NCBI GenBank assembly: GCA_016791475.1
Contig: JAEUWI010000016.1
Span: 1-64,000 of the forward strand
Length of the DNA: 64,000 bases
Reading direction: 5' to 3'
Source: Candidatus Hydrogenedentota bacterium
GTDB lineage: Bacteria > Hydrogenedentota > Hydrogenedentia > Hydrogenedentales > JAEUWI01
Part shown: in pieces, positions 1-64,000 of the stretch
Layout of the letters: every line of letters starts with the position of its first letter
Numbering within the stretch: position 1 is the stretch's first letter
The notes under the pieces: generated by a model
Databases searched by the model: none
What the model saw: only the letters and a program-made list of their open reading frames with translations
Told to the model about the DNA's origin: nothing
Translations under genes and position numbers: made by a program

Positions 1-118
1 GGGAAGAGGGAAGAGGGAAGAGGGAAGAGGGAAGAGGGAAGAGGGAAGAGGGAAGGGGGAAGAAGGAAGAAGGAAGAAGGAAGAAGGAAGAAGGAAGAAG
101 GAAGAGGGAAGAGGGAAT
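1..118. repeat. purine-strand heptamer microsatellite
   Basis: The first part is a near-perfect tandem array with period 7 (unit GGGAAGA). After about position 53 it drifts to unit AGGAAGA and returns to GGGAAGA near 103. One strand is pure purine, so triplex or slipped-strand structure is possible. The array runs off the left window edge, so its full length is unknown. It is one of several 7-bp-period arrays in this window, all with different unit sequences. It lies about 360 bases upstream of the DUF1501 gene and no gene is seen within it. Confidence 0.9.
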
Positions 119-177
119 TAATAATTGTGGATGGGCGATGGGGGGCGGTGCATCGGCGGATGTGTCGCAGGGAGAGG

Positions 178-310
178 AGCGGTACCCCCACTAACCCCCG
201 CAAGCGGTCCCCCCCTAACCCCCGCAAGCGGTCCCCCCACTAACCCCCGCAAGCGGTACCCCCCGACCCCCGCGGAGTGTTACCCCCCCTACCCCCCCGC
301 AAGCGGGGGG
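178..310. repeat. degenerate tandem GC-rich palindromic repeat
   Basis: About five degenerate units of roughly 24 bp, each built on CCCCGCAAGCGG preceded by runs of C and a CTAAC or CTACC spacer. The last unit (about 280-310) is a strong hairpin with seven-C and seven-G arms and GCAA/AAGC at the tip. The same hairpin recurs at 16703-16738 and, inverted, at 16918-16952, so this is a dispersed family. No gene in 1-481 is supported; the small ORF here is the repeat read in frame. Confidence 0.85.
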
Positions 311-481
311 GCGTTTGTCGGAGGTGGTCTTCGCCGCGCCGCCTGCGCTCCCAGCGGAGCCGGTCGACCTCGCGGGTTTGGCTTGCGTTGCGACGCTGAA
401 ATCATGTCGGATGGCTGGGCTTCCGCTTCGTTGCCGCCGTGCGTGTCGTCGGGGTAGACTATTCCCTACAGGAGTCGCCCC

Positions 482-1897
482 ATGAACCCGCATCACTGCA
501 ATCGCTTTGAATCCGCCATTGATCGGCGGGATTTTCTTCGGAAGTCGGCCTTTGGCTTTGGCGCGGCGGCGATGGGTTCGCTGCTGGCGCGGGATGCGTC
601 GTCGTCGGCCAATCCCCTTGCGCCGAAGGCACCCCATTTTCCGGCGAAGGCGCAGCGGGTGATTTTTTTGTTCATGACGGGCGGGCCGAGTCACATGGAC
701 ACGTTTGACCCGAAGCCGGAATTGACGAAGTATGACGGCAAGCCCCTGCCGGAGAGTTTCAATGTGGAGGGGCTGAGTCTTCAGTTCATGAAGGCGGCGG
801 GGGCGACGTTGATGGGTTCGCCTTTTCCTTTTGCGAAGCACGGCGAGTCGGGTCTGGAGGTTTCGGGCCTGTTTCCCGAGCTGGCGCGGGAGGCGGATGA
901 GCTGGCGGTGATTCGCTCGTGTTACCACGAGTCGTTTATTCATGGACCGGCCCTGGGCCTGCTGAACACGGGCTCGACGTTGCTGGGCCATCCGAGTGCG
1001 GGGTCGTGGGTGACGTATGGCCTGGGCTGCGCGGCGGACAACCTGCCGGCGTATATGGTGATGACGGACGGGGCCTATCGCGCGGGGGCGGCGGTGAGCT
1101 ATGGCAGCGGTTTCCTCCCGGCGATTTATCAGGGCACGACGATGCGCGCGGAGGGCACGCCCATTTCCAATCTGAGTCCGCCGAACGGCGCGGCCCAGCA
1201 GCGGGCGATGCTGGACGCGCTCCACACGTGGAACGGGCGCTTTCAGGAGGCTCGCCCCGACGATTCGCGCCTTTCCGCCCAGCTTGCGAATTACGAACTG
1301 GCCTATCGCATGCAGACGGCGGCGCCGGACCTGATCGATCTCTCCGACGAGCCGGAATACATCCAATCGCTCTATGGACTGGACGAGAAGCCCTCGGCGA
1401 AGTTCGGGCGCATGTGCCTGCTGGCGCGGCGCATGGCGGAGCGGGGCGTGCGCTTTATCCAGCTCTACAACAACGACTGGGACGGCCACGACAAGTGCGC
1501 GGACAATCACAAGGCGAATGGCGCGAAGATTGACCGGCCCATCGCGGGTTTGATCCGCGATTTACGCCAGCGGGGCATGCTGGACAGCACGCTTATCGTG
1601 TGGGCGGGGGAATTCGGGCGCACGCCGGTGATGCAGGGCTCCATGGGCCGGGATCACAATCCTTACGGCTTCAGCGTTTGGATGGCGGGGGGCGGCATCC
1701 GCGGTGGCCAGGCCATCGGCGCGACGGACGAACTCGGCTTCCGCGCGGTGGAGCGCAAGGTGCACGTCCACGATCTTCACGCCACCATGCTCGCGGCGCT
1801 GGGCTTTGACCACGAGCAACTCACCTACCACTTTGAGGGCCGCGCCCGCCGCCTGACGGACGTCTTCGGCCATGTGGTGGATGAGGTGTTTGCGTAG
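482..1897 (+). CDS. DUF1501 family Tat-exported protein
   Basis: A 471-residue protein with a twin-arginine signal (residues 14-22, DRRDFLRKS, then an Ala/Gly-rich hydrophobic stretch). The sulfatase/phosphatase-like core starts with GGPSHMDTFDPK (residues 67-78), the hallmark of DUF1501. Near the C-terminus are GEFGRTP and GRDHNP, which are conserved family motifs. The start is an ATG behind AGGAG. In planctomycete-like genomes DUF1501 genes usually follow a DUF1549/DUF1553 cytochrome-type gene; only repeats lie upstream here, so the partner is absent or outside the window. Biochemical function is unknown; a periplasmic location is inferred from the signal. Confidence 0.93.
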   Translation: MNPHHCNRFESAIDRRDFLRKSAFGFGAAAMGSLLARDASSSANPLAPKAPHFPAKAQRVIFLFMTGGPSHMDTFDPKPELTKYDGKPLPESFNVEGLSLQFMKAAGATLMGSPFPFAKHGESGLEVSGLFPELAREADELAVIRSCYHESFIHGPALGLLNTGSTLLGHPSAGSWVTYGLGCAADNLPAYMVMTDGAYRAGAAVSYGSGFLPAIYQGTTMRAEGTPISNLSPPNGAAQQRAMLDALHTWNGRFQEARPDDSRLSAQLANYELAYRMQTAAPDLIDLSDEPEYIQSLYGLDEKPSAKFGRMCLLARRMAERGVRFIQLYNNDWDGHDKCADNHKANGAKIDRPIAGLIRDLRQRGMLDSTLIVWAGEFGRTPVMQGSMGRDHNPYGFSVWMAGGGIRGGQAIGATDELGFRAVERKVHVHDLHATMLAALGFDHEQLTYHFEGRARRLTDVFGHVVDEVFA

Positions 1898-1899
1898 CC

Positions 1900-2547
1900 T
1901 CAGGCCGAAGCGCCGTCGGTAAGCTTCTTGAAGCGGCCCAGGTCGGCGCGGTATTCGAGCAATTCGCCTTCGCGGAGGTCGAAGTACCAGCCATGAAGGG
2001 AGAGTTTGCCCGCGGTGATCCGTTCGTCGATAAAGGGAAAGCTGTGCAGATTTTCGATCGACAGCAGAATCGCGGCCTGTTCGGCGGCCCGTTGCTGAAA
2101 CGCCGGGTCCTTCTGGCCGAGTTCGTTGATGATCTGTTCCTTGGCCGGCGCGGCGATGGACATCCAGCGGGATATGAAGGTGCCGCCTTTGGCCTCGCAA
2201 TTGCCGTTCATGAGGGCGTTGATGCCGCCACACTGGGAATGGCCGAGCACGATGACGTGCTCCACCTCCAGGATGCACACGGCGAACTCCAGCGCGGCGC
2301 TCACGCCGTGCTGCCCGCCGTCGGCCACATACGGCGGAACCAGATTGGCCACGTTGCGCACCATGAAAATGTCGCCGGGCGCGCTGTTGGTCAGCAGGGC
2401 GGGATCGACCCGGGAGTCGGAGCAGCCTATGATCATGGTTTTCGGGCTCTGGCCATGCTTCAGCGGTTCGAAATGATCGCTGTGGGGTCCGAAGTAATCC
2501 TTCTGAAACACCCGGAATCCGGTGATGAAGCGCTCTATATCATTCAT
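1900..2547 (-). CDS. beta-class carbonic anhydrase
   Basis: A 215-residue beta-carbonic anhydrase catalysing CO2 hydration to bicarbonate. Zinc-site motifs are intact: CSDSRVDP gives Cys42, Asp44 and Arg46, and GHSQCGG gives His103 and Cys106. Length is typical and there is no signal peptide, so it is cytoplasmic. It converges on the DUF1501 gene, the two ends being 2 bases apart, and is divergent from the sugar isomerase gene at 2711. The shared 160-base promoter region contains a heptamer array. Bicarbonate supply for carboxylases such as AccD is a plausible role. Confidence 0.95.
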   Translation of the reverse strand: MNDIERFITGFRVFQKDYFGPHSDHFEPLKHGQSPKTMIIGCSDSRVDPALLTNSAPGDIFMVRNVANLVPPYVADGGQHGVSAALEFAVCILEVEHVIVLGHSQCGGINALMNGNCEAKGGTFISRWMSIAAPAKEQIINELGQKDPAFQQRAAEQAAILLSIENLHSFPFIDERITAGKLSLHGWYFDLREGELLEYRADLGRFKKLTDGASA

Positions 2548-2650
2548 GGGTCAGCCCTGAATCTGAGGTTGGTGTGGGTCCACCCCGCCTTGGTGGATTG
2601 CGCCCATACGCTACTATCCGGCGGTCCGCCGGATCAATACCGAACGTTAT

Positions 2651-2692
2651 AGTTGACAGTTGATAGTCGATAGTTGATAGTTGATAGTTGTC
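2651..2692. repeat. AGTTGAT heptamer array in a divergent promoter region
   Basis: Six consecutive 7-bp units (AGTTGAC, AGTTGAT, AGTCGAT, AGTTGAT, AGTTGAT, AGTTGTC). The array ends about 8 bases before the AGGAG ribosome binding site of the gene starting at 2711. It lies between the divergent carbonic anhydrase and isomerase genes. Copy-number change could alter promoter spacing for either gene; this is inference. Confidence 0.9.
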
Positions 2693-2710
2693 CATTGAGA
2701 GGAGTGTGCC

Positions 2711-3529
2711 ATGAGAGTCTTTGTTCTGCTTGCGTTGTGTGCACTGACCGTTGCGGCGCACGCGAACCCCTTCTTCGCGTTTGACAATGGCGTCGGGCGT
2801 GGTGTCTGGACGCCCGAGCAGCAGGCGGATTGTCTGGCGGAGCTGGGCTATGGGGGGATCAGCTATCAGGACGAAGTGGACCTGGACACGCGGCTGGCTG
2901 CCTTTGATGCCCGGGGTCTGAAGATTTTCAATGTGTATGTGCCGTGTCATGTGGACAAGGAGCCGGCCTTCAGCGAAGAACTCGTTCGCGCCATCGCGCG
3001 GCTCAAAGGCACGGGCGTGGACCTCTGGCTTACGGTGCAGGGCCAGGCGGAAGACGATGTGAAGGCGGTGACGGCTATTCAGGCGATTGCCGATCTCGCG
3101 GCGGCCTCGGGCATTCGCGTGGCGCTCTATCCCCATGCGGGCTTCCATGTGGCCACGCTGGACGATGCGTTGCGTGTGGTGGCGCAGGTTGAGCGCGACA
3201 ATGTGGGCGTGACCTTTAACCTGTGCCACGAGCTGAAGGCGGGCAATGGGGCCCGAATCGACGAGATCCTGGAAAAGGCCGCGCCCCGGCTTTTCTTCGT
3301 CTCCATCAACGGCGCGGAGCACGACGGCGACTGGGACCGGCTCATTCAGCCGCTGGGCGAGGGTGCCTTTGATGTGTACGGCGTGCTGAAGAAGTTGAAG
3401 TCACTCGGCTACACCGGCCCGGTGGGATTGCAGTGCTACAACGTGAAGGGCGACACCCGGGGCAATCTGGAAAAGAGCATGGCGGCGTGGAAGGCCTATG
3501 GCGAGCGATTGCGGGCGGAGCAGCGGTGA
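2711..3529 (+). CDS. secreted sugar phosphate isomerase/epimerase-like TIM-barrel protein
   Basis: A 272-residue protein with a Sec signal peptide (residues 1-18, ending AHA). The rest fits the xylose-isomerase-like TIM barrel (AP endonuclease 2 family). The alternating strands include GYGGISYQDEVD, LKIFNVYVPCH, VALYPHAGFH, VGVTFNLCHE and GPVGLQCYN, and the acidic and His residues at strand ends resemble the metal site of the family. The start is ATG behind AGGAG. Such exported isomerase-like proteins are common beside Gfo/Idh proteins in planctomycete-like genomes. Substrate is unknown. Confidence 0.85.
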   Translation: MRVFVLLALCALTVAAHANPFFAFDNGVGRGVWTPEQQADCLAELGYGGISYQDEVDLDTRLAAFDARGLKIFNVYVPCHVDKEPAFSEELVRAIARLKGTGVDLWLTVQGQAEDDVKAVTAIQAIADLAAASGIRVALYPHAGFHVATLDDALRVVAQVERDNVGVTFNLCHELKAGNGARIDEILEKAAPRLFFVSINGAEHDGDWDRLIQPLGEGAFDVYGVLKKLKSLGYTGPVGLQCYNVKGDTRGNLEKSMAAWKAYGERLRAEQR

Positions 3530-3530
3530 G

Positions 3531-3821
3531 CTAAAGGATATAGAAGAGATTGCGCGCCCCATGAACAACACGCACAAGTTCAATGCCTGTTGGAATCTCA
3601 CGATACAGCAAGACGTAATTGCCAACGGGGAAAATTCGCAGCCCCGGCGAAATATCTTCTCGCGCCGGACCAAGTTTGGGATTCTTGGCAAGTTTTAGCG
3701 CTTTCTCTTCGAACCGATCCAATAGGGCGTCAGCCGCATCTGGATTGTCATGGGCAATATGACTCCAGATACCAATCAGATCTAGATCCGACTTGGCCGT
3801 TCTCTTGACCCGCTTAGCCAC
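3531..3821 (-). CDS. parE: ParE/RelE-family toxin
   Basis: A 96-residue basic protein with the RelE/ParE fold pattern: an N-terminal helix pair (AKSDLDLIGIWSHIAHDN), a second helix (ALLDRFEEKALKLAKNP) and the C-terminal strands LRIFPVGNYVLLYREI and IELVRVVHGARN, where the RVVHGARN ending is typical of ParE. It lies 4 bases downstream of the antitoxin gene at 3826 in the same operon. Known ParE proteins poison DNA gyrase; this target is assumed from the family. Its 3' end abuts the convergent isomerase gene. Confidence 0.92.
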   Translation of the reverse strand: MAKRVKRTAKSDLDLIGIWSHIAHDNPDAADALLDRFEEKALKLAKNPKLGPAREDISPGLRIFPVGNYVLLYREIPTGIELVRVVHGARNLFYIL

Positions 3822-3825
3822 GCGA

Positions 3826-4089
3826 CTAGATGCCCGCCCGTTTTCGAGCGACTAGCTTCAGGTCTTGGAATGTGGCAATTTCCGAGGGGCCACTGTCGAT
3901 ACCCTCCTGCCAGAGTTCACGCAATTCCAGGAGTTTTTGCTCTCTGATAGCATGATTAAACTTCCAGTCGCGCAGCGCTTCGCGTATTACTTCACTCGAC
4001 GAGGCGTACTGGCCTTTCTCGACAGCCTCCTTAACCATAGTGGCCAATTCGGTGGTTAGTGCAACGCTTATCTTTTCCACATTCGACAT
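3826..4089 (-). CDS. parD: ParD-family antitoxin
   Basis: An 87-residue ribbon-helix-helix antitoxin. KISVALTTELATMVKEAVEKG is the DNA-binding strand and first helix, followed by YASSSEVIREALRDW, the conserved second helix of ParD/CopG proteins. The acidic C-terminal part would wrap the toxin. The start ATG has AGGAG at 4098-4102 on the minus strand. A 17-bp palindrome 25 bases upstream of the start is a likely autoregulatory operator. It forms an operon with the toxin gene just downstream. Confidence 0.93.
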   Translation of the reverse strand: MSNVEKISVALTTELATMVKEAVEKGQYASSSEVIREALRDWKFNHAIREQKLLELRELWQEGIDSGPSEIATFQDLKLVARKRAGI

Positions 4090-4113
4090 GGCACAAACTC
4101 CTTTTTAAGAATG

Positions 4114-4130
4114 GTAGCAATAATTGCTAC
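4114..4130. promoter_or_regulatory. palindromic operator of the parDE operon
   Basis: GTAGCAATAATTGCTAC is an odd palindrome, perfect except for its central base, placed 25-41 bases upstream of the antitoxin start. RHH antitoxins bind such palindromes to repress their own operon. Binding here is inferred from position and symmetry. Confidence 0.75.
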
Positions 4131-4275
4131 TACTGTCAACAGCCGTCGCAGGCCGCTTTTATTGTAAGCATCAACCAAATTGTAACTTGCCATTTGCGTT
4201 CCGTCCTCGGCGCGTGCAATCCTTCCCGCTCCGCAGCAAGGCGCGGATTTCGAACGTCTTTTCTGGAGAATTCCC

Positions 4276-5727
4276 ATGCATCGCTTCACCCTCATTCTGA
4301 CCATGGTCGGTCTGTCTTTCCTGTCGCCAAAGGCATTGGCTATCGATATTACGTCGGGCCTCACGGATTACCAGGTGGTCCAGTGTGACGCCGATGGCTC
4401 GGCCACGTTGTCGCTTTCTGGCACGGCGGCGGAGACTGGTGCGCTCGAAGCCCGCGTGTCGGCGGTGCAGAAAGTTGTCGTGGATTGGATGCCCGTGGGC
4501 GAGGCCGGCGCCGTGTGGTCGGCATCGGTTCCAACTGTTCCCGCAGGCGGTCCCTACCGGGTTGAGGTGCGGGTCACGGCGAATGGCGCGGTCCTCGCAT
4601 CCGACGAAGTGCTTAATGTGCTGGTGGGCGATGTGTGGGTGCTTGCGGGCCAGTCGAACATGCAGGGCGTGGGCAACCGGGTCAACGAAGAGACGCTCGA
4701 TCCGCGCGTCAACACCTATTCCATGAGCTACGAGTGGCGTGTGGCCCAGGAACCTCTCCACACCCTGCCTGAGTCGCCCGATGCGATCCATTTCGATGCC
4801 GCCCAGGGCGAAGTGGTGCGGCAGCAGCAGATTGTTGCCTGGCGCGATGGGCACAAGGGCGCGGGCCTCGGCATGGCCTTCGCTAAAGAAATGGTCCGCC
4901 GCACCGGGCGCCCGGTTGGCTTGATAGCGTCTGCTCACGGCGGTACGTCCATGCAGGGGTGGGACCCGGCGCTGAAAGATCAGGGCGGCGCTTCGCTCTA
5001 CGGCTCCATGGTGAAGCAGGTGGCGGCGGCCGGCGGCAAGGTCCGGGGCGTGTTGTGGTATCAGGGCGAGTCCGATGCCAACGCGGAGGCGTCCGCCATC
5101 TTTGCGGATAAGTTCAAAGCACTCATCGACGCCATGCGCCGTGACTTTAACAACCCGGATCTGCCTTTCTACTATGTCCAGCTTGGCAGGGTGATCCTGC
5201 CGTGGGATGAAGCGTCCTGGAACCGGATTCAGGCGATTCAGTTGAGCACGGTTGCGGAAGTCCCGAATACGGCTGTGGTGCCCGCCGTGGACTTGGGCCT
5301 GGACGATGGAATTCACATCGGTACGGCCGGTTTGAAGACCCTCGGGCATCGCCTGGCGAACATTGCCGAAGCGAACCTGTTTGGCGGCAAGGTGCAGGCG
5401 GGTCCGCGCGTAGCCGACATGCAGCGCGTGGGTACCGGGTACGGTCAGCACCTGCGCGTGACCTTCAGCGGCGTAAACGGCAAGCTCGTTGTGGCGGGCC
5501 GTCCCAGCGGTTTCTCGGTCAGCGAGGGGCCTGCGGGTCCGGTGAAGCCCTGCGTGTTCAACGTGGAGATCGCGCCGGACGATCCGAATGCGCTGCTGAT
5601 TTGGGTGAACGAATTCCCGGCGGGCGCGCAACTCTGGTATGGACGCGGTATCGACCCTTACTGCAATATCACCGATGAAGCGGGCATGGCCCTGCCGGTC
5701 TTTGGCCCGATGGCCATCCCGGAATAG
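4276..5727 (+). CDS. sialate O-acetylesterase-like SGNH esterase
   Basis: A 483-residue exported esterase with a signal peptide ending around LALA (residue 22). An N-terminal beta domain is followed by the SASA (DUF303) SGNH-hydrolase core: the nucleophile block AGQSNMQG has Ser127, then GGTSMQGW, WYQGESDAN and finally DDGIHIG with the catalytic Asp/His pair. A C-terminal beta domain (about residues 380-483) follows. The family removes O-acetyl groups from sialic acid or other acetylated glycans. It fits the glycan-degrading profile of the region. No close operon partner is seen. Confidence 0.92.
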   Translation: MHRFTLILTMVGLSFLSPKALAIDITSGLTDYQVVQCDADGSATLSLSGTAAETGALEARVSAVQKVVVDWMPVGEAGAVWSASVPTVPAGGPYRVEVRVTANGAVLASDEVLNVLVGDVWVLAGQSNMQGVGNRVNEETLDPRVNTYSMSYEWRVAQEPLHTLPESPDAIHFDAAQGEVVRQQQIVAWRDGHKGAGLGMAFAKEMVRRTGRPVGLIASAHGGTSMQGWDPALKDQGGASLYGSMVKQVAAAGGKVRGVLWYQGESDANAEASAIFADKFKALIDAMRRDFNNPDLPFYYVQLGRVILPWDEASWNRIQAIQLSTVAEVPNTAVVPAVDLGLDDGIHIGTAGLKTLGHRLANIAEANLFGGKVQAGPRVADMQRVGTGYGQHLRVTFSGVNGKLVVAGRPSGFSVSEGPAGPVKPCVFNVEIAPDDPNALLIWVNEFPAGAQLWYGRGIDPYCNITDEAGMALPVFGPMAIPE

Positions 5728-5780
5728 GGAAAACTACCTTACCACGAAAGTTTTGGAGCAGTCGTTGGCCGCAACCAGAT

Positions 5781-6042
5781 TTTTCACCACGAAGGCCACG
5801 AAGAGCACGAAGAAGAAAGAGGGAGGAGGGATGGGGATTGAAGCGTTTTACAACCATGAATCCCCATGCAATCCAAGCAAGATGCAAATTGAGCTTGCTC
5901 CCCAATTATCTTCGCGTATTCGCGGCTTGGCGTGCGAGACATCAGGAAGACGGCATGCCATGGGGAATTAAACGACTGCCGAAGGCCTGCATCGCCGTGA
6001 AAACTCTTCTCTTCGTGTTCTTCGTGCCTTCGTGGTAAAACA
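5781..6042. repeat. inverted CACGAAG-type interspersed repeat
   Basis: The left arm (about 5785-5815) contains CCACGAAGGCCACGAAGAGC and the right arm (about 6005-6038) carries its near reverse complement. About 190 bases separate them. Each arm has a 9-10 bp internal periodicity. The spacer contains a second motif, CGCGTATTCGCGG (5913-5925), related to a TTTGCG-rich stretch at 15290-15318. This accounts for the 394-base gap 5728-6121; no gene is supported here. A related family member is at 15071-15207. Confidence 0.8.
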
Positions 6043-6121
6043 TTTTGTTGTGGCCGGAGGCAGCGGCAGGTAATCCGTGGTCGCCAACAGCGAGCGAAGT
6101 TGCGTGACGTTTTGCGGTGGG

Positions 6122-7819
6122 CTACCCGAAGCGCAGCACTTCGAATTGGAGCAGGGTCCAGATCACGACCCAGGCGCCGAGGAGGGTTATCAGCGCGGCG
6201 GAGCCGAGGGGCAGCAGCCGCAGGAGGGGGTGGTCGGTGAGCTTCTGGCGCTGGAGCAGGCGTGACGCCCGCACCACGAGCAGTCCTATGACGACGAGTA
6301 CGGCGGCGAGTCCGAGGCTGAAGGCGAGGATGAGCGCGAGACCGTAGGAGAGACGGCCCACCTTGAGGGCCAGCAGCAGGACAATGAGCGCGGCGGGGCA
6401 GGGCACTACGCCCCCGGAAATGCCCAGCCACAGAATGTTTCGGTAGGAGGGGGCTTCGCCCGGCTTCAGAGCGAGTATGGCGGGCTCGTCTACGGTGTGC
6501 TCGTGACCGTGGTAGAAACGCCAGTCGCCGGGCTTGCCCTGGGCGCTGGCGAGGAGCTGGTGATAGCGCTGGCGAAACAGCAGTCCGCCAATGCCGATAA
6601 TGATTGCCCCCGAAAGGATGCCCGTCCAGTAATTCACGTCCCTTTCGGAGATCATGTCTTCGAAGTATAGCGTGACGAGTCCGAGCAGGATCACGCTCCA
6701 GGTGTGGGTAATGGTGACGACGATGCCGAGGATCAACGCGTGCCAGGCGGTGCCTTGTTCTCCGATCAGGTAGGCCGCCATCACGGTCTTGCCATGGCCC
6801 GGCGCAAATGCGTGGCCCATTCCCAGTGCCGCCGCGATGGCAAGGCCGAGCGCCAGAAGCGCGGGTGGGGGGAACTCGTCCCGGCGCACAATCTCGGAAA
6901 TCCGATCCAGGAGGCGGCTCGCCATGGTCGCACCGCCCTCCCGCACTCCGGTGGATACCTTCTCATCACTCACGCCCTCCGCGACGGCCACGAGCGGCTT
7001 CGATTCACCCGGCAGGCCTGGTCTGAGACCGGAGTCGAGGACGGCCCTGGCGATGCCGCCGGCGAGTCCTGTTTCTCCCTGCTCCCTGGCCATCCGCGCC
7101 GTGGAGGTCCAGGAGAAATGGCGGAGCGAATCGACGGTGGGCAGGTCGGCGACGTTCACGGTCTGGCCCGGGGTCAAGTGCAGGGTGAATGATGCGCGTC
7201 GATTTCCGTAAACAACGACGGGCACCGAATTCTGTTCCACACGCTGTTGCTCGCCCACGATTTCCGGCGCCAGGGTGGCGGTGGTGTCGGCCAGGTCTTC
7301 GCCCGGCAGCAGGAGGCACTCGCGGGTTCCCTGCTCATCGGGATAATTCTCCGACTCGAGCTGCAGGGTGAACGGGGCCTCGGGCCAATCGGTCTGCGCT
7401 TCCAGGCTCAGCAGGATGTTGAACACCAGCATGGCGCCATTGCCTTCGAGGAGAATGAGTTTGTGCGAGGTTGTCGTGACCGGCATGTCCGCGCCGTCAA
7501 TTTTCATGTGAATGAAGCGGGCGAGCTGGGGTATGCGCTGGTCCAGATAGGCTTCCACTTCCTCCGGGCTCAACTGGCTGTCGAAGTCGGTATCGAGCAT
7601 GTCCAACTCGGTGAAGGAGGGGATCTCGGCTACGTCGAGCAGAAAATGGATGGTCGGGCGCGGGGCGCCGCCATCCACAATGAAATACTGATTGATGGAG
7701 AAGTCGCCGAGGGGGTGCGCGGCGGCTTTCGTTGAACCCAGGAGAAGAAGGGTAAACAGTGCGGCTATGAATGGGAGAAATAAAAGCGATCTCAAGAGAA
7801 CGGCTCCAGTGCAGGCCAT
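6122..7819 (-). CDS. NicO/RcnA-like nickel/cobalt transporter with periplasmic N-domain
   Basis: About 565 residues from the ATG at 7819; an in-frame upstream ATG at 7882 would add 21 residues, but the later start gives a cleaner signal sequence. Numbered from the later start, residues 35-300 form an exported domain beginning HPLGDFSINQY and carrying an EF-hand-like loop (DTDFDSQLSPEE, residues 76-87). The C-terminal half is a NicO-type multi-helix transporter with HAFAPGHGKT (His336, His342) and a His-rich loop HGHEHT, then GGVVPCPAA. NicO proteins move Ni or Co; export is typical of the RcnA branch. Metal specificity cannot be read from the sequence. Confidence 0.85.
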   Translation of the reverse strand: MACTGAVLLRSLLFLPFIAALFTLLLLGSTKAAAHPLGDFSINQYFIVDGGAPRPTIHFLLDVAEIPSFTELDMLDTDFDSQLSPEEVEAYLDQRIPQLARFIHMKIDGADMPVTTTSHKLILLEGNGAMLVFNILLSLEAQTDWPEAPFTLQLESENYPDEQGTRECLLLPGEDLADTTATLAPEIVGEQQRVEQNSVPVVVYGNRRASFTLHLTPGQTVNVADLPTVDSLRHFSWTSTARMAREQGETGLAGGIARAVLDSGLRPGLPGESKPLVAVAEGVSDEKVSTGVREGGATMASRLLDRISEIVRRDEFPPPALLALGLAIAAALGMGHAFAPGHGKTVMAAYLIGEQGTAWHALILGIVVTITHTWSVILLGLVTLYFEDMISERDVNYWTGILSGAIIIGIGGLLFRQRYHQLLASAQGKPGDWRFYHGHEHTVDEPAILALKPGEAPSYRNILWLGISGGVVPCPAALIVLLLALKVGRLSYGLALILAFSLGLAAVLVVIGLLVVRASRLLQRQKLTDHPLLRLLPLGSAALITLLGAWVVIWTLLQFEVLRFG

Positions 7820-7904
7820 GGGGGTCGAGGCGCTATTGTAGCGCGCCTCGGAGAGAAGCGCCAATGGCCCGCACCGGAGCACGGAAGGGTTCGTCTAATT
7901 GCGG

Positions 7905-8201
7905 TCAGCGGCAACCGCAGGTGCGGACCTGCACGTAGTAGACTTGATACATCGGCCTGCCGCAATGGTCATAGCCGATGAACGCACGCCGCTGTTGCAG
8001 GCTGTAGGAACAACGATGCACCGGCGGACGGTAGACGGGGCCGCAGTGGGCTCCGCCGTAGTACCCGCCATAGTACCCGCCGGGGATGGGCGTGCGAATC
8101 ACGCGTACACCCGCGTTGGCTTCCGGTGCAACGAATACCGTTACAAGTGCCAGCGTTACGGCCGCCAGCGTCGTCGAGATCCACTTGGGCGATAATTTCA
8201 T
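7905..8201 (-). CDS. small secreted Gly/Tyr-rich protein
   Basis: A 98-residue protein with a clear signal peptide (residues 1-30, ending ANA). The mature part has GGYYGGYYGG followed by a Cys-containing tail with four cysteines (CGP, RCSY, DHCG, RTCGCR region) and several Tyr and Arg residues. The start has a GGAGG sequence upstream. No family is recognised. The composition resembles small secreted structural or surface proteins. It lies upstream of the transporter gene on the same strand, separated by about 85 bases. Confidence 0.7.
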   Translation of the reverse strand: MKLSPKWISTTLAAVTLALVTVFVAPEANAGVRVIRTPIPGGYYGGYYGGAHCGPVYRPPVHRCSYSLQQRRAFIGYDHCGRPMYQVYYVQVRTCGCR

Positions 8202-8339
8202 GCTGCTAACCTCCTCAGGCCCTGCCTGATGTTACGTCGATGGCATATGGACGCAGGGCGGACCCCGAATATTCATTGGGGCGGTTCAGCGGATAGCGAC
8301 GTGACGCGGCGGTTGATGTGAAGGACAGCAGACAACGTT

Positions 8340-9266
8340 TTACATCCGCGTGGCGCGGCGATCTATCTCATTCCGGAGCACGGCTATGTCCTCCGGGGTT
8401 GTGCCGCAGCAGCCGCCGATGATGCCGTGACCCAGGGCGTCGCACAGCGAATCCAGAGAAAGTCCGCGCAAGGGGTGGGGGTAATGCAGGGTCAGCCTGC
8501 CCGTGGCATCGGGTTGGCTGCCAGGCTGACCCGCGTTGGGTTTCAGCCAGAGGGGGCGTGCGCCCATTAAGTCACGCATGTCGGTCACGAGCGCGAGCAG
8601 ACTCCCGGTCGCCGGAACGCAGTTCGCACCCACCATCGCCGCGCCTGCGTCGAGAGCGGAATTGAGGGCCTCTTCCACGGCGTGGCCCGACCACGTGTCG
8701 AAATGTCCGGTCGGGCCCTCGCGAAAAGCGAATGAGCACACGACCTCAAGGGTGCATGCCGACCGTGCCGCCTTCACGGCAATCAGCGCCTCTTTGAGAT
8801 CGGTCATCGTTTCCAGCACGAGAAAGGAAGCGCCGGCGGCCGCCAGATGGGAGGCTTGTTCGCGGTACACCTCGGCCAGCGCGCCGTCATCGGGCTGGGT
8901 TCTTCCCGGTCCTCGAACCGGCCCCAACGCACCGGCGATGAGCCCCGAAGGGCGTCTGGTCGATGGGCGTGTCCGCAACGCATTCCGCGCAATCTCGACG
9001 GCCCGCGTGTTGATCGCGGCGGTGTTTTCTTCAAGACCGAAGGGTGTCAGTCGGGTGCGACTTGCGCCGAAGGAGTTTGTGGAGAGCATATCCGCGTGTG
9101 GGGCATATAGCCCGGCCACTTCCGCCACCGCGTCGGGCCGGCTTAGATTCCAGGAATCCGCGGGCTCTCGCAGCACGTCGAGCCCGCGGCGGATTAGTTC
9201 CGTGCCCCAGGCGCCGTCGGCAACCAGAAGGGCCTCCGACCGCAATCGCTCCATCAGTCCCGGCAT
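8340..9266 (-). CDS. homocysteine S-methyltransferase family protein
   Basis: A 308-residue cytoplasmic enzyme of the Pfam S-methyl_trans (BHMT/MmuM/MetH N-domain) family, transferring a methyl group to homocysteine through a zinc-bound thiolate. The zinc ligands are present: GANC gives Cys216 and GGCCGTT gives Cys286 and Cys287. The N-terminal DGAWGTEL and TNSFGASR motifs are typical. The methyl donor (betaine, S-methylmethionine or other) is not determined. The gene is 17 bases downstream of kdsB and may be co-transcribed with it. Confidence 0.9.
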   Translation of the reverse strand: MPGLMERLRSEALLVADGAWGTELIRRGLDVLREPADSWNLSRPDAVAEVAGLYAPHADMLSTNSFGASRTRLTPFGLEENTAAINTRAVEIARNALRTRPSTRRPSGLIAGALGPVRGPGRTQPDDGALAEVYREQASHLAAAGASFLVLETMTDLKEALIAVKAARSACTLEVVCSFAFREGPTGHFDTWSGHAVEEALNSALDAGAAMVGANCVPATGSLLALVTDMRDLMGARPLWLKPNAGQPGSQPDATGRLTLHYPHPLRGLSLDSLCDALGHGIIGGCCGTTPEDIAVLRNEIDRRATRM

Positions 9267-9283
9267 GGCGGTCGCCCCACGGT

Positions 9284-10039
9284 TCAGGAGACAATTCCAC
9301 GTTTGCTCAGCATCTCTTCCAGGCGGTCCAGATCGTCGCTGGTGTCCACGCTGAAGCCGCTCAGCAGGGAGTCTTTACACTGGGTGAGGACGACCTTAAT
9401 CCGGTAGCCGTGTTCCAGGGCGCGGAGTTGCTCCAGGCGTTCCACCTGCTCCAGCGGCGTGGGGGGGAGCTTGGAGAAGGACTCCAGGAAGTCGCGCCGA
9501 TAGAAAAACATGCCGATGTGCTCATAGACGCTGTGGGCCTTGTAGCCCCTGGGAAAAGGGATGAGCGCCCTGGAAAAATACATGGCCTCGCTCTTGAGAT
9601 TGATGACCACCTTGACCACATCGGGGTTGTGGAGGTCGGTGGGGCTGGAGACGGCCCGCATCATGGTGGTCATGGGCAGATCGGGGTCCTGGAGCAGGGG
9701 CTCCACCCCCTCCCGGATCATGATGGGGTTCAGAAAAGGGTAATCTCCCTGAATGTTGACGACAATGTCGGCCTCCAGCGACTGGATGGCCTCCGCGAGG
9801 CGATCAGTGCCGCTGGCGTGGTTGGGCGAGGTCATGATCACCTCGCCGCCCAGCGCCTCCACAACGTCGGCGATACGCCGATCATCCGTGGCCACATAAA
9901 GCGCGTCCAGGATATCCGACTCTTTACATGCTTCATAGACCCGCTGGATCATGGGCTTTCCCAGGATGTCTTCGAGGGCCTTCCCCGGCAGCCGCGTGGA
10001 GGCGTACCGGGATGGGATAATACCAACTACTCTGGCCAT
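9284..10039 (-). CDS. kdsB: 3-deoxy-manno-octulosonate cytidylyltransferase
   Basis: A 251-residue CMP-Kdo synthetase that activates Kdo with CTP for lipid A-core assembly. N-terminal SRYASTRLPGK (residues 10-20) is the nucleotide-binding signature. ATDD and VNIQGDYPF carry metal and CMP contacts, and YEHIGMFFYRRDFL and LEQVERLEQLRALEHG are conserved C-terminal family blocks. The start at 10039 was chosen because the AGGAG at about 10053-10058 is too close to the ATG at 10051. It shows that the organism makes lipopolysaccharide. Confidence 0.95.
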   Translation of the reverse strand: MARVVGIIPSRYASTRLPGKALEDILGKPMIQRVYEACKESDILDALYVATDDRRIADVVEALGGEVIMTSPNHASGTDRLAEAIQSLEADIVVNIQGDYPFLNPIMIREGVEPLLQDPDLPMTTMMRAVSSPTDLHNPDVVKVVINLKSEAMYFSRALIPFPRGYKAHSVYEHIGMFFYRRDFLESFSKLPPTPLEQVERLEQLRALEHGYRIKVVLTQCKDSLLSGFSVDTSDDLDRLEEMLSKRGIVS

Positions 10040-10091
10040 AGCGTGCAGCATACTCCTCTGCGATCGTCGCGGCCAGCCTCCGGAGAGACCC

Positions 10092-11318
10092 TCAGGAAGG
10101 GTTCTCCCGTTGCCACGCCTCGGGAATGGTCGCGACGCAAACGTTTTCGTCACCCAGCAGGTGCGAAGCAAAAACGACCGACTTGCCGGCACGGTCAAAA
10201 CCCACGTGGGGGTGGTTACCCTTTCCATAGGTCCGGTGGTTGCCCGTGAGCAATCTTGGACGGGTCGTCTTCCCTTCAAACAGCATGATATCACCATGCC
10301 AGTTGTCCGCGACAATCCATCGTCCGTCGTCGCTTCCATCGGCATGCCACCAATTGTAGCGGGAGATTTCCTCGGAAGATCCCCCCTTCCACCAGGCGCC
10401 CGTGCCCACTACCCGCACCGCGCCCGTCTTCATATCGAGTAATTTGACGTGCGAAATCTCCGTAGGTTTCGGAATTGTTCCGCCGCAGAAGATAATCTGG
10501 TCATTTACCCACCAGGATTCATGGGTTACAAGTTCATCCGGCCATTCATTGTAGGCCGCCCGGGGGTTGCCGTCCCGTGTGTCCACCACCATCAGGCGGG
10601 GCTTCCGGCCGGCAAAACTGAGCATAAAGGGGTCGGTATGGCTCCACTGCACGTGCTGTACAACATTGGGCCACTGGGGAAGGCGGCACAACTCCTTCAC
10701 TTCGCCGCTGGCGACGTCGATGGTCAGAATTGCCGGCACGGGGCCGATCGAGCCCCCTTCCACACCGATGGAGAGGGTCGTGCCCGCGCAATTCTCGCTC
10801 AAATTCGTTCCCCCGCCGTATTCGGGCAGGTCTCCGATGACTTTTTCGGTCGCGGTGACTTTGGAAGGGGCCTTGGCCGGGTCGGGGGAGATTTCGGCGC
10901 TCAGATCCACGCGCACGATCTGTCGGCCGCGAATGGCGTAGAGCCCGCTGCCGGTCACCGCCGCCGTTGCGCCGCCGAGGCCGCCCACCGTGTCCTGAAA
11001 GGTGACCAGTTCACCTGTCGCCGTAAGGTAGGCCATCAGGCCGCCGTTGGCGCGCGCGGAGGTAAAGAGGATGAAGGCGCCATCCTTCGTCCAGGAGTAT
11101 TCGTGGAAGTAGAGGTTGGAATCCGTGCCCGGATCGGTCGTCAGGAAGGTGAGGGTGGCGCCCGTTTCGGGGTCGTTCATGACCTTGTGTTCCGGCGGGA
11201 ACACGGTCAGGGTGTGGGTCTGTGCGATTGCCGGGGCCGTCACGAGGGCGGTCAAGGCGGCAGCGCGCAGGACGGGCGAAAGAAAGCGGGAGAACAGGGA
11301 CGTGGTTGCGGTTGGCAT
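10092..11318 (-). CDS. secreted oligogalacturonate lyase-like beta-propeller
   Basis: About 408 residues from the ATG at 11318, which has GGAGGAG 10 bases upstream. A signal peptide ends near APAIAQ. The remainder resembles the seven-bladed propeller of oligogalacturonate lyase (Pectate_lyase22 family). Recurring blade signatures include YLTATGELVTFQD, ILTIDVASGEVKEL and LLDMKTGAVRVVG, and the late motif GNHPHVGFDRAGK carries His residues like the metal-binding site of that family. True lyase activity is not proven; a generic WD40-like propeller is the alternative. A role in uronate-containing glycan breakdown is plausible. Confidence 0.75.
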   Translation of the reverse strand: MPTATTSLFSRFLSPVLRAAALTALVTAPAIAQTHTLTVFPPEHKVMNDPETGATLTFLTTDPGTDSNLYFHEYSWTKDGAFILFTSARANGGLMAYLTATGELVTFQDTVGGLGGATAAVTGSGLYAIRGRQIVRVDLSAEISPDPAKAPSKVTATEKVIGDLPEYGGGTNLSENCAGTTLSIGVEGGSIGPVPAILTIDVASGEVKELCRLPQWPNVVQHVQWSHTDPFMLSFAGRKPRLMVVDTRDGNPRAAYNEWPDELVTHESWWVNDQIIFCGGTIPKPTEISHVKLLDMKTGAVRVVGTGAWWKGGSSEEISRYNWWHADGSDDGRWIVADNWHGDIMLFEGKTTRPRLLTGNHRTYGKGNHPHVGFDRAGKSVVFASHLLGDENVCVATIPEAWQRENPS

Positions 11319-11472
11319 GGTGCGTACTCCTCCGATAGATGCGGGCCAGCTCGCCCGACAGGATAGCACATGCTTCCGTCGGCTTGGGAACGCCACGGTC
11401 TATAGGTTAAGATAAGGCCCCGAATTCACCTGCCCACACCAACCACGCCACGCCGATTTACTGGAGGCCAAC

Positions 11473-12753
11473 ATGGAATATACCGCCCCCCGGGAAGATG
11501 CCGTCAATCAGGCTTACACCCTCGCAAAAGAACGTTACGCCGCCCTCGGCGTAGACACGGAAGCGGCTTTGAAACGCCTCGCCACGATACCGGTTTCGCT
11601 TCATTGCTGGCAGGGTGACGACGTGGGCGGATTCGAGAAGGTGGAGAGCGCCAGCGGCGGCGGCATCCAGGCCACGGGCAACTATCCGGGCAAGGCGCGC
11701 AACGCCGACGAACTCCGGCAGGATGTGGAGAAGGTGCTGGGCCTCCTTCCGGGCAGGCACCGCTTCAACCTTCACGCGATGTACGCCGAGACGGGTGGCA
11801 AGGCCGTTGCCCGCAATGAAATTCAGCCCGAACATTTCAGCCGCTGGATCGACTGGGCCACGGGTCTCGGCCTGGGCATGGACTTTAACCCCTCGTGCTT
11901 CGCCCACCCCATGGCCGACAGTGGTTTTACCCTCTCCAGCTATGACGAGGGCGTGCGGAATTTCTGGATCGAGCACTGCATCGCCAGCCGCAAGATCGGC
12001 GCAGTGATGGGACGTGAACTGGGCACGCCCTGCGTGACCAACGTGTGGATCCCGGACGGGTTCAAGGATGTGCCGGTGGATCGCCTGGCGCCCCGCGCGC
12101 TCCTGCGCGAATCGCTCGACAAAGTCTTTGCCGAGAAGCTCGATCGCAATCACAATCTGGATGCCGTGGAGGCGAAACTTTTTGGTATCGGTTCGGAAAG
12201 CTATGTGGTCGGTTCCCACGAGTTCTACATGGGTTACGCCATCGCCAATCAGGTGCTCCTCTGCCTCGACGCGGGACACTTCCACCCCACGGAAACGATC
12301 GCGGACAAGTTGTCTTCTGTCCTGCTGTATGTGGACGAGGTGCTGCTCCACGTGAGTCGGGGTGTGCGCTGGGACAGCGATCACGTGGTGTTGATGAACG
12401 ACGACACCCGCGCCATTGCGGAAGAAATCGTGCGCCACGGCCAGGAAAAGCGGGTCCATATCGGTCTCGACTTCTTTGACGCAAGTATCAACCGCATTGC
12501 CGCGTGGACCATCGGCACGCGATCAACCATCAAGTCGCTGCTGGTGGCCCTGCTGGAGCCCACCGCCGCGCTCAAGGCCCTGGAGCAGGCGGGCGACTAC
12601 ACCGCGCGACTGGCCCTGTTTGAAGAACTGCGCACCATGCCCTTCGGCGCGGTCTGGGACTACTATTGCACGGTGCAGGGCGTGCCTGCGGGAGCCGCCT
12701 GGCTCGCGGAGGTCAAGCAGTATGAGAAGGATGTGCTGGCGAAGCGAGTATAA
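11473..12753 (+). CDS. rhaA: L-rhamnose isomerase
   Basis: A 426-residue enzyme converting L-rhamnose to L-rhamnulose. Diagnostic motifs include [14 protein letters not shown] near the N-terminus, [35 protein letters not shown] and [14 protein letters not shown], which hold the metal-binding and catalytic residues. Length matches the RhaA family. The start ATG has GGAGG upstream. RhaB and RhaD are not in the window. Galactokinase follows 47 bases downstream, so the two may share a transcript for deoxyhexose/hexose use. Confidence 0.95.
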
Positions 12754-12800
12754 GTCCCATCGCCGGCGATTGTTGCCCCGGTTGTTTCGGAGTTTTCATC

Positions 12801-13946
12801 ATGCCCACCACGCAGGCCGTCATCACTGGACATCCCCCGCAGGGTCAGGCCCGCCGCTGGATTTCCCGCGCGCCCGGCCGGGTAAACATCATCGGCGAGC
12901 ATGTGGACTACAATGACGGCTGGGTGTTGCCCATGGCCATCGAACGGGAAATCCTGATTCGGGCCACCGCCCGGGAAGACCGGAGGGCGCACTTCAGCAG
13001 TCGCCAGGCCGGCGAATCGCTGGAGATCGATCTGGACCGGCCTGATATCGCCCATGCGCCGACCTGGGGAAAATACCTGCTCGGTGTTTTGCTTGAGTTT
13101 CAGCGGGCCACCTGCGTGGCGCTTCCCGGCTTCGACGGGGTTATTGATTCCACGGTGCCGCTGGGTGGCGGGCTGAGCAGCAGTGCGGCCCTTTGCGTGG
13201 CCACGACCACGCTGCTCGAGAAGATCAGCGGACAGCGCCTGACGCCCCTCGACAAGGCCCGCCTCTGCCAGAAGGTGGAGCACGACTATGCGGGGGTGCC
13301 CTGCGGCCTGATGGATCAGATGGCCTCCGTAATGTGTCGCTCGGGCCACCTGCTGCTTCTTGATTGCCGCTCGAATGAAGCGCGCCATGTGCCTTTCGGG
13401 GATACGGGCATTGCCGTCGTCGTCATTCATTCCGGCGTATCACACAATCTCACGGACGGCGCCTATGCCATCCGGCGGGAACAGTGCGCCGCCGTGCTTC
13501 GCCGTTCCGGCCTTTCTTCTTATCGCGATATGAGCGAAGGAGCACTGGAGCGCCTCCGGCCCCAACTGGACGATGCGCTGTATCGACGCGCGCGCCACGT
13601 GATCTCGGAGAACAAGCGCACACTTGGCGTGGCCGACAGTATTGTGCGGGGCGACATGGACTCGGTCGGGGCGCACCTCTATGCCAGCCATGAGTCCCTC
13701 GCGCGGGACTTTGAAGTGAGTTGTCCCGAGCTCGATTTTCTCGTGGAAGCGGCCCGGGCGCTGGGGCCGGAGCACGGGGTGATCGGGGCGCGTATGACCG
13801 GGGGCGGCTTCGGAGGCTGCACCGTCACCCTGGTCCAGAAGGCCTTCGCCGAGCGGGTGGCGGGGACGATTCAGCGGCGCTTTCGGGACGCCTTCGGCCA
13901 TGAACCGGTTTGCTTCGTTACCCAGGCCGCCGAGGGCGCGGAGTAG
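12801..13946 (+). CDS. galK: galactokinase
   Basis: A 381-residue GHMP-family kinase phosphorylating galactose at C1 (Leloir pathway). The galactokinase signature GRVNIIGEHVDYNDG is at residues 26-40, the ATP loop PLGGGLSSSAA near 124-134 and the third GHMP motif GARMTGGGFGGC near 327. The catalytic Asp lies in PCGLMDQMA. It sits downstream of rhaA on the same strand. galT and galE are not in the window. Confidence 0.95.
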   Translation: MPTTQAVITGHPPQGQARRWISRAPGRVNIIGEHVDYNDGWVLPMAIEREILIRATAREDRRAHFSSRQAGESLEIDLDRPDIAHAPTWGKYLLGVLLEFQRATCVALPGFDGVIDSTVPLGGGLSSSAALCVATTTLLEKISGQRLTPLDKARLCQKVEHDYAGVPCGLMDQMASVMCRSGHLLLLDCRSNEARHVPFGDTGIAVVVIHSGVSHNLTDGAYAIRREQCAAVLRRSGLSSYRDMSEGALERLRPQLDDALYRRARHVISENKRTLGVADSIVRGDMDSVGAHLYASHESLARDFEVSCPELDFLVEAARALGPEHGVIGARMTGGGFGGCTVTLVQKAFAERVAGTIQRRFRDAFGHEPVCFVTQAAEGAE

Positions 13947-14070
13947 TTTTCGGCGGGCCGCACTTGACTTGCGTCGCGGCCTGTAGGATCATGGCTCCGC
14001 ACCCGGCGCGTTCGCGCGGGTGGTGTGGACCCGGCGCAGCGACTGCGCCAATGGCAAGGAAGGCAATCCC

Positions 14071-15048
14071 ATGGCCCGTTTTCGTTCAACCCTCTTTTCG
14101 CTTGCTGCGCTTTGCACCCTGGCCGTCGGCTGCAATCAGCAGCCCACCTCCGACAGCGGCAAGCCCAAGATTGGCGCGATAGTTCTACAGGAAGACCAGT
14201 TCTTTCGATTGAACGAGTTTGGCATGCGCGCCGCCGCCGCGGAGCTGGGCGTGGAAGTTTCCGTAAACAACAGCTTCGGCACCCTCGACAAGGAAATCTC
14301 CCTGATCGACACCTACATGGCCAATCAGGTCGCCGCCCTGGTGGTGCCGCCCCAGAGCGCCACGAGCTCCATCCCCGCGCTGAAGCGCGCCTTTGAGCGG
14401 GGCATCCCCGTTGTAACCTATGACAGCTATATCGACGCCGATTTCGCCGCCAGCAACATCCGGAGCGACCAGATTTCCCTCGGCAGCACCACGGGCGACG
14501 CGGCCGTGGCCTTCATTCAGGAGCGCCTCGGCGGCCAGGCCAAGGTCGGCATGGTGGAATATGTTTCCCTCGCGCCCGAACCCGGCGGCCAGCGCGTGCA
14601 GGGTTTTCGCGACAAGATAAAGGCCCTGCCCGGCGTCGAGATTGTTTCCGAGCAGGATGCGTGGCTCGCCGAGGCCGCCACGGTGGTGGTGGAGAACATG
14701 CTGACCGCCCATCCCGAAATCAACGTGCTCTGGGCCGCCAACGAAGGCGGCACCGTCGGCGCGGTCAATGGCGTCATCTCCAAAGGCCTTGCAGGCAAGG
14801 TATATGTTTTCGGTACCGACATGAGCGAGCAGATCGGCGGGTTCCTCCTCGCGCAGGACGACGTGCTCCAGGCGGTTACGGGGCAAAAGCCCTACGATAT
14901 CGGCCACCAGGCCCTCACGGCGGCCGTCAAAGCGATGAAGGGCGAGGCGGTGGAGAAGAAGGTCGTGTTGCCCGGGATGCTCTTCGCCCGGAACAAGCCC
15001 GAAGATGTGCAGGCGTACGTCAAGGTGCTTCAGGACCTGACGAAATAG
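14071..15048 (+). CDS. sugar-binding lipoprotein of an ABC transporter (RbsB-like)
   Basis: A 325-residue type 1 periplasmic binding protein. The lipobox LAVGC places lipidation at Cys21, followed by a Ser/Thr-rich linker and the Peripla_BP_4 domain (IGAIVLQEDQFF, LVVPPQ, GIPVVTYDS, GMVEYVS, VLWAANEGGTVGA). The start was set at the ATG at 14071 behind AAGGAAGG. Family members bind ribose, galactose, xylose or similar sugars. Permease and ATPase genes are not adjacent, so it is an orphan component. Proximity to galK and rhaA hints at a hexose or deoxyhexose ligand. Confidence 0.88.
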   Translation: MARFRSTLFSLAALCTLAVGCNQQPTSDSGKPKIGAIVLQEDQFFRLNEFGMRAAAAELGVEVSVNNSFGTLDKEISLIDTYMANQVAALVVPPQSATSSIPALKRAFERGIPVVTYDSYIDADFAASNIRSDQISLGSTTGDAAVAFIQERLGGQAKVGMVEYVSLAPEPGGQRVQGFRDKIKALPGVEIVSEQDAWLAEAATVVVENMLTAHPEINVLWAANEGGTVGAVNGVISKGLAGKVYVFGTDMSEQIGGFLLAQDDVLQAVTGQKPYDIGHQALTAAVKAMKGEAVEKKVVLPGMLFARNKPEDVQAYVKVLQDLTK

Positions 15049-15070
15049 GCTGGCGGGTCGAAAAGATTTG

Positions 15071-15207
15071 AACCATGGAGGCCACTGAGGCACGGAGAAA
15101 AAATGAGTGTCTGAGACACTGGCGAGAATGCAAAGCTTCTTTAAATTCGAACACACTCCTCCTCTATTCTCATGTTGCATTCTTCGTGTCTCCGTGATCT
15201 CTGTGGT
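15071..15207. repeat. nested inverted repeat, CACGGAG type
   Basis: The outer arms are 15073-15099 (ACCATGGAGGCCACTGAGG onward) and 15188-15207, its imperfect reverse complement. Inside, AGTGTCTGAGACACT forms a hairpin at 15107-15121, and AGAATGCAA (15125-15133) pairs with TTGCATTCT (15175-15183). The layout matches the element at 5781-6042, and a one-arm fragment occurs near 43077-43107. The flank 15285-15318 has three approximate 10-bp ATTTGCG units, accounting for the rest of the 331-base gap. No gene is supported. Confidence 0.8.
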
Positions 15208-15379
15208 CGATCATTTCTTCATCGACCACGGAAGGCATGGGATTTGGCGGAAATCGATGACATCAAATTGGCCCTGAATTGCCCCAATAATTTGCGTCCA
15301 TTTGCGAAAATTTGCGGTTCAGATCTCTAGTTTGGTTTTGTAGACCGAGAACATTCTCACCACGTGATCGGAGTTCACC

Positions 15380-16657
15380 ATGTTGCGTGATACCAACAGA
15401 CGCCAGTTCTTGAAATCGGCCGCCTTGGCCCTGCCCGCCTTCTCCGCCTTGCGGCTGCAGGCCGAAGGCCCCGCGCCGAGCGAGAAAGTGACCCTCGGTT
15501 GTATCGGCCTCGGCATTCATGGGGGAAGCTACAACCTCCGCAATTTTCTGGAGATTCCCGAGGCCCGCGTGGTGGCCGTGTGCGACGTGTATGCCGATCG
15601 CTGTATTACCGCGCGGGACAAGGTGAACGAGGCCTATGCCAACCAGGATTGCGCGATTCATGCCGACTTCCGTGAGCTTCTGGCCCGCTCGGATATCGAC
15701 GGGGTCGTCATTTCCACCCCCGACCATTGGCACGTACTCATGTCCCTCATGGCGGCCCGCGCGGGCAAGGATGTCTTCTGCGAGAAGCCCACGCTCACCA
15801 TCGCCGAAGGCCGCACGCTGGTTAGCGAAATCGCCCGGACGGGCATCATTTATCAAGGCGGTATTGAAGATCGTTCAGTGGACATCTATCACCGCATGGC
15901 CGAGCTGGTGCGCAACGGTCGCCTGGGCAAGCTGGAGCGCATCCGCGTGGCCCTGCCGCCGGGGGATGCCTTCCCCAAAGAAGAGCCCGTGCCGGTGCCG
16001 GAGGGGCTGAACTACGATTTATGGCTGGGGCCCGCGCCCTTCTCGCCCTACACCCCCACCAAACTTGACGCGCAGCAATGGCGCAACCACTTCGACTACT
16101 CCGGGGGGAAACTGACGGACTGGGGCGCCCACCTCATCGACACCGCCCAGGTGGCCCTCTACGAAGAGCACGGCGGCCCGGTGGAGGTGGACGGCAAGGG
16201 GGAGTTTCCCGTGGACTGCATGGCCAATACCGCAACAACCTACGAGATCAACTACAAATACGCCAGCGGTGTGGAGATGCTCGTGAAATCCGACGGCACC
16301 GGCATCGGGTTTTACGGGAGCGACGGCTGGATCAAGAGCAAGGCCTGGCGCGAACCCATTGAAGCGAGCGACCCCGAGATCTTGAACGCGGTGTATCCCC
16401 CCGAAACCAACAAGATGTACCCCAGGCCCGTCGGCGAGCACCAGGCCTTTATCGACGGTGTGAAGTCGAGGAAATCTCCCTATTACTCGCCCGAAGATAT
16501 TCACCGATTGAGTACGACGATGCACCTCGGCAACATCTCCATGCGCCTGGGAAGAAAACTCGCGTGGGACGCGGCGAAAGAGGAGATCACGGGCGATGCC
16601 GAAGCCAACGCCATGCGATCAAGGCCGATGCGGGAGCCGTGGAGTTTGGAGGGGTAA
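15380..16657 (+). CDS. Gfo/Idh/MocA family oxidoreductase, Tat-exported
   Basis: A 425-residue NAD(P)-dependent sugar dehydrogenase-like protein with a twin-arginine signal (NRRQFLKSAAL, residues 6-16). The Rossmann domain has TLGCIGLGIHGG, VVAVCDVYADR and STPDHWH, then the family motif CEKPTLT near residue 138. The C-terminal domain has NYDLWLGPAP, GGKLTDWGAHLIDTAQ and EHQAFIDGVKSR, typical of the exported subgroup in planctomycete-like bacteria. These proteins are thought to act on oxidised sugars in the periplasm, possibly with tightly bound cofactor. The substrate is not inferable. Confidence 0.92.
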   Translation: MLRDTNRRQFLKSAALALPAFSALRLQAEGPAPSEKVTLGCIGLGIHGGSYNLRNFLEIPEARVVAVCDVYADRCITARDKVNEAYANQDCAIHADFRELLARSDIDGVVISTPDHWHVLMSLMAARAGKDVFCEKPTLTIAEGRTLVSEIARTGIIYQGGIEDRSVDIYHRMAELVRNGRLGKLERIRVALPPGDAFPKEEPVPVPEGLNYDLWLGPAPFSPYTPTKLDAQQWRNHFDYSGGKLTDWGAHLIDTAQVALYEEHGGPVEVDGKGEFPVDCMANTATTYEINYKYASGVEMLVKSDGTGIGFYGSDGWIKSKAWREPIEASDPEILNAVYPPETNKMYPRPVGEHQAFIDGVKSRKSPYYSPEDIHRLSTTMHLGNISMRLGRKLAWDAAKEEITGDAEANAMRSRPMREPWSLEG

Positions 16658-16702
16658 GAGGTGGCGGTTGCAAGGGGCACATTGATCTGGGTCGCGGGAA
16701 GA

Positions 16703-16952
16703 GGTACCCCCCCTGCCCCCCCGCAAGCGGGGGGGACCTCTGGGGTTTGTGGTGGCGGTGGCCCGCAAGCGGGAGCGGGGAGTTCCGCTTTGTCGACGGG
16801 TCAAGATGGGCCATTTCCACCTGAGAACTTGTCTGAGGGGCCGGTGTCGAATTCTCTCGCGGCGTCAATGCAGACCCAAAACAAACCCGGATCATGTATC
16901 AAAAACTCCGAGCCAAAGGTCCCCCCCGCTTGCGGGGGGGTAGGGGGGGTAC
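16703..16952. repeat. inverted pair of GC-rich palindromes (REPIN-like)
   Basis: Copy 1 (16703-16738) and copy 2 (16918-16952) are the same hairpin-forming sequence, with CCCCCCGCAAGCGGGGGG at its core, in opposite orientation around a 179-base spacer. The family also occurs at 178-310. Copy 2 is read in frame by the Hint gene and contributes about ten residues (VPPACGGVGG) just before the conserved PVEQLQPGDWV. The palindromes therefore appear to have landed at the 5' end of that gene. Confidence 0.85.
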
Positions 16953-17719
16953 TCCCGGTCGAGCAACTTCAACCCGGTGACTGGGTCTGTTCCAGACAAG
17001 GTACACCGTGCCAAGTCACCCGAATCCAAGCTTATCGCAACGCCGGGCAGATGGTCAGGGTGGGTTTCAACCACAACCAGTCCATCCTGCTCACCGGCGC
17101 TCACCTCGTCCTCAGTCAGCGGCGAGTTCGGCGACTTACGCCAGAGGGTGGATGGTCCGGGATACCTCTCACGAACTTTGGTCGCGCTCGGAGAATGCGC
17201 CACGCCATGTCGCCGCCGGAGTTGGCGGTCTGGAATAGACTTCGCAGCAGCCAACTCGGCGTAAAGTTTAGGGCTCAGCACCCGATCGGCAGTTATATCG
17301 CAGATTCTTACTGTCGCGAGGTCGGTTTGGTAGTCGAGATCGATGGTATCCAACATGGAGAGTCTCAAGCCGCCGGGCAATACGACAGAAGGCGCGATGC
17401 CTTTATGGAGAACTACGGGATGACCGTCCTCCGTTTCACGTCACACGAAGTCGGCCATCGCTTGGAGGAAATTATAAGCACCATCGCGCGCGTGGTTGGC
17501 CAACACACGATCAAGGGAGAGTCAGAAAAGCAGTGGCGTTTCGCCGAGGAACTTCGCGTGGGCGATGCAATCTATGGATGCCCCGCTGGGGGCCATCAAA
17601 TCGTCCAGTCAACCGTCTCAGAGGTTCACAATCTCGCGGCGTATGATGTTTGGGTCGAAAACCACGATTCGTTCCTCGTTTCTCAAGTGGCATTGCGCGA
17701 AGGCTACAGCGGCCTGTAG
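16868..17719 (+). CDS. Hint-domain protein with nested DUF559 endonuclease
   Basis: About 283 residues from the ATG at 16868. The frame is open from a GTG at 16661, but that extension is mostly translated palindromic repeat. Residues 30-95 give a Hint/intein-like N-part: PVEQLQPGDWV and the block-B-like LTGAHLV (Thr76, His79). Residues about 97-222 are a DUF559 (Vsr/PD-(D/E)XK-like) nuclease: RARRMRHAMSPPELAVWNRL, VKFRAQHPIGSYIADSYC, VVEIDGIQH and MTVLRF, with the Asp, Glu and His positions kept. Residues 223-283 return to Hint: WRFAEELRVGD and YDVWVENHDSFLV. The usual C-terminal HN is absent, so splicing is unlikely. It lies between two Gfo/Idh genes. Exact start and role are uncertain. Confidence 0.8.
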   Translation: MQTQNKPGSCIKNSEPKVPPACGGVGGVLPVEQLQPGDWVCSRQGTPCQVTRIQAYRNAGQMVRVGFNHNQSILLTGAHLVLSQRRVRRLTPEGGWSGIPLTNFGRARRMRHAMSPPELAVWNRLRSSQLGVKFRAQHPIGSYIADSYCREVGLVVEIDGIQHGESQAAGQYDRRRDAFMENYGMTVLRFTSHEVGHRLEEIISTIARVVGQHTIKGESEKQWRFAEELRVGDAIYGCPAGGHQIVQSTVSEVHNLAAYDVWVENHDSFLVSQVALREGYSGL

Positions 17720-17806
17720 GCCGTATTTGCTCCCCGGCTCACCCATCCACTACGATACCCAGCACACAAATCCACCCTGGATCACCTACATCCGAAAGGG
17801 CCTGTC

Positions 17807-19096
17807 TTGAAAACACGCAACGCCATTACCACTACACGGCGCAACTTCCTCCGCGCATCGACCGCCATCGGCCTCTTCACTATCGTTCCCCGCAAGGCCC
17901 TCGGCGGGCCGGGCGTCACTGCGCCGAGCGAAGAGCTCACCAAGGCCGTCATCGGCGTGGGCGGCATGGGCAAGGGGCACCTGAGCATGCCGGGCTCGCG
18001 CCTGCTCGCGGTGTGCGACGTGGACCGCAACCACCTCGCAAAAGCGATGGAAATCGGCAAACAGGTTACGGGCGACGACGTTGCGGGCTATGGCGACTTC
18101 CGCGAGGTGCTGGAGCGTAGCGACATCGATATTGTGCACATCCCCACGCCGCCTCACTGGCATGCGTTGATTTCCGTGGCCGCCGCCCGCGCAGGCAAGG
18201 ACATCTGGTGCGAGAAGCCCATGGCCCGCACGATCTATGAAAGCCAGCAGGTGGTCAAGGCGGTGCAGGAGCATGGGCGCATCTTTCGCCTGAACACGTG
18301 GTTCCGTTTCCAGGGCACATTCTACGGCATGGACTGCGACGTGAAGGAGATCAAGAAGGTCGTGGAGAATCGCCTCCTCGGCTGGCCGCTGAAGGTCACC
18401 GTGGGCGCAACCACGGGTTTCAACTGGAAAGTGGACCAGTGGAGCGGGCGTACGGATCTGAAGCCGGAGCCGGTGCCGGAGGTGCTTGATTACGACCTGT
18501 GGCTTGGGCCCGCGCCGTGGAAGCCCTACAGTGCGCACCGGACCCATGCGACCTTCCGGGGCTATTGGGATTACGACGGCGGCGGGCTCGGCGACATGGG
18601 CCAGCACTACCTCGATCCCGTTCAGTATCTTCTGGAGAAAGACGATACCGGTCCCGTGGAGATCGAAGTGGATGCGCCCCAGCAGCACGACGACGCCGTG
18701 GGTTCGTGGCGCAGGATTACGTACCGCTACGCCGACGGCTGCGAGATCATTCTCGACGGCGTGGGCGCGGATCAGGGCGCGGCCTATATCGAAGGTCCCG
18801 AAGGCAAACTCTTCCCGAAATTCGAATCGACCATCACCGGCCTGAAAGAGAAAGTGGCCGCACTGCCCGATCCCGCGCCACAGCTTGGCGACTTCTCCGA
18901 GGCGGTCCGCACGCGCCAGAAGTTCGCGCTGAACGAATCCAACGGCCACCGCTCCTGCTCCCTCGTCAATCTCGGCGTCATCGCCGTGCGCCTTGGCCGC
19001 AACCTGAAATACGACCCCGTGGCGGAACGCTTCATCGACGACGAAGGGGCCAACCGCCTCCTGAAGCAGCCCATGCGCGGCCCGTGGCAGATCTAG
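17807..19096 (+). CDS. Gfo/Idh/MocA family oxidoreductase, Tat-exported
   Basis: A 429-residue protein with a Tat signal (TTRRNFLRAST, residues 9-19). The NAD-binding domain shows AVIGVGGMGKGH, LAVCDVD and IPTPPHWHALIS, followed by CEKPMAR near residue 145. NTWFRFQG and the C-terminal YDLWLGPAPWKPY, GGGLGDMGQHYLDP and RPM/QPMRGPW ending match the exported Gfo/Idh group. It differs from the protein at 15380, so the two are paralogues rather than a recent duplication. A HEAT-repeat gene follows 22 bases downstream and is probably co-transcribed. Confidence 0.92.
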   Translation: MKTRNAITTTRRNFLRASTAIGLFTIVPRKALGGPGVTAPSEELTKAVIGVGGMGKGHLSMPGSRLLAVCDVDRNHLAKAMEIGKQVTGDDVAGYGDFREVLERSDIDIVHIPTPPHWHALISVAAARAGKDIWCEKPMARTIYESQQVVKAVQEHGRIFRLNTWFRFQGTFYGMDCDVKEIKKVVENRLLGWPLKVTVGATTGFNWKVDQWSGRTDLKPEPVPEVLDYDLWLGPAPWKPYSAHRTHATFRGYWDYDGGGLGDMGQHYLDPVQYLLEKDDTGPVEIEVDAPQQHDDAVGSWRRITYRYADGCEIILDGVGADQGAAYIEGPEGKLFPKFESTITGLKEKVAALPDPAPQLGDFSEAVRTRQKFALNESNGHRSCSLVNLGVIAVRLGRNLKYDPVAERFIDDEGANRLLKQPMRGPWQI

Positions 19097-19118
19097 GTAA
19101 CCGAAAGGAATTCACCGC

Positions 19119-19874
19119 ATGAAAACGCGATTTCTTATAGCCCTTGCGACGATTCTTGTATCCGCCTTCGCCGCCGAAGCCGCCACGGTAGACGAAATCA
19201 TCGCACAGTTTCCCGCGCAAGACGCCGCCACGGCGAACAGCCTCTTCGAGCAGTTGCTCGCCATGGACGACGATGCGATTGAGGGCCTCTGCACACGACT
19301 CGTGCCCCTGGGCGCGGGCGACGACAACGCCGTGCGCTATGCGCTCACGGGCCTTGCACGCTATGTGAGCGGACCAGGTGTCGAAGCCGGTCGCGAAGTC
19401 GTTGAGGAGGCTCTCCTTGAGGGGCTTGAAGCGAATACCGATGCCGAATGCCGCGCTTTCCTGCTGCGTCAGTTGCAGCAGTGCGGCACGGACGAGTCGG
19501 TGAAATCCGTAGCGCGATTGCTCAAGGATGAGGCCAACGCCTCCCACGCAATCCTGGTGCTGGACACGCTCGGGACGGAGAAGGCCAACCGCGCACTTAC
19601 GAAGGGTCTACGTACGAAGTCTAGTGTGACGCAACTCCAGATTCTTTCCGCACTGGCCAATAATGGCGAGAATCCAAAGGCCGCCAAGGCGGCGCGCAAG
19701 CGGCTGGCGGCCAATCCCGCTGCGGATGAACAGGTGCATCTACTTTCGATCCTGGTGCGCCTCGAAGGCAAGGGAGCCGAAGAAGATGTAGCGAGAGCCC
19801 TGAAGTCCGACCAGCCTCGGGTGGCTCAGGCCGCGGCTGGATTCGCAAAGGAAATTGGAATCGCGGCGGAGTAG
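19119..19874 (+). CDS. secreted HEAT-repeat protein
   Basis: A 251-residue protein with a signal peptide (residues 1-21, ending AEA) and alpha-helical HEAT/Armadillo-like repeats throughout, for example LCTRLVPLGAGDDNAVRYAL, VKSVARLLKDEANASHAI, LQILSALANNGENPKAA and EEDVARALKSDQPRVAQAA. Such repeats mediate protein contacts. The gene directly follows the Tat-exported Gfo/Idh gene and may act with it in the periplasm. It ends right after the last repeat with no further domain. Confidence 0.82.
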   Translation: MKTRFLIALATILVSAFAAEAATVDEIIAQFPAQDAATANSLFEQLLAMDDDAIEGLCTRLVPLGAGDDNAVRYALTGLARYVSGPGVEAGREVVEEALLEGLEANTDAECRAFLLRQLQQCGTDESVKSVARLLKDEANASHAILVLDTLGTEKANRALTKGLRTKSSVTQLQILSALANNGENPKAAKAARKRLAANPAADEQVHLLSILVRLEGKGAEEDVARALKSDQPRVAQAAAGFAKEIGIAAE

Positions 19875-19963
19875 AGCCGGAGTACGAAGCTGTTAGCTTC
19901 CTCAGGCGTCCCTGATACTGTTCAAAGGCCCTACCCCGGAACGAGCGAAAGGAGAGAGCGCAA

Positions 19964-20269
19964 ATGAGCACAATTCAAGTTGTATTGCCTCAAGAAGCTC
20001 TTAAGCTGTTCTGTGCCCGATGGTGTGTCAAAGAGCTGTCGCTCTTCGGTTCTGTGCTGCGCGATGACTTCCGCCCCGACAGTGATTTGGACGTTCTGGT
20101 AAGTTTTGAGGAAGAAGCGCACATTGGCTTGTGGGACATGGCCCAAATGGTGATCGAGCTGGAGTCCATGTTTGGGCGGAAGGTCGATTTAGTCGAAAAG
20201 GAGGCGCTCTCCAATCCGTATCGGAAGAAGGCGATTTTAGACCACCGCGAGATCGTGTATGCCGCTTGA
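19964..20269 (+). CDS. mntA: MNT-family nucleotidyltransferase antitoxin
   Basis: A 101-residue minimal nucleotidyltransferase. FGSVLRDDFRPDSDLDVLV fits GSX10DXD, with Gly29-Ser30 and Asp41/Asp43. In the characterised MntA-HepT systems the MNT protein neutralises the HEPN toxin by adding AMP to a tyrosine. The gene overlaps the HEPN gene by 11 bases, the usual order for this module. It has GAAAGGAGAG just upstream. Confidence 0.92.
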   Translation: MSTIQVVLPQEALKLFCARWCVKELSLFGSVLRDDFRPDSDLDVLVSFEEEAHIGLWDMAQMVIELESMFGRKVDLVEKEALSNPYRKKAILDHREIVYAA

Positions 20270-20624
20270 AAACCGCGACGAGTCGTACCTTTGGGATATG
20301 CTCAAGTATGCCCGCCGTGTTGTAATCCTGGTTGGTCGGACGCACTTTGAAGCCTATAAAAGCGATTGGGCGCTGCAGATGTCCATGGAACGCGCCATGG
20401 AGGTGATAGGTGAAGCGGCCCGACGAATTACTCCGGGATTTCGATCAGCCCATGCCGAGATACCCTGGGCACAGATTGTTGGCCAGCGCAATATCCTGGC
20501 CCATGAGTACGGTGAGATTCGATGCGAAAGAATTTGGGAAACGGCTACGGTTCATGTGCCGGAGCTAATCCTCTCTCTGGAGATATTGCTACCCGACGCG
20601 GCCACCCAGTTCGGGGAAGAGTGA
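20259..20624 (+). CDS. hepT: HEPN-domain toxin (HepT/DUF86)
   Basis: A 121-residue all-helical HEPN RNase-type protein. The catalytic RX4HXY motif is intact: Arg77, His82 and Tyr84 in RNILAHEYG. Tyr84 is the residue AMPylated in characterised HepT toxins. Overlap with the upstream MNT gene implies translational coupling. The pair functions as a toxin-antitoxin system, possibly in phage defence; targets are unknown here. A sulfatase gene follows 35 bases downstream on the same strand. Confidence 0.92.
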   Translation: MPLENRDESYLWDMLKYARRVVILVGRTHFEAYKSDWALQMSMERAMEVIGEAARRITPGFRSAHAEIPWAQIVGQRNILAHEYGEIRCERIWETATVHVPELILSLEILLPDAATQFGEE

Positions 20625-20659
20625 TTGCCTCGGCGACAAGCTCAGGAAAGGCGCCTGGC

Positions 20660-22093
20660 ATGAAAAACTCCGTCATTAATGTTGTGGTTCTCGCGGCAAT
20701 TGCTTTGATCGCTATCAACGCAGTTCCCGCCGCCCCTCCCAACATCGTCATCATCCTCACCGACGATCTCGGCTATGGCGACCCCGGCTGCTACAACCCG
20801 GAGTCGAAAATCCCCACGCCCAACATTGATCGCCTCGCGGCGGAGGGCATGCGTTTTACCGATGCCCATGCGCCGGGTCCGTTGTGCCACATGTCGCGCT
20901 ACGGCCTGCTGACGGGCCAATATCCTTTCCGTGTGCGCGTGGAGAACTGGCGGGAGCGGCCCCTCATCGCCGATGGGCAGATGACCATCGCGTCGCTGCT
21001 CAAGCAGCAGGGTTACCAGACGGCCATGGTGGGTAAATGGCACTGCGGTTTTAAAGAAGAGGGCTACGACAAGCCCCTGCCGGGCGGGCCGGTGAATCGC
21101 GGCTTTGACACCTTCTTCGGCATCCGCGCGTCGACCGATATCGAGCCCTATTTCTACATTCGCGGTGATCGTGCCGTGGAGCCGCCGACACACCACATCG
21201 CGGCGAACAACAGCGAGGGCTGGTCGCCCGTGCAGGGCGCATTCTGGCGGGAGGGCGGCATTGCGCCGAATCTGAAGCTGCCGGAGGTCCTGCCCCGATT
21301 TACCGACGAAGCCATCGAGGTCATCAAGACGCGCGACACCACCAGGCCCCTCTTTCTCTATCTGGCCTATCCCGCGCCCCACACACCCTGGCTGCCCTCG
21401 GAGGAATGGGTGGGCAAAAGCGGCGCGAGTATGTACGGCGACTTTCTCATGATGACCGACGCCATGATCGGACGCGTGCTTCAGGCACTGGACGACGCGG
21501 ACATGCGGGACAATACGCTCGTGATTTTCTCTTCCGACAACGGCCCCATGTGGCTGGAGGAGGACGTGGCGCGTTTCGGCCACGATGCCTCCGGCGGCCT
21601 GCGCGGTATGAAAGGCGACGGATGGGAGGGGGGCCACCGCGTGCCCTTTATCGTGCGGTGGCCGGGACGTGTTCAGCCCGCCAGCACGAGCGGACAGATG
21701 ATCAGCTTTGTCGATCTTATGGCGACCTTCGCCGCGCTTATCGATGTCGACCTGCCCGAAGGCGCGGGGCCCGATAGCTTCAATTTTCTGCCGGCGCTCC
21801 TTGGCGAACAGCCCACCAGCAACCCCGTTCGCGAGCATCTCGCGGTCATGTCGGGCCAGGGCATGATGACCCTGCGCGAGGGGCCTTGGAAATTCATGAT
21901 GCGCCTGGGCTCCGGCGGCTTCACGAAACCGGCGATTATCGAGTCAGGCCCCGGTGATCCCGCCGGACAGCTCTATAACCTCGCGGAAGATCCCGCCGAA
22001 TCCCGCAACCGCTATCTGGAGGAGCCCGATCGGGTCAAAGCCATGAGAGCGACCTTGCGAACGATTCGCGACGCCACACAAACGCGACCCTGA
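20660..22093 (+). CDS. exported sulfatase with atypical CxMSR active site
   Basis: About 477 residues from the ATG at 20660 (AGGAAAGG upstream), with a signal peptide ending near VPAA. The metal site PNIVIILTDDLGYGD and later GKWHCG, HTPW and SSDNGP are typical sulfatase blocks. The modification motif reads CHMSRYGLLTG, with Cys76 and Arg80. Position 3 is Met where the formylglycine consensus has Pro or Ala. All other family residues look intact. No maturase gene is in the window. The substrate may be a sulfated polysaccharide. Confidence 0.9.
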   Translation: MKNSVINVVVLAAIALIAINAVPAAPPNIVIILTDDLGYGDPGCYNPESKIPTPNIDRLAAEGMRFTDAHAPGPLCHMSRYGLLTGQYPFRVRVENWRERPLIADGQMTIASLLKQQGYQTAMVGKWHCGFKEEGYDKPLPGGPVNRGFDTFFGIRASTDIEPYFYIRGDRAVEPPTHHIAANNSEGWSPVQGAFWREGGIAPNLKLPEVLPRFTDEAIEVIKTRDTTRPLFLYLAYPAPHTPWLPSEEWVGKSGASMYGDFLMMTDAMIGRVLQALDDADMRDNTLVIFSSDNGPMWLEEDVARFGHDASGGLRGMKGDGWEGGHRVPFIVRWPGRVQPASTSGQMISFVDLMATFAALIDVDLPEGAGPDSFNFLPALLGEQPTSNPVREHLAVMSGQGMMTLREGPWKFMMRLGSGGFTKPAIIESGPGDPAGQLYNLAEDPAESRNRYLEEPDRVKAMRATLRTIRDATQTRP

Positions 22094-22239
22094 ATCGTAC
22101 AAGACCGATTCGGGCGTGTTCGCTATCATGCATACGTTGTTCGGCATGGTGCCCGTCGCAAATCACCCGCGAACGATGCGACCTTGTTGTCTAAAACGCA
22201 CATTCGTACAATATCCGGGATCTTTGAAGACCAGCCGAC

Positions 22240-22386
22240 GTGGGTTAGGCGTCCCGCCTGACCAACACGACCTGACTCAAGAATGGATGCCGGTGATTTC
22301 CGCGACGGAACGCAGGATTTGATTCGACCACACGCGTGCGTGGAGTCTACCCGGAGCGCTTTGGTCAGGCGGGACGCCTAACCCAC
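22240..22386. repeat. perfect 26-bp inverted repeat (REPIN-like)
   Basis: Arms 22240-22265 and 22361-22386 are exact reverse complements over 26 bases and separated by 95 bases. Each arm is itself a hairpin (AGGCG-TCC-CGCCT core flanked by GGTT/GACC). Two inverted small palindromes around a short spacer is the REPIN layout. It lies in the 441-base gap 22094-22534, which otherwise shows no gene. Confidence 0.9.
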
Positions 22387-22534
22387 ATTGGCGACCGACC
22401 TCCGGTCGAGTGCGTTCGTAGAAAATAGCCAAAACATACTCGGACAATCTCTACCCGTGAAATTGCTATTCTATTCTAAATTATCAGGTTCGTATACGAC
22501 CCAGTGACCATTGATATCTCCCGAAAGGCTTCTC

Positions 22535-24784
22535 ATGTCCGTTCAACTCATTGCGTTCATCGCCCTGCTGGGCGTGAATCTTCCGACCGGCTCCGCGCCC
22601 GAGCCCCTGACCACGCCCCACTTCCCCGATGCGCTTCATGCCTTCGTCTGGCGCAACTGGGATCTCGTGCCCATGGAGCGCATGGCGGATGCCGTGGACG
22701 CCACGCCCGCGCAGTTGACTGAAATTGGCCACAGCATGGGACTCACCGGTCCGCCCGCCATCGGCAAAGAGCAGGAGGCCCGCTCCTACATCACCGTGAT
22801 TCGCCGCAACTGGCATTTGCTGCCCTATGACCAGATGCTGACTTTACTGAATTGGGACGCGGAGAAGCTGGACTTCGTGCTGCGCGAGGACGACTTCCTC
22901 TTCATCAAGTTCGGCAGCTTGAAGCCGAATTCCAAGCCCATCACCTATGCGCCGCCGACGGATGAGGCGAAGGCCCAGGCGGCCCAGATAGCCAAGTGGG
23001 TTAAGCAGGACTTTCCCGACGGTCTTGCGACGCAAGAGCCCCTTTTTCAGTTTGTGAAAACGCTCAGCGCTCCCTTCGAGAATACGAAAGCGGTACCCAA
23101 GGAGCAACACTTCAACCCCCGCTTCTGCGCGCCCTATTTCGGCCTTTACGGCGATCCGCTGGAGCACAGCGACATTGACCCCTTTCCGCCGGCGTATCTG
23201 GAGCGCGTGAAGGCTTCCGGCGTCAGCGGCATCTGGATTCCCGCGCTGCTGTATCAACTCGCGCCCTTCCCCTGGGAACCCGAGAAGAGCGAAGGCTATG
23301 AAAAGCGCCTCGAATACCTGAACGCGCTGGTCAACCGCGTCAAGGCCTCCGGCGTCGACATTTATCTCTATCTCAACGAGCCGCGCGGCCTGCCCCACGC
23401 CTTTTTTGAGAAGCATCCCGAGCTCAAAGGCGTATCGAGCGGCGAGATCACTTCATTCTGCACCTCCCTGCCCGAAGTGCAGACCTGGCTGCGCGATTCC
23501 GTGGCCACGGTGAGCAAGGCGGTGCCGAATCTCGGCGGTTTCTTCACCATCTCCGCCTCGGAAAATCTCACGAGCTGCTGGTCCCACGGCAAGGGCGCAG
23601 ACTGTCCCCGCTGTAAAGACCGCACCCCGGCCGAGGTCATCGCCGAGGTCAACACCCTTATCTGGGAGGGCATCGAAGCCGGCGGTGGCGGAAAAGAGTT
23701 CTTCGTCTGGGACTGGGGCTGGAACAACGCCTGGGCCCCCGATCTCATCGCACGCCTGCCCAAAGAAGTGGCCCTCATGAGCGTGAGCGAGTGGGACCTG
23801 CCCATCGTGCGCGGCGGCATCGAGTCCAGCGTGGGCGAATACTCCCTGTCCTCCGTCGGCCCCGGCCCCCGCGCCACGGCCCACTGGAAGGTGGCCCGGG
23901 ATCGCGGTATGAAGACCATGGCCAAGATCCAGGCCAACATCACGTGGGAAATTTCTTCGGTGCCCTACGTACCTGCGGTGGCGAATGCCGCAGAACATGC
24001 GCGGCGGCTCCGCGAAGCGGGCGTGGAGGGCATCATGCTCGGCTGGACCCTCGGTGGCCATCCCTCTCCGAATCTGGAGGTTTTTTCCGCCATGGGGTCG
24101 GACACCACCATCACGCCGGAAGCTGCGATGAAGCAGGTGGCCGTGGATCGCTTCGGCGAAGCCCTCGCCCCGGCCGTGGTGAAGTTCTGGCAGTCCGTGA
24201 GCACGGCCTATTCCGAGTATCCCTACCACATCGGCACCATGTATAGCGGCCCGCAGCAGGTGGGCCCGTCCAATCTCCTCTGGGGCACGCCCACGGGCTA
24301 TGGCGCCACCATGGTTTGTTTCCCCTACGATAACCTGGACGCCTGGCGCGTGCAGTTTCCCCGCGACATATTCATCAAGCAATTCACAATCATGGCGGAG
24401 GGTTTCAACGGGGCGGCCGACGCGCTCGCCGCCGAAGACGCGTCCGGACTCGACGCCACGCAAAAAGCCAATCTGGCGCAGGAACTGCGCATCACCCGCG
24501 CCTGCGCCCTCCACTTCCAGAGCGTGGCAGATCAGGCGGCCTTCATCGTCGCACGGGACGCCCTGGCCAAAGCCGAGGGTGATGCGAAGGCGCCCATCAA
24601 GGCTGAACTGGAGCGCTTGCTGAAGGCCGAAATCGAAACAGCGAAAAAGATGCATGCCCTGCAATCTGTCGACTCGCGCCTGGGCTTCGAGGCGAGCAAT
24701 CATTATTTCTACATCCCTGCGGACCTGGTGGAGAAGGTGATCAACTGCGAGTATCTGCTAAGCGAATGGTTGCCGAAGCAGTAG
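22535..24784 (+). CDS. large secreted TIM-barrel glycosidase-like protein
   Basis: About 749 residues from the ATG at 22535, with a signal peptide (residues 1-20). Residues 25-130 contain two copies of a helical motif: FVWRNWDLVP...QLTEIGHSMGL and VIRRNWHLLP...KLDFVLREDDF. A TIM-barrel-like domain follows (about 190-500) with PAYLERVKASGVSGIWIPAL, VDIYLYLNEPRGLP, FFTISASE, FFVWDWGWNNAW and EGIMLGWTLGG, patterns seen in GH20/GH123-like enzymes. A helical C-terminal region ends the protein. No single GH family can be named with confidence. A role in glycan hydrolysis is likely. Confidence 0.75.
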   Translation: MSVQLIAFIALLGVNLPTGSAPEPLTTPHFPDALHAFVWRNWDLVPMERMADAVDATPAQLTEIGHSMGLTGPPAIGKEQEARSYITVIRRNWHLLPYDQMLTLLNWDAEKLDFVLREDDFLFIKFGSLKPNSKPITYAPPTDEAKAQAAQIAKWVKQDFPDGLATQEPLFQFVKTLSAPFENTKAVPKEQHFNPRFCAPYFGLYGDPLEHSDIDPFPPAYLERVKASGVSGIWIPALLYQLAPFPWEPEKSEGYEKRLEYLNALVNRVKASGVDIYLYLNEPRGLPHAFFEKHPELKGVSSGEITSFCTSLPEVQTWLRDSVATVSKAVPNLGGFFTISASENLTSCWSHGKGADCPRCKDRTPAEVIAEVNTLIWEGIEAGGGGKEFFVWDWGWNNAWAPDLIARLPKEVALMSVSEWDLPIVRGGIESSVGEYSLSSVGPGPRATAHWKVARDRGMKTMAKIQANITWEISSVPYVPAVANAAEHARRLREAGVEGIMLGWTLGGHPSPNLEVFSAMGSDTTITPEAAMKQVAVDRFGEALAPAVVKFWQSVSTAYSEYPYHIGTMYSGPQQVGPSNLLWGTPTGYGATMVCFPYDNLDAWRVQFPRDIFIKQFTIMAEGFNGAADALAAEDASGLDATQKANLAQELRITRACALHFQSVADQAAFIVARDALAKAEGDAKAPIKAELERLLKAEIETAKKMHALQSVDSRLGFEASNHYFYIPADLVEKVINCEYLLSEWLPKQ

Positions 24785-24827
24785 GCGGAATCCGAGCGCG
24801 ATTCGCCTTTGGCTGATTGAAGAGAGT

Positions 24828-24880
24828 CAGACCGATCAGACAGATCTGGTCGGTCTGATTCGTCCGATTAGTCTGATACT
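24828..24880. repeat. 9-bp-period repeat with internal hairpin
   Basis: CAGACCGAT, CAGACAGAT, CTGGTCGGT, CTGATTCGT, CCGATTAGT and CTGATACTC are consecutive 9-mers with a shared pattern. The first four also fold as CAGACCGA pairing with TCGGTCTG around CAGATCTG. It lies just upstream of the VOC gene start and could act in its leader; no run of T follows. Confidence 0.65.
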
Positions 24881-24903
24881 CATGACAAATACTGAGGGAA
24901 AAC

Positions 24904-25299
24904 ATGCCCCGCTTAGACCACGTCGCCGTACAAGTTGCCGACATCGATCGCGCGATAGCCTTTTACACCGAAGTACTCGAATTGCCCCTCATGTTCAAGC
25001 AGGAAGATCGAGAGCACGGTGAGGTATTCGCCTTTCTCGAACTGGAAGGGGGCAATCTGGAGTTGCTGTCTCGCATTGACGGCGAGGGTTGCCCGATTCC
25101 TTTTGAACGTTCAGTGATTCAGAAGCCCTATTGTCCCCACGTGGCCCTGGCTGTTGAGGACCTCGACGCGGCCGTCACGAGGCTTCAGGAGAGCGGTATT
25201 GCGCTAATCGACGGCCCCCTGATTATCCCCGGCAAGGTGCGGTGGCTTTACTTTGCCGACCCCGACAACAACGTTATCGAGTACGTCCAGTGGTTGTAG
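24904..25299 (+). CDS. VOC-family (glyoxalase/bleomycin-resistance-like) protein
   Basis: A 131-residue single vicinal-oxygen-chelate protein with two beta-alpha-beta-beta-beta halves. LDHVAVQVADIDRAIAFY starts the first and HVALAVEDLDAAVTRL the second. Metal-type ligand positions are His6, a Glu in NLELLS, the His in CPHVALA and the final Glu in VIEYVQWL. The reaction could be glyoxalase I, epimerase or dioxygenase type; sequence alone does not tell. The start follows GAGGGA. Confidence 0.9.
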   Translation: MPRLDHVAVQVADIDRAIAFYTEVLELPLMFKQEDREHGEVFAFLELEGGNLELLSRIDGEGCPIPFERSVIQKPYCPHVALAVEDLDAAVTRLQESGIALIDGPLIIPGKVRWLYFADPDNNVIEYVQWL

Positions 25300-25380
25300 G
25301 GACAGCGTCGCCTCGTGTCAAAAGTCCGCGAAGTTCTCCCTGAGCCAGCCGGCGAGCCAAGAACGAGGGAGGGTGATCGT

Positions 25381-25515
25381 GACCGGCGGGGCTGTCCTGT
25401 AGTCAGGGAAGGCACCTCGAATGCATGAAGAAATCTCAATCCGCAATCACGTCCGCGAAGTTTTTTTTGATTGTAACGGGTGGCGACGTCAGACGACAGG
25501 ACAGCCGCGCCGGTC
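25381..25515. repeat. inverted 24-bp repeat pair
   Basis: Arms 25381-25404 and 25492-25515 are reverse complements with two mismatches; the core is GGCTGTCCTGT. About 87 bases separate them. A short direct repeat GTCCGCGAAGTT occurs at 25324 and 25451. This explains most of the 297-base gap 25300-25596, where no gene is seen. Confidence 0.8.
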
Positions 25516-25596
25516 TGGGCGATTCTCGCTATCCGCCATGCGCATTTACCACGCAAGGTGCACGACGCCACTCGCAGTCACGTGGCGCCGCTGTCC

Positions 25597-26529
25597 CTAC
25601 TCGGCGAAGCCCGCGCGGTGGATTTGATCGCCCGGCACGCCCAGGGCCTCCAGATCCGCCGCCAGTGTGTCCAGTGCTTCGCCGGGTCCGCAGATGTAGT
25701 AGCGGTGATCGGGCAGATTGAGGGACTTGCGCAGGAAGGCGGTGCCCAGGCTGGCTTTTCGGTAGACGACGCCGTCCCCCGAGGTGGCGCCGTCCACGGT
25801 GCCCTCCGGCATGGTCTCGCTGAAGCACAGCTCGACGCGAATGTCGGGGAGGTGCCCGGCCGCGTACTCCAGGTTGGGCAGGTAGAGTAGTTCCTCGGCG
25901 TTGCGCATGCCGTAGAAGAATGCGACGGGCCGGGATATTTTCCGGTCGATGAGCGAATTGCAAAGGGCGATCATGGGGGCCAGGCCCGCGCCGCTGCCCA
26001 GCAGCACGAGCGGCTTCGCCTCGGCCAGGTCGAGGGGACAGTGGCCCGCCGGTGCGGTGAGTTCAACGAGCGCGCCTTTCTGAAGGTGCTTCACCAGATA
26101 ATTGGCCAGCCCGCCGTTTTCGGAAACGCGCTGGACCAGAATCCGATAGTAGCGCCCGTTGGCGCTGTCCGACAGGTAGTACGTCCGGATGAGATCCTTC
26201 ATCCGGCCTTCATGATCGGGATCGGGCACTTCTACCCGTAGCTGCACGTGCTGGCCCGGCTCGAAGGCGGGCAATCGCCTGCGGTTGACCGGGCAAAGGT
26301 AGAACGACACGTACTGGCCCGCGGGATCTTCATCCACCCGTTTGCGCACCTTGAAGCGCCGCCATCCACTCCAGAGCGGTGCGTGGGGCGCGGGGGGGAA
26401 GGTGGCCGACGGCAACTCTCCCGGTTTTTCCCGCGTCCGGGAAGTCCACAAGAGTGCGATTACAATCAGGATCGCCACCAGCGCAAACGCGCCAACAATC
26501 AACAGATTCAATTCCTGGTCTCCCTGCAT
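25597..26529 (-). CDS. membrane-anchored FAD/NAD(P)H oxidoreductase
   Basis: About 310 residues from the ATG at 26529. Residues 8-30 form one transmembrane helix. The rest is a ferredoxin-NADP reductase module: FAD-binding RTYYLSDS, the NAD(P) motif GSGAGLAPM near residue 170, and YYICGPGEAL near the C-terminus, as in Hmp, NqrF and oxygenase reductases. There is no 2Fe-2S or globin domain, so it needs a partner electron acceptor. It follows the TPR-zinc-ribbon gene by 17 bases on the same strand, suggesting an operon. Confidence 0.85.
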   Translation of the reverse strand: MQGDQELNLLIVGAFALVAILIVIALLWTSRTREKPGELPSATFPPAPHAPLWSGWRRFKVRKRVDEDPAGQYVSFYLCPVNRRRLPAFEPGQHVQLRVEVPDPDHEGRMKDLIRTYYLSDSANGRYYRILVQRVSENGGLANYLVKHLQKGALVELTAPAGHCPLDLAEAKPLVLLGSGAGLAPMIALCNSLIDRKISRPVAFFYGMRNAEELLYLPNLEYAAGHLPDIRVELCFSETMPEGTVDGATSGDGVVYRKASLGTAFLRKSLNLPDHRYYICGPGEALDTLAADLEALGVPGDQIHRAGFAE

Positions 26530-26546
26530 GCTCGCGGAAACAAGAC

Positions 26547-27215
26547 TCAACTCAGAACAAGATACGCGACCAGCGCCACAACGATGAGGAGTACGGCGAT
26601 CGTGGCCGCGACCAACTTGCTTCGACCGGGCCGGGCGGGTGTGACCTCCTGCGGCGCTTCGTGGGCCTGGGTCACGGCGAATTCCCCATGGCAGCGCCAG
26701 CACCGTTCGCTGAACATATCATTGGGCTCGCCGCAATGGGGGCAGTTCATCAGGGTGTCATCGCCGTGGGTCGACAACTCCTGCACGGTGCTCGCCTGCG
26801 CGCCGGGGGGCGGCGTATTGGCGGTTACGCCGAGGCGGTCGAGGGCTTCCACCGCCCGGGGCGAGGCGTCAAATTTCAGGACCAACTTCCACGTGTCGAT
26901 GGCGCGGTGGCGACGTCCGGCACCCTCATAGGTCTTGGCCAGTTGCTCCAGGAGCAATACGTCGCCGGGGTTTCGGGCCACGGCCATTTCCAGCACCGAG
27001 GCTGCCTCGGTGAACTGCCCCAGACGGAAGTGGGCCGCCCCCAGGTAGCGCTGCACCGGCACATGGTCCGGCCAGGATTTCCGGAGCCGGATCAGCTCCG
27101 ACAGGGCGGCGGTATAGGCGCGCTGCTCATAGAGCTTTCGGGCGAGCCGCCAGCGCTGCTCGTGATCGTCCGGGTAGGACTCCAGATAGATCCGTATTTC
27201 GTCTGCGTCAGCCAT
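26547..27215 (-). CDS. tail-anchored TPR and zinc-ribbon protein
   Basis: A 222-residue protein. Residues 1-130 are TPR-like helical repeats (RLARKLYEQRAYTAALSEL, YLGAAHFRLGQFTEAASVLE, LAKTYEGAGRRHRAIDTWK). Residues 155-180 hold a zinc ribbon, CPHCGEPN and CWRCHGE. A single hydrophobic helix close to the C-terminus (about 200-221) would anchor it with the bulk in the cytoplasm. It is divergent from the Ser/Thr kinase gene and upstream of the flavin reductase. A scaffold role in a membrane signalling complex is plausible. Confidence 0.8.
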   Translation of the reverse strand: MADADEIRIYLESYPDDHEQRWRLARKLYEQRAYTAALSELIRLRKSWPDHVPVQRYLGAAHFRLGQFTEAASVLEMAVARNPGDVLLLEQLAKTYEGAGRRHRAIDTWKLVLKFDASPRAVEALDRLGVTANTPPPGAQASTVQELSTHGDDTLMNCPHCGEPNDMFSERCWRCHGEFAVTQAHEAPQEVTPARPGRSKLVAATIAVLLIVVALVAYLVLS

Positions 27216-27449
27216 TATGTTCCAAGATCTCCGGTTCCCCCGGATGTGGCGTGCGACAATTCACCCCCCGGTCGCCGCTCCGGCATTATAGGCGCGTGCC
27301 GTGTGGAGGTCAATTCAGCGAATTGCGACGGTGGGCCTGTTGCGCCGTTGTATCCAAAGGTGTACCATGGGCTTGGATGCCGCTGGGGGCCAGGTTCCAG
27401 ACCCTCTCGAAGCAGTGGATCTTCATGCGCGTGGCCGCTGGAAAACAAC

Positions 27450-28463
27450 ATGGACGAGACGCAAGACCTGAGTCCTCCCGAGGGTGAACGGCAGGATCCC
27501 AACACCCCCGGGTCTCCCCGATCGGGAGAATCCCTCGCGGAGAGCAGCTTCGACGCTCTCAATGAGGCGGAAATTCTCAAGAGACTGGCCGAGGACAAGG
27601 CGGCGCTGAGACGCCTCACCCCGGATCAGCGCTCGGTGGACCTGCGCCCCGGCAGCGTTATTAACCGGCGTTTCAAGGTGCTCCAGCAGTTGGGCTTCGG
27701 CGGCATGGGGGCGGTCTATCTGGTGAAGGATACCCATCTTCAGGAGCGACGGGCCCTGAAGGTCATGTTGCCCCGCCTTCTTTCCAACCCCCAGGCCCAG
27801 CGCCGCTTCCTCATTGAGACCAAGATTAGCCAGAAACTGTCCCACGCCAACATTGTCCGGGTGCACGATCTGGGCATGGATTTCGATACGGGCATGCAGT
27901 TTTTCACGATGGCCCTGGTGGAGGGGGAGACCCTCTTCCGCTATTTGAAGTCTCGGGACGGCCAACTGCCACTGGACGAAGTCCTCCGGATCATGCGCCC
28001 GATTTGCCATGCCCTGACCTATGCACACCGGTACACGATTCATCGCGATCTGAAGCCCCAGAACATCATGCGCGGGCCGGGCGGCCATATCACGTTGCTC
28101 GACTTTGGACTGGCCAAACTGCTGGACCAGAGCAATCCGGCCCTCTCGCGCATGGCCGTCGGCACCATTCACTATCAGGCCCCGGAGCAGAAGTCCAATC
28201 CCCTGGGCATTGACAGCCGAGCCGATCTCTATTCCCTCGGTGTGATCATGTACCAGTTGCTCACGGGCAAGGTGCCGGCGGGCCAATATCCCCCCGCCTC
28301 CAGCCTGGCGCGAAACGTGCCCCGAAGCATGGATCACGTGATCCAGCGCTGCCTCAAGCTCCGCGACGAACGCTATCCCACCGCGGGCGCGCTCCTGGAA
28401 GATCTGGACGCCGTGGAAAAGGGGGGATTGCGCCTGTGGTTTGAGGGGCTATTCGGGGGCTGA
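27450..28463 (+). CDS. Hanks-type serine/threonine protein kinase
   Basis: A 337-residue soluble kinase. An acidic N-terminal region (1-65) precedes the kinase domain: Gly loop LGFGGMGAVYL (81-91), Lys104 in ALKVM, catalytic loop HRDLKPQNIM with Asp200, DFGLAK with Asp218, and the APE-like APEQ. No transmembrane helix or extracellular sensor follows; the protein ends soon after the domain. The long frame upstream is open but antisense to the TPR gene, so the ATG at 27450 is preferred. It is divergent from the TPR-zinc-ribbon gene. Confidence 0.92.
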   Translation: MDETQDLSPPEGERQDPNTPGSPRSGESLAESSFDALNEAEILKRLAEDKAALRRLTPDQRSVDLRPGSVINRRFKVLQQLGFGGMGAVYLVKDTHLQERRALKVMLPRLLSNPQAQRRFLIETKISQKLSHANIVRVHDLGMDFDTGMQFFTMALVEGETLFRYLKSRDGQLPLDEVLRIMRPICHALTYAHRYTIHRDLKPQNIMRGPGGHITLLDFGLAKLLDQSNPALSRMAVGTIHYQAPEQKSNPLGIDSRADLYSLGVIMYQLLTGKVPAGQYPPASSLARNVPRSMDHVIQRCLKLRDERYPTAGALLEDLDAVEKGGLRLWFEGLFGG

Positions 28464-28578
28464 GCCCGCACCCACGCCCGACTTCCGGCCCACCACAAAT
28501 CTTGATGAAAAATTCCGCGTATTCTGCTAAAGTACCGGGCAGGTCAGCATCACGCATGTGGGAAAACAGGGAGGGATC

Positions 28579-28923
28579 ATGGTCGACGTTTCACAAACGG
28601 GGTGTATTCATCACCCGAACATGCAGGCGGTAAACCGGTGCAAGCAGTGTACCGTTCCCACGTGTCACAAGTGCACGGTCGTGGGTCCCACGGGCAAATT
28701 CTGCTCCGAGAATTGCCGGAACATCCACGAAGCCTTTATTCGCCGCTCTCAGGAGCTCAACACCACGGCGCGCTCCACGTTCTTTGTAAAATTGCGCCGG
28801 TGGGTCGCGTCCATCCTCTATCTTGTTGTCGTACTCTTCGCCGCGGGAGTCGTCGGTACCGTCTTCTACATTCCGGTACTTTCCGAATTGACCCTGCGCG
28901 TGCGGGGGGTGCTGGGCTTCTAG
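28579..28923 (+). CDS. B-box-like zinc finger membrane protein
   Basis: A 114-residue protein from the ATG at 28579 with GGAGG upstream. The N-terminus carries a B-box-type zinc finger pattern: CIHHPNMQAVNRCKQC, then CHKC and CSENC. A single transmembrane segment lies at about residues 72-94. Similar small zinc-finger membrane proteins occur near signalling genes in planctomycete-like bacteria. It follows the kinase gene by about 115 bases on the same strand. Function unknown. Confidence 0.82.
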   Translation: MVDVSQTGCIHHPNMQAVNRCKQCTVPTCHKCTVVGPTGKFCSENCRNIHEAFIRRSQELNTTARSTFFVKLRRWVASILYLVVVLFAAGVVGTVFYIPVLSELTLRVRGVLGF

Positions 28924-29024
28924 CATCCTTATTTCATTAAGCATCAGGCACTTATTGCATCGTTCATTCAATTCATCCAGGGCCGACACGATTTCGTGCG
29001 GCTCAACCAGCAAGGAGAGCAATC

Positions 29025-29465
29025 ATGGATCTGAGTGGTTTCAAATGGCCGTTGATCATCGCGGCCCTCGTCGGGACGGGCTGGCTTTTCACCAGCGGCG
29101 GTGTGAACTGGATGTACGGCCGGTTCACGGCGGCGACGCCGGGTGTTGACGTGGCCCAGGACACCCGGGACGAGGCGGGACTGACGAAGCTGGCGGCGTA
29201 TACGTATCATATCTGGAAATGGCGGGCCTGCATCGACATTATCGAGACCAGTGTTGAACGCTATGGGCAGAATGCGCCAAACTACTGGTTCAACATGGAG
29301 CGCCTGAGCACCTGCTATGAGCGCATTGGGGAATACCAGACGGCGGTCAATATTCTGGACGAGCTCATCCGCGTCGATGCCCACCAATACGACGAGCGCG
29401 TGGGGAACTTCGACAATCTGAGTCTCCGCGTCTCAAAACTCAAGGAAATGTACGAAATACAGTGA
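29025..29465 (+). CDS. membrane-anchored TPR-like protein
   Basis: A 146-residue protein with an N-terminal transmembrane helix (about residues 8-23) followed by helical TPR-like repeats, AAYTYHIWKWRACIDIIE and LSTCYERIGEYQTAVNILDE. The stop overlaps the GTG start of rlmB (GTGA), implying translational coupling. The function is unknown; TPRs suggest a scaffold. The ATG follows AAGGAGAG. Confidence 0.8.
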   Translation: MDLSGFKWPLIIAALVGTGWLFTSGGVNWMYGRFTAATPGVDVAQDTRDEAGLTKLAAYTYHIWKWRACIDIIETSVERYGQNAPNYWFNMERLSTCYERIGEYQTAVNILDELIRVDAHQYDERVGNFDNLSLRVSKLKEMYEIQ

Positions 29466-30196
29466 GTCATTCACACGATACGGTCATGGGCCGCATACCT
29501 GTGTTGGAGTGCCTGCGCGCCAAACGGCGCAAGGCACTCCAGCTTTTTTTGCTTGAATCCGCACGGGACCTGGGAGAGATCCGCGCAGCGGCGGGCCACA
29601 TTCCCGTGCGCGAGGTGAACCGCCAGGAGCTGGAGAAGCTCGCGGAAGGCGGTAGCCACCAGGGCGTGGTGCTCTTCGCCAATCCCATCCCCGTGCGGCC
29701 GCTCAACGAGTGGCTCGCCGGGAAGATCGCGCCCGACGCCGTGCTGGTGATTCTCGATTGCATCGAAGACCCCCAGAACTTCGGGGCCATCGTGCGATCG
29801 GCGGCGGCCTGCGGCGCGGCGGGCGTGATGTTTGCCAAGGACCGATCCGCGCCCCTCAGCCCCGCCGCCGTGAAGGCTGCGGCCGGCGCGATGGAGTACA
29901 TCGACCTCATCCAGGTGCCCAACATCGCCCGCGCGGCGGACCAGCTCAAGAAGCACGACTTCTGGGTGGCCGCGCTCATGCCCGATTCCAAGCAGGTGCT
30001 CTGGGAGGCCGACCTGAAAGGCCGCATCGCGCTTGTGGTGGGCAACGAAGGCAAGGGCGTGCGCCCCCTGGTTGAAAAGCAGTGCGACCTGCGGCTGCGT
30101 ATACCGCTTACGGGTGCGATCACGAGTTTGAACGCGTCGGTGAGCACGGCGATAGCGCTGGCGGAGTGCGTGCGGCAGCGGTATAAGGGCGTGTGA
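29462..30196 (+). CDS. rlmB: 23S rRNA 2'-O-methyltransferase of the SpoU/RlmB family
   Basis: A 244-residue SPOUT methyltransferase. An N-terminal substrate-binding domain (1-75) is followed by the trefoil-knot core: motif 1 LDCIEDPQNFGAIVRSA with Asn106, motif 2 LVVGNEGKGV and motif 3 IPLTGAITSLNASVSTAIA. RlmB methylates G2251 of 23S rRNA; TrmH-like specificity is possible. The GTG start at 29462 overlaps the previous stop; an ATG at 29486 fits the usual N-terminus (GRIPVLE) and is an alternative. Confidence 0.9.
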   Translation: MSHSHDTVMGRIPVLECLRAKRRKALQLFLLESARDLGEIRAAAGHIPVREVNRQELEKLAEGGSHQGVVLFANPIPVRPLNEWLAGKIAPDAVLVILDCIEDPQNFGAIVRSAAACGAAGVMFAKDRSAPLSPAAVKAAAGAMEYIDLIQVPNIARAADQLKKHDFWVAALMPDSKQVLWEADLKGRIALVVGNEGKGVRPLVEKQCDLRLRIPLTGAITSLNASVSTAIALAECVRQRYKGV

Positions 30197-30205
30197 GGGG
30201 GCTGC

Positions 30206-31408
30206 TCAGGCGTGCAGTCGAATCGCGAACGATTCGGAATCTTCGACGAGTTCGGGTTCCGTGCCGTTGTGGGCCTTCATGCCGAGAATGATCTTTCGTG
30301 GAATCCCCATGCCCATGTGTTCCAGGTAGCCGTAGTCGCGCATCGTGTCTTTGATTAGTTGATTGCGCGCGGCGCGGCATCCGGTCCGCATCCGTTCGGG
30401 CGTGATACCGTTGGGCAGGCGTCCCGGCGAGACGATTTCGAGCCGATCACGGTACACGGACAGTTCAATATCGGTACTCGACAACAGGTAGTCTCGATGG
30501 ATGAGGGCGTTCACAATGGCTTCGCGGAGCACTTCCGTCGGGTAGGCGGGTCGGTCAATCCGCCGCCCGTTGTCCAGGATGGACTCGGTGGGCGTATTGC
30601 GACGTACGAAATGAATCGCCTGCTCCACCAAGCCGTTTTCCACGATAGCGCCGTCTTGCGCAAGAAGTGGAGCCATCGGGCCGCGGAGCGCGCTGCGTTC
30701 AACGGTGGCATAGTCTTTCTCCACCCCGGGATAGGCCACGGCGTCGATGCCGGCGTGGGGGAGGAAACGATTTGGATTTTTCCCAAAGAGCAGCATGCCG
30801 CCGACGGTAATTCCATCCTCGGACATAAACTCCGTGTTAAATAGTAGCGTGGTCCACGCGCCTTCATCGCCCTCTGGCGGTAACGCCTGCTGGCGAATCT
30901 GGCCGAAATAATTTCTGAGTCGCCGCGCGTCCAAATCGTCCAGCATTGCGCCGGATACGGGTTGAAGTTCGGCGCGAATCGTCCCGCGCTGCTGGAAGAG
31001 CCGCCGCAACTCTTCGGGTGTGGCTTCCCGGCTCTGCGACCCCACACGAATATAGTACCGGGTGCCGTTGTTGTGCCAGAGCGAATGCACGTCATATCCA
31101 CGAGAGACCTGCACTACGGCAACATCTTTGCCCGGCTCAAGATCGTGAATGATCTCGAAGAACGGTATGATCGCCGGGCGGATCTTGTCGCGACAGGTGG
31201 TCATGACCCAATCTTCCAATGCGGGTCTAGTTATGCCCCCGACACTGCCGTCGTCTTCCACACCCAGCACAACGATGCCGCCCGCCAGATTGCAGAACGC
31301 CACCAGTTCCTTCGCCAGATCGTGGTTTGCAACGGCGTCCCGCTTAAACTCGACGCCGGAGTTCTCACCGTGTTGGAGAATCTCCAGAAGTTCTGCTCGG
31401 TTCAGCAT
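30206..31408 (-). CDS. AlbA_2 (Schlafen-like) domain putative transcriptional regulator
   Basis: A 400-residue protein. N-terminal SGVEFKRDAVANHDLAKEL and AGGIVVLGVEDDG are the AlbA_2 domain, followed by YYIRVGSQSREATPEEL. The C-terminal half (about 270-400) contains the RecG-like/HATPase_c_4 block PTEVLREAIVNALIHRDY and LEIVSPGRLPNGI. Such proteins are usually annotated as ATP-binding transcriptional regulators. It is 37 bases downstream of an RHH gene in the same operon, so a two-gene regulatory or defence unit is plausible. Confidence 0.85.
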   Translation of the reverse strand: MLNRAELLEILQHGENSGVEFKRDAVANHDLAKELVAFCNLAGGIVVLGVEDDGSVGGITRPALEDWVMTTCRDKIRPAIIPFFEIIHDLEPGKDVAVVQVSRGYDVHSLWHNNGTRYYIRVGSQSREATPEELRRLFQQRGTIRAELQPVSGAMLDDLDARRLRNYFGQIRQQALPPEGDEGAWTTLLFNTEFMSEDGITVGGMLLFGKNPNRFLPHAGIDAVAYPGVEKDYATVERSALRGPMAPLLAQDGAIVENGLVEQAIHFVRRNTPTESILDNGRRIDRPAYPTEVLREAIVNALIHRDYLLSSTDIELSVYRDRLEIVSPGRLPNGITPERMRTGCRAARNQLIKDTMRDYGYLEHMGMGIPRKIILGMKAHNGTEPELVEDSESFAIRLHA

Positions 31409-31445
31409 CGTTCGATTTCGACGTCCTCGCCGACTCCGGGCCTGC

Positions 31446-31697
31446 TCAGTCCATCACGGGCGGGGTGTTCAGATCCCGCTCGCGGAGGCGCTTGGCGTAG
31501 TAGGTCACGATGCGGCGCAGGAGCTCGTCGCGCTTGATGCCTTCCACTTCGGCTTTCCAGCGAAGGAAGGCCGCGACCGAGCGGGGCAGGGTAACGGTCA
31601 TCTTGACCATGTCCGAGGGATTGGTATCGCCCAGGTGCTGGTCCTTTTTCTTCCGCTGCCGCATTTGTTCTTCGGTTTCCGACATGTTCTCCTCCAC
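31446..31697 (-). CDS. ribbon-helix-helix-like DNA-binding protein
   Basis: An 83-residue protein. MVKMTVTLPRSVAAFLRWKAEVEG followed by IKRDELLRRIVTYYAKRL fits a CopG/Arc-type strand-helix-helix. Two starts are possible: GTG at 31697 behind AAGGAG, or ATG at 31685 behind GGAGG. A good sigma-70 promoter lies upstream. Pairing with the AlbA_2 gene suggests a regulator/antitoxin-like partner. Confidence 0.75.
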   Translation of the reverse strand: MEENMSETEEQMRQRKKKDQHLGDTNPSDMVKMTVTLPRSVAAFLRWKAEVEGIKRDELLRRIVTYYAKRLRERDLNTPPVMD

Positions 31698-31736
31698 GAT
31701 TCTACTCCTTTATGTAAAAAGACCACTCTGCCTAAT

Positions 31737-31765
31737 ATCATACACGGTTGCGCTCACAATTCCAA
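31737..31765 (-). promoter_or_regulatory. sigma-70-type promoter of the RHH/AlbA_2 operon
   Basis: On the minus strand TTGGAA (31765-31760) and TATGAT (31742-31737) are 17 bases apart. The spacer begins TTGTGAGCGCAA, which resembles half of a lac-type operator. About 40 bases separate the -10 box from the coding start. Confidence 0.6.
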
Positions 31766-31899
31766 CGATTAAGGTAAAGCCACGTAATTCTGTTAAAAGC
31801 GTGAAGAGTATTCCCTATGAGGCTCCCGGTTCTCTATAATAGCCCAAGCTGGCCCGGCCCCGCCGCCGCCCTAACTCGTCCAATGGCAGGAGAATACGA

Positions 31900-33585
31900 T
31901 TGAACATTCTGGGTATCGGTGGCTATTCCCACGACTCCGCCGCCGCGCTGGTGCGGGACGGTCGGGTGGTTGCCGCCGTGGCGGAAGAGCGCCTTTCCCG
32001 TGTGAAACATCAGGGGGGCGTGCCCCGGCTGGCGGTGGAATGGTGCCTCGGAGAGGCGGGGCTGACCCTGGACGACGTCGATCATATCGGCTGCTACATG
32101 CGCCCCGGGCTGCGGGTTGGCCGTCGTTTGCCCTACCGGTTGAGCACGGCGTGGCGAAGCCCTTTCTACGCCGCCGCCTTTTCGGCCTATGAGCTCTGGC
32201 ACAATGGGGGCTACATCCGGGGTATGCAGTCGCTCCGGGGAAAGAAAGCGCAACTTCACTTCATGGAGCATCACCCGGCCCACGCGGCCAGCGCCTTCCT
32301 GTGCAGTCCCTTCGAGGAGGCCGCGCTCCTTTCCATCGACTATGTGGGGGAGTGGGCCGCCACGTGGACCGGCATTGGCCGGGGCGCGGAGATCACCCGG
32401 TTGCGCCAGGCGAATTATCCCAACTCGCTGGGCGTATTTTACTCGGCGTTAACCGACTACCTCGGCTTCCTGCGCGCATCGGACGAGTACAAGGTGATGG
32501 GCCTGGCTTCCTATGGCGAGCCGGTGTACTACGAGACGCTGAAGAAGGTGCTCCGGCCCCAGGACGATGGCTGGTACCGCATTGACCACAGCTATACCGC
32601 CTGGCACTATTTGCCCGGCTCGCGCTGCGGCTATTTCAGCGATAAGTTTATCCGTGAATTCGGCCCGCCGCGCAAGAAGGGCGAGGCCATCACCGAGCAC
32701 CACCAGAACCTCGCGGCCTCGGCCCAGCGCCTGCTGGAGGACATCGTCCTGCGCCTGGCGGAGAATCTCCGCCGCGAGACGGGTCTGACGAAGCTTTGCC
32801 TGGCGGGCGGCGTGGCGCTCAACTGCTCCATGAACGGCCGCCTGAAGCGGGAGTCGGGCTTCGAGGATATCTGGATTCAGCCGGCCTCGGGCGACGACGG
32901 CATCGCCATCGGCGCGGCGCTTCAGTTGCACCACCGATTCAATGGCCCGCAGCGCGGCTACACCATGACCCAGGCGAATCTGGGGCCCGATATTGACAAC
33001 GACGCGATAGAGGCCCACCTCAAGCTGACCAAGACGCCCTACACGCGCTCGACGGATATTGCGGGCGATGCGGCGAGGCTGCTGGCGGCAGGAAAGATCG
33101 TGGGATGGTATCAGGGCCGCATGGAGTTTGGTCCCCGGGCGCTGGGCAGTCGGAGCATCCTGGCGGATCCGACGCGGGCGGACATGAAGGACCTGGTGAA
33201 TACCTACGTGAAGTTTCGTGAGGAGTTCCGTCCCTTTGCGCCGAGCGTGCTGGCGGAGCGGGCGCCGGAGTACTTCGAGGGCTGCACCGATTCGCCCTTC
33301 ATGCTTTTTGTCTATCCCGTGCGGCCGGAGAAACAGGCGGAGGTGCCCGCGATCACCCACATCGACGGCACCGCGCGGGTCCAGACGGTGACGGAAGCTT
33401 CGAACCCGCGCTACTACCAGCTCATCAAGGCCTTCGAGGCGGTCCGGGGCGTGCCCATGGTGCTCAACACGAGTTTTAACGTGATGGGGGAGCCCATCGT
33501 GCATACGCCGGCCGACGCTTTGCGATGTTTCTACGGCACCGGCATGGATGCCCTGGCCATGGGAGACTTTCTGGTGGTGAAATAG
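31900..33585 (+). CDS. NodU/CmcH-family O-carbamoyltransferase
   Basis: A 561-residue enzyme transferring a carbamoyl group from carbamoyl phosphate to a sugar or other hydroxyl. GGYSHDSAAALV at the N-terminus, EHHPAHAASAF with the metal-binding His pair, LAGGVALNCSMNGRL and EFGPRALGSRSILADP are characteristic. The start is TTG at 31900 with CAGGAGA six bases upstream. It heads a cluster with two GT4 glycosyltransferases and a deacetylase, so the acceptor is probably a cell-surface glycan or secreted glycoside. Confidence 0.93.
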   Translation: MNILGIGGYSHDSAAALVRDGRVVAAVAEERLSRVKHQGGVPRLAVEWCLGEAGLTLDDVDHIGCYMRPGLRVGRRLPYRLSTAWRSPFYAAAFSAYELWHNGGYIRGMQSLRGKKAQLHFMEHHPAHAASAFLCSPFEEAALLSIDYVGEWAATWTGIGRGAEITRLRQANYPNSLGVFYSALTDYLGFLRASDEYKVMGLASYGEPVYYETLKKVLRPQDDGWYRIDHSYTAWHYLPGSRCGYFSDKFIREFGPPRKKGEAITEHHQNLAASAQRLLEDIVLRLAENLRRETGLTKLCLAGGVALNCSMNGRLKRESGFEDIWIQPASGDDGIAIGAALQLHHRFNGPQRGYTMTQANLGPDIDNDAIEAHLKLTKTPYTRSTDIAGDAARLLAAGKIVGWYQGRMEFGPRALGSRSILADPTRADMKDLVNTYVKFREEFRPFAPSVLAERAPEYFEGCTDSPFMLFVYPVRPEKQAEVPAITHIDGTARVQTVTEASNPRYYQLIKAFEAVRGVPMVLNTSFNVMGEPIVHTPADALRCFYGTGMDALAMGDFLVVK

Positions 33586-33737
33586 GCTGTAGGCTGTAGG
33601 CTACGGCTTCGCCCCATACGCCCCAAGCCCCATACGACCCATACGACCCATAAGACTCACCAGACTCCAGACTCCAGACTCCAGACTCCAGACTCCAGAC
33701 TCCAGACTCCAGACTCCAAACTCCAAACTCCAAACCA
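33586..33737. repeat. stacked short-period repeats: GGCTGTA heptamers, CCCATACGA nonamers, AGACTCC heptamers
   Basis: Three arrays follow one another. Three GGCTGTA-type units lie at about 33586-33603. Nonamers of the CCCATACGA/CCCATAAGA type lie at 33612-33655. About eight AGACTCC units then degenerate to AAACTCC (33662-33735). Together they fill the space between the carbamoyltransferase stop and the glycosyltransferase start at 33766. Confidence 0.92.
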
Positions 33738-33765
33738 AAACCCATCCCGGAACCCTTTCCCGAAA

Positions 33766-34884
33766 ATGCGTATTCTCATTCCCACCGTTGACTATCCGCC
33801 CATAGAAGGCGGCATCAGCACCGTCGCCCTGGAGCTGGCCCGCGCCCTCCATCGACAGGGGCACGAGGTGACCGTGGTGGCCCCGCTTTTTCCCAACATG
33901 GAGGCCTTCGACGCGTCCGAGCCCTATACCGTGGTGCGCTTCGGAGGCTATGACGCTGGCTGGTTTCGGCTGGTGCCCTTCTTGTTGAAAAGCTGGCGCC
34001 ACACACGCGGCGTAGACCGCATTATCGCCATCAATATTTCCTACGGCGGGGTGCTGGGGCGAATAGCGAGGCTTTTTCGGGGTACGACCTATATTAATCT
34101 GGCCTATGCCTATGAGTTTCTCAAATTCGCCCGGAACCCTTTCGCCCGATTCGCCCTGTTGAACCTCTACCGCAACGGGGAGCGCACCGTGGCGATCAGC
34201 AAGTTCACCCGCGAGAATCTGATTCGATTCGGCGTACCTGAAGATTTCGTCCGGGTGGTTCTGCCTGGGGCCCGCGTGCCCGAGCCCATTGCGCCCGACG
34301 TTGCCGCCGTCGCGTGTCGCCGTCTCGATGTGGAGGGCTATCCCTTCATCCTCGCGGTGGGCCGCTTTATCCCGCGCAAGGGCCAGATCACCATCGTCGA
34401 GGCGCTGCCGCTCCTGCATGAGTGGTGCCCCAATGTTCACCTCGTCATGGTCGGGCGCGGCCCCGAGCTGGCCGCCTGCCGACGCAAAGCCGAGGCCCTG
34501 GGCATGGAGGGCTTCGTCCACCTGCCCGGCTACGTGCCCGACGACACCCTCCAGGCCCTCTACCAGACCTGCACCTGCTTCGCCCTGCCCACGGGGGAAG
34601 ACGAGGACGGCCAGGTCGAGGGGTTTGGGCTCGTGTTTACGGAAGCTCACGCCCACGGCAAGCCGGTCGTGGCCGGACGGAGCGGCGGCGTGGTGGATGC
34701 TGTGCAGCACGATAAGACTGGCCTGCTGGTGCCGGCGGGAAACGCGGAAAGGCTCGCGGAGGCGCTTCGCCGCATCCTGGAAAATCCCGAACTCGCGGAG
34801 TCGCTCGGAAGCGCCGGGAAGAAACGGGTCGAAGAGCAACTCAACTGGGATGTGTTTGCCAAAAAGTTGATCGAGGGCCCGTAG
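33766..34884 (+). CDS. GT4-family glycosyltransferase
   Basis: A 372-residue GT-B-fold retaining glycosyltransferase. The N-domain begins MRILIPTVDYPPIEGGIS with the acceptor-side Gly-rich loop. The C-domain starts near residue 200 (ILAVGRFIPRKGQ), with LVMVGRGPEL and the donor-binding block EGFGLVFTEAHAHGKPVVAG containing the EX7E pair. No signal or membrane segment, so it acts at the cytoplasmic face. It is preceded by an intergenic heptamer array rather than a clear Shine-Dalgarno sequence. Sugar specificity is unknown. Confidence 0.92.
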   Translation: MRILIPTVDYPPIEGGISTVALELARALHRQGHEVTVVAPLFPNMEAFDASEPYTVVRFGGYDAGWFRLVPFLLKSWRHTRGVDRIIAINISYGGVLGRIARLFRGTTYINLAYAYEFLKFARNPFARFALLNLYRNGERTVAISKFTRENLIRFGVPEDFVRVVLPGARVPEPIAPDVAAVACRRLDVEGYPFILAVGRFIPRKGQITIVEALPLLHEWCPNVHLVMVGRGPELAACRRKAEALGMEGFVHLPGYVPDDTLQALYQTCTCFALPTGEDEDGQVEGFGLVFTEAHAHGKPVVAGRSGGVVDAVQHDKTGLLVPAGNAERLAEALRRILENPELAESLGSAGKKRVEEQLNWDVFAKKLIEGP

Positions 34885-35021
34885 GGGCCTGTGATATCAA
34901 TGAGCTATGCGATTTATGTTGCTATAGGGACCTAAAATGGATTCCGTCCATCATGCACACGATATTTGGGGGCGGCATTTTTGTGGAAGGGCGTTTTTTG
35001 GTTGTCGCATTGGATTTTCTT

Positions 35022-35220
35022 CGGCCCGAAGGGCCCTAACATACTAGCCCAGGGCAATGCCCTGGGTTTAACGGTGCAAAAGTCACATACGCCCTGAAAG
35101 GGCATCACAGCAGGAGAGTTTAAGTGCCTGATGTTCCGCCCTTTCAGGGCTGTAAGTAGATCGATACCACTTCCTCCCAGGGCGTTGCCCTGGGCTAATA
35201 TGTCATGGCCCTTCGGGCCG
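35022..35220. repeat. 199-bp nested inverted repeat with four hairpins
   Basis: The element is roughly symmetric. CGGCCCGAAGGGCC (35022-35035) mirrors GGCCCTTCGGGCCG (35207-35220). AGCCCAGGGCAATGCCCTGGG (left) mirrors CCCAGGGCGTTGCCCTGGGC (right). CGCCCTGAAAGGGC mirrors GCCCTTTCAGGGC in the centre. Each arm unit is also a hairpin. It lies in the 415-base gap 34885-35299, otherwise without a gene. The form resembles REP/RAYT-mobilised sequences. Confidence 0.9.
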
Positions 35221-35270
35221 GAAGACGATTCGCGAACTTGCAGTATATTTCTTGGTAGCGGTTAATTGCC

Positions 35271-35299
35271 GCCCGTACGACCCATAAGACCCATTCCCC
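35271..35299 (+). repeat. GACCCATAA nonamer motif directly before a start codon
   Basis: CGTACGACCCATAAGACCCA followed by TTCCCC ends at the base before the ATG at 35300. It belongs to the same nonamer family as 33612-33655 and (inverted) 54590-54623. No Shine-Dalgarno sequence is recognisable here because the repeat occupies its place. Confidence 0.75.
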
Positions 35300-36463
35300 A
35301 TGATCCGCCACCGCATCGCCCATATTATCACCCGCCTCTCCCAGGGCGGGGCCCAGGAGAACACCTTCCATACGGTGCGTCTCGCGGATCGATCACGCTT
35401 CGAGGTGGATCTCATCAGCGGGCCGACGGACGGCAGCGAAGGGAGCATCGAAGCGGCGGTGGCGGCGGCGGGCATCGCTATTATCCGCGAGCCCCATCTG
35501 GTGCGCGCGCCCATGCCGCACCGCGATTGGCTGGCGCTGCGGGGCCTGACGCGAACGCTTCGGGAAGGGCGCTACGATATCGTCCACACCCACATGTCCA
35601 AAGCGGGCTTCCTCGGGCGCCTGGCCGCCGAGCGCGCCGGGATCCGCCACGTGGTCCACACGCCCCACGGCAACGTGTTCCACGGCTATTTCAACGGCCC
35701 CGTCACCCGGCTCTACGTCTGGATGGAGCGCCACGCCGCCCGCCGCACGAGCCGCATCATCGAATTGACCGAAGGCGGCATCAAAGAGCACCTCGCCGAG
35801 GGCATTGGCCAGCGCGATCAATACCGTGTGGTCTTCAGCGGCATCGACACCGCGCCCTGGGAAGCCGCCATCGCGCGCCGTGGGGAAACCCGCGCCGCGC
35901 TGGGTATCGCGGGTGATCAAGTCCTCATCGGCGGCGTGGGGCGGTTGGAGCCGGTGAAGGGCTTCAATTATTTCATCGAAATGGCGCGTCAGCTTCATGA
36001 GCAGGACCCCTCGCTGAAGTTCAAAATCGTGGGCGATGGCGCACAGTCCGATCTGCTCAAAGCTTCCGCGCGCGGCCTGCCGATCGAATTCCTGGGTCGC
36101 CGCGACGACGTGCCCGATCTCATAGCCGCCTTTGACGTGCTTGTTGTGCCTTCCATCAACGAAGGCATGGGCCGCGTCATCCTGGAGGCGGGCGCGGCGG
36201 GCCTTCCCGTGGTCGCCACCCGCGTCGGTGGCATCCCCGATATCGTCGACGACGGCGAGACGGGCCTTCTGGTCGCGCCCCGATCGCCCGACGAACTGGC
36301 GCGCGCCGTCCTCGCCCTAGTACACTCCCCCGAGCGGCGCTGCCTCATGGGAGCCGCGGCCCGCGCCAAGGTAGTGCCCCACTACAGCCTGCAACACATG
36401 GTTCAACGGATTGAAGCCATCTACGAGGAATTGTTGAATGAGAGTGCCCCAGACCCCCGGTGA
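35300..36463 (+). CDS. GT4-family glycosyltransferase
   Basis: A 387-residue GT-B enzyme. N-terminal IAHIITRLSQGGAQENTF is typical of exopolysaccharide GT4 enzymes, then DIVHTHMSKAGFLGRLAA and HTPHGNVFHGYF. The C-domain has GGVGRLEPVKGFNYFIEMA, KIVGDGAQ and the donor block NEGMGRVILEAGAAGLPVVA. Its 3' end overlaps the LmbE deacetylase gene by 26 bases, so the two are coupled. It belongs to the glycan cluster begun by the carbamoyltransferase. Confidence 0.92.
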   Translation: MIRHRIAHIITRLSQGGAQENTFHTVRLADRSRFEVDLISGPTDGSEGSIEAAVAAAGIAIIREPHLVRAPMPHRDWLALRGLTRTLREGRYDIVHTHMSKAGFLGRLAAERAGIRHVVHTPHGNVFHGYFNGPVTRLYVWMERHAARRTSRIIELTEGGIKEHLAEGIGQRDQYRVVFSGIDTAPWEAAIARRGETRAALGIAGDQVLIGGVGRLEPVKGFNYFIEMARQLHEQDPSLKFKIVGDGAQSDLLKASARGLPIEFLGRRDDVPDLIAAFDVLVVPSINEGMGRVILEAGAAGLPVVATRVGGIPDIVDDGETGLLVAPRSPDELARAVLALVHSPERRCLMGAAARAKVVPHYSLQHMVQRIEAIYEELLNESAPDPR

Positions 36464-37172
36464 CGAGTACCTGTCGAAGCAACGGCTCCTGGTCATTTCG
36501 CCCCACGCCGACGACGAAAGCTTCGGCTGCGCCGGCACCATGGCCCGCATCAAAGATCTCGGCGGCGAGGTCTACGTCATCTGCTGCTCTGTCGGCACCC
36601 TCAAGCACTACGACGGCAAAGACGAACTCGTGGACGGCCGCACGCGGGAGAAAGAATTCGAAGCCGTGATGGAGTACCTCAAGGTCGACGACTTCGAGTA
36701 CCTCTATCGCGACGCCGACACGCACCTGCGCCTCGACACCATTCCCCGCCGCGATCTCATCGCCCTATTCGAGCGCGACGCCCGCCTCGCGCTGGACAAA
36801 CTCCAGCCCACTATGCTCGCCATCCCGGTGTCGTCGTACAATCAGGACCACGAAGCCGTCTTCCGCGCCGCCTTCACGGCAGCCCGCCCCGGCGTGCCCA
36901 AAGACAAACCCATCCAGCCCCTCGTGCTGGGCTACAACAACACCTCCTTGTTCTGGAGCCTGGAGCACGAAAAGATCCACATGAACTTCTACGTGGACAT
37001 CTCCGACTACCTGGAGCAAAAACTCCACGCCCTGAGCCTCCACTCCAGCCAAATGCGCGACCCGATCCACCACTCCAGCGTGCAGAATGTCGAGTACACG
37101 GCGCGTTTGAGAGGGAGTGAGATTTCGGTGGCGGCGGCGGAAGGGTTTATGCTGTTTCGGCAGATTTTGTAA
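36438..37172 (+). CDS. LmbE/PIG-L-family N-acetylsugar deacetylase
   Basis: A 244-residue zinc hydrolase. SPHADDESFG (residues 21-30) gives the His23/Asp26 metal site and NQDHEA supplies the third ligand at His138. Family members de-N-acetylate GlcNAc linked to another group (MshB, BshB, PIG-L). Overlap with a GT4 gene suggests it trims an N-acetyl group from the sugar that enzyme adds. Together with the carbamoyltransferase this predicts a carbamoylated amino-sugar glycan; this is inference. Confidence 0.9.
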   Translation: MRVPQTPGDEYLSKQRLLVISPHADDESFGCAGTMARIKDLGGEVYVICCSVGTLKHYDGKDELVDGRTREKEFEAVMEYLKVDDFEYLYRDADTHLRLDTIPRRDLIALFERDARLALDKLQPTMLAIPVSSYNQDHEAVFRAAFTAARPGVPKDKPIQPLVLGYNNTSLFWSLEHEKIHMNFYVDISDYLEQKLHALSLHSSQMRDPIHHSSVQNVEYTARLRGSEISVAAAEGFMLFRQIL

Positions 37173-37270
37173 GGGCGAATCAGTATTGGCAAGACCCGTT
37201 ATTCTCTATGTGGGAAACTTCTTCTTGCGAAAAATCTCCCCATATAGTAAAATTTGACCAACATAGGGAA

Positions 37271-38299
37271 ATGCCCATGGAGGTCGTTCAAGACAACATA
37301 AAAGTGGCAGTGCAACGCGCGATAGGAGAATCGGGTCTAGCGCTGCGGTTCTCAACTTCAGCGACGGACGACTCGAAAGAACTTGAAGTTCACCTGAGCA
37401 TCGGCGTGGAACTGCTTGTCATATATTATTCTGGCCTTGCTTCCCATCAAGTGCCTTTGGCACTCGCGCATCTACGCAAACGCCTCAGGCGGGGGCAGTT
37501 CCCGGCCCTTTGTGTTCGCCGTCTGACTTGGTCGTTGCTGGACAGATGCCGCGAATTGAAGGTCGCGGTCTTCGACTTGGAAGGCAATGTCTGGCTGCGC
37601 GTTCCCGGCATGTACATCGAACGACTGCGACCAAGTCAAGAGCCCAGGCCAGAGCCATCCACAGGTACCGTGTTTACAGCGAAGGCGTCGCGAATTCTGC
37701 GGGGTTTCCTCAAAAAGTGTCCAGACAAATGGACTCAGGCCGATATCGTGCGCGAGACCGGATTGAGCGCAGGTTATGTAAGCACACTTGCACAGCGCAT
37801 GATTGCGCAACGCTATCTGCGGAAATTTATGGGCGCTTTCTGGCTGGAAGACCCTGATCAGCTACTGCAAGACTGGTTGGCGCACTACCGATTCGACCGC
37901 CACGTAAAGCACAGTTTCGCCATTAGCGCGGGCAACTACGACGAGGGCGCTGGAAAGCTTAAGGCGGCCTTGGAAGCGGCCGGTGTACCCTTCGCATGGA
38001 CTGGGTGGACGGGCGCTCATTTGCGCGCGCCCTATGCGACACCTTCGATGTACACGGCCTACGTTTCGGAGATACCGAAGAAGCTGGCGGATGTGTTTCC
38101 CGTCGAGCGCGGCGGCAACGTCACACTTTACGTGCCGCAGGATGCCGGCGTACTTCAATTCACGACGGAAACCTCCTTGGGTCCCGTGGTTTCGGATGCG
38201 CAGCTTTATCTCGACTTGTGTCGAATGCCGGGACGGGCCAGGGAGCAGGCGGAAGCACTGCGCCATACCCGGCTGGACTTCGCGGGGAAGGTCGGATGA
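37271..38299 (+). CDS. AbiEi-like antitoxin (type IV toxin-antitoxin)
   Basis: About 342 residues from the ATG at 37271, which follows AGGGAA. An N-terminal domain (1-125) is followed by a winged-helix segment (about 137-185: KASRILRGFLKKCPDKWTQA, VRETGLSAGYVSTLAQRMIA) and a C-terminal alpha/beta domain (WTGWTGAHLRAPY, VTLYVP). This is the arrangement of AbiEi antitoxins, which repress the operon. The stop overlaps the nucleotidyltransferase gene start by ATGA. The upstream region is AT-rich (CATATAGTAAAATTTG), unlike its surroundings. Confidence 0.82.
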   Translation: MPMEVVQDNIKVAVQRAIGESGLALRFSTSATDDSKELEVHLSIGVELLVIYYSGLASHQVPLALAHLRKRLRRGQFPALCVRRLTWSLLDRCRELKVAVFDLEGNVWLRVPGMYIERLRPSQEPRPEPSTGTVFTAKASRILRGFLKKCPDKWTQADIVRETGLSAGYVSTLAQRMIAQRYLRKFMGAFWLEDPDQLLQDWLAHYRFDRHVKHSFAISAGNYDEGAGKLKAALEAAGVPFAWTGWTGAHLRAPYATPSMYTAYVSEIPKKLADVFPVERGGNVTLYVPQDAGVLQFTTETSLGPVVSDAQLYLDLCRMPGRAREQAEALRHTRLDFAGKVG

Positions 38300-39129
38300 G
38301 CAATAAGCCGAAACAAATTGACGGGTACGACGCAAGCCAGACCGAGCGTGCGGAGCAGGTGCTGCTTGAGATATGGTCGCACCTCGGCGAATACCGGGAA
38401 CACTTCGTACTGGTCGGTGGCCTCGCGCCGCGATACCTGGTGCCGCAGAATCAGCCGAACATCCCGAAGCACTGTGGCACACTCGATGTAGACCTCGCCG
38501 TGAGCCTCGCCGTGGCGGATGTGCGAGCCTATGCAAGTATTCGGGCAAGGTTGGAGCGGATGGGATTTGAGCCCGGCATCAATGCGCGGGGTAACGAACA
38601 GCGACACTCGTTCATGATGTCCGCAGAAGGCGGCCCGGTGGTCGTAGATTTCCTAACCACCATGTACGACGGCCCTCCAGAGGTGGTCCGGGCGGTGGAG
38701 AGTCAGTTGAGCGCTGTACAGGTGGAAGGACTTGGCCTGGCCCTGATCGAGCCTGTGAAAGTATCGATCACCGGCAAGACCATGACCGGCGGCATCGTGA
38801 CAGAAACCTTGCAAGTGTGCCGTCCTGTGCCTTTTGTGGTCTTGAAGGCGCTGGCATTTGAAAACCGACGCGAGGGGAAGGATGTTCATGACCTTGTATA
38901 TGTGCTGCAACACGCAGCAGGCGGTGTTACGGGTGTCGCCAGCACCGTGAGGGACTCAGAACGCGAGGCCGTTTCGTTTGCGCGCGCCTTCGACTCTCTT
39001 CGGCGGAATTTCGATAGCCCTGCCCATGATGGGCCAGTGAGGTACGCTCAGTTTCTCGGAGGCAGCCCCGGCGGTGCCGCACAAGCCTTTGCAGCGGTGC
39101 GGGAGTTTATTCAGGTTTTGGAAGGGTGA
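38296..39129 (+). CDS. AbiEii-like nucleotidyltransferase toxin
   Basis: A 277-residue protein starting in the ATGA overlap with the AbiEi gene. FVLVGGLAPRYLVP followed by TLDVDLAV is the nucleotidyltransferase GG...DxD signature, and VVVDFLTT gives the third acidic position. PVPFVVLKALAFENRREGKDVHDL is the conserved AbiEii-type late motif with Lys and KDxxDL. In AbiE systems such NTases modify tRNA to halt growth during phage infection. The pair is therefore a probable defence or stability module. Confidence 0.87.
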   Translation: MSNKPKQIDGYDASQTERAEQVLLEIWSHLGEYREHFVLVGGLAPRYLVPQNQPNIPKHCGTLDVDLAVSLAVADVRAYASIRARLERMGFEPGINARGNEQRHSFMMSAEGGPVVVDFLTTMYDGPPEVVRAVESQLSAVQVEGLGLALIEPVKVSITGKTMTGGIVTETLQVCRPVPFVVLKALAFENRREGKDVHDLVYVLQHAAGGVTGVASTVRDSEREAVSFARAFDSLRRNFDSPAHDGPVRYAQFLGGSPGGAAQAFAAVREFIQVLEG

Positions 39130-39194
39130 TTCGGACGAGGGCCTCGCGAAATCCCTTCACCTCGACGCGTTGATCGGACCCTTGCCCGACAGTT

Positions 39195-39440
39195 CTATCG
39201 CTTGAGTTCAGCAATTCCGGTATCAGTCACTATCGGGAACAGCAGTATCTCAATCACCTCGCCGGCCTCGTGCTTATCCATCATGAATCTCCCCTCTTCA
39301 TATCCCGGCGCTGTCACTTCGAACCAGGTAACGTGTTCCAGTGGTTCACAGAATTCGACCGTCAACGTCTCTTCGTCCTTCCGGGTGGTTCCGACCGGGA
39401 ACCCGGTTTGGGAAAAGGCAGCGAATTGATAGCTTGGCGT
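39195..39440 (-). pseudogene. displaced C-terminal part of the secreted protein gene
   Basis: Downstream of the duplication at 39441-39660, the next minus-strand frame stays open to a TAG at 39195-39197 and reads on naturally from the second repeat copy: ATITPSYQFAAFSQTGFPVG, then LEHVTWFEVTAPGYEEGRF and VIEILLFPIVTDTGIAELKR. This looks like the authentic C-terminus (about 80 residues) cut off by the frameshift. No other gene is supported between 39130 and 39440. Confidence 0.75.
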
Positions 39441-40471
39441 TATGGTCGCGCTTGAGATGGACTGGCCGGTGTCGGCGTCGCGGACTTGGAATCTAAGGTA
39501 GATCGGGTCCAGGCGCTGAAAGCGAAGAGTCGATCCCTGACGGGCGATGTTGTGGTCGCGCTTGAAATGGACTGTCCGCTGTCGGCGTCGCGGACTTGGA
39601 ATTGAAGATAGATTGGGTCCAGGCGCTGAAAGCGAAGAGTCGATCGCTGACGGGCGATGTTGTGGTCTATGTCGGATCGATAGTAGTACGCATTCGGCGC
39701 GATGTATTCGCCGATGTCACCGCTGACAATCGCGAAATTGTAGGCGAAGTCGCCTGCGTGGTCGAGCCGGACGACGCCCTTGCCATTGGTGCGCGTGTAT
39801 GTGATGGGTATATACCCTCCGTAGCCCGTGCGGGTACGTGCGCGCAGGTCGATGCCGATGTTGAGTTCCGCTTCGGGGATGTAGAGTCCGTCCTGATCTA
39901 CGACGGTCAACTCTACCGATTCGCCCACCTTAAGACGGACGGGCCACTTTACATCCTTCCCCGCAAAGAGCGCGACGCCTTTTCCGTAGCTCCAGTTGTC
40001 CGCAGGGTCGGTGGCTTTGAGTTGGCCATCGTAGTCCGGGGCGAACCATGTGTCGTAGGCATACAAATTCCCGACGCCGCCGGGTTGGGCTGCTGGGCCG
40101 CCTTCGGGGTATTCGTTCCAGCAGTAGAAGTCGGACACCGCCCACGCGTGGGCGGGCGGCATGAGGACGTAACGGTAGAGTCCATAGCCCCGGGATTTGG
40201 CGTCGTCGGACTCGCGCCCCCGTTGGAAGGGGATGGTGAAGTGTCCAACGGCGTCGGTCTTTCCGATTTCGCCATAGCGGATGTAGCCACGATCGAGGCC
40301 GACTTCGTAAACCGGGATATCGGTCGCGGGTGTGTCGTCGGGCAGGTTGGCTTCGATGGTGATGCGCACGGCGGGTGGTGCGGCGGGGTCCACGGGGGGA
40401 ATGGGCGCGGGCTCTGGTGCTTGCGTGGCGGCGAAAAGGCTGACGATGAATCCGAGTGCCATGTGGAACAT
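39440..40471 (-). CDS. secreted protein, C-terminus frameshifted by a tandem duplication
   Basis: A 343-residue ORF with a signal peptide (residues 1-18) and a Pro-rich linker. Beta-rich segments (VRITIEANLPDD, VKWPVRLKVGESVELTVVD, LYIPEAELNIGIDLRART, GKGVVRLDHAGDFAYNFAIV) resemble carboxypeptidase-regulatory-like or Ig-like carbohydrate-contact domains. The last 33 residues (RDRLFAFSAWTRS onward) come from the wrong frame of a 110-bp duplicated segment. The true C-terminus continues in another frame to 39195. No enzymatic motif is seen. Confidence 0.7.
   Translation of the reverse strand: MFHMALGFIVSLFAATQAPEPAPIPPVDPAAPPAVRITIEANLPDDTPATDIPVYEVGLDRGYIRYGEIGKTDAVGHFTIPFQRGRESDDAKSRGYGLYRYVLMPPAHAWAVSDFYCWNEYPEGGPAAQPGGVGNLYAYDTWFAPDYDGQLKATDPADNWSYGKGVALFAGKDVKWPVRLKVGESVELTVVDQDGLYIPEAELNIGIDLRARTRTGYGGYIPITYTRTNGKGVVRLDHAGDFAYNFAIVSGDIGEYIAPNAYYYRSDIDHNIARQRSTLRFQRLDPIYLQFQVRDADSGQSISSATTTSPVRDRLFAFSAWTRSTLDSKSATPTPASPSQARP
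39441..39660. repeat. 110-bp direct tandem duplication
   Basis: Copy A (39441-39550) and copy B (39551-39660) are about 92% identical (about nine differences), at a constant offset of 110 bases. Because 110 is not a multiple of three, the second copy shifts the reading frame of the minus-strand gene. Both copies encode nearly the same peptide (TLRFQRLDPIYL then FQVRDAD), with Q/R and S/T replacements. Confidence 0.92.
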
Positions 40472-40971
40472 AAGTTTACCCCTGTCGTGTGGCGTGCCTG
40501 GGAGATACCATAGCGCTGGTGTGCAGCGAGCTTCAAGGGTGAAATCCGAGTTTTACCAAGATGTGAGCAACCAGCGTAGGTCCCTAAAGACGACGCCTGA
40601 TGCCACCCGCACGCGGGCCGCCTTGGGCGGTCGGTAGCTTGCGGGTGACGAGACTCAAGTGAGCAGAGAAACCTTCGGTACAAATCAGGAATTTTGCGTC
40701 TCAGCCAATGAGTTTCAATCGAGTTCCGATCCGCGATGTTACACACGTAAACTTAGTCGCTGTCGCTCCTGCGTGTACGGGTGGCACCCGAGGTAATCGT
40801 TTGATTGTTTGGCACTACTGAAAAACGCGGGACGGTCCCGAACGCACAGCGGGCTTCCCCATGGTGGGGAACTACTGTTTGGTTGCATGCGTTGCGCCCT
40901 TTCACGTGCCCTTGCGTTCAGGACGGTCCCGTCCGTTTGCATGCCCCACAGATCCCATGGTGTAATAACCC
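40472..40971. other. 500-base intergenic region with GGGACGGTCCC motifs
   Basis: No gene is supported. It contains GCGGGACGGTCCCGAACGC (40827-40845) and a related CAGGACGGTCCCGTCCG (40919-40935). Between them TTCCCCATGGTGGGGAA (40857-40873) forms a hairpin. A 67-residue minus-strand ORF here has no family features or ribosome binding site and is probably chance. The motifs may be fragments of a dispersed repeat. Confidence 0.6.
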
Positions 40972-41544
40972 ATGCCCCACGATGTCCCGCCCCTATCCCG
41001 ATTGAAGTACTGCGCCCGCTACTGCGAGGAGAACATATGGCACCTCGCCCAGGATCCGGCCTTCGCCGATTGCGAGCGTGTGGTCGCGATCATCTCCAAC
41101 GCCGAGGCGGCCTGTCTTTTCTGGGACCAGCGGATGTGCGACGTGCCGGACTATCCCGTGTGGTGGGATTACCACGTGATCCTTTTCGTGAAGGAGGGTG
41201 CCTGGCGTGTCTACGACCTCGACACGGCGCTGCCGTTTCCCGTCGATGCGGCGACCTATCTTCGCCGGACCTTTCGCTTTCAGGAGCGAATGCCCGAAGT
41301 CATCCGCCCGCGCTTCCTGCTTTTCGACGGCGATGTCTACGTGCGAAGCTTCTCGTCGGATCGCTCTCACATGCGCGATGGGGATGGCGCCTGGTATGCG
41401 CCGCCGCCCGACTGGCCGCCGATCATCCAGGGGCGACCGGAGGGCTTTACCTCGTTCATCGAAGGGCAATTGCGGGCGGGAGGGCACGTGGGACTTGATG
41501 AAGTGATTGTTTGCTTCACGTTGAACGACCACGACGCGAACTGA
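40972..41544 (+). CDS. WDYHV-family protein N-terminal glutamine amidohydrolase (NTAQ1-like)
   Basis: A 190-residue protein whose family is named from the WDYHV motif, seen here at residues 65-69 (VWWDYHVILF). The NTAQ1 catalytic triad can be placed: Cys18 in YCEENIW, His68 in WDYHV and Asp84 in VYDLDTALPFP. The His-to-Asp distance (16 residues) equals that of the human enzyme. ISNAEAACLFWDQR matches the family substrate-side segment. NTAQ1 converts N-terminal Gln of proteins to Glu in the eukaryotic Arg/N-degron pathway. No signal peptide. No strong ribosome binding site is seen at the ATG. Confidence 0.9.
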   Translation: MPHDVPPLSRLKYCARYCEENIWHLAQDPAFADCERVVAIISNAEAACLFWDQRMCDVPDYPVWWDYHVILFVKEGAWRVYDLDTALPFPVDAATYLRRTFRFQERMPEVIRPRFLLFDGDVYVRSFSSDRSHMRDGDGAWYAPPPDWPPIIQGRPEGFTSFIEGQLRAGGHVGLDEVIVCFTLNDHDAN

Positions 41545-41568
41545 GAGCTTGTGAGGGAACTGACCACC

Positions 41569-41645
41569 GGGAGCACGGACTTTCCAGTCCGTGATTCTCG
41601 TGCGACTCTGTCGCACGGCACGCGGGTAGGAAAACCCGCGCTCCC
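41569..41645. repeat. 77-bp three-hairpin element closed by GGGAGC/GCTCCC
   Basis: The ends GGGAGC (41569-41574) and GCTCCC (41640-41645) pair. Inside are three hairpins: CACGGACT-TTCC-AGTCCGTG, CGTGCGA-CTCTG-TCGCACG and GCGGGT-AGGAA-AACCCGC. The predicted fold is a cloverleaf. It lies between two converging genes (41544 and 41694) and could terminate either, though it lacks a T-run. Confidence 0.8.
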
Positions 41646-41693
41646 GTTTGGCTACCGCCTTGATTGAAAAATCCACAGCCTCTGAGCTTTGCG

Positions 41694-42947
41694 CTATTTC
41701 TTCTCCGCGATCCGATACAGGTGCGTTTTGGTGCGGAGCAGCAGGGAATCCTCGGCGACGGCGGGTGATGCCCAGATTTCGCCGTCGAGCTGATTGCTTG
41801 CGAGCTCCTTGTACTCCCGGCCCGGCGCGATGATGGTCGTGGTCCCTTTTTTGTTCGAGAGGTAGATCCGGTCGGCGGTGGCCAGAAGCGAAGCGCTGTA
41901 TTTGACCTTCATCGGCACCGACCAGACCACGTTGCCCGTGGCGGCCTCCAGGCACTTCAGCACGCCCGGATCGCTCATGGTGTAGAGGAGATCGCCGACG
42001 AGCACGGGAGACGATTCGTGGGGCACGTCCTCGGTCATTTTCCAGACCACGTGGGTATCGGTTACGTCGCCCTCGCCGCCCTCACGAATGGCCCAGAGCT
42101 CCGTGCCGCCGGGAGGGCCTCCGGTGTTTACAAAAAGGATTCCATCGCCCTGGACGATGCGGGAGATCGTGCTGTCGTCCTTGTAGCGCACGCGCCAGAT
42201 CTCTTCGCCGGTTCGGGGATTGTGTCCAGTGACCAGGAGGGCGCCATTGCTCACGAGTTGCGTCATCCCGTCTATTTCCAGGAGCACGGGGGTCTGGTAG
42301 GACTTCATGTATACGCCCTGGATGCCGGTGTAGAGGTCCTTCGGGCGTTCATACATCCAGGCCGTCTCGCCGGTCTTTTTGTCCAGCGCGGCCATGAACT
42401 GCTTGTCGACGCCTTCGACGGTGATGATGACCCGATCTTCGAAGAGTACGGGCGACGATGCGGGGCCCTGCATGTGGTCGCAATTCAGGTCGGTGCGCCG
42501 CCAGAGGACTTCGCCGGACTGGGTGTCGATAGCGGCGGTGCCAAAGGTTCCATAGTGTACGTATGCCCGGCCCGACTCGATGACGGCGGAAGGCGTGGCA
42601 TAGGAATTCAGCGGGTTAATGCGCTGGGGCTCCGCGATTTCAAACACGGGGACGTCGTGAAGCACCGCGCCGGAGTTCAAGTCGACGCACACCGCATAAA
42701 GCACTGTGCCGTCTTCCTTCGCCGTCGTCAGCCAGACCTGATCGCCCAGCACCACCGGCGTGGAGAGGCCGAGGTCATGAATGGACGTTTTCCAAGCGAT
42801 GTTTTCCGTCTCCGACCAATGGAGGGGCAGCGCGGCGGCGTCGGTGTGTCCATCGGCCGTTGGTCCGCGCCAGTCCGGCCAGTCGGCGTGGGACAGGGCG
42901 GCGCACAGGCAAGTCGCGGCGGCAAGGATAGCGGTAAGGGGACGCAT
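41694..42947 (-). CDS. secreted PQQ-like beta-propeller protein
   Basis: About 417 residues from the ATG at 42947 (GGAGAGA upstream). A signal peptide ends near LSHA, followed by DWPDWRGPTADGH, the common start of this secreted propeller family. Propeller repeats such as AAIDTQSGEVLWRR, AALDKKTGETAWMY and KCLEAATGNVVWSV are PQQ/BamB-like blades with Trp docking. The catalytic residues of true quinoproteins are not evident, so it is probably a binding or scaffolding protein. Such proteins are abundant in planctomycete-like genomes. Confidence 0.9.
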   Translation of the reverse strand: MRPLTAILAAATCLCAALSHADWPDWRGPTADGHTDAAALPLHWSETENIAWKTSIHDLGLSTPVVLGDQVWLTTAKEDGTVLYAVCVDLNSGAVLHDVPVFEIAEPQRINPLNSYATPSAVIESGRAYVHYGTFGTAAIDTQSGEVLWRRTDLNCDHMQGPASSPVLFEDRVIITVEGVDKQFMAALDKKTGETAWMYERPKDLYTGIQGVYMKSYQTPVLLEIDGMTQLVSNGALLVTGHNPRTGEEIWRVRYKDDSTISRIVQGDGILFVNTGGPPGGTELWAIREGGEGDVTDTHVVWKMTEDVPHESSPVLVGDLLYTMSDPGVLKCLEAATGNVVWSVPMKVKYSASLLATADRIYLSNKKGTTTIIAPGREYKELASNQLDGEIWASPAVAEDSLLLRTKTHLYRIAEKK

Positions 42948-43162
42948 AGGAATCTCTCTCCGGATCAACGATGGACGATGCACAATCCTCGGCGCCCCGT
43001 GAATCTAGGGAAACGACGATATCGCAATATATTCGTACTCCGCGCGCGCATAGTCAAGTTAAGTCAACCATGGAAGTCGCGGCGGCATGGAGAAAACACG
43101 GAGAGGGAAAGAGTCGCGGTGCGAAAGTACACAAGCGTGGAGGGGATGGATTGTGTAATAAA

Positions 43163-43240
43163 TGGTCGGGGTGGTAGGATTCGAACCTACGGCCCCCTGC
43201 TCCCAAAGCAGGTGCGCTAACCGGACTGCGCTACACCCCG
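43163..43240 (-). tRNA. tRNA-Pro (anticodon TGG)
   Basis: On the minus strand the acceptor arm CGGGGTG pairs with CACCCCG, the anticodon arm is CCTGC-TTTGGGA-GCAGG with anticodon TGG, and the T arm holds GGTTCGAATCC. The discriminator A is followed by a genome-encoded CCA (43165-43163). Confidence 0.97.
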
Positions 43241-43346
43241 ACGAAGTGTGGCGCGGAGTATAGCACAGGATATCGGCGCGCTCCAATATTTCGCAGGGCC
43301 GGATTGTCAGGTCGCTTCTGCGGCGTTCATGTTTTGAGGAGGTGCG

Positions 43347-45386
43347 GTGCGCGCCAGGTTATATTCGGTTCTGAATCTCCAGGCGTGGCCCGCCGCCGGC
43401 GGACTGGCGCTTTTCTTTATTGCTCTGGAATGGTTGAAGGCCCAGCGCTCATCGCAGTGGGCCGGATTTCTGGCGCGGGATCTCGTCGGGGCGGGTCTGG
43501 CCTTTGTCGCCTATGCTTTCGCCATCATTCTCGTATTTTCAATCCTACGCTTTCTGCTTCATCGCGCCGACGTGACGGGGCGCGCCGTGGAATCAGCGTC
43601 GCTCCTTTGCGGTGGCCTGGTCGTGTGGGGACTGCTGAGCGTTCATCGAGAAGAGACCCCCACGCTGGATGATGTCATCGTCGCCACGGCTTTGATCGGG
43701 TGCAGCGGGGCGATGACGGTGGGGCAGGGGCGCTGGTGGTCCACGGCGCGCTTCGGCGGACTGCTGATCGCCCTCGGGCTATCGTCGCTCAGCGCGCTTG
43801 TGGCTGCGGGGGAGTACGCCCTCTTCCGTCCGGATCGGGCCACGCTGGTGACGATCTATCCGGCACTGTGGTCCTGCATGTCAGCGGTGCTGCTTTTTTC
43901 GACACAGATTCTGGCGCCGCGTCCGCGTGCGCTGCTTGCAACCGCGTTCGTAGTGATTGTTTTGCCGCCCGTAAGTACCGGAATCCTGCTGCGCCCGGTC
44001 GGGCGGGATGTCGACCGGCCCAACCTCGTGTTCATGGTGGCGGATACGCTTCGGGCCGACTATTGCAGCGCCTATGGCGGCCAGGTGCCCACGCCCAACC
44101 TGGAGCGACTGGCGGCGTCGGGCACGCGCTTCGACCGCAGCTATTCGCTGGCGCCCTGGACGCTGCCCTCCATGACGGGGCTGTTGTCGTCCCAGTATCC
44201 GCGCTCGCTTACGCCCGGCAGTGGCCACCCCGTGTGGAGTCTACAGATGAACCGTTACGAAGTGGATCTCAGCGAGCCCACGCTGCCCATGCGCCTGGAA
44301 GCGGCGGGTTACGTCACGGGTGCGGTAACGGCCAATGCGTTTTTGCCCTCGATTCCCGGCACGATGGAGGGGATCCAGACCCGGGCAAGTTCCCATCCGA
44401 TTCTTCTAATGGAAGAGGGCTACTTCGCCGCGCTGCCATTTCTGGGGGCGCTGGTGGAGGCGTGGTGTCCGGCCCTGGCCGAGATCCGGCCCCACAATAC
44501 GACGCGCGATCTGGACCATTACGCGCGGGCCTTCATCAGGCGCCACCGCAACCAGCCTTTCTTCCTCTGGGTGCACTACATCGATCCCCACGCGCCCTAC
44601 GACCCGCCCGAGTCTCTGCGCCGGGTCCATGAAGGGCCCTGGCCTTTCTTTCATCCCTATGCCGGTGGCGAGCAGTGGGGATTGCCCATTCTGGGGAAAA
44701 ACTTTGCCGTGGCCGAACCGGATCGAGATTACGTGAAATCGCTCTATGAAGGCGAAGTGGCCTATATTGATGAATATGCCGGCAAAATTCTCGACATGCT
44801 GAAGGCCGAAGGCGTTGCGGAAAACACCTACTTCTGCTTCACCTCAGATCATGGCGAAGAGTTGTGGGACCACGGGCAGTGGGGGCACGGGCAAGCCTTG
44901 TACGAAGAGCAATTGCACGTTCCCCTGATTCTCACCGGACCGGGCATCCAAGAACAGGTTGTTTCCGCGCCCGTGTCCGCCATTCATCTGATACCCACCC
45001 TGGCGGATATGCTCCAATTGCCCGCCGCCGACGCGTGGCGGGGCAAGAGTCTCGCTCCGCTGCTGCGCGGCGAAGTGGATGCGCCGCCGGCGGAGCCCAT
45101 CTTCGCTCAGGGCACGACAAACAAAACCGAGACGCCGATGCACACGGTAATCCTCGGTGACTATAAACTGATTCGCATCGCGGGCAGCGAGCTTGTTCAG
45201 CTTTATGACCTCGCCGCCGATCCCGACGAGCAGCGTGACCTCGCTGCGGAGCAGCCCGAGCGGGTCAAGGAACTGAGCGCATTGCTGGATACCTGGCTCG
45301 CGAGTTTTCCTTCGTTCTTCGAAGCGGAAGACCAGCCCTTCAATGAAGAGCTGGAACAGGGCCTGGAGGGCATGGGGTATTTGTAG
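43347..45386 (+). CDS. membrane-anchored sulfatase-fold enzyme with Thr nucleophile
   Basis: A 679-residue protein. Residues 1-215 hold about six transmembrane helices. The catalytic domain starts at RPNLVFMVADTLRADY (Asp233 metal site). At the place of the sulfatase Cys/Ser it has SLAPWTLPSMTGLLSSQYP, so Thr272 would be the nucleophile, as in phosphoethanolamine or lipoteichoic acid transferases of this fold. VHYIDPHAPYDP and FTSDHGEELWDHG complete the metal site. The start is GTG at 43347 behind GAGGAGG. A periplasmic transferase or phosphodiesterase is more likely than a sulfatase. Confidence 0.87.
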   Translation: MRARLYSVLNLQAWPAAGGLALFFIALEWLKAQRSSQWAGFLARDLVGAGLAFVAYAFAIILVFSILRFLLHRADVTGRAVESASLLCGGLVVWGLLSVHREETPTLDDVIVATALIGCSGAMTVGQGRWWSTARFGGLLIALGLSSLSALVAAGEYALFRPDRATLVTIYPALWSCMSAVLLFSTQILAPRPRALLATAFVVIVLPPVSTGILLRPVGRDVDRPNLVFMVADTLRADYCSAYGGQVPTPNLERLAASGTRFDRSYSLAPWTLPSMTGLLSSQYPRSLTPGSGHPVWSLQMNRYEVDLSEPTLPMRLEAAGYVTGAVTANAFLPSIPGTMEGIQTRASSHPILLMEEGYFAALPFLGALVEAWCPALAEIRPHNTTRDLDHYARAFIRRHRNQPFFLWVHYIDPHAPYDPPESLRRVHEGPWPFFHPYAGGEQWGLPILGKNFAVAEPDRDYVKSLYEGEVAYIDEYAGKILDMLKAEGVAENTYFCFTSDHGEELWDHGQWGHGQALYEEQLHVPLILTGPGIQEQVVSAPVSAIHLIPTLADMLQLPAADAWRGKSLAPLLRGEVDAPPAEPIFAQGTTNKTETPMHTVILGDYKLIRIAGSELVQLYDLAADPDEQRDLAAEQPERVKELSALLDTWLASFPSFFEAEDQPFNEELEQGLEGMGYL

Positions 45387-45596
45387 GACGGATAGCTGGA
45401 ATAGGACTGAATTGAAATCTATGTCTTTCCGCCTCTTTCCGGTTGGTCCGCTCCGCCCAAGGTCCGCAAATTGCTTCCCGTCTCGCGCAGGTTTACAATA
45501 GTGGACACGATTCATCCGGGGAACGTAAAACGCGCGCAACCTTCCACCCGCGCCGCGTCACACAAGCCCGAATTACCTGCGAAGGAGAAGAGCACC

Positions 45597-46631
45597 ATGT
45601 CCAAGAAAGTCCGAGTTGGCATCATCGCTTGCGGCGCCATTGCCGAGCGCCTCCACATCCCCGACTACGCCGCCTGCCCCCAGGCCGAACTGGTCGCCTT
45701 CTGCGACGTGGACAAGAGCCGCGCCGCGGGCGTGGCGGCGAAGTTCGCGCCGGAAGCCGCGATTTACACCGACTATAAGGCGTTGTTGAAGGACAAGAAT
45801 GTGGACGCGGTGTCCGTGTGCAGCCCGAACAAGTTCCACGGCGAAGTGACCATTGCGGCGTTGAAGGCGGGCAAGCACGTGCTCGTGGAAAAGCCCATGG
45901 CCATGAGCCTGCTGGAAGGGAAGAACATGGTGGCCGCCGCCAAAAAGGCGAAGAAGCTGCTCATGGTCAACCAGAGCCAGCGGAAATATATCGGTCACGT
46001 GAAGGCGAAGGAAGTGATGGACAGCGGCATCATGGGGAAGGTGCTCCACGTCACCGCCATGTTTGGCCATGAGGGTCCGGAATTCTGGAGTCCCACGGGC
46101 AAGTGGTTCTTCAAGAAGAAAGAGGCCCGCTTTGGCGCCATGGCCGATCTCGGCGTGCACAAGGCCGACCTGATCCGCTTCCTCACCGGGAAGGAGATCG
46201 TGGAGGTGAACGCCTTCTACGAAACGCTGGAGAAGAAGCGGGCCGACGTGGAAGACAACTTCGTGGCGTCCTTCAAGTTCGATGACGGTACCGTGGGCAC
46301 CCTGGCGGCCTCGTGGACGGTCAAGGGCCGCGATGCGAACTATGTGATCCTGCACTGCGCCAACGGCACGCTTGAAGTGGGCCTTCAGCCCGACAAGCCT
46401 CTGGTGGCCCACCTGCTCAATCCTAAATGCACCATCAACTTCGATCTGCCCGCACCGCCCACGAACTACGACGGTTCCTGGGGTCTGGACGTGGGCGGCG
46501 CATTCGTCCGCGCGATCCTGGGCGAGGAAGCGCCCTTCTGCACCGGTGAAGAGGGCCTGAAGAGTCTCGCGGTGATTCTGGCGTGCGAGAAGGCCGCCGA
46601 CACGAAGCGGACCGTGAAAGTTACGGTATAA
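45597..46631 (+). CDS. cytoplasmic Gfo/Idh/MocA family oxidoreductase
   Basis: A 344-residue dehydrogenase from the ATG at 45597 with AAGGAGAAG upstream. VGIIACGAIAERLHIPDY forms the Rossmann loop, then LVAFCDVD, SVCSPNKFHGE and the catalytic LVEKPMAM. GAMADLGVHKADLIRFLTG is the C-domain signature. Unlike the proteins at 15380 and 17807 it lacks a Tat signal and so works in the cytoplasm. The substrate could be an inositol or sugar. A strong terminator follows its stop. Confidence 0.92.
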   Translation: MSKKVRVGIIACGAIAERLHIPDYAACPQAELVAFCDVDKSRAAGVAAKFAPEAAIYTDYKALLKDKNVDAVSVCSPNKFHGEVTIAALKAGKHVLVEKPMAMSLLEGKNMVAAAKKAKKLLMVNQSQRKYIGHVKAKEVMDSGIMGKVLHVTAMFGHEGPEFWSPTGKWFFKKKEARFGAMADLGVHKADLIRFLTGKEIVEVNAFYETLEKKRADVEDNFVASFKFDDGTVGTLAASWTVKGRDANYVILHCANGTLEVGLQPDKPLVAHLLNPKCTINFDLPAPPTNYDGSWGLDVGGAFVRAILGEEAPFCTGEEGLKSLAVILACEKAADTKRTVKVTV

Positions 46632-46643
46632 TCACTGGACGTC

Positions 46644-46682
46644 GCGCCCGTGATCGCAACGGCGGTCACGGGCGCTTTTTTT
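46644..46682 (+). terminator. rho-independent terminator
   Basis: A perfect 10-bp stem GCGCCCGTGA/TCACGGGCGC with a 12-base loop is followed by seven T. It ends the Gfo/Idh transcript 13 bases after its stop, and the T-run abuts the aroB start. Confidence 0.93.
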
Positions 46683-46683
46683 C

Positions 46684-47796
46684 ATGAGCGAAAATGGTAA
46701 TTCAATGATCATCACAACCGTAAATGTAGAGCTTGGCGAACGCGCCTACCCCATCCACATCGGCAACGGCATCTTGTCGGAGTTGCCCGCGCTGGTAAAG
46801 CGTACGGGCATCAAGGGCCGCATCGGCATCGTCACCGACACCAACGTGGGTCCGCTCTATGCCGACCGCGTGAAAGCGCCCCTCGTGGAAGCGGGCCACC
46901 ATGTGGCCGTGCATGCGATGCAGGCGGGCGAGCCGTTCAAACGCATGGCCGCCGTGGAGGACATCTGCGGCACCTTTCTCGCAGAGGGTCTTGATCGCAC
47001 CAGCCTCATTCTTGCGCTGGGTGGCGGGGTCGTCGGCGATGTGGCGGGCTATGCCGCCGCTTCGTTCATGCGCGGCATTCCGTTTATTCAGATTCCCACC
47101 ACCATTGTGGCTCAGGTGGATTCCAGTGTGGGGGGGAAGACGGGGGTGAACCATCCCCTGGGAAAAAATACCATTGGCGCCTTCCACCAGCCCCTGGGCG
47201 TGCTTATCGATATGGACCTGCTTCAGTCTCTGCCGGATCGCGAGCTGCGCGCGGGACTTGCCGAGGCCATCAAGCACGGCATCATCGCGGATGAGAAACT
47301 ATTCGAGTTCATGGAGCGGAACGCCGCCGCGATTCTCGCGAAAGATCCCGAAGCCCTCGCCGTGCCGATTGTGCGTTCCTGCGAGATCAAGGCGGCCGTC
47401 GTCGCGGAGGACGAAAAGGAAAACGGCGCGCGGGCCAATTTGAACTATGGCCACACCTTCGGCCATGCCATAGAATCCGTCACGAACTACGAGAAATTCC
47501 TGCACGGCGAAGCCATCGCCATTGGCATGGTTGCAGCGGGCGCACTGGCGGTGGAACTGGGCATGGTGGGCGCCGACTTCGACGCGCGGCAGCGCAATAT
47601 ATTCAGCGCCTACGGTCTGCCCGTCTCCTGGGCCGGGTTGCCGGCGGACGAAGCCATCGACGCGATGCGCAAGGACAAGAAGGTCCGCGCGGGCACCATG
47701 AAGTTTATTGTGGCGGATCAAATTGGCCGCGTGGTGCAGCGAACTGATATAACGGAGGCACAGGTGCGCGCGGCCCTGGCCGCGGTGACCTGTTAA
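46684..47796 (+). CDS. aroB: 3-dehydroquinate synthase
   Basis: A 370-residue shikimate-pathway enzyme converting DAHP to 3-dehydroquinate. The NAD-binding LALGGGVVGDVAGYAA, PTTIVAQVDSSVGGKTGVNH and the zinc-site motifs AEAIKHG (Glu/Lys/His), GHTFGHAIE and HGEAIAIGM are present. Length is typical. The first ATG (46684) touches the upstream terminator; the ATG at 46705 (MIITTVNVELGERAYPI) fits homologues better and may be the real start. It is followed by a TPR gene after 20 bases. Confidence 0.95.
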   Translation: MSENGNSMIITTVNVELGERAYPIHIGNGILSELPALVKRTGIKGRIGIVTDTNVGPLYADRVKAPLVEAGHHVAVHAMQAGEPFKRMAAVEDICGTFLAEGLDRTSLILALGGGVVGDVAGYAAASFMRGIPFIQIPTTIVAQVDSSVGGKTGVNHPLGKNTIGAFHQPLGVLIDMDLLQSLPDRELRAGLAEAIKHGIIADEKLFEFMERNAAAILAKDPEALAVPIVRSCEIKAAVVAEDEKENGARANLNYGHTFGHAIESVTNYEKFLHGEAIAIGMVAAGALAVELGMVGADFDARQRNIFSAYGLPVSWAGLPADEAIDAMRKDKKVRAGTMKFIVADQIGRVVQRTDITEAQVRAALAAVTC

Positions 47797-47816
47797 CTTC
47801 CGAGAGGACGTACCCC

Positions 47817-48659
47817 ATGGTCTTTGGCGGCGAAACAGCCGACAGCTATTACGACGAAGGCGTTACCGCCAGCATGAAGGGCGAGACCGCCGCGGCGATC
47901 CGCCATTTCGAGAAGGTCCTCCAGCTTGATCCCTATCACGTCGCCAGTTGCCACCAGTTGGGCCGCTGCTATCAGCGTCAGGGAAAGCTCCAGCAGGCGG
48001 TGGAGTGCTTTTATCGCGCCATCAAGGCCAGGCCCAATCCCCTGCCGCCCCGCCTCGATCTGGGCTTTGCCCTGCTCGAAGGCGGCAATGGAACCAAGGC
48101 CCTCGATATATTCCAGGAGGTCCTCAAGGTCAAACCTGACAATGCCCGGGCGATGCTGGGACTCGGCTGCTGCGCTTTCGAAAAGGGCGAGTGGGACCTT
48201 GCCTTTACCATGGCCACGCAAGCCGTGACCAATGGCGGCGCCAACTTCGCCGCACTCTACCTCCAGGCCCGCGCCGCGCAGCTCGTCGGCTTCCACGATG
48301 TAGCCCTGACGGCCTTTGACCAGGCGGATGCCTTGCTGGAGCGCTCCGTCGAGGGCAGTCCCGAGCAGCCCGAGGCCCACTTTTTGCGGGGTGAGTTGTA
48401 CTTTGCCCGCAAGAATTTTGTCGCCGCGCTGGCGGCCTTTCAGACCGCCCAGAGCCATATGGATACGGCGGTGCACTACTACTCTTATGGCGAGCATTTT
48501 GAACTGGCCGACGTCCTCGAACGGCGGGGCATGTGCCTCCTGCGCCTCGATCGTTATGCCGATGCACGGGAGCTGTCGGTCGATATCGTTGCCCTTCGCC
48601 CGAAGAGCCGCGTGGCGGCGCTGCTGGCCGGTTCGGGCGCCGAAAAGCCCCCGGCATGA
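47817..48659 (+). CDS. TPR-repeat protein
   Basis: A 280-residue protein of consecutive tetratricopeptide repeats: AAAIRHFEKVLQLDPYHVAS, QQAVECFYRAIKARPNPLPP, TKALDIFQEVLKVKPDNARA and further repeats to about residue 260. No signal or membrane segment is seen. It sits between aroB and a gene of unknown function whose ATG overlaps its stop (ATGA), so the three form an operon. TPRs suggest a partner-binding role. Confidence 0.88.
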   Translation: MVFGGETADSYYDEGVTASMKGETAAAIRHFEKVLQLDPYHVASCHQLGRCYQRQGKLQQAVECFYRAIKARPNPLPPRLDLGFALLEGGNGTKALDIFQEVLKVKPDNARAMLGLGCCAFEKGEWDLAFTMATQAVTNGGANFAALYLQARAAQLVGFHDVALTAFDQADALLERSVEGSPEQPEAHFLRGELYFARKNFVAALAAFQTAQSHMDTAVHYYSYGEHFELADVLERRGMCLLRLDRYADARELSVDIVALRPKSRVAALLAGSGAEKPPA

Positions 48660-49318
48660 GCGAGATCAACCTGCAACTGGTTCGGGAGTTCTTCGAGCTG
48701 AACCGGTTCAGTGTGTTGACCCACTGGCGCCATGGCGACGAGCGGGCAAAGGCCAGTGAGGATGCGTCTTTGCTTTTCGTGGAACATCTTCGTGGAGACG
48801 AGGGAGGTCGAGCGCCATTCCTGCTTTCCGGCGCCACCATACAATCGGTTCAGCGCGCGGTGGTGGAGGTGCGGGCCTGGCACGGGGATCGTTTTTATCC
48901 GTCGGTTATAGAGTCCAGCCCGATTCTGGCCCACGTGGCCTCGCGCGAGGTGGAAGATCTCGCCCGCGAAGCTTTTGGCGGCGCCGATTTCACGACGATT
49001 CTGGTGATCTCGGAGTTGCCCGCATCCGCCGTTCCACGCACCCGCGCGCTCCAGTTGCTTCAGGCGCTGGGCATCGGCCACGTTCTCGAATTTGGCGCGC
49101 TCCTGGCCGCGCTGGCGGGGCAGTTGAGCGGCCACGGAAACTATGCCCCTTCCCATACCCTTCAGACGCTCCGTTTACTCAAGCGTTACGATCTGCTGCG
49201 ACGCCAGCAGCTTGAGCTGCCCTTTCCACAGGAGCCGCTTCATGCCGGCCCTCCGATGGGTGTGGAATCAGACCTCGGACGGCAGCGCGAGATTGTGGAA
49301 GAGTTCGAAAGCGACTGA
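48656..49318 (+). CDS. conserved-looking protein of unknown function
   Basis: A 220-residue protein starting in the ATGA overlap with the TPR gene. No known family is recognised. It begins MSEINLQLVREFFELNRFSV, which looks like an N-terminal helix and strand. The middle (LLSGATIQSVQRAVVEVRAW, FTTILVISELPASAVPRTRA) suggests an alpha/beta fold of about 130 residues. A basic helical tail follows (TLRLLKRYDLLRRQQLELPF). It is cytoplasmic, and coupling to the TPR gene suggests the two proteins act together. Confidence 0.75.
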   Translation: MSEINLQLVREFFELNRFSVLTHWRHGDERAKASEDASLLFVEHLRGDEGGRAPFLLSGATIQSVQRAVVEVRAWHGDRFYPSVIESSPILAHVASREVEDLAREAFGGADFTTILVISELPASAVPRTRALQLLQALGIGHVLEFGALLAALAGQLSGHGNYAPSHTLQTLRLLKRYDLLRRQQLELPFPQEPLHAGPPMGVESDLGRQREIVEEFESD

Positions 49319-49343
49319 TCCCGTCCGATTGCGCCGGTCTATT

Positions 49344-49943
49344 TCAGACGCGCCGACGCCATGACAAGATTCCCGCGAGACCCATCAGCATCACCGTGCT
49401 CGTCGCTGGTTCGGGAATGGGGAATGGCGGGTTGGGATCGGGGGTCTGATAGCTGGAGGCTTTGGAGTATTGAAGGCGGAAAAGCCAGTCCTCAGGATCG
49501 GCGGGCGGCGTGTCGCCCGTCGATTTCCACGAAAGAATATCGTCGATCTGAAGCGCCGGTCCTTTTGATCGGAAGTTCACGTCTCCGGCTCCGTGTGTAT
49601 TCCCCTCCGGGCCGGAAGCGGCTACGCCGTTGGAGATTTTCGATTTCGGGGTGTCCTGTTCAGGAGTGTCCAGCGTACTAATCGAGGTACGGGGCGGCGC
49701 GGGATCTCCAATCCAAGTGAGGGCGGATTCGAAAAGCTGGAGCGGGGGCGGAGCAATGGCAATGCCCGAACCTGCGGATTCTCCTGACCAGCTCCCGTGT
49801 AGCGTCATTCCGCGCTCCAGGGTCTGACCCGTTCCATGCTCCTCCCGCTCCGATCCCAGTGTGGTTGCACCCGCATTTGTCTCCGCCAATACCGTGCCCA
49901 GCAGTATTGCGAAGAGGGTCAACCCGCGACATCCCTTCTTCAC
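49344..49943 (-). CDS. PEP-CTERM sorted surface/extracellular protein
   Basis: A 199-residue protein with a signal peptide (residues 1-25) and a classical PEP-CTERM tail at 175-198: PIPEP, a hydrophobic helix (TVMLMGLAGIL) and a Trp-Arg-Arg-Arg end. In characterised systems exosortase EpsH/XrtA cleaves and sorts such proteins to the exopolysaccharide. The middle is low-complexity with many Ser, Thr, Gly and Pro. Exosortase is not in the window. A sigma-54-type promoter and three hairpins lie upstream. Confidence 0.9.
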   Translation of the reverse strand: MKKGCRGLTLFAILLGTVLAETNAGATTLGSEREEHGTGQTLERGMTLHGSWSGESAGSGIAIAPPPLQLFESALTWIGDPAPPRTSISTLDTPEQDTPKSKISNGVAASGPEGNTHGAGDVNFRSKGPALQIDDILSWKSTGDTPPADPEDWLFRLQYSKASSYQTPDPNPPFPIPEPATSTVMLMGLAGILSWRRRV

Positions 49944-49957
49944 AGCACGCCTACCTT

Positions 49958-50031
49958 TCTGGTGGTGTAATCACCACGGGGTATTGGCGGTATCCCAAGA
50001 CCGCCAATCCCAGACTCTCTCTCAAGAGAGG
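49958..50031 (-). other. leader of the PEP-CTERM mRNA with three hairpins
   Basis: Between the sigma-54 promoter and the ribosome binding region lie GTGGTG-TAAT-CACCAC (49962-49977), ATTGGCGGT-N8-ACCGCCAAT (49983-50008) and a CTCTCT/AGAGAG hairpin (about 50015-50030). Their stacked position suggests mRNA stability or attenuation control. Confidence 0.6.
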
Positions 50032-50034
50032 GTG

Positions 50035-50054
50035 AAGCATAGGGAGTGCCAAAT
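50035..50054 (-). promoter_or_regulatory. sigma-54 promoter of the PEP-CTERM gene
   Basis: On the minus strand TTTGGCAC (50053-50046) and ATGCTTC (50040-50034) give GG and GC dinucleotides exactly 10 bases apart, matching the -24/-12 consensus TTGGCAC-N5-TTGC except one base. Transcription would start near 50025, about 80 bases before the start codon. PEP-CTERM genes are known to be driven by PrsK/PrsR with sigma-54 in other bacteria. Confidence 0.8.
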
Positions 50055-50264
50055 TTCCGTCTGTAGTGTAAGATGTTGCTACTTATGGAGTTTTTGGCGT
50101 ATCACGGCGCTGTTCTGGCGGTAATCGCGATGAACAGGGGCAGGAATTGAAGAGGTGTTGTCAGATTTGACCAATCATTTACGCGGCATGTCGGCACTCC
50201 ACGGTGACCGGTACCCAAACTTGAACTGGGCGCCGTCCCGCCGGGGACGGTCGAAACCATCGAC

Positions 50265-53126
50265 TCAGGGTTCCGCTTCGGGCGGTCCCACGAGGGTGAG
50301 CGTCACCCGGGCGCGACTCGGTTGGTTTGCTCGGTCCAGACTCAGCGAGTTAGGTCCCGGTAGCAGCATCGGGGGCGCGGGCAATTCAATCGTTTGAAGG
50401 TTATCCCCCACGGCGTTGTAGTGCGTGGCCATACCCGCAGGCTCCACTTCGACGTACTCGCCGCTGTTGATCGTCAGCGGCACTTCCAGCAGGGTACCGT
50501 TCACGCTTAGCTTCGGAGAGACCAGGCCGACACCCCTCAGGGGCACGGCGGAGACCGAACCCACGACGCACTCCGCGCTGGATCCCTCGGGCACGTTGTT
50601 GAGCCAGAGGTTCAGCTCCGCGATTTCTCCATAGTTCACCCAGAGGATGTAGTCGTGCAATACCTCGCCGAAGGGTACTTCGCCTTTCCAGTCCGCATGC
50701 CGTTTGGAGTAGGGCCAGCCGAATTCACCGAGCCGCGCGGACTCGGGCTCCACCAGTTCCACATAGCGCCAGCCCTGGAAGTCGAGGTTCACGTAGTGCT
50801 CCGCCCGACCGCCCGCAGCGGCTTCCGAGCTCTTCAATTGCACATTCAGCACGGCGCCGGAGCCATCGCCGTGGACCCACAGCCCGATACCGCGATTGTA
50901 GAGATTGAGTGCGGGCGAGAAGCGCTTGCCCGCGCCGCCCCAGGCGGAATGGGCCGATGCGCCATCGTTCCGGGCCATCAGCTTCAAGCTGGGCGCGGTC
51001 CCTTCGGGTGCAGCGGGACCTGTGGCCCAGGAGAAGGTCACGCCCTCCGCGACGGGCAGGGGCTTCAGGTCGGCATGATCGTTTCCATCGACGAGTAGCT
51101 TAGACTCGCTGTCGGAGAGGGGCTTCAATGCGGCGAGTCCCTCAATCCGGATCCGCGGGCGCTGACCTTCGAAAGGATTGTCTACCCCCCACTCAGTCGC
51201 GGCGTCTTCCTGCAACGTGTGCGCGGTCTCGCGGCGCAAGCGCGCCTGCCAGGTTCCGCCGTCGTCCTGCGTCACCACAAAGGGTTTGCGGGATTCCCGA
51301 AGGCGCGCGAGCACACCGGCGGGCAGTCCGCCGTCGAGCCGAAGGGTCTCATAGCGTTGAATGATGCCGCCGAGTCGCCGCACATTCGCGGAGCGCTCCC
51401 ACGAGGCGGGGGTGAAGCCCACGAGTAGCGAGAGGCTGGAATCCGTGGCCAGGGCCCGGGCGCAGAGGTGCTCCACATCGCTGGCGAAGGTGCGCTCCGG
51501 CTGCACGGGGGCCCAATCGAAGATCCCACTCCAGCCCAGGTTCACCGGCATGTAGTTGCGGCCCGCCGATTCATTGGCGAGGGCGTGGATGTCGGCCAGG
51601 CGTTGCGCGCCCCGGGCGGGGACGTCCCACGCGCCCATGCGCGAGCGCAGCATCCACACATGGTGGGTGATGGTGCTCATTTCGAAAAGGGCGGGGCGCT
51701 CCAGGCGCGCATTGAGTTCGAAAACAAACTTTGCGGCATAGTGCCAGCTATTCAGGCCGCCCGCCATGATATCCGCCCCGTCGAGGGCATCGAGATAGAT
51801 CATGTCGAAGCCGGCCTGATTGTAGACCTCCGCCGTGCGGGCCGCCACTTCGGTGAAGAGGGGGCTGTCGCCATCGGGCACAAAGAGGCCGAAGCATTCC
51901 TTCAGTTGCACCACCTCCACGCCTTTGGCGTGGGGCGCGGCCGTGGTGCCCAGGGCGCCCCGCTCGCAATTCGTGAAGCCGAACGGCGCTTCGGCGTTTA
52001 CACCGGAGAAAACGATTAGTTCGTCGTCGATGCGCAGGGTAACGCTGTTGCGGATTTGAAAGCCGGTCATGGTCGACACGGCCGCAGTCGACTCGGCGAC
52101 GGGTATCGCGTTGGTCAATGCATCAATATCGGCATCCAGCGTGAACGTGGCCGATGTCGCCAGCCGCCGATCCGGCACGGGCGTGACCCAGGGCGTGTCC
52201 TTCGCGATGTAGAAGGCGTAGGTGTGCAGGCCCGCTTCCAGCCCGGCGTCATGGAGCTTGTCCACGACGGCCTTCACGCCATCGGCACCGCCGGGGTAGC
52301 GCTCGGGGTTGGGCCGGAGATCGCCAAAGCGCATGGACTTGCCCGTGTGAAAGTCGATCTGCTTCATGCCCAGGTTTCTCGCAAGGGCGATCCAGGCGTC
52401 GATGGAGGATTCGCCCACCTCGCCCTCCGTGTCGATGAGATAGGAACCTCGATTTATTTTGGCATCGAGGGCCCAGGGACCGCCCAGTGGCGAGTGGGGG
52501 AGGGCGTTCGATGACAGCATCACGTGCTGGATGGCCGCGCGCATTTCCGGTTGCGGTGCAGCGATGAGGGCCGCTTTCGCGCCCACCAGGCCGAAGCGGG
52601 GATAGCAGGTGGCCATGGGTGTAACCATCGGTCCGGGGAGTTCGGGCACATTGGTCTGCAGGTTGAGGGCCAGGCTGCATACGGCCAGGTTGCTCTGCCG
52701 GGCCTGCGCACCCAGCGGAAGGTACATGAAATTGAGCTGGTCGACGCCTGCTTCGCTCACCGAGACCACCTCGAGAGTGAAATGGGTCGAAAAGGTTTCC
52801 GGTCGAAGTACGATCGTCACGCCACTATCGCCGAAGCCCACATGCCACAATCCATCGCGCACGGCGAGGGAAAGGGACTCCCACGTGGCTCCATCTTTCT
52901 GGAAGGTGCATAGGGGGGTGTCGGCCCCCTTGGCGAGGAGGTTGTCGCCGGTGGATTTGTCGAGCAGAGCGACGCTTCGCCCTGTGTGGTTCACCTCATA
53001 GCGGAGGGCGGCAGTCTCGATCACGAAAGTCTCGCTGCTCGCAAAGGTCGAAAGGAGGGAGGCGGCCAGCAGGAGCGCATACATTTGGCTGCGCGGGGTG
53101 TGCACAGGTGGGCTGTGATACTTCAA
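50265..53126 (-). CDS. large secreted TIM-barrel glycosidase-like protein
   Basis: About 953 residues from a TTG start at 53126, which has AAAAGGAG six bases upstream; a later ATG at 53084 lacks such a site. The signal core is MYALLLAASLLSTFASS. A beta-rich N-domain (TFVIETAALRYEVN, about 30-250) precedes a TIM-barrel region (MKQIDFHTGKSMRFGDL, EAGLHTYAFYIAK, GFDMIYLDALDGAD, RPALFEMSTITHH). It ends with beta-sandwich domains (LLVDGNDHADLKPLP, LNLWLNNVPEGSS) that look like carbohydrate-binding modules. No GH family can be named. A role in polysaccharide breakdown is likely. Confidence 0.8.
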   Translation of the reverse strand: MKYHSPPVHTPRSQMYALLLAASLLSTFASSETFVIETAALRYEVNHTGRSVALLDKSTGDNLLAKGADTPLCTFQKDGATWESLSLAVRDGLWHVGFGDSGVTIVLRPETFSTHFTLEVVSVSEAGVDQLNFMYLPLGAQARQSNLAVCSLALNLQTNVPELPGPMVTPMATCYPRFGLVGAKAALIAAPQPEMRAAIQHVMLSSNALPHSPLGGPWALDAKINRGSYLIDTEGEVGESSIDAWIALARNLGMKQIDFHTGKSMRFGDLRPNPERYPGGADGVKAVVDKLHDAGLEAGLHTYAFYIAKDTPWVTPVPDRRLATSATFTLDADIDALTNAIPVAESTAAVSTMTGFQIRNSVTLRIDDELIVFSGVNAEAPFGFTNCERGALGTTAAPHAKGVEVVQLKECFGLFVPDGDSPLFTEVAARTAEVYNQAGFDMIYLDALDGADIMAGGLNSWHYAAKFVFELNARLERPALFEMSTITHHVWMLRSRMGAWDVPARGAQRLADIHALANESAGRNYMPVNLGWSGIFDWAPVQPERTFASDVEHLCARALATDSSLSLLVGFTPASWERSANVRRLGGIIQRYETLRLDGGLPAGVLARLRESRKPFVVTQDDGGTWQARLRRETAHTLQEDAATEWGVDNPFEGQRPRIRIEGLAALKPLSDSESKLLVDGNDHADLKPLPVAEGVTFSWATGPAAPEGTAPSLKLMARNDGASAHSAWGGAGKRFSPALNLYNRGIGLWVHGDGSGAVLNVQLKSSEAAAGGRAEHYVNLDFQGWRYVELVEPESARLGEFGWPYSKRHADWKGEVPFGEVLHDYILWVNYGEIAELNLWLNNVPEGSSAECVVGSVSAVPLRGVGLVSPKLSVNGTLLEVPLTINSGEYVEVEPAGMATHYNAVGDNLQTIELPAPPMLLPGPNSLSLDRANQPSRARVTLTLVGPPEAEP

Positions 53127-53409
53127 TCGATGCTCCTTTTGGTCTTGCAGGGCGCATGACATTGCGCTGAAGGTTTGCGTCCCCGTGGGAATCTGGAACA
53201 ATGGGACGCCGCATGACGGGATATTTGGTGCAAGCCAGCTTTAACCATGATATCAGGAATGCGCGGCAGACTATTGAACACAATGCAGCCCCAGTTGAAG
53301 GAATCAGGATGATTTCTTCGATTCGCTCTGTTGGAGTAGAACGAAAAGGCCCCGATGCAATGGGCTCGGGGCCGTGAATGAATGGATGGAGTTCGGATTG
53401 TCGGAGCGT

Positions 53410-54471
53410 TCAGTTGGGGATGAAGCTCGTGTTGGCTTTCAGCGAAAGGATCCACTCCGCGATCAGCTTGGAGGCATTCTCCACATCGGTCAGCGAAACC
53501 AGTTCCACCGGCGTGTGCATGTAGCGGTTGGGAATGCCGATGAGGCCCGTTGCTACGCCGCCGCGGCTGAGCTGCATGGCATTGGCGTCCGTGCCGGTGC
53601 CGCGCGGCATCGCCAGGGGCTGGATCGGAATCTTGTGCTTCTTCGCGGTTGCCACGATGCCCTTGTGCACCACGGGATTAATGTTCGGGCCACGGCTGAT
53701 GATGGGCCCTTTGCCGATGGCGGTCTCGCCGTAGCGCTCGCCCTCGCCCCTGGGGTGGTCGGTGGCCCAGGCCACATCGACGGCGAGGCCCGCGTGGGGG
53801 TGGCAACCGTAGGCGCTGGTGGTGGCGCCGCGCAGGCCGATTTCTTCCTGAACCGTGGTGATGCAATAGACCGCCACGTTGATCTTCTTGTTCGCCAGCA
53901 GGCGCACGGCCTCCATAATCACAAAAGCGCCCACCCGATCATCCAGCGCGCGGGCGACGACCATCTCGTTCATCAATTCCTGATAGCCCACGGCGATGGT
54001 GATGGGGTCGCCGATGGTGACGTGCTTTTCGGCGTCCTTTTTGTCTTTTGCGCCGATGTCCACCCACATCTGGTGCATTTCCAGGGGCTTATTGCGGTCC
54101 TCCACCGGAGTCAGGTGAATGGCCTTGCGTCCGATGACGCCCGGCACCGGGCCGTCGGCGCCATGCACCGTAACCCTCTGGCCGCCCAGCACGGCACTGT
54201 CCACGCCACCGATCGGCACGAAACCGATAAAGCCGTTGGCGTCGATGGTGTTGACCATGAGCGCGATTTCGTCCACGTGTCCCGCCAGCATGATGCGCAG
54301 GTCCGCGCCCTTGTTGAGGACGTGAAACTGGTTGCCGTGGACGTCCTTGTAGATCTCGTCCACGAAGGGTTCCATGTAGGCTTTGCAGACCTTCTGGATC
54401 TTTTCTTCGAAGCCGGAAGGGCTCGGGGTGGCCAGCAGACGTTTCAGGAAATCGAGGGACTCTTTGCGCAT
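53410..54471 (-). CDS. M42-family metallopeptidase
   Basis: A 353-residue di-zinc aminopeptidase of the M42 (glutamyl aminopeptidase/FrvX) family. Metal and catalytic residues are visible: His65 and Asp67 in AGHVDEI, Asp178 in ARALDDRVG, Glu209/Glu210 in VQEEIG, Asp232 in LAVDVAW and the late His in MHTPVE. The domain order, with a small beta domain inserted after GIGG-like FVPIGGVDS, is normal. No signal peptide, so cytoplasmic peptide breakdown is expected. It is not in an obvious operon. Confidence 0.93.
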   Translation of the reverse strand: MRKESLDFLKRLLATPSPSGFEEKIQKVCKAYMEPFVDEIYKDVHGNQFHVLNKGADLRIMLAGHVDEIALMVNTIDANGFIGFVPIGGVDSAVLGGQRVTVHGADGPVPGVIGRKAIHLTPVEDRNKPLEMHQMWVDIGAKDKKDAEKHVTIGDPITIAVGYQELMNEMVVARALDDRVGAFVIMEAVRLLANKKINVAVYCITTVQEEIGLRGATTSAYGCHPHAGLAVDVAWATDHPRGEGERYGETAIGKGPIISRGPNINPVVHKGIVATAKKHKIPIQPLAMPRGTGTDANAMQLSRGGVATGLIGIPNRYMHTPVELVSLTDVENASKLIAEWILSLKANTSFIPN

Positions 54472-54513
54472 GTACGGTACTCCTGTGCGGGTTGGGCCGC
54501 TATAGTACCGGTT

Positions 54514-54659
54514 TCAGTTGACAGTTGACAATGGACGGTTGATCCGCCGCATGCGGAACAGTTGATGGTTTCTCCGCAGCTTGCGGGAATGGGTCTTATG
54601 GGTCTTATGGGTCTTATGGGTCGCGTCGCTGTCAACTGTTCCGCCTGCGGCGGATCAAC
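54514..54659. repeat. inverted 28-bp pair enclosing GGGTCTTAT nonamers
   Basis: Arms 54538-54565 and 54632-54659 are reverse complements with one mismatch, each with a CCGCATGCGG-like palindrome core and AGTTGA ends. The spacer carries over three GGGTCTTAT units (54590-54623), the reverse complement of the GACCCATAA nonamers at 33612 and 35271. AGTTGAC heptamers precede it at 54516-54530. Confidence 0.88.
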
Positions 54660-54668
54660 TGTCAACCG

Positions 54669-54791
54669 CTAAAACGCTCCCGCCTTGGCGTTGATCACGT
54701 TTTCTTTGGTTTGTACTTTGGCGTTGATAAACCCGTCCAGATTGATATTGGCGGTCTGTGGGGTGCGTGTTGCGAGTTTGATATGTTTCAT
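54669..54791 (-). CDS. 40-residue small protein
   Basis: A short ORF with an excellent start: GGAGG five bases before ATG. The product begins MKHIKLATRTPQTANINLDG and continues FINAKVQTKENVINAKAGAF. The INAK sequence occurs twice about 11 residues apart. It is basic, lacks a signal peptide and matches no family I recognise. It lies between the M42 gene and the divergent glycosidase-like gene. Evidence is the ribosome binding site and a complete frame only. Confidence 0.55.
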   Translation of the reverse strand: MKHIKLATRTPQTANINLDGFINAKVQTKENVINAKAGAF

Positions 54792-54941
54792 GGATCCTCC
54801 GGTCTCCCGTGCTTTTGGTTGCGAATGTGAAGGGTGCTTGGATAGTATCAGCGTCCGGGACCTCTGTTACACCCGTCCGGTGCCTTGTTGAGCACCGGGC
54901 AGTCCCGGTGCAGGTTCCGCTTGGAAGGGTGGTTGCCACGG

Positions 54942-57197
54942 ATGAACTACAAGTACGCCGGATTCCTCAAGACAGTGCTGGAGAAGCCCGACCCCGAAGG
55001 GCGCGACGCCGCGGAGTATGTGGAGTTTACCGCGTCGGACATCGCCCATTGGCACCTCGTGGACGACGAGTCAGACCGAGAGTGGCAGTCCATTCCCGCG
55101 GAACGCAAGCTGGGGGATGGGGGCGTCAGTCTGGTCGGGCATTTTGAGGGGGTGCGCCCCATCGACAACCTGCCGTCGAGCGATCCCAGTTTCTGGGTGT
55201 CGCTCAGCTCCCGCCGCAGCCTCGACTCCCGCTTTCCAATCGATCTCAATCGATTTCCCGTAGCGGAAATCACCTACCGTTGCGCCTCCGTTTCGGCCCG
55301 CCCGGCATGGACCCTGAGCTATCAGGGCGGATTGCACTTCGACGGCCTCGAACCCGTCCAGTCGTGGCAGACGGTGGCGCGCCTGGTGCAGCACCACGGC
55401 TTTCCGCATCAGGTGCTCCACTGTACTTTTCGCCTCTACGGGACCAAGCGCCGCACGGAGGTCCTGGAGATACAGTCGGTCCGATTCCGCGGCCTGAGCG
55501 CCAAAGAGCACGAGGCCTGCTATGGTCCCGCCAGTGGCCGGGGACCGGCCCCGAAGTCGGCGCACTATGACCTTCTCGACGAGTTTCTCCCTCTCGGCGT
55601 GTACATGAAAGCGGGCACGGCCAAGCGCATGGCGGAGTGCATGGAGATTTCGTTTCGCGACTATTGGCGTCTCGCCCTGGAAGATGTGGCCCGCCACCAC
55701 CACAACAGTGTGGCGATCGAAGAGATTGACCGCCTCTCCCAATCCGAGTGGCGCGAAGTCCTCGGGCTGGCGGAATCCTATGGCATCCGTGTATTGGCGC
55801 ACCACCATTGGCCCCGCAGCGAGTTCAACGCGGAGAAGTCCAAGTATATCGAGCGCGACATCCGCCCCTATGCCGATTCGCCCGCCATCCTGGCCTGGTC
55901 CATTCAAGACGAGCCGCCATCGCAATCTTTCAAGATGCATATGGAGGCCCAGCCCCTGATCCACGACGTGGATCCGCACCATCCCCTGGCGGTGCTTCTC
56001 CGCGAGCCGACCAATTTCCCCTTGTACGCGCCCCACTTTCCGGTGTGCGGCATATCCCACTTCAAGTCCCACGTGCCCTGGGAAATGGGGGATACGCTCA
56101 AGGCCCATTATCACCTGGCCGACGGCCAGCATGTCTGGGTCGTCGCGCCGGCCTTCGTGTACGCCACGGACACACCCGAATGGAACACGAGCCCGGAAAT
56201 GCGCCTGATGATCAATCTCGGCTTTGCGCACGGGGCGAGAGGCTGGTTTTCCTTCGCGTATCACAATGATCCGATCTGGGTGCAGGGCAATATCCAGCGC
56301 TCGCTCACGGGGCCCTTCCTCAATTTCAGCGACAACTGGTCGGAGCTCGGCCATCGCATGGAGCGATTCTCCGCCCTCGCGCCGATTTTCCTCAAGGCGA
56401 GGCCCCTTGACGAGCCCCCGCTCCACTGCTTCGACATTACCTGGGAGGAGCACCGCGAGACCACGCGCCCGCCCGGTATGCCCGCCATCCAGTGGCGCTG
56501 GCTGGAGGGGCCGGATTACCTGCTGCTCTACGTGATCAGCAACGAGCTCACCGAGGTCACGACGGTCTATATCGACGTGCCCCAGGGCCTCCCCGAGGGG
56601 CTCGAAGTCTTCGATATGACCGATTTCGTTCGCAGCCGCAACTGGCAGCCCGTCGCCTGGCGGCGCCATCTGGAAATGTTTCCCGGCCAGGGCCAGATCA
56701 TGCTCGTCGCCCGGCGGCATGTCTGCGAGGAGTTGCGCGACGCAATCAGCAGCCGCCTGCGCGACGATGATCGACGTCAAATAGCGCTGGATCTTGGGCT
56801 GGCCCGTCGGCACAACCTGGACACGAAGGCGGTCCAGCGGTCACTGCACCAGATTGGAGCGGGGGAGCCCCTTCAAGATGCGCTCAAGACCCTCGAAGCC
56901 CGGGAGCAACTGATCAACTCCATCTACCGCGCGCCGAAGCTGGCCGAGGCCCGGAGCAGCCTGACCAAGGCGGGGGCCGCCATCTGCGCCTGCGATGGCG
57001 CACTCTGTCGCCTCCTGGGAACGGGCCAGGTCGACGCCGCTTTCGAGATGGGTGTCTCGGTGCTCCCGCTGGCGCGAAAGATCGCGGGATTGCGGCTGAA
57101 GGTCCGGCGCAATCATGATGACGACCTGATTGAGCAGGCGGAGGATCTCACCCGGCAGTCGCTCAAGTTGATGGAGCGAATCCGGAAGGTCCGGTGA
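54942..57197 (+). CDS. cytoplasmic glycosidase-like protein with TIM-barrel fold
   Basis: About 751 residues from the ATG at 54942, without a signal peptide. An N-terminal beta domain (1-200) is followed by a (beta/alpha)8-like section: YDLLDEFLPLGVYMKAGT, YWRLALEDVARHHHNSVAIE, GIRVLAHHHWPRSEF, PAILAWSIQDEPPSQSF (the DEP motif resembles the acid/base Glu of clan A hydrolases), then HVWVVAPAFVYATDT and GARGWFSFAYH. The last 170 residues are helical. It resembles cellulase-fold proteins, but no CAZy family can be named. A weak GGAAGG lies upstream. Confidence 0.78.
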   Translation: MNYKYAGFLKTVLEKPDPEGRDAAEYVEFTASDIAHWHLVDDESDREWQSIPAERKLGDGGVSLVGHFEGVRPIDNLPSSDPSFWVSLSSRRSLDSRFPIDLNRFPVAEITYRCASVSARPAWTLSYQGGLHFDGLEPVQSWQTVARLVQHHGFPHQVLHCTFRLYGTKRRTEVLEIQSVRFRGLSAKEHEACYGPASGRGPAPKSAHYDLLDEFLPLGVYMKAGTAKRMAECMEISFRDYWRLALEDVARHHHNSVAIEEIDRLSQSEWREVLGLAESYGIRVLAHHHWPRSEFNAEKSKYIERDIRPYADSPAILAWSIQDEPPSQSFKMHMEAQPLIHDVDPHHPLAVLLREPTNFPLYAPHFPVCGISHFKSHVPWEMGDTLKAHYHLADGQHVWVVAPAFVYATDTPEWNTSPEMRLMINLGFAHGARGWFSFAYHNDPIWVQGNIQRSLTGPFLNFSDNWSELGHRMERFSALAPIFLKARPLDEPPLHCFDITWEEHRETTRPPGMPAIQWRWLEGPDYLLLYVISNELTEVTTVYIDVPQGLPEGLEVFDMTDFVRSRNWQPVAWRRHLEMFPGQGQIMLVARRHVCEELRDAISSRLRDDDRRQIALDLGLARRHNLDTKAVQRSLHQIGAGEPLQDALKTLEAREQLINSIYRAPKLAEARSSLTKAGAAICACDGALCRLLGTGQVDAAFEMGVSVLPLARKIAGLRLKVRRNHDDDLIEQAEDLTRQSLKLMERIRKVR

Positions 57198-57226
57198 GCG
57201 AGGCCGTAGGTTGACGCCTCAATTCA

Positions 57227-57256
57227 TTGACTTGCCCTTCCCCCGCTTGCTATACT
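57227..57256 (+). promoter_or_regulatory. sigma-70 promoter upstream of tRNA-Gln
   Basis: TTGACT (57227-57232) and TATACT (57251-57256) are 18 bases apart. The next gene is tRNA-Gln at 57355 and then prs, so this promoter probably serves the tRNA and perhaps the prs operon. Confidence 0.75.
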
Positions 57257-57354
57257 CGCCAATCCCGTGACGCCGCAACGTGAAACACGTGTGCGCTGTG
57301 CATCTGTCGGTCCTCGCTCTTGAAGGGCGGAGGGCTGTGTCGGCTGAACATCAC

Positions 57355-57429
57355 AGGGGCGTGGCCAAGTGGTAAGGCACCTGCTTTTGGTGCAGGTCAT
57401 CGTAGGTTCGAATCCTTCCGCCCCTGCCA
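57355..57429 (+). tRNA. tRNA-Gln (anticodon TTG)
   Basis: Acceptor AGGGGCG pairs with CGCCCCT. The anticodon arm CCTGC-TTTTGGT-GCAGG carries TTG, the T arm contains GGTTCGAATCC, and the discriminator G is followed by encoded CCA. A T-run (57430-57436) follows directly. Confidence 0.97.
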
Positions 57430-57456
57430 TTTTTTTGCTTTCCACGGAAGGTCATA

Positions 57457-58437
57457 TTGGGTAAAGGACTTGGCATCTCAGTGGCCTACACGAGCGATAT
57501 GAAAGTGTTCAGCGGCGGCGCCTCCGAGGCGCTGACGGCTGGCATTTGTGAGCACCTGGGATGCGAGCCCGCGCGCGCCAGCGTCGGACGTTTTTCCGAT
57601 GGTGAAATTCGGGTGCAGATCGCGGACAACATCCGCGGGCGCGATGTGTTTCTTGTGAACAGCACCTCGCCGCCGGTGAACCGGCACCTGATGGAGTTGC
57701 TCATCATGATCGACGCCGCGAAGCGCGCGTCGGCGGAGCGGATCACGGCGGTCATGCCCTATTTTGGCTATGCCCGACAGGATCGAAAAGACAAGGCGCG
57801 GGTGCCGATCACGGCGAAGCTGGTGGCCAACCTCCTTACGGCGGCGGGCGCCAATCGCGTGCTGACGGTGGACCTCCACTGCGGCCAGATCCAGGGATTT
57901 TTCGATATTCCGCTGGATCATCTTTCGGCGGAGGTGGTGTTTGTGAATTATCTGAAGAGCCACCGCGCCCTTCAGGAAGACTTGATGGTGATATCTCCCG
58001 ACACCGGCAGTGTGGGTCGCGCCCGGGAGTTTGCGAATCGACTGGGCGTTCCCCTGGCGATCGTGGACAAGCGGCGGCCGAAGGAAAATGTTGCCGAAGT
58101 CATGAACATTATCGGTGACGTCACCGGGAAGCATGCCCTGCTTTTCGACGATATGATCGACACCGCGGGCACGCTGGCCAAGGCGGCCAAGGCCATCAAG
58201 GCCCATGGCGCGCTCTCGGTGCGCGCGTGCGCCACGCACCCCGTTTTCAGCGGGCCTGCGCTGGACAATATAGAGAATTCGGAACTCGAGGAAATACTGG
58301 TATGTGATTCAATTCCCCTGTCCGAGAAGGCCCGGAGCAACCCGAAGGTTCAGGTGCTCTCCCTTGCGGCCTTGATCGGGGAAGCTATCCGCAGAATTCA
58401 CAAGGATGAATCCGTCAGCAATCTATTCAAGACCTGA
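57457..58437 (+). CDS. prs: ribose-phosphate pyrophosphokinase
   Basis: A 326-residue PRPP synthase. FSDGEIRVQI and NSTSPPVNRHLMELL form the ATP site. YFGYARQDRKDK carries the flexible-loop Arg residues, DLHCGQIQGFFD is the metal and ribose-5-phosphate loop, and LLFDDMIDTAGTL is the PRPP-binding motif. The start is TTG at 57457 behind GGAAGG; the more usual N-terminus MKVFSGGAS would start at 57499 but has no ribosome binding site. It is followed by ctc and pth, the classical gene order. Confidence 0.95.
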   Translation: MGKGLGISVAYTSDMKVFSGGASEALTAGICEHLGCEPARASVGRFSDGEIRVQIADNIRGRDVFLVNSTSPPVNRHLMELLIMIDAAKRASAERITAVMPYFGYARQDRKDKARVPITAKLVANLLTAAGANRVLTVDLHCGQIQGFFDIPLDHLSAEVVFVNYLKSHRALQEDLMVISPDTGSVGRAREFANRLGVPLAIVDKRRPKENVAEVMNIIGDVTGKHALLFDDMIDTAGTLAKAAKAIKAHGALSVRACATHPVFSGPALDNIENSELEEILVCDSIPLSEKARSNPKVQVLSLAALIGEAIRRIHKDESVSNLFKT

Positions 58438-58461
58438 CGCCGATTCGGAGGCTCAAATAGC

Positions 58462-59076
58462 ATGGAACTTCAAACGATCAACATCAGCACCCGTGAAGAG
58501 AGCGGCAAGGGCCCGGCCCGTCGCCGCCGCGTTACGGGCTCGATTCCCGCCGTGATGTACGGCGAGAAGAAGGGCGTCGTCTCGGTCATGGTCAACGCGA
58601 AGGCCTTCGTCAGCGCGCTGCACGGCAGCCAGGGCGAACACGCCATCATGCAGGCCAATGTCGAGGACAAGCCCGAGCTCAGCGGTCCGGTCCTTGTCAA
58701 GGCGGTGCAGCACCATCCGGTGAAGGAGCATATCATCCACGCCGACCTGCTCCGCATCGATCTGGCGAAGCCGATTCACACCCTGGTGCCCCTCGCGCTC
58801 GTGGGCCAGTGCCCCGGCATCGTGGAGGGCGGCGTGCCGGATCAGCCGCTGCGCGAACTCGAAATTGAATGCCTGCCGCTGGATACCCCCGCCCATCTGG
58901 ACGTGGATATCAGCGAACTGCGCATCGGCGGCCTGCTCCACGTGGCCGACCTGAAGGTTCCGGACAACATCAAAGTTGTGACCGACCCCGACCGCACGAT
59001 CATCACGATCCACCCGCCGCGCGTGGTGGCCGTGGCGGAAGCCCCGGCGGACGGCAAGAAGGGCAAGAAGAAATAA
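58462..59076 (+). CDS. ctc: 50S ribosomal protein L25/general stress protein Ctc
   Basis: A 204-residue two-domain L25 (TL5/Ctc type) protein that binds 5S rRNA. The N-terminal GKGPARRRRVTGSIPAVMYG is the L25 signature, and the C-terminal beta domain (PIHTLVPLALVGQ, VDISELRIGGLLHVADLKVP) marks the long form. The end is Lys-rich. It is 24 bases downstream of prs, with pth next, as in many bacteria. Confidence 0.95.
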   Translation: MELQTINISTREESGKGPARRRRVTGSIPAVMYGEKKGVVSVMVNAKAFVSALHGSQGEHAIMQANVEDKPELSGPVLVKAVQHHPVKEHIIHADLLRIDLAKPIHTLVPLALVGQCPGIVEGGVPDQPLRELEIECLPLDTPAHLDVDISELRIGGLLHVADLKVPDNIKVVTDPDRTIITIHPPRVVAVAEAPADGKKGKKK

Positions 59077-59127
59077 CAGGTTTGAACCGGTGCCGGGCGT
59101 ACAGCCCGGCGCCGGGCGGATTTCCTC

Positions 59128-59691
59128 ATGAAGATCATCGCTGGCCTGGGCAATCCCGGGCCGGGTTACCGGAACACCCGGCACAACCTCGGCTTCCTGC
59201 TGCTCGACCAACTGGCCCGACGCCTGAATGTTTCTTTCGACAACAAGGAGAAGCACGGCGGCCTGCTGGCCCCCGCGCGCCTGGGCACGGAAAAAATCCT
59301 GCTGGTGAAGCCGCAGACCTTCATGAACCGGAGCGGCGATTGCGTCGCCAGCGTCTGCCGGAACGCCATCTTCGACCCGTCCGACCTGCTTGTCGTGGTG
59401 GACGATATCAACCTGGCCCTTGGCCGGATTCGTTTCCGGGCGGGCGGTAGCGCGGGCGGTCACAACGGCCTCAAGTCCATCATCGAGCGGACCGGCAGCC
59501 CGGATTTCCACCGGATGCGCATGGGTGTGGGGGATGATCGAAAGAGCCGGGATCTGGCCGATCACGTGCTTTCCTCCTTTCAGCCCGAGGAGCGGCCCGC
59601 CGTGGAATCCATGCTGGAGCGCGGCAGCGACGCCGCGCTGGCCTGGCTCGAAGGCGGTATTGATCGGGCGATGAACGAGTATAATGCCTAG
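59128..59691 (+). CDS. pth: peptidyl-tRNA hydrolase
   Basis: A 187-residue enzyme releasing peptides from stalled peptidyl-tRNA. N-terminal IAGLGNPGPGY with Asn10, catalytic His in NTRHNLGF, KPQTFMNRSG and AGGHNGLKS are the four Pth signatures, and DFHRMRMGVG precedes the C-terminus. It closes the prs-ctc-pth block and is followed by ilvH 36 bases later. Confidence 0.96.
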   Translation: MKIIAGLGNPGPGYRNTRHNLGFLLLDQLARRLNVSFDNKEKHGGLLAPARLGTEKILLVKPQTFMNRSGDCVASVCRNAIFDPSDLLVVVDDINLALGRIRFRAGGSAGGHNGLKSIIERTGSPDFHRMRMGVGDDRKSRDLADHVLSSFQPEERPAVESMLERGSDAALAWLEGGIDRAMNEYNA

Positions 59692-59727
59692 AGCGCAATT
59701 CCCGCGGGCCACGGGACAGAGGAAGGA

Positions 59728-60246
59728 ATGGAAGTGGAAACATTGAAAAAACACACCATCAGTGTTCTTGTGGAAAACCACTTCGGCGTGCTCGCCCGCG
59801 TGTCGGGGCTGTTCAGTGCGCGCGGCTACAACATCATCAGCCTCTGCGTGGGCGAGACCATGGACCCCGAGATCTCCCGGATGACGGTGGTGGTCCGGGG
59901 CGACGATCAGGTGCTCTTCCAGATGATCCAGCAGTTGAACAAGCTGGTGGACGTGATCGAAGTCACCGACCTTACGACCTCCTCTTTTGTGGAGCGCGAG
60001 CTCGTGCTCATCAAGGTGAACGCGGGCAAGGAGCAGCGCGGCGAAGTGGTGGAGATCGCCACCATATTCCGCGCCAGTATCGTGGATGTGGGCGCCTCTT
60101 CCCTGACGGTCGAAGTGACCGGCGCCGAGGGCAAGATCAACGCCTGCATCGACATGCTGCGGCCCTACCAGATTACCGAGCTGGTGCGCACGGGTGAAAT
60201 CGCCATCCACCGCGCGCCAAAACGAGATTGCATGTTGCCCGAATAA
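59728..60246 (+). CDS. ilvH: acetolactate synthase small subunit
   Basis: A 172-residue regulatory subunit of acetohydroxyacid synthase. An N-terminal ACT domain (HTISVLVENHFGVLARVSGL and GYNIISLCVGET) mediates valine feedback; a C-terminal domain follows (ERELVLIKVNA, VDVGASSLTVEVTGAEGKI). The start ATG has AGGAAGG immediately before it. The large subunit gene is not adjacent, which is unusual because ilvB and ilvH are normally paired. Confidence 0.95.
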   Translation: MEVETLKKHTISVLVENHFGVLARVSGLFSARGYNIISLCVGETMDPEISRMTVVVRGDDQVLFQMIQQLNKLVDVIEVTDLTTSSFVERELVLIKVNAGKEQRGEVVEIATIFRASIVDVGASSLTVEVTGAEGKINACIDMLRPYQITELVRTGEIAIHRAPKRDCMLPE

Positions 60247-60445
60247 AGGGTATGATCACGGGATGTGTATTGTGACGGAAAATCATTCGTTGGCCATGGG
60301 AATCCTGTCCCGGGTTTCCGTACCTTCCCGTTTCAGCACGCCTGCCGCGAATCCGCGGTACAAGGCGCGGGGTTTCGTTTTCGCCCCGTGTCACCATGGT
60401 GTGGAAGCGAAAGCTACTACCGCAGCCCAGCGCTGCGGTTTTTTT
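60247..60445 (+). other. intergenic region ending in a rho-independent terminator
   Basis: No ORF is supported. Several paired segments are visible (TGGCCATGGGAATCC, CCGCGAATCCGCGG at 60345-60358, GCGCGGGGTTTC pairing near CGCCCCGTG). They lead directly into the terminator at 60419, so a structured leader or small RNA is possible. I recognise no known RNA family here. Confidence 0.4.
60419..60445 (+). terminator. rho-independent terminator
   Basis: An 8-bp stem ACCGCAGC/GCTGCGGT with a 5-base loop, followed by seven T. It ends the ilvH transcript or a small RNA before the zinc-ribbon gene at 60520. Confidence 0.9.
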
Positions 60446-60519
60446 ATGCCCGGACCGCCGCCGGAGAGTCGGCGCCGGGAACGAATGATTGAATCAACTG
60501 GACGCGGAGGCGCAGCGCT

Positions 60520-61236
60520 TTGAAGAGTTTACTGAAATTACAATCCCTCGATCTGCAGATAGAGAAGCTCCGTTTGCGCGAAACCGAGATCCCCAAGCAG
60601 AAAAGCAAGTACGATATCCACAAGAAGCGCCTGGAGGACGAGCTGAAGTCCAGCGAGAACCGGCACAAGGGGCTGCTCCTCGAACAGCGCGAATGCGAGG
60701 GGGATATCGCCGCGAAGCAGGCGGATATCAAGAAGAAGGAGAACCAGCTTCTCTCCGTGAAAAAGAACGAAGAGTATCAGGCCCTGCTCCACGAAATGGA
60801 AATGCACAAGAAGCAGATCGCCATCAAGGAAGAGCGGATCATCGCGATCATGATGGAGCTGGACGAGGCGAAATCCTGCCTGGAGGAAGACAAGAAGCGC
60901 ATCGGCGCGGAGCAGGAAGAGATCAACGCCGAATGCGCGAAGATCGATGGCGAACTCGCGGTGGCCGTTTCCGAGCGCAAGGCCCTCGAAGCCCAGCGCG
61001 CGCCGCTGGTGGCCGAGATCGACCCCTCCATGCTCAGCAAGTATGAGCGCATCCGCAAGGCGAAGAAGACGGGACCCGCGCTGGTGCCCCTGCAGGGGGA
61101 ATCCTGCTCGGGATGCTTCATGACCATCACCGCGCAACACGTGAACGAGATCCTCGCGGGCGACAAGTTCATGCCGTGCAATCACTGCGGCCGCCTTGTA
61201 TACTATGCGCCCAAATTCGACGGCGCGGCGCTCTAG
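60520..61236 (+). CDS. coiled-coil protein with C4-type zinc ribbon (DUF164)
   Basis: A 238-residue protein starting with TTG at 60520 behind CGGAGG. Residues 1-170 form a long charged coiled coil (LDLQIEKLRLRETEIPKQKS, KENQLLSVKKNEEYQALLHE). The C-terminal zinc ribbon carries CSGC and CNHC with GRLVYY, as in the DUF164/zf-RING_7 family. Family members are conserved and often placed near housekeeping genes; function is poorly known. It is followed by accD after 24 bases. Confidence 0.9.
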   Translation: MKSLLKLQSLDLQIEKLRLRETEIPKQKSKYDIHKKRLEDELKSSENRHKGLLLEQRECEGDIAAKQADIKKKENQLLSVKKNEEYQALLHEMEMHKKQIAIKEERIIAIMMELDEAKSCLEEDKKRIGAEQEEINAECAKIDGELAVAVSERKALEAQRAPLVAEIDPSMLSKYERIRKAKKTGPALVPLQGESCSGCFMTITAQHVNEILAGDKFMPCNHCGRLVYYAPKFDGAAL

Positions 61237-61260
61237 AGATTAGGAAAAAAGGCAGCAACT

Positions 61261-62205
61261 ATGGCGTTTTTCGAACGTACCCCCTTCGGGCGGAAAAACA
61301 AGAAGCAAAGCTCCGGCGTGCCCGACGGCCTCTGGATAAAGTGCGACGGCTGCAAGCAGACCGTGTACAAATCCGACATCAAAGAGAACATGCAGATCTG
61401 TCCCGGCTGCGGCCATCACTACCGGATGGGCGCGCGGGAACGGATCGAGCTGGTGTCCGATCCCGGCTCTTTTGAAGAGACCCATACCGGCATCACCGCC
61501 GCGGATCCACTCGGGTTTGCCGTAGGCAAGGAGACCTATACCGAGCGCATTTCCCGCGCACGGGAGCTCTCCGGCCTCAATGAGGCGCTCGTAACCGGCA
61601 TGGCGCGCATCGAAGGCGTGCGTTGCGCGATCGGCGGTATGGACTCGTCCTTCGTCATGGCGAGCATGGGCTCCGCCGTGGGCGAGAAATTCTGCCGCCT
61701 GGTGAAGGACGCCATCGCGAACGAGGTGCCCCTCATCGTTTTCGCGGCCTCCGGCGGCGCGCGCATGCAGGAGGGCATCCTGGCGCTCATGCAGATGGCC
61801 AAAACCGCCGACGCCGTGCGCCAGATCAACGAAGCGGGCTTGCCCTATATCGTGGTGCAGACTGACCCGACCTCGGGCGGTGTTTTCGCCAGTTTCGCGA
61901 GCCTGGGCGATATCACGATTGCCGAGCCCAAGGCCTATATCGGCTTCGCCGGCGCCCGTCTTATCGAGGGCGCCTTCAAGATCAAGCTGCCCGATGGATT
62001 TCAGCGCGCCGAGTATCAGCAGGATAATGGCTTCGTGGATCACATCGTGAAGCGCCACGACCTGCGCGCCCACCTGGCCAAGCTGCTGCGCTACCTCGCG
62101 CCCCACGCGGATGAGGATATCGCCTCCTATGTGCCCCCGACTGCCGCCGTGTCTGAACCGGTTGCCGTGGCGCAGGCCGGTGAAGAGGATGCGGCGGAGG
62201 AATGA
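61261..62205 (+). CDS. accD: acetyl-CoA carboxylase carboxyltransferase subunit beta
   Basis: A 314-residue subunit that transfers CO2 from biotin to acetyl-CoA with AccA. The N-terminal zinc ribbon has Cys28, Cys31, Cys47 and Cys50. The crotonase-like domain includes SGGARMQEGILALMQMAK, LPYIVVQTDPTSGGVFASFA and GFAGARLIEG. The stop overlaps the start of folC by ATGA, a well known gene pair. No accA is nearby. Confidence 0.96.
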   Translation: MAFFERTPFGRKNKKQSSGVPDGLWIKCDGCKQTVYKSDIKENMQICPGCGHHYRMGARERIELVSDPGSFEETHTGITAADPLGFAVGKETYTERISRARELSGLNEALVTGMARIEGVRCAIGGMDSSFVMASMGSAVGEKFCRLVKDAIANEVPLIVFAASGGARMQEGILALMQMAKTADAVRQINEAGLPYIVVQTDPTSGGVFASFASLGDITIAEPKAYIGFAGARLIEGAFKIKLPDGFQRAEYQQDNGFVDHIVKRHDLRAHLAKLLRYLAPHADEDIASYVPPTAAVSEPVAVAQAGEEDAAEE

Positions 62206-63500
62206 CACCGTCCGCCTTGACGCGGCCGGACAGCGCCGCGCGGCAGTATCTGTTCGACCTGACATTGCATGGTATCAAACTGGGCCTGGAGAACATCCAG
62301 GCCCTTGTTTGTGCCGCGGGTGATCCGCATCGGGCCGTGCCGGTTATTCACGTCGGCGGCACCAACGGCAAAGGCAGCGTCTGCGCCATGATTTCGGCCA
62401 TGCTGCGGTCGGCGGGCTATCGCGCGGGCCGCTTTACGAGTCCCCACCTGATCGACGTGTCCGAGCGCTTTCTCATCGATGGCGAGCCAATACCGGAAGC
62501 GGCGCTGGAAGAGAATATCGCCTTCTTTCGCGATGTCTCGGCCGCGATGGATCGTGTCCCGACCTTTTTCGAAATGACCACCGCCATAGGCTTCCGCTAT
62601 TTCGCGCAGGAAAAGGTGGATGTGGCCATCATCGAGGTGGGCATGGGCGGGCGCTTCGACAGCACCAATGTGGTCGCGCCCGTGGCGACGGCCATCACCA
62701 ACATCGATCTGGAGCACACGGCCTTCCTGGGCGACACCCTGGCGAAGATCGCCTTTGAAAAGGCGGGGATCATCAAGCCGGGCATCCCGGTGGTCACGGC
62801 CGAGCGCCGCCCGGAGGCCTTCGACGTGTTTACGCGCCGCGCGGAGGAGGAAGGCGCACCCCTCCTCCAACTGGGTCGCGACTTTCGCGCGGAAACGAGC
62901 GGCAGCCCCTGGGCGCAGCGACTGCGCTTCTCCAGCAGCGCCCTTCGGCTCGAAGACGTTTCACTCGCTCTTCCGGGCCGCTATCAAGGCGAAAACGCCG
63001 CCGTGGCCGCCGCGCTCGCGTCCCAACTGATGGACGCGTTTCCGAAACTCAACGCCTCTCACATCGCCACCGGCCTCGCCAGTGCTTCCTGGCCCTGTCG
63101 CGTTGAAAAAGTGCTGGATACACCGCCGGTCTTCATCGACGTGGCCCACAACGGCGCGGGTGCGCGAAAGCTCGCCGACTTGTTTGAGGATTGCGTACTG
63201 GTCTTCGCGGCATCGTCCGACAAGGACCGCGACGCGATGCTCGATGCGCTCCGCCCCCGCGCGCGTCAGATCGTTCTCACCCAGTTTGAGGGCAAGCGCG
63301 CCACGCCCGTGGAAGAACTCGCCGCCCTGCTGCCCGAAGGCACATTCGAAACCCGGCCCGATCTTCCCGCCGCCATCGCCCGCGGCCTGGAGCTCGCCAC
63401 CCCCGCATGTCCCCTCCTCATCACCGGCTCCATCTACGCCGCCGGTGAAGCCAGGGAATATTTGATACGCGAACATGGCGTGAGGCCGCTGCGGTTCTAG
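62202..63500 (+). CDS. folC: folylpolyglutamate/dihydrofolate synthase
   Basis: A 432-residue Mur-ligase-like enzyme adding glutamate to folates. The ATP loop GGTNGKGS is at residues 52-59. FTSPHLIDVSERF, FEMTTAIGFRYF, IIEVGMGGRFDSTN and the late FIDVAHNGAG are family blocks. The start lies inside the accD stop. Both dihydrofolate synthase and folylpolyglutamate synthase roles are usual in bacteria. Confidence 0.95.
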   Translation: MTPSALTRPDSAARQYLFDLTLHGIKLGLENIQALVCAAGDPHRAVPVIHVGGTNGKGSVCAMISAMLRSAGYRAGRFTSPHLIDVSERFLIDGEPIPEAALEENIAFFRDVSAAMDRVPTFFEMTTAIGFRYFAQEKVDVAIIEVGMGGRFDSTNVVAPVATAITNIDLEHTAFLGDTLAKIAFEKAGIIKPGIPVVTAERRPEAFDVFTRRAEEEGAPLLQLGRDFRAETSGSPWAQRLRFSSSALRLEDVSLALPGRYQGENAAVAAALASQLMDAFPKLNASHIATGLASASWPCRVEKVLDTPPVFIDVAHNGAGARKLADLFEDCVLVFAASSDKDRDAMLDALRPRARQIVLTQFEGKRATPVEELAALLPEGTFETRPDLPAAIARGLELATPACPLLITGSIYAAGEAREYLIREHGVRPLRF

Positions 63501-63644
63501 ACACCCTTCCACCTTGAGGCAACCACGGGTGCCATCCACACACGGAGGGGCTTGCAACTGAGTTTGTGGGTCGGTGACGCGCCTTGGCGGGTGAAGGGAC
63601 ATTGACGATGGTTATTCACCCCGCATCCCAACGCCCACCCCGGG

Positions 63645-63882
63645 GTGCCACGCGATCCGGCAACGCCGGTTCGTGTGCCCGAGGCAGAGTGCAAGTACTA
63701 CATCCCGGTTCGCCCGGGCTCTCCTTACAAACCCTGTGTTCCTGGCAAAGACGCTGGAGCTCACAAGTGCACAGCCCATCCCGCACCCCATCAACAAACC
63801 GATCCGTTGTATTGACCTGACCCATCCACGCACCCGCCCCACATGGCACACGAACCGCCCTTCAGGGCGGATCGCGTGGCAC
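63645..63882. repeat. inverted pair of imperfect palindromes
   Basis: Unit 1 (63645-63679) and unit 2 (63845-63882) share GTGCCACGCGATCCG and CGGTTCGTGTGCC in opposite orientation, each forming a hairpin with a different loop (GCAACG versus a GCCCTGAAGGGC-type loop). About 165 bases separate them. They account for most of the 463-base gap 63501-63963; no gene is supported there. Confidence 0.85.
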
Positions 63883-63903
63883 GATTTTACGCCGGTGCCC
63901 TCT

Positions 63904-63932
63904 TTGCAGTTCTCCCCGGCGCTCGCTATACT
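63904..63932 (+). promoter_or_regulatory. sigma-70 promoter of the gene at the right edge
   Basis: TTGCAG (63904-63909) and TATACT (63927-63932) are 17 bases apart, 31 bases before the ATG at 63964. Confidence 0.75.
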
Positions 63933-63963
63933 CGGGTCTTCCGAACCATCCAGGGGACATCCC

Positions 63964-64000
63964 ATGCCCGCATACTTCGCCTTCGTGCTCGCTCTCGCCA
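63964..64000 (+). CDS. start of a truncated exported protein gene
   Basis: The ATG at 63964 follows a good promoter. The visible residues MPAYFAFVLALA look like the start of a signal peptide. The gene runs off the window, so its function cannot be judged. Confidence 0.55.
   Translation, partial: MPAYFAFVLALA

Follow-up and report, generated by a model that had tools for sequence, protein, structure and literature searches.

What is an intein-like protein doing between two oxidoreductase genes of a Hydrogenedentota bacterium, its Hint domain split by a nuclease and its coding sequence harbouring a pair of palindromes? The open reading frame in question (16,661 to 17,719 on the forward strand; 352 amino acids; defined by frame, Pfam, AlphaFold and Foldseek) lies in a window, the whole stretch of DNA analysed here, of 64,000 nucleotides. 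Its neighbours are two Gfo/Idh-type oxidoreductase genes (15,380-16,657 and 17,807-19,096), and no methylase gene adjoins it, an absence whose significance will become apparent below. The frame is free of stops from 16,658 on and a Shine-Dalgarno GGAGG (16,648-16,652, forward strand) sits 8 nt 5' of a GTG at 16,661, inside the end of the upstream gene; GTG 16,661 is for these reasons the likely start codon (the neighbours' names and the GGAGG are sequence readings). A preliminary description had started the gene at ATG 16,868, which would remove the first Hint strand (GTLIW), a part of the fold in the AlphaFold model. Its translation and the motifs that it named are exact; the GTG start, a C-terminal extein-like remnant (GYSG for CGSG) and the palindromic repeat inside the gene are absent from it. 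Rfam gives no match within 16,000-18,500. Farther along (19,964-20,624), small neighbouring genes resemble, on sequence reading only, an MNT nucleotidyltransferase/HEPN (HepT) toxin-antitoxin pair.

A Hint domain and the nuclease within it

The order of parts along the 352 residues is: first Hint strand, long low-complexity loop, remainder of the Hint N-part, DUF559 nuclease, Hint C-part. The first strand, a remnant of intein block A (MAVARGTLIWVA, 16,661-16,696, forward strand; alignment A2 and model strand E8-11), lacks the Cys1 of its relatives (CVRKGTRVLxP). The rest of the N-part (LPVEQLQPGD ... LLTGAHLVL, 16,943-17,137, forward strand) retains the block B TxxH, and the C-part (WRFAEELRVGDAIY ... 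YDVWVENHDSFLV) occupies 17,525-17,698 on the same strand, both being placed by alignment and by the AlphaFold model. Between them lies DUF559 (17,183-17,494, forward strand; profile, alignment, Foldseek), with the candidate catalytic residues E187, D215, E226, D228, H232 and D242 all present.

Pfam recognizes the nuclease (E = 1.1e-26; PF04480 at 95.7 bits against a cut-off of 20.6), with sub-threshold Hint and PT-HINT fragments on both sides of it. The AlphaFold model, for which a 23-sequence alignment was the input, has a mean pLDDT of 79.5; most of the Hint and nuclease parts exceed 90, and values below 50 are confined to residues 25-93, which form the loop, and to the very end of the protein. 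In a Foldseek search of the PDB, Hint and intein structures (BIL2 6y75, TvoVMA, PI-SceI domain I, gp41-1) align across the interruption, and a profile search of PDB sequences finds the MjaKlbA intein (9e-4), matched on both sides of DUF559, with the Mtu RecA inteins weaker. Because the structural matches span the interruption, the model confirms that the two flanks make up a single Hint domain. The preliminary description had proposed just such an interrupted Hint fold and named structure prediction as its arbiter; the prediction, now made, sustains it, and Pfam and the structural matches likewise place DUF559 in the homing-endonuclease slot.

That description had also surmised a kinship to EDxHD enzymes. 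The nuclease part matches the DUF559 structure 3hrl (TMt 0.86) and the catalytic domain of I-Bth0305I, 3r3p (TMt up to 0.75 for the window model; TM 0.69-0.80 of target for the window model and that of a methylase relative, L034, together), a likeness that the PDB sequence search does not detect. E187, D215, E226, H232 and D242 are invariant across the 23 members of the sequence alignment. As modelled, the domain has the EDxHD/Vsr-like catalytic fold, which the surmise had anticipated.

Nucleases of this kind are not strangers to inteins: inteins with Vsr-like nucleases have already been reported, and Dassa is said to have described, in 2009, EDxHD-type homing endonucleases with split inteins. 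What DUF559 shares with the EDxHD enzymes is the catalytic fold and, putatively, an invariant acidic/His residue set; it differs in lying inside one continuous Hint domain and in having no separate DNA-binding region. I-Bth0305I itself was reported with group I introns (PMC3943268). A DUF559 gene is named, with type II inteins and EDxHD, in the intein section of a report on Thermosynechococcus TA-1 (PMC9403480), in one sentence, for one genus, and with no account of site, anatomy, family or repeats.

The methylase inteins and their orphans

Relatives were drawn from the same order and from GTDB species genomes. The same Hint-DUF559 module occurs, splice residues complete, as an intein in N6/N4 DNA methyltransferases of seven phyla, at DP(T)↓CGSGTT (the arrow marks the junction): in Hydrogenedentota (L033), a Bacteroidetes bin (L034), Chloroflexi (L035, L041, L042, L043), Microcystis (L036, L038), Armatimonadota (L037), bacterium HR16 (L039), Nitrospira (L040), Desulfuromonadales (L045) and L046. 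That most of these copies come from metagenome bins counts against the explanation preferred below. The consensus junctions are DPT↓C(V/A)RKGT ... (V/I)HN↓CGSGTTA, with N-junction variants in Microcystis (DIT↓CLRKGT) and L046 (DCF↓C). Two copies are incomplete, L042 at a contig end and L043 through a frame break, and the other eleven read through both junctions in a single frame; every methylase copy with both junctions retains Cys/Ser1, TxxH, the C-terminal HN and a +1 Cys/Ser/Thr (alignment A2). The N6_N4_Mtase profile breaks off at position 188-190 (and resumes at 190 in L042). The uninterrupted CGSGTT site is found in seven order-mates (G062, G029, G017, G007, G026, G038, G046), and the window's own genome has an uninterrupted DFFCGSGTTA at C24. 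Intein profiles match many of the 23 members (PF14890, Intein_splicing, 14; TIGR01443, the C-terminal intein motif, 13), and the L034 intein model (pLDDT 89.8) finds inteins and I-Bth0305I as its structural matches (AlphaFold, Foldseek). The family as a whole is an intein, with a Hint fold lying in-frame within a conserved host protein, and the complete junctions predict that its full members splice out of methyltransferases at CGSGTT. Relatives with complete splice junctions, and empty sites to go with them, take the case beyond what the preliminary description had claimed and strengthen it. Like the LAGLIDADG and HNH inteins (PI-SceI, for example), these have an endonuclease set into the same loop of the Hint domain, interrupt the host protein at a conserved catalytic motif, and are sporadic, with empty alleles; unlike them, the nuclease is DUF559, and the window copy is without host protein and without splice residues.

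The window copy has departed far from this pattern. It begins A-V-A-R-G-T, without Cys1; its C splice junction (17,696-17,716, forward strand; alignments A1 and A2) has decayed to RE↓GYSGL in place of HN↓CGSGT, which bears out the earlier remark that the HN is missing and takes the +1 Cys away as well, leaving GYSG as an extein-like stub at the protein's C-terminus. Lacking Cys1, HN, +1 nucleophile and host protein, it does not qualify as an intein in its own right; the TxxH and all the nuclease residues that are invariant in the family have been retained (alignment). In the tree it forms a clade with two other orphans, L044, which sits between menB-like and menA-like genes, and L005 (support 99/95). 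Elsewhere in the tree orphans and methylase copies are intermixed with weak support, a point against the preferred explanation; a single origin of all orphans was rejected on this weakly supported scatter among methylase copies. The upstream gene has orthologues in G001, G003 and G004, followed there by different genes, which leaves no clean empty site for the window insertion. Searches of phages, plasmids and viral contigs returned DUF559 domain matches only, never the full Hint-DUF559, which argues against a viral origin. On thirteen viral contigs (L113-L125, most of them 4-9 kb long) there is a DUF559 match and no Hint.

Is such a protein still of use to anyone? Between the window copy and L044 the three codon positions differ by 0.43/0.27/0.64, and simulated neutral drift to comparable divergence yields some 10 stops and never zero. 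Given this codon-position pattern and the absence of the stops expected from neutral decay, the window protein is under purifying selection though unable to splice. It is best read as a splicing-dead orphan of an intein family that carries a DUF559 nuclease.

Palindromes inside and beside DUF559 genes

The loop within the Hint domain is itself a repeat. A REPIN-like element (TACCCCCCCTGCCCCCCCGCAAGCGGGGGGGACC ... GGTCCCCCCCGCTTGCGGGGGGGTAGGGGGGGTA, 16,705-16,951, forward strand; repeat comparison) is translated in frame as the disordered segment already noted at residues 25-93, and palindrome searches find in it a left palindrome, CCCCCCCGCAAGCGGGGGGG (16,716-16,735, forward strand), and an inverted right one (16,921-16,940, reverse strand; CCCCCCCGCTTGCGGGGGGG on the forward strand). 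The Hint-like N-part of the preliminary description accordingly stands as to motifs and fold, and loses the 'PPACGG' stretch near its supposed N-terminus, which is translated repeat and not Hint. The element shares its ends (TACCCCCC(T)G.CCCCCCGCAAGCGGGGGG ... CCCCCCGCTTGCGGGGGG.AGGGGGG.TA) with some 20 paired, REPIN-like repeats at other places in this genome; the core occurs 55-57 times in this genome, mostly as inverted pairs about 49 bp apart, so dispersed and paired as REPINs are. Another site of the same repeat family, a cluster of four related palindromes, one of them perfect, lies at 195-309 of the window. On one contig of G005 (G005:C129:29741-51940) a dozen core palindromes lie irregularly spaced and nearly all in the same orientation, as against the paired pattern of G000.

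Under a strict rule, 18 of 21 family members, across phyla, have triplex-type palindromes in this same Hint loop. The element ends of the window copy and L044 are identical over about 30 bp in proteins that are only about 50% identical. G061 has just two copies of the core, both within its Hint-DUF559 gene, and G024 has none outside the intein; in G021 and in G055, the core that recurs throughout the genome agrees with the one in or beside their own Hint-DUF559 genes. Not all genomes conform: G019 and G048, both without a strong DUF559 gene, likewise hold many copies of the G021 core.

Stand-alone DUF559 genes keep similar company. The loci examined were chosen by similarity to DUF559, and many are in metagenome bins. 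A first count, of all dyads, was confounded by intergenic position; later counts took only dyads with pyrimidine arms, used mirror images as controls, compared gaps with gaps and added two control families. Around 57 loci, pyrimidine-arm palindromes (CCTCCCC-N-GGGGAGG and kin) number 1.9 and 1.75 per kb in the flanking 300 bp and 0.04-0.19 per kb beyond 600 bp, with nearly no mirror-image motifs; gaps adjoining DUF559 hold 1.34 per kb, other gaps 0.28. Among 75 loci (strict rule), 39 have palindromes on both sides, 11 on one and 25, mostly Bacteroidota, on neither, the last being a further point against the preferred explanation. Where paired, their contexts fit an inverted arrangement better than a direct one (33 vs 3; p 2e-7). 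In a second set, treated by the same design, palindromes accompany 18 of 19 DUF559 loci, 3 of 30 Vsr loci and 0 of 20 Y1-transposase loci, and across 68 genomes of the order palindromes are more numerous where a strong DUF559 is present (p 7e-5 to 6e-4). Flanking palindromes accompany stand-alone DUF559 genes in many phyla (loci L052-L112, L009-L028, L149, L154, L161). In E. coli K-12-type DNA (L188), BoxC-like motifs lie directly downstream of ycjD, a DUF559 gene between sapF and fabI, at around 1120-1142 and 1297-1316. On a Synechocystis sp. B12 plasmid (L175, 1426-1990) a palindrome-DUF559-palindrome unit breaks a DUF1156 methylase gene, which is also frameshifted upstream.

Judged by form and not through published motif tables, the flanking palindromes would be BoxC/PIT motifs. 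The paper that describes BoxC, PIT and intrastrand-triplex motifs (PMC4666352) mentions neither DUF559 nor nuclease; its motifs are pyrimidine-arm palindromes that have a third C/G block beside them, at times form inverted pairs and are tied to instability. Here, in contrast, the palindromes flank DUF559 genes. In the literature searched, these palindromes come without a linked enzyme, no relevant report joins DUF559 to palindromes, and none describes a family of DUF559 inteins at the CGSGTT motif of methylases, its orphan lineage or a palindrome linkage; the link between DUF559 nucleases and BoxC-type palindromes is apparently unreported. The nearest parallel is with REPIN-RAYT systems (PMC3116915, PMC8266576), which share the paired inverted palindromes, the genome-wide population and the nuclease gene between palindromes, and differ in that the linked enzyme here is a Vsr-like DUF559 instead of a Y1 HUH transposase.

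What the nuclease may be doing

Is DUF559, then, a mere passenger, carried along as some other enzyme, such as a Y1/RAYT transposase, moves palindromes that happen to have DUF559 genes among them? Y1 transposases are common in these genomes (fourteen in the window's own) and could move the repeats, and G019 and G048 sustain palindrome populations without a strong DUF559 gene. The Y1 profile does not match the window protein, and the distribution of palindromes speaks against the suggestion: they shun the Y1 loci, are sparse at the Vsr loci and attend nearly all the DUF559 loci of the second set, and G061 keeps the core at the DNA level within its gene with no copy elsewhere. Passenger status is unlikely, though not far-fetched. 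A plain relic is slightly less likely still: on that view deletion of the host gene stranded a methylase intein, which now decays, functionless, around a repeat that had landed in a tolerant loop. Such decay would be in keeping with the loss of Cys1, HN and +1 Cys, the persisting CGSG-like stub and the different residues lacking in other orphans; it sits badly with 352 open codons whose third positions are the most diverged, with retained catalytic residues and the same state in several genomes, and with palindromes in that one loop in most of the family across phyla. A bacterial intein-like (BIL) domain whose retained role is protein autocleavage has in its favour that the best Foldseek match of the window model is a BIL domain; BILs are not known to carry an endonuclease, which the window protein has, and with Cys1 and HN both lost the standard cleavage chemistry is gone, which makes this very improbable. 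The toxin-maturation (PT-HINT/polymorphic toxin) relic offered in the preliminary description is scarcely credible: the C-part is weakly similar to PT-HINT (13 bits against a cut-off of 27.7), toxin and secretion domains are nowhere in the protein (Pfam), and its relatives are methylase inteins.

We prefer, with a probability of roughly 70%, to regard the window protein as a splicing-dead orphan of a DUF559 intein family whose nuclease is intact and would recognize the palindromes of its loop and help to move or recombine them. This reading builds on what is directly seen: how the protein folds and in what order its domains lie, that it descends from inteins, where the family inserts and which genomes keep the site empty, that the splice residues are gone, that selection acts on the protein, and that palindromes accompany DUF559. 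Full members would splice from N6/N4 DNA methyltransferases at CGSGTT, DUF559 probably cutting the empty methylase allele and so spreading the intein by homing. The orphan lineage would have relocated to intergenic sites and been retained as a free-standing Hint-DUF559 protein, its Hint loop holding two triplex-type palindromes, inverted with respect to each other and like those that flank stand-alone DUF559 genes. By analogy with RAYT transposases acting on REPINs, the nuclease may recognize and cleave at such palindromes and help to move or recombine them; the intein would then be one vehicle for a DUF559 that acts on BoxC/PIT-type palindromes. A bolder generalization, to which we give somewhat less than even odds, is that DUF559 nucleases mobilize BoxC/PIT/REPIN-like triplex palindromes across bacteria, with palindrome-DUF559-palindrome as the autonomous unit and the intein family as an offshoot whose Hint loop includes the translated palindromes, one and the same protein homing into methylase genes and acting on dispersed repeats.

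The repertoire of intein nucleases is widened to DUF559, a family that is very common and whose function is unknown; the target gene is defined, by the DNA methylase motif CGSGTT, and cultured hosts are to hand (Microcystis). As to what spreads the BoxC/PIT palindromes, a long-standing question, the association with repeats provides a candidate answer and is open to testing in E. coli K-12, in which ycjD adjoins such palindromes.
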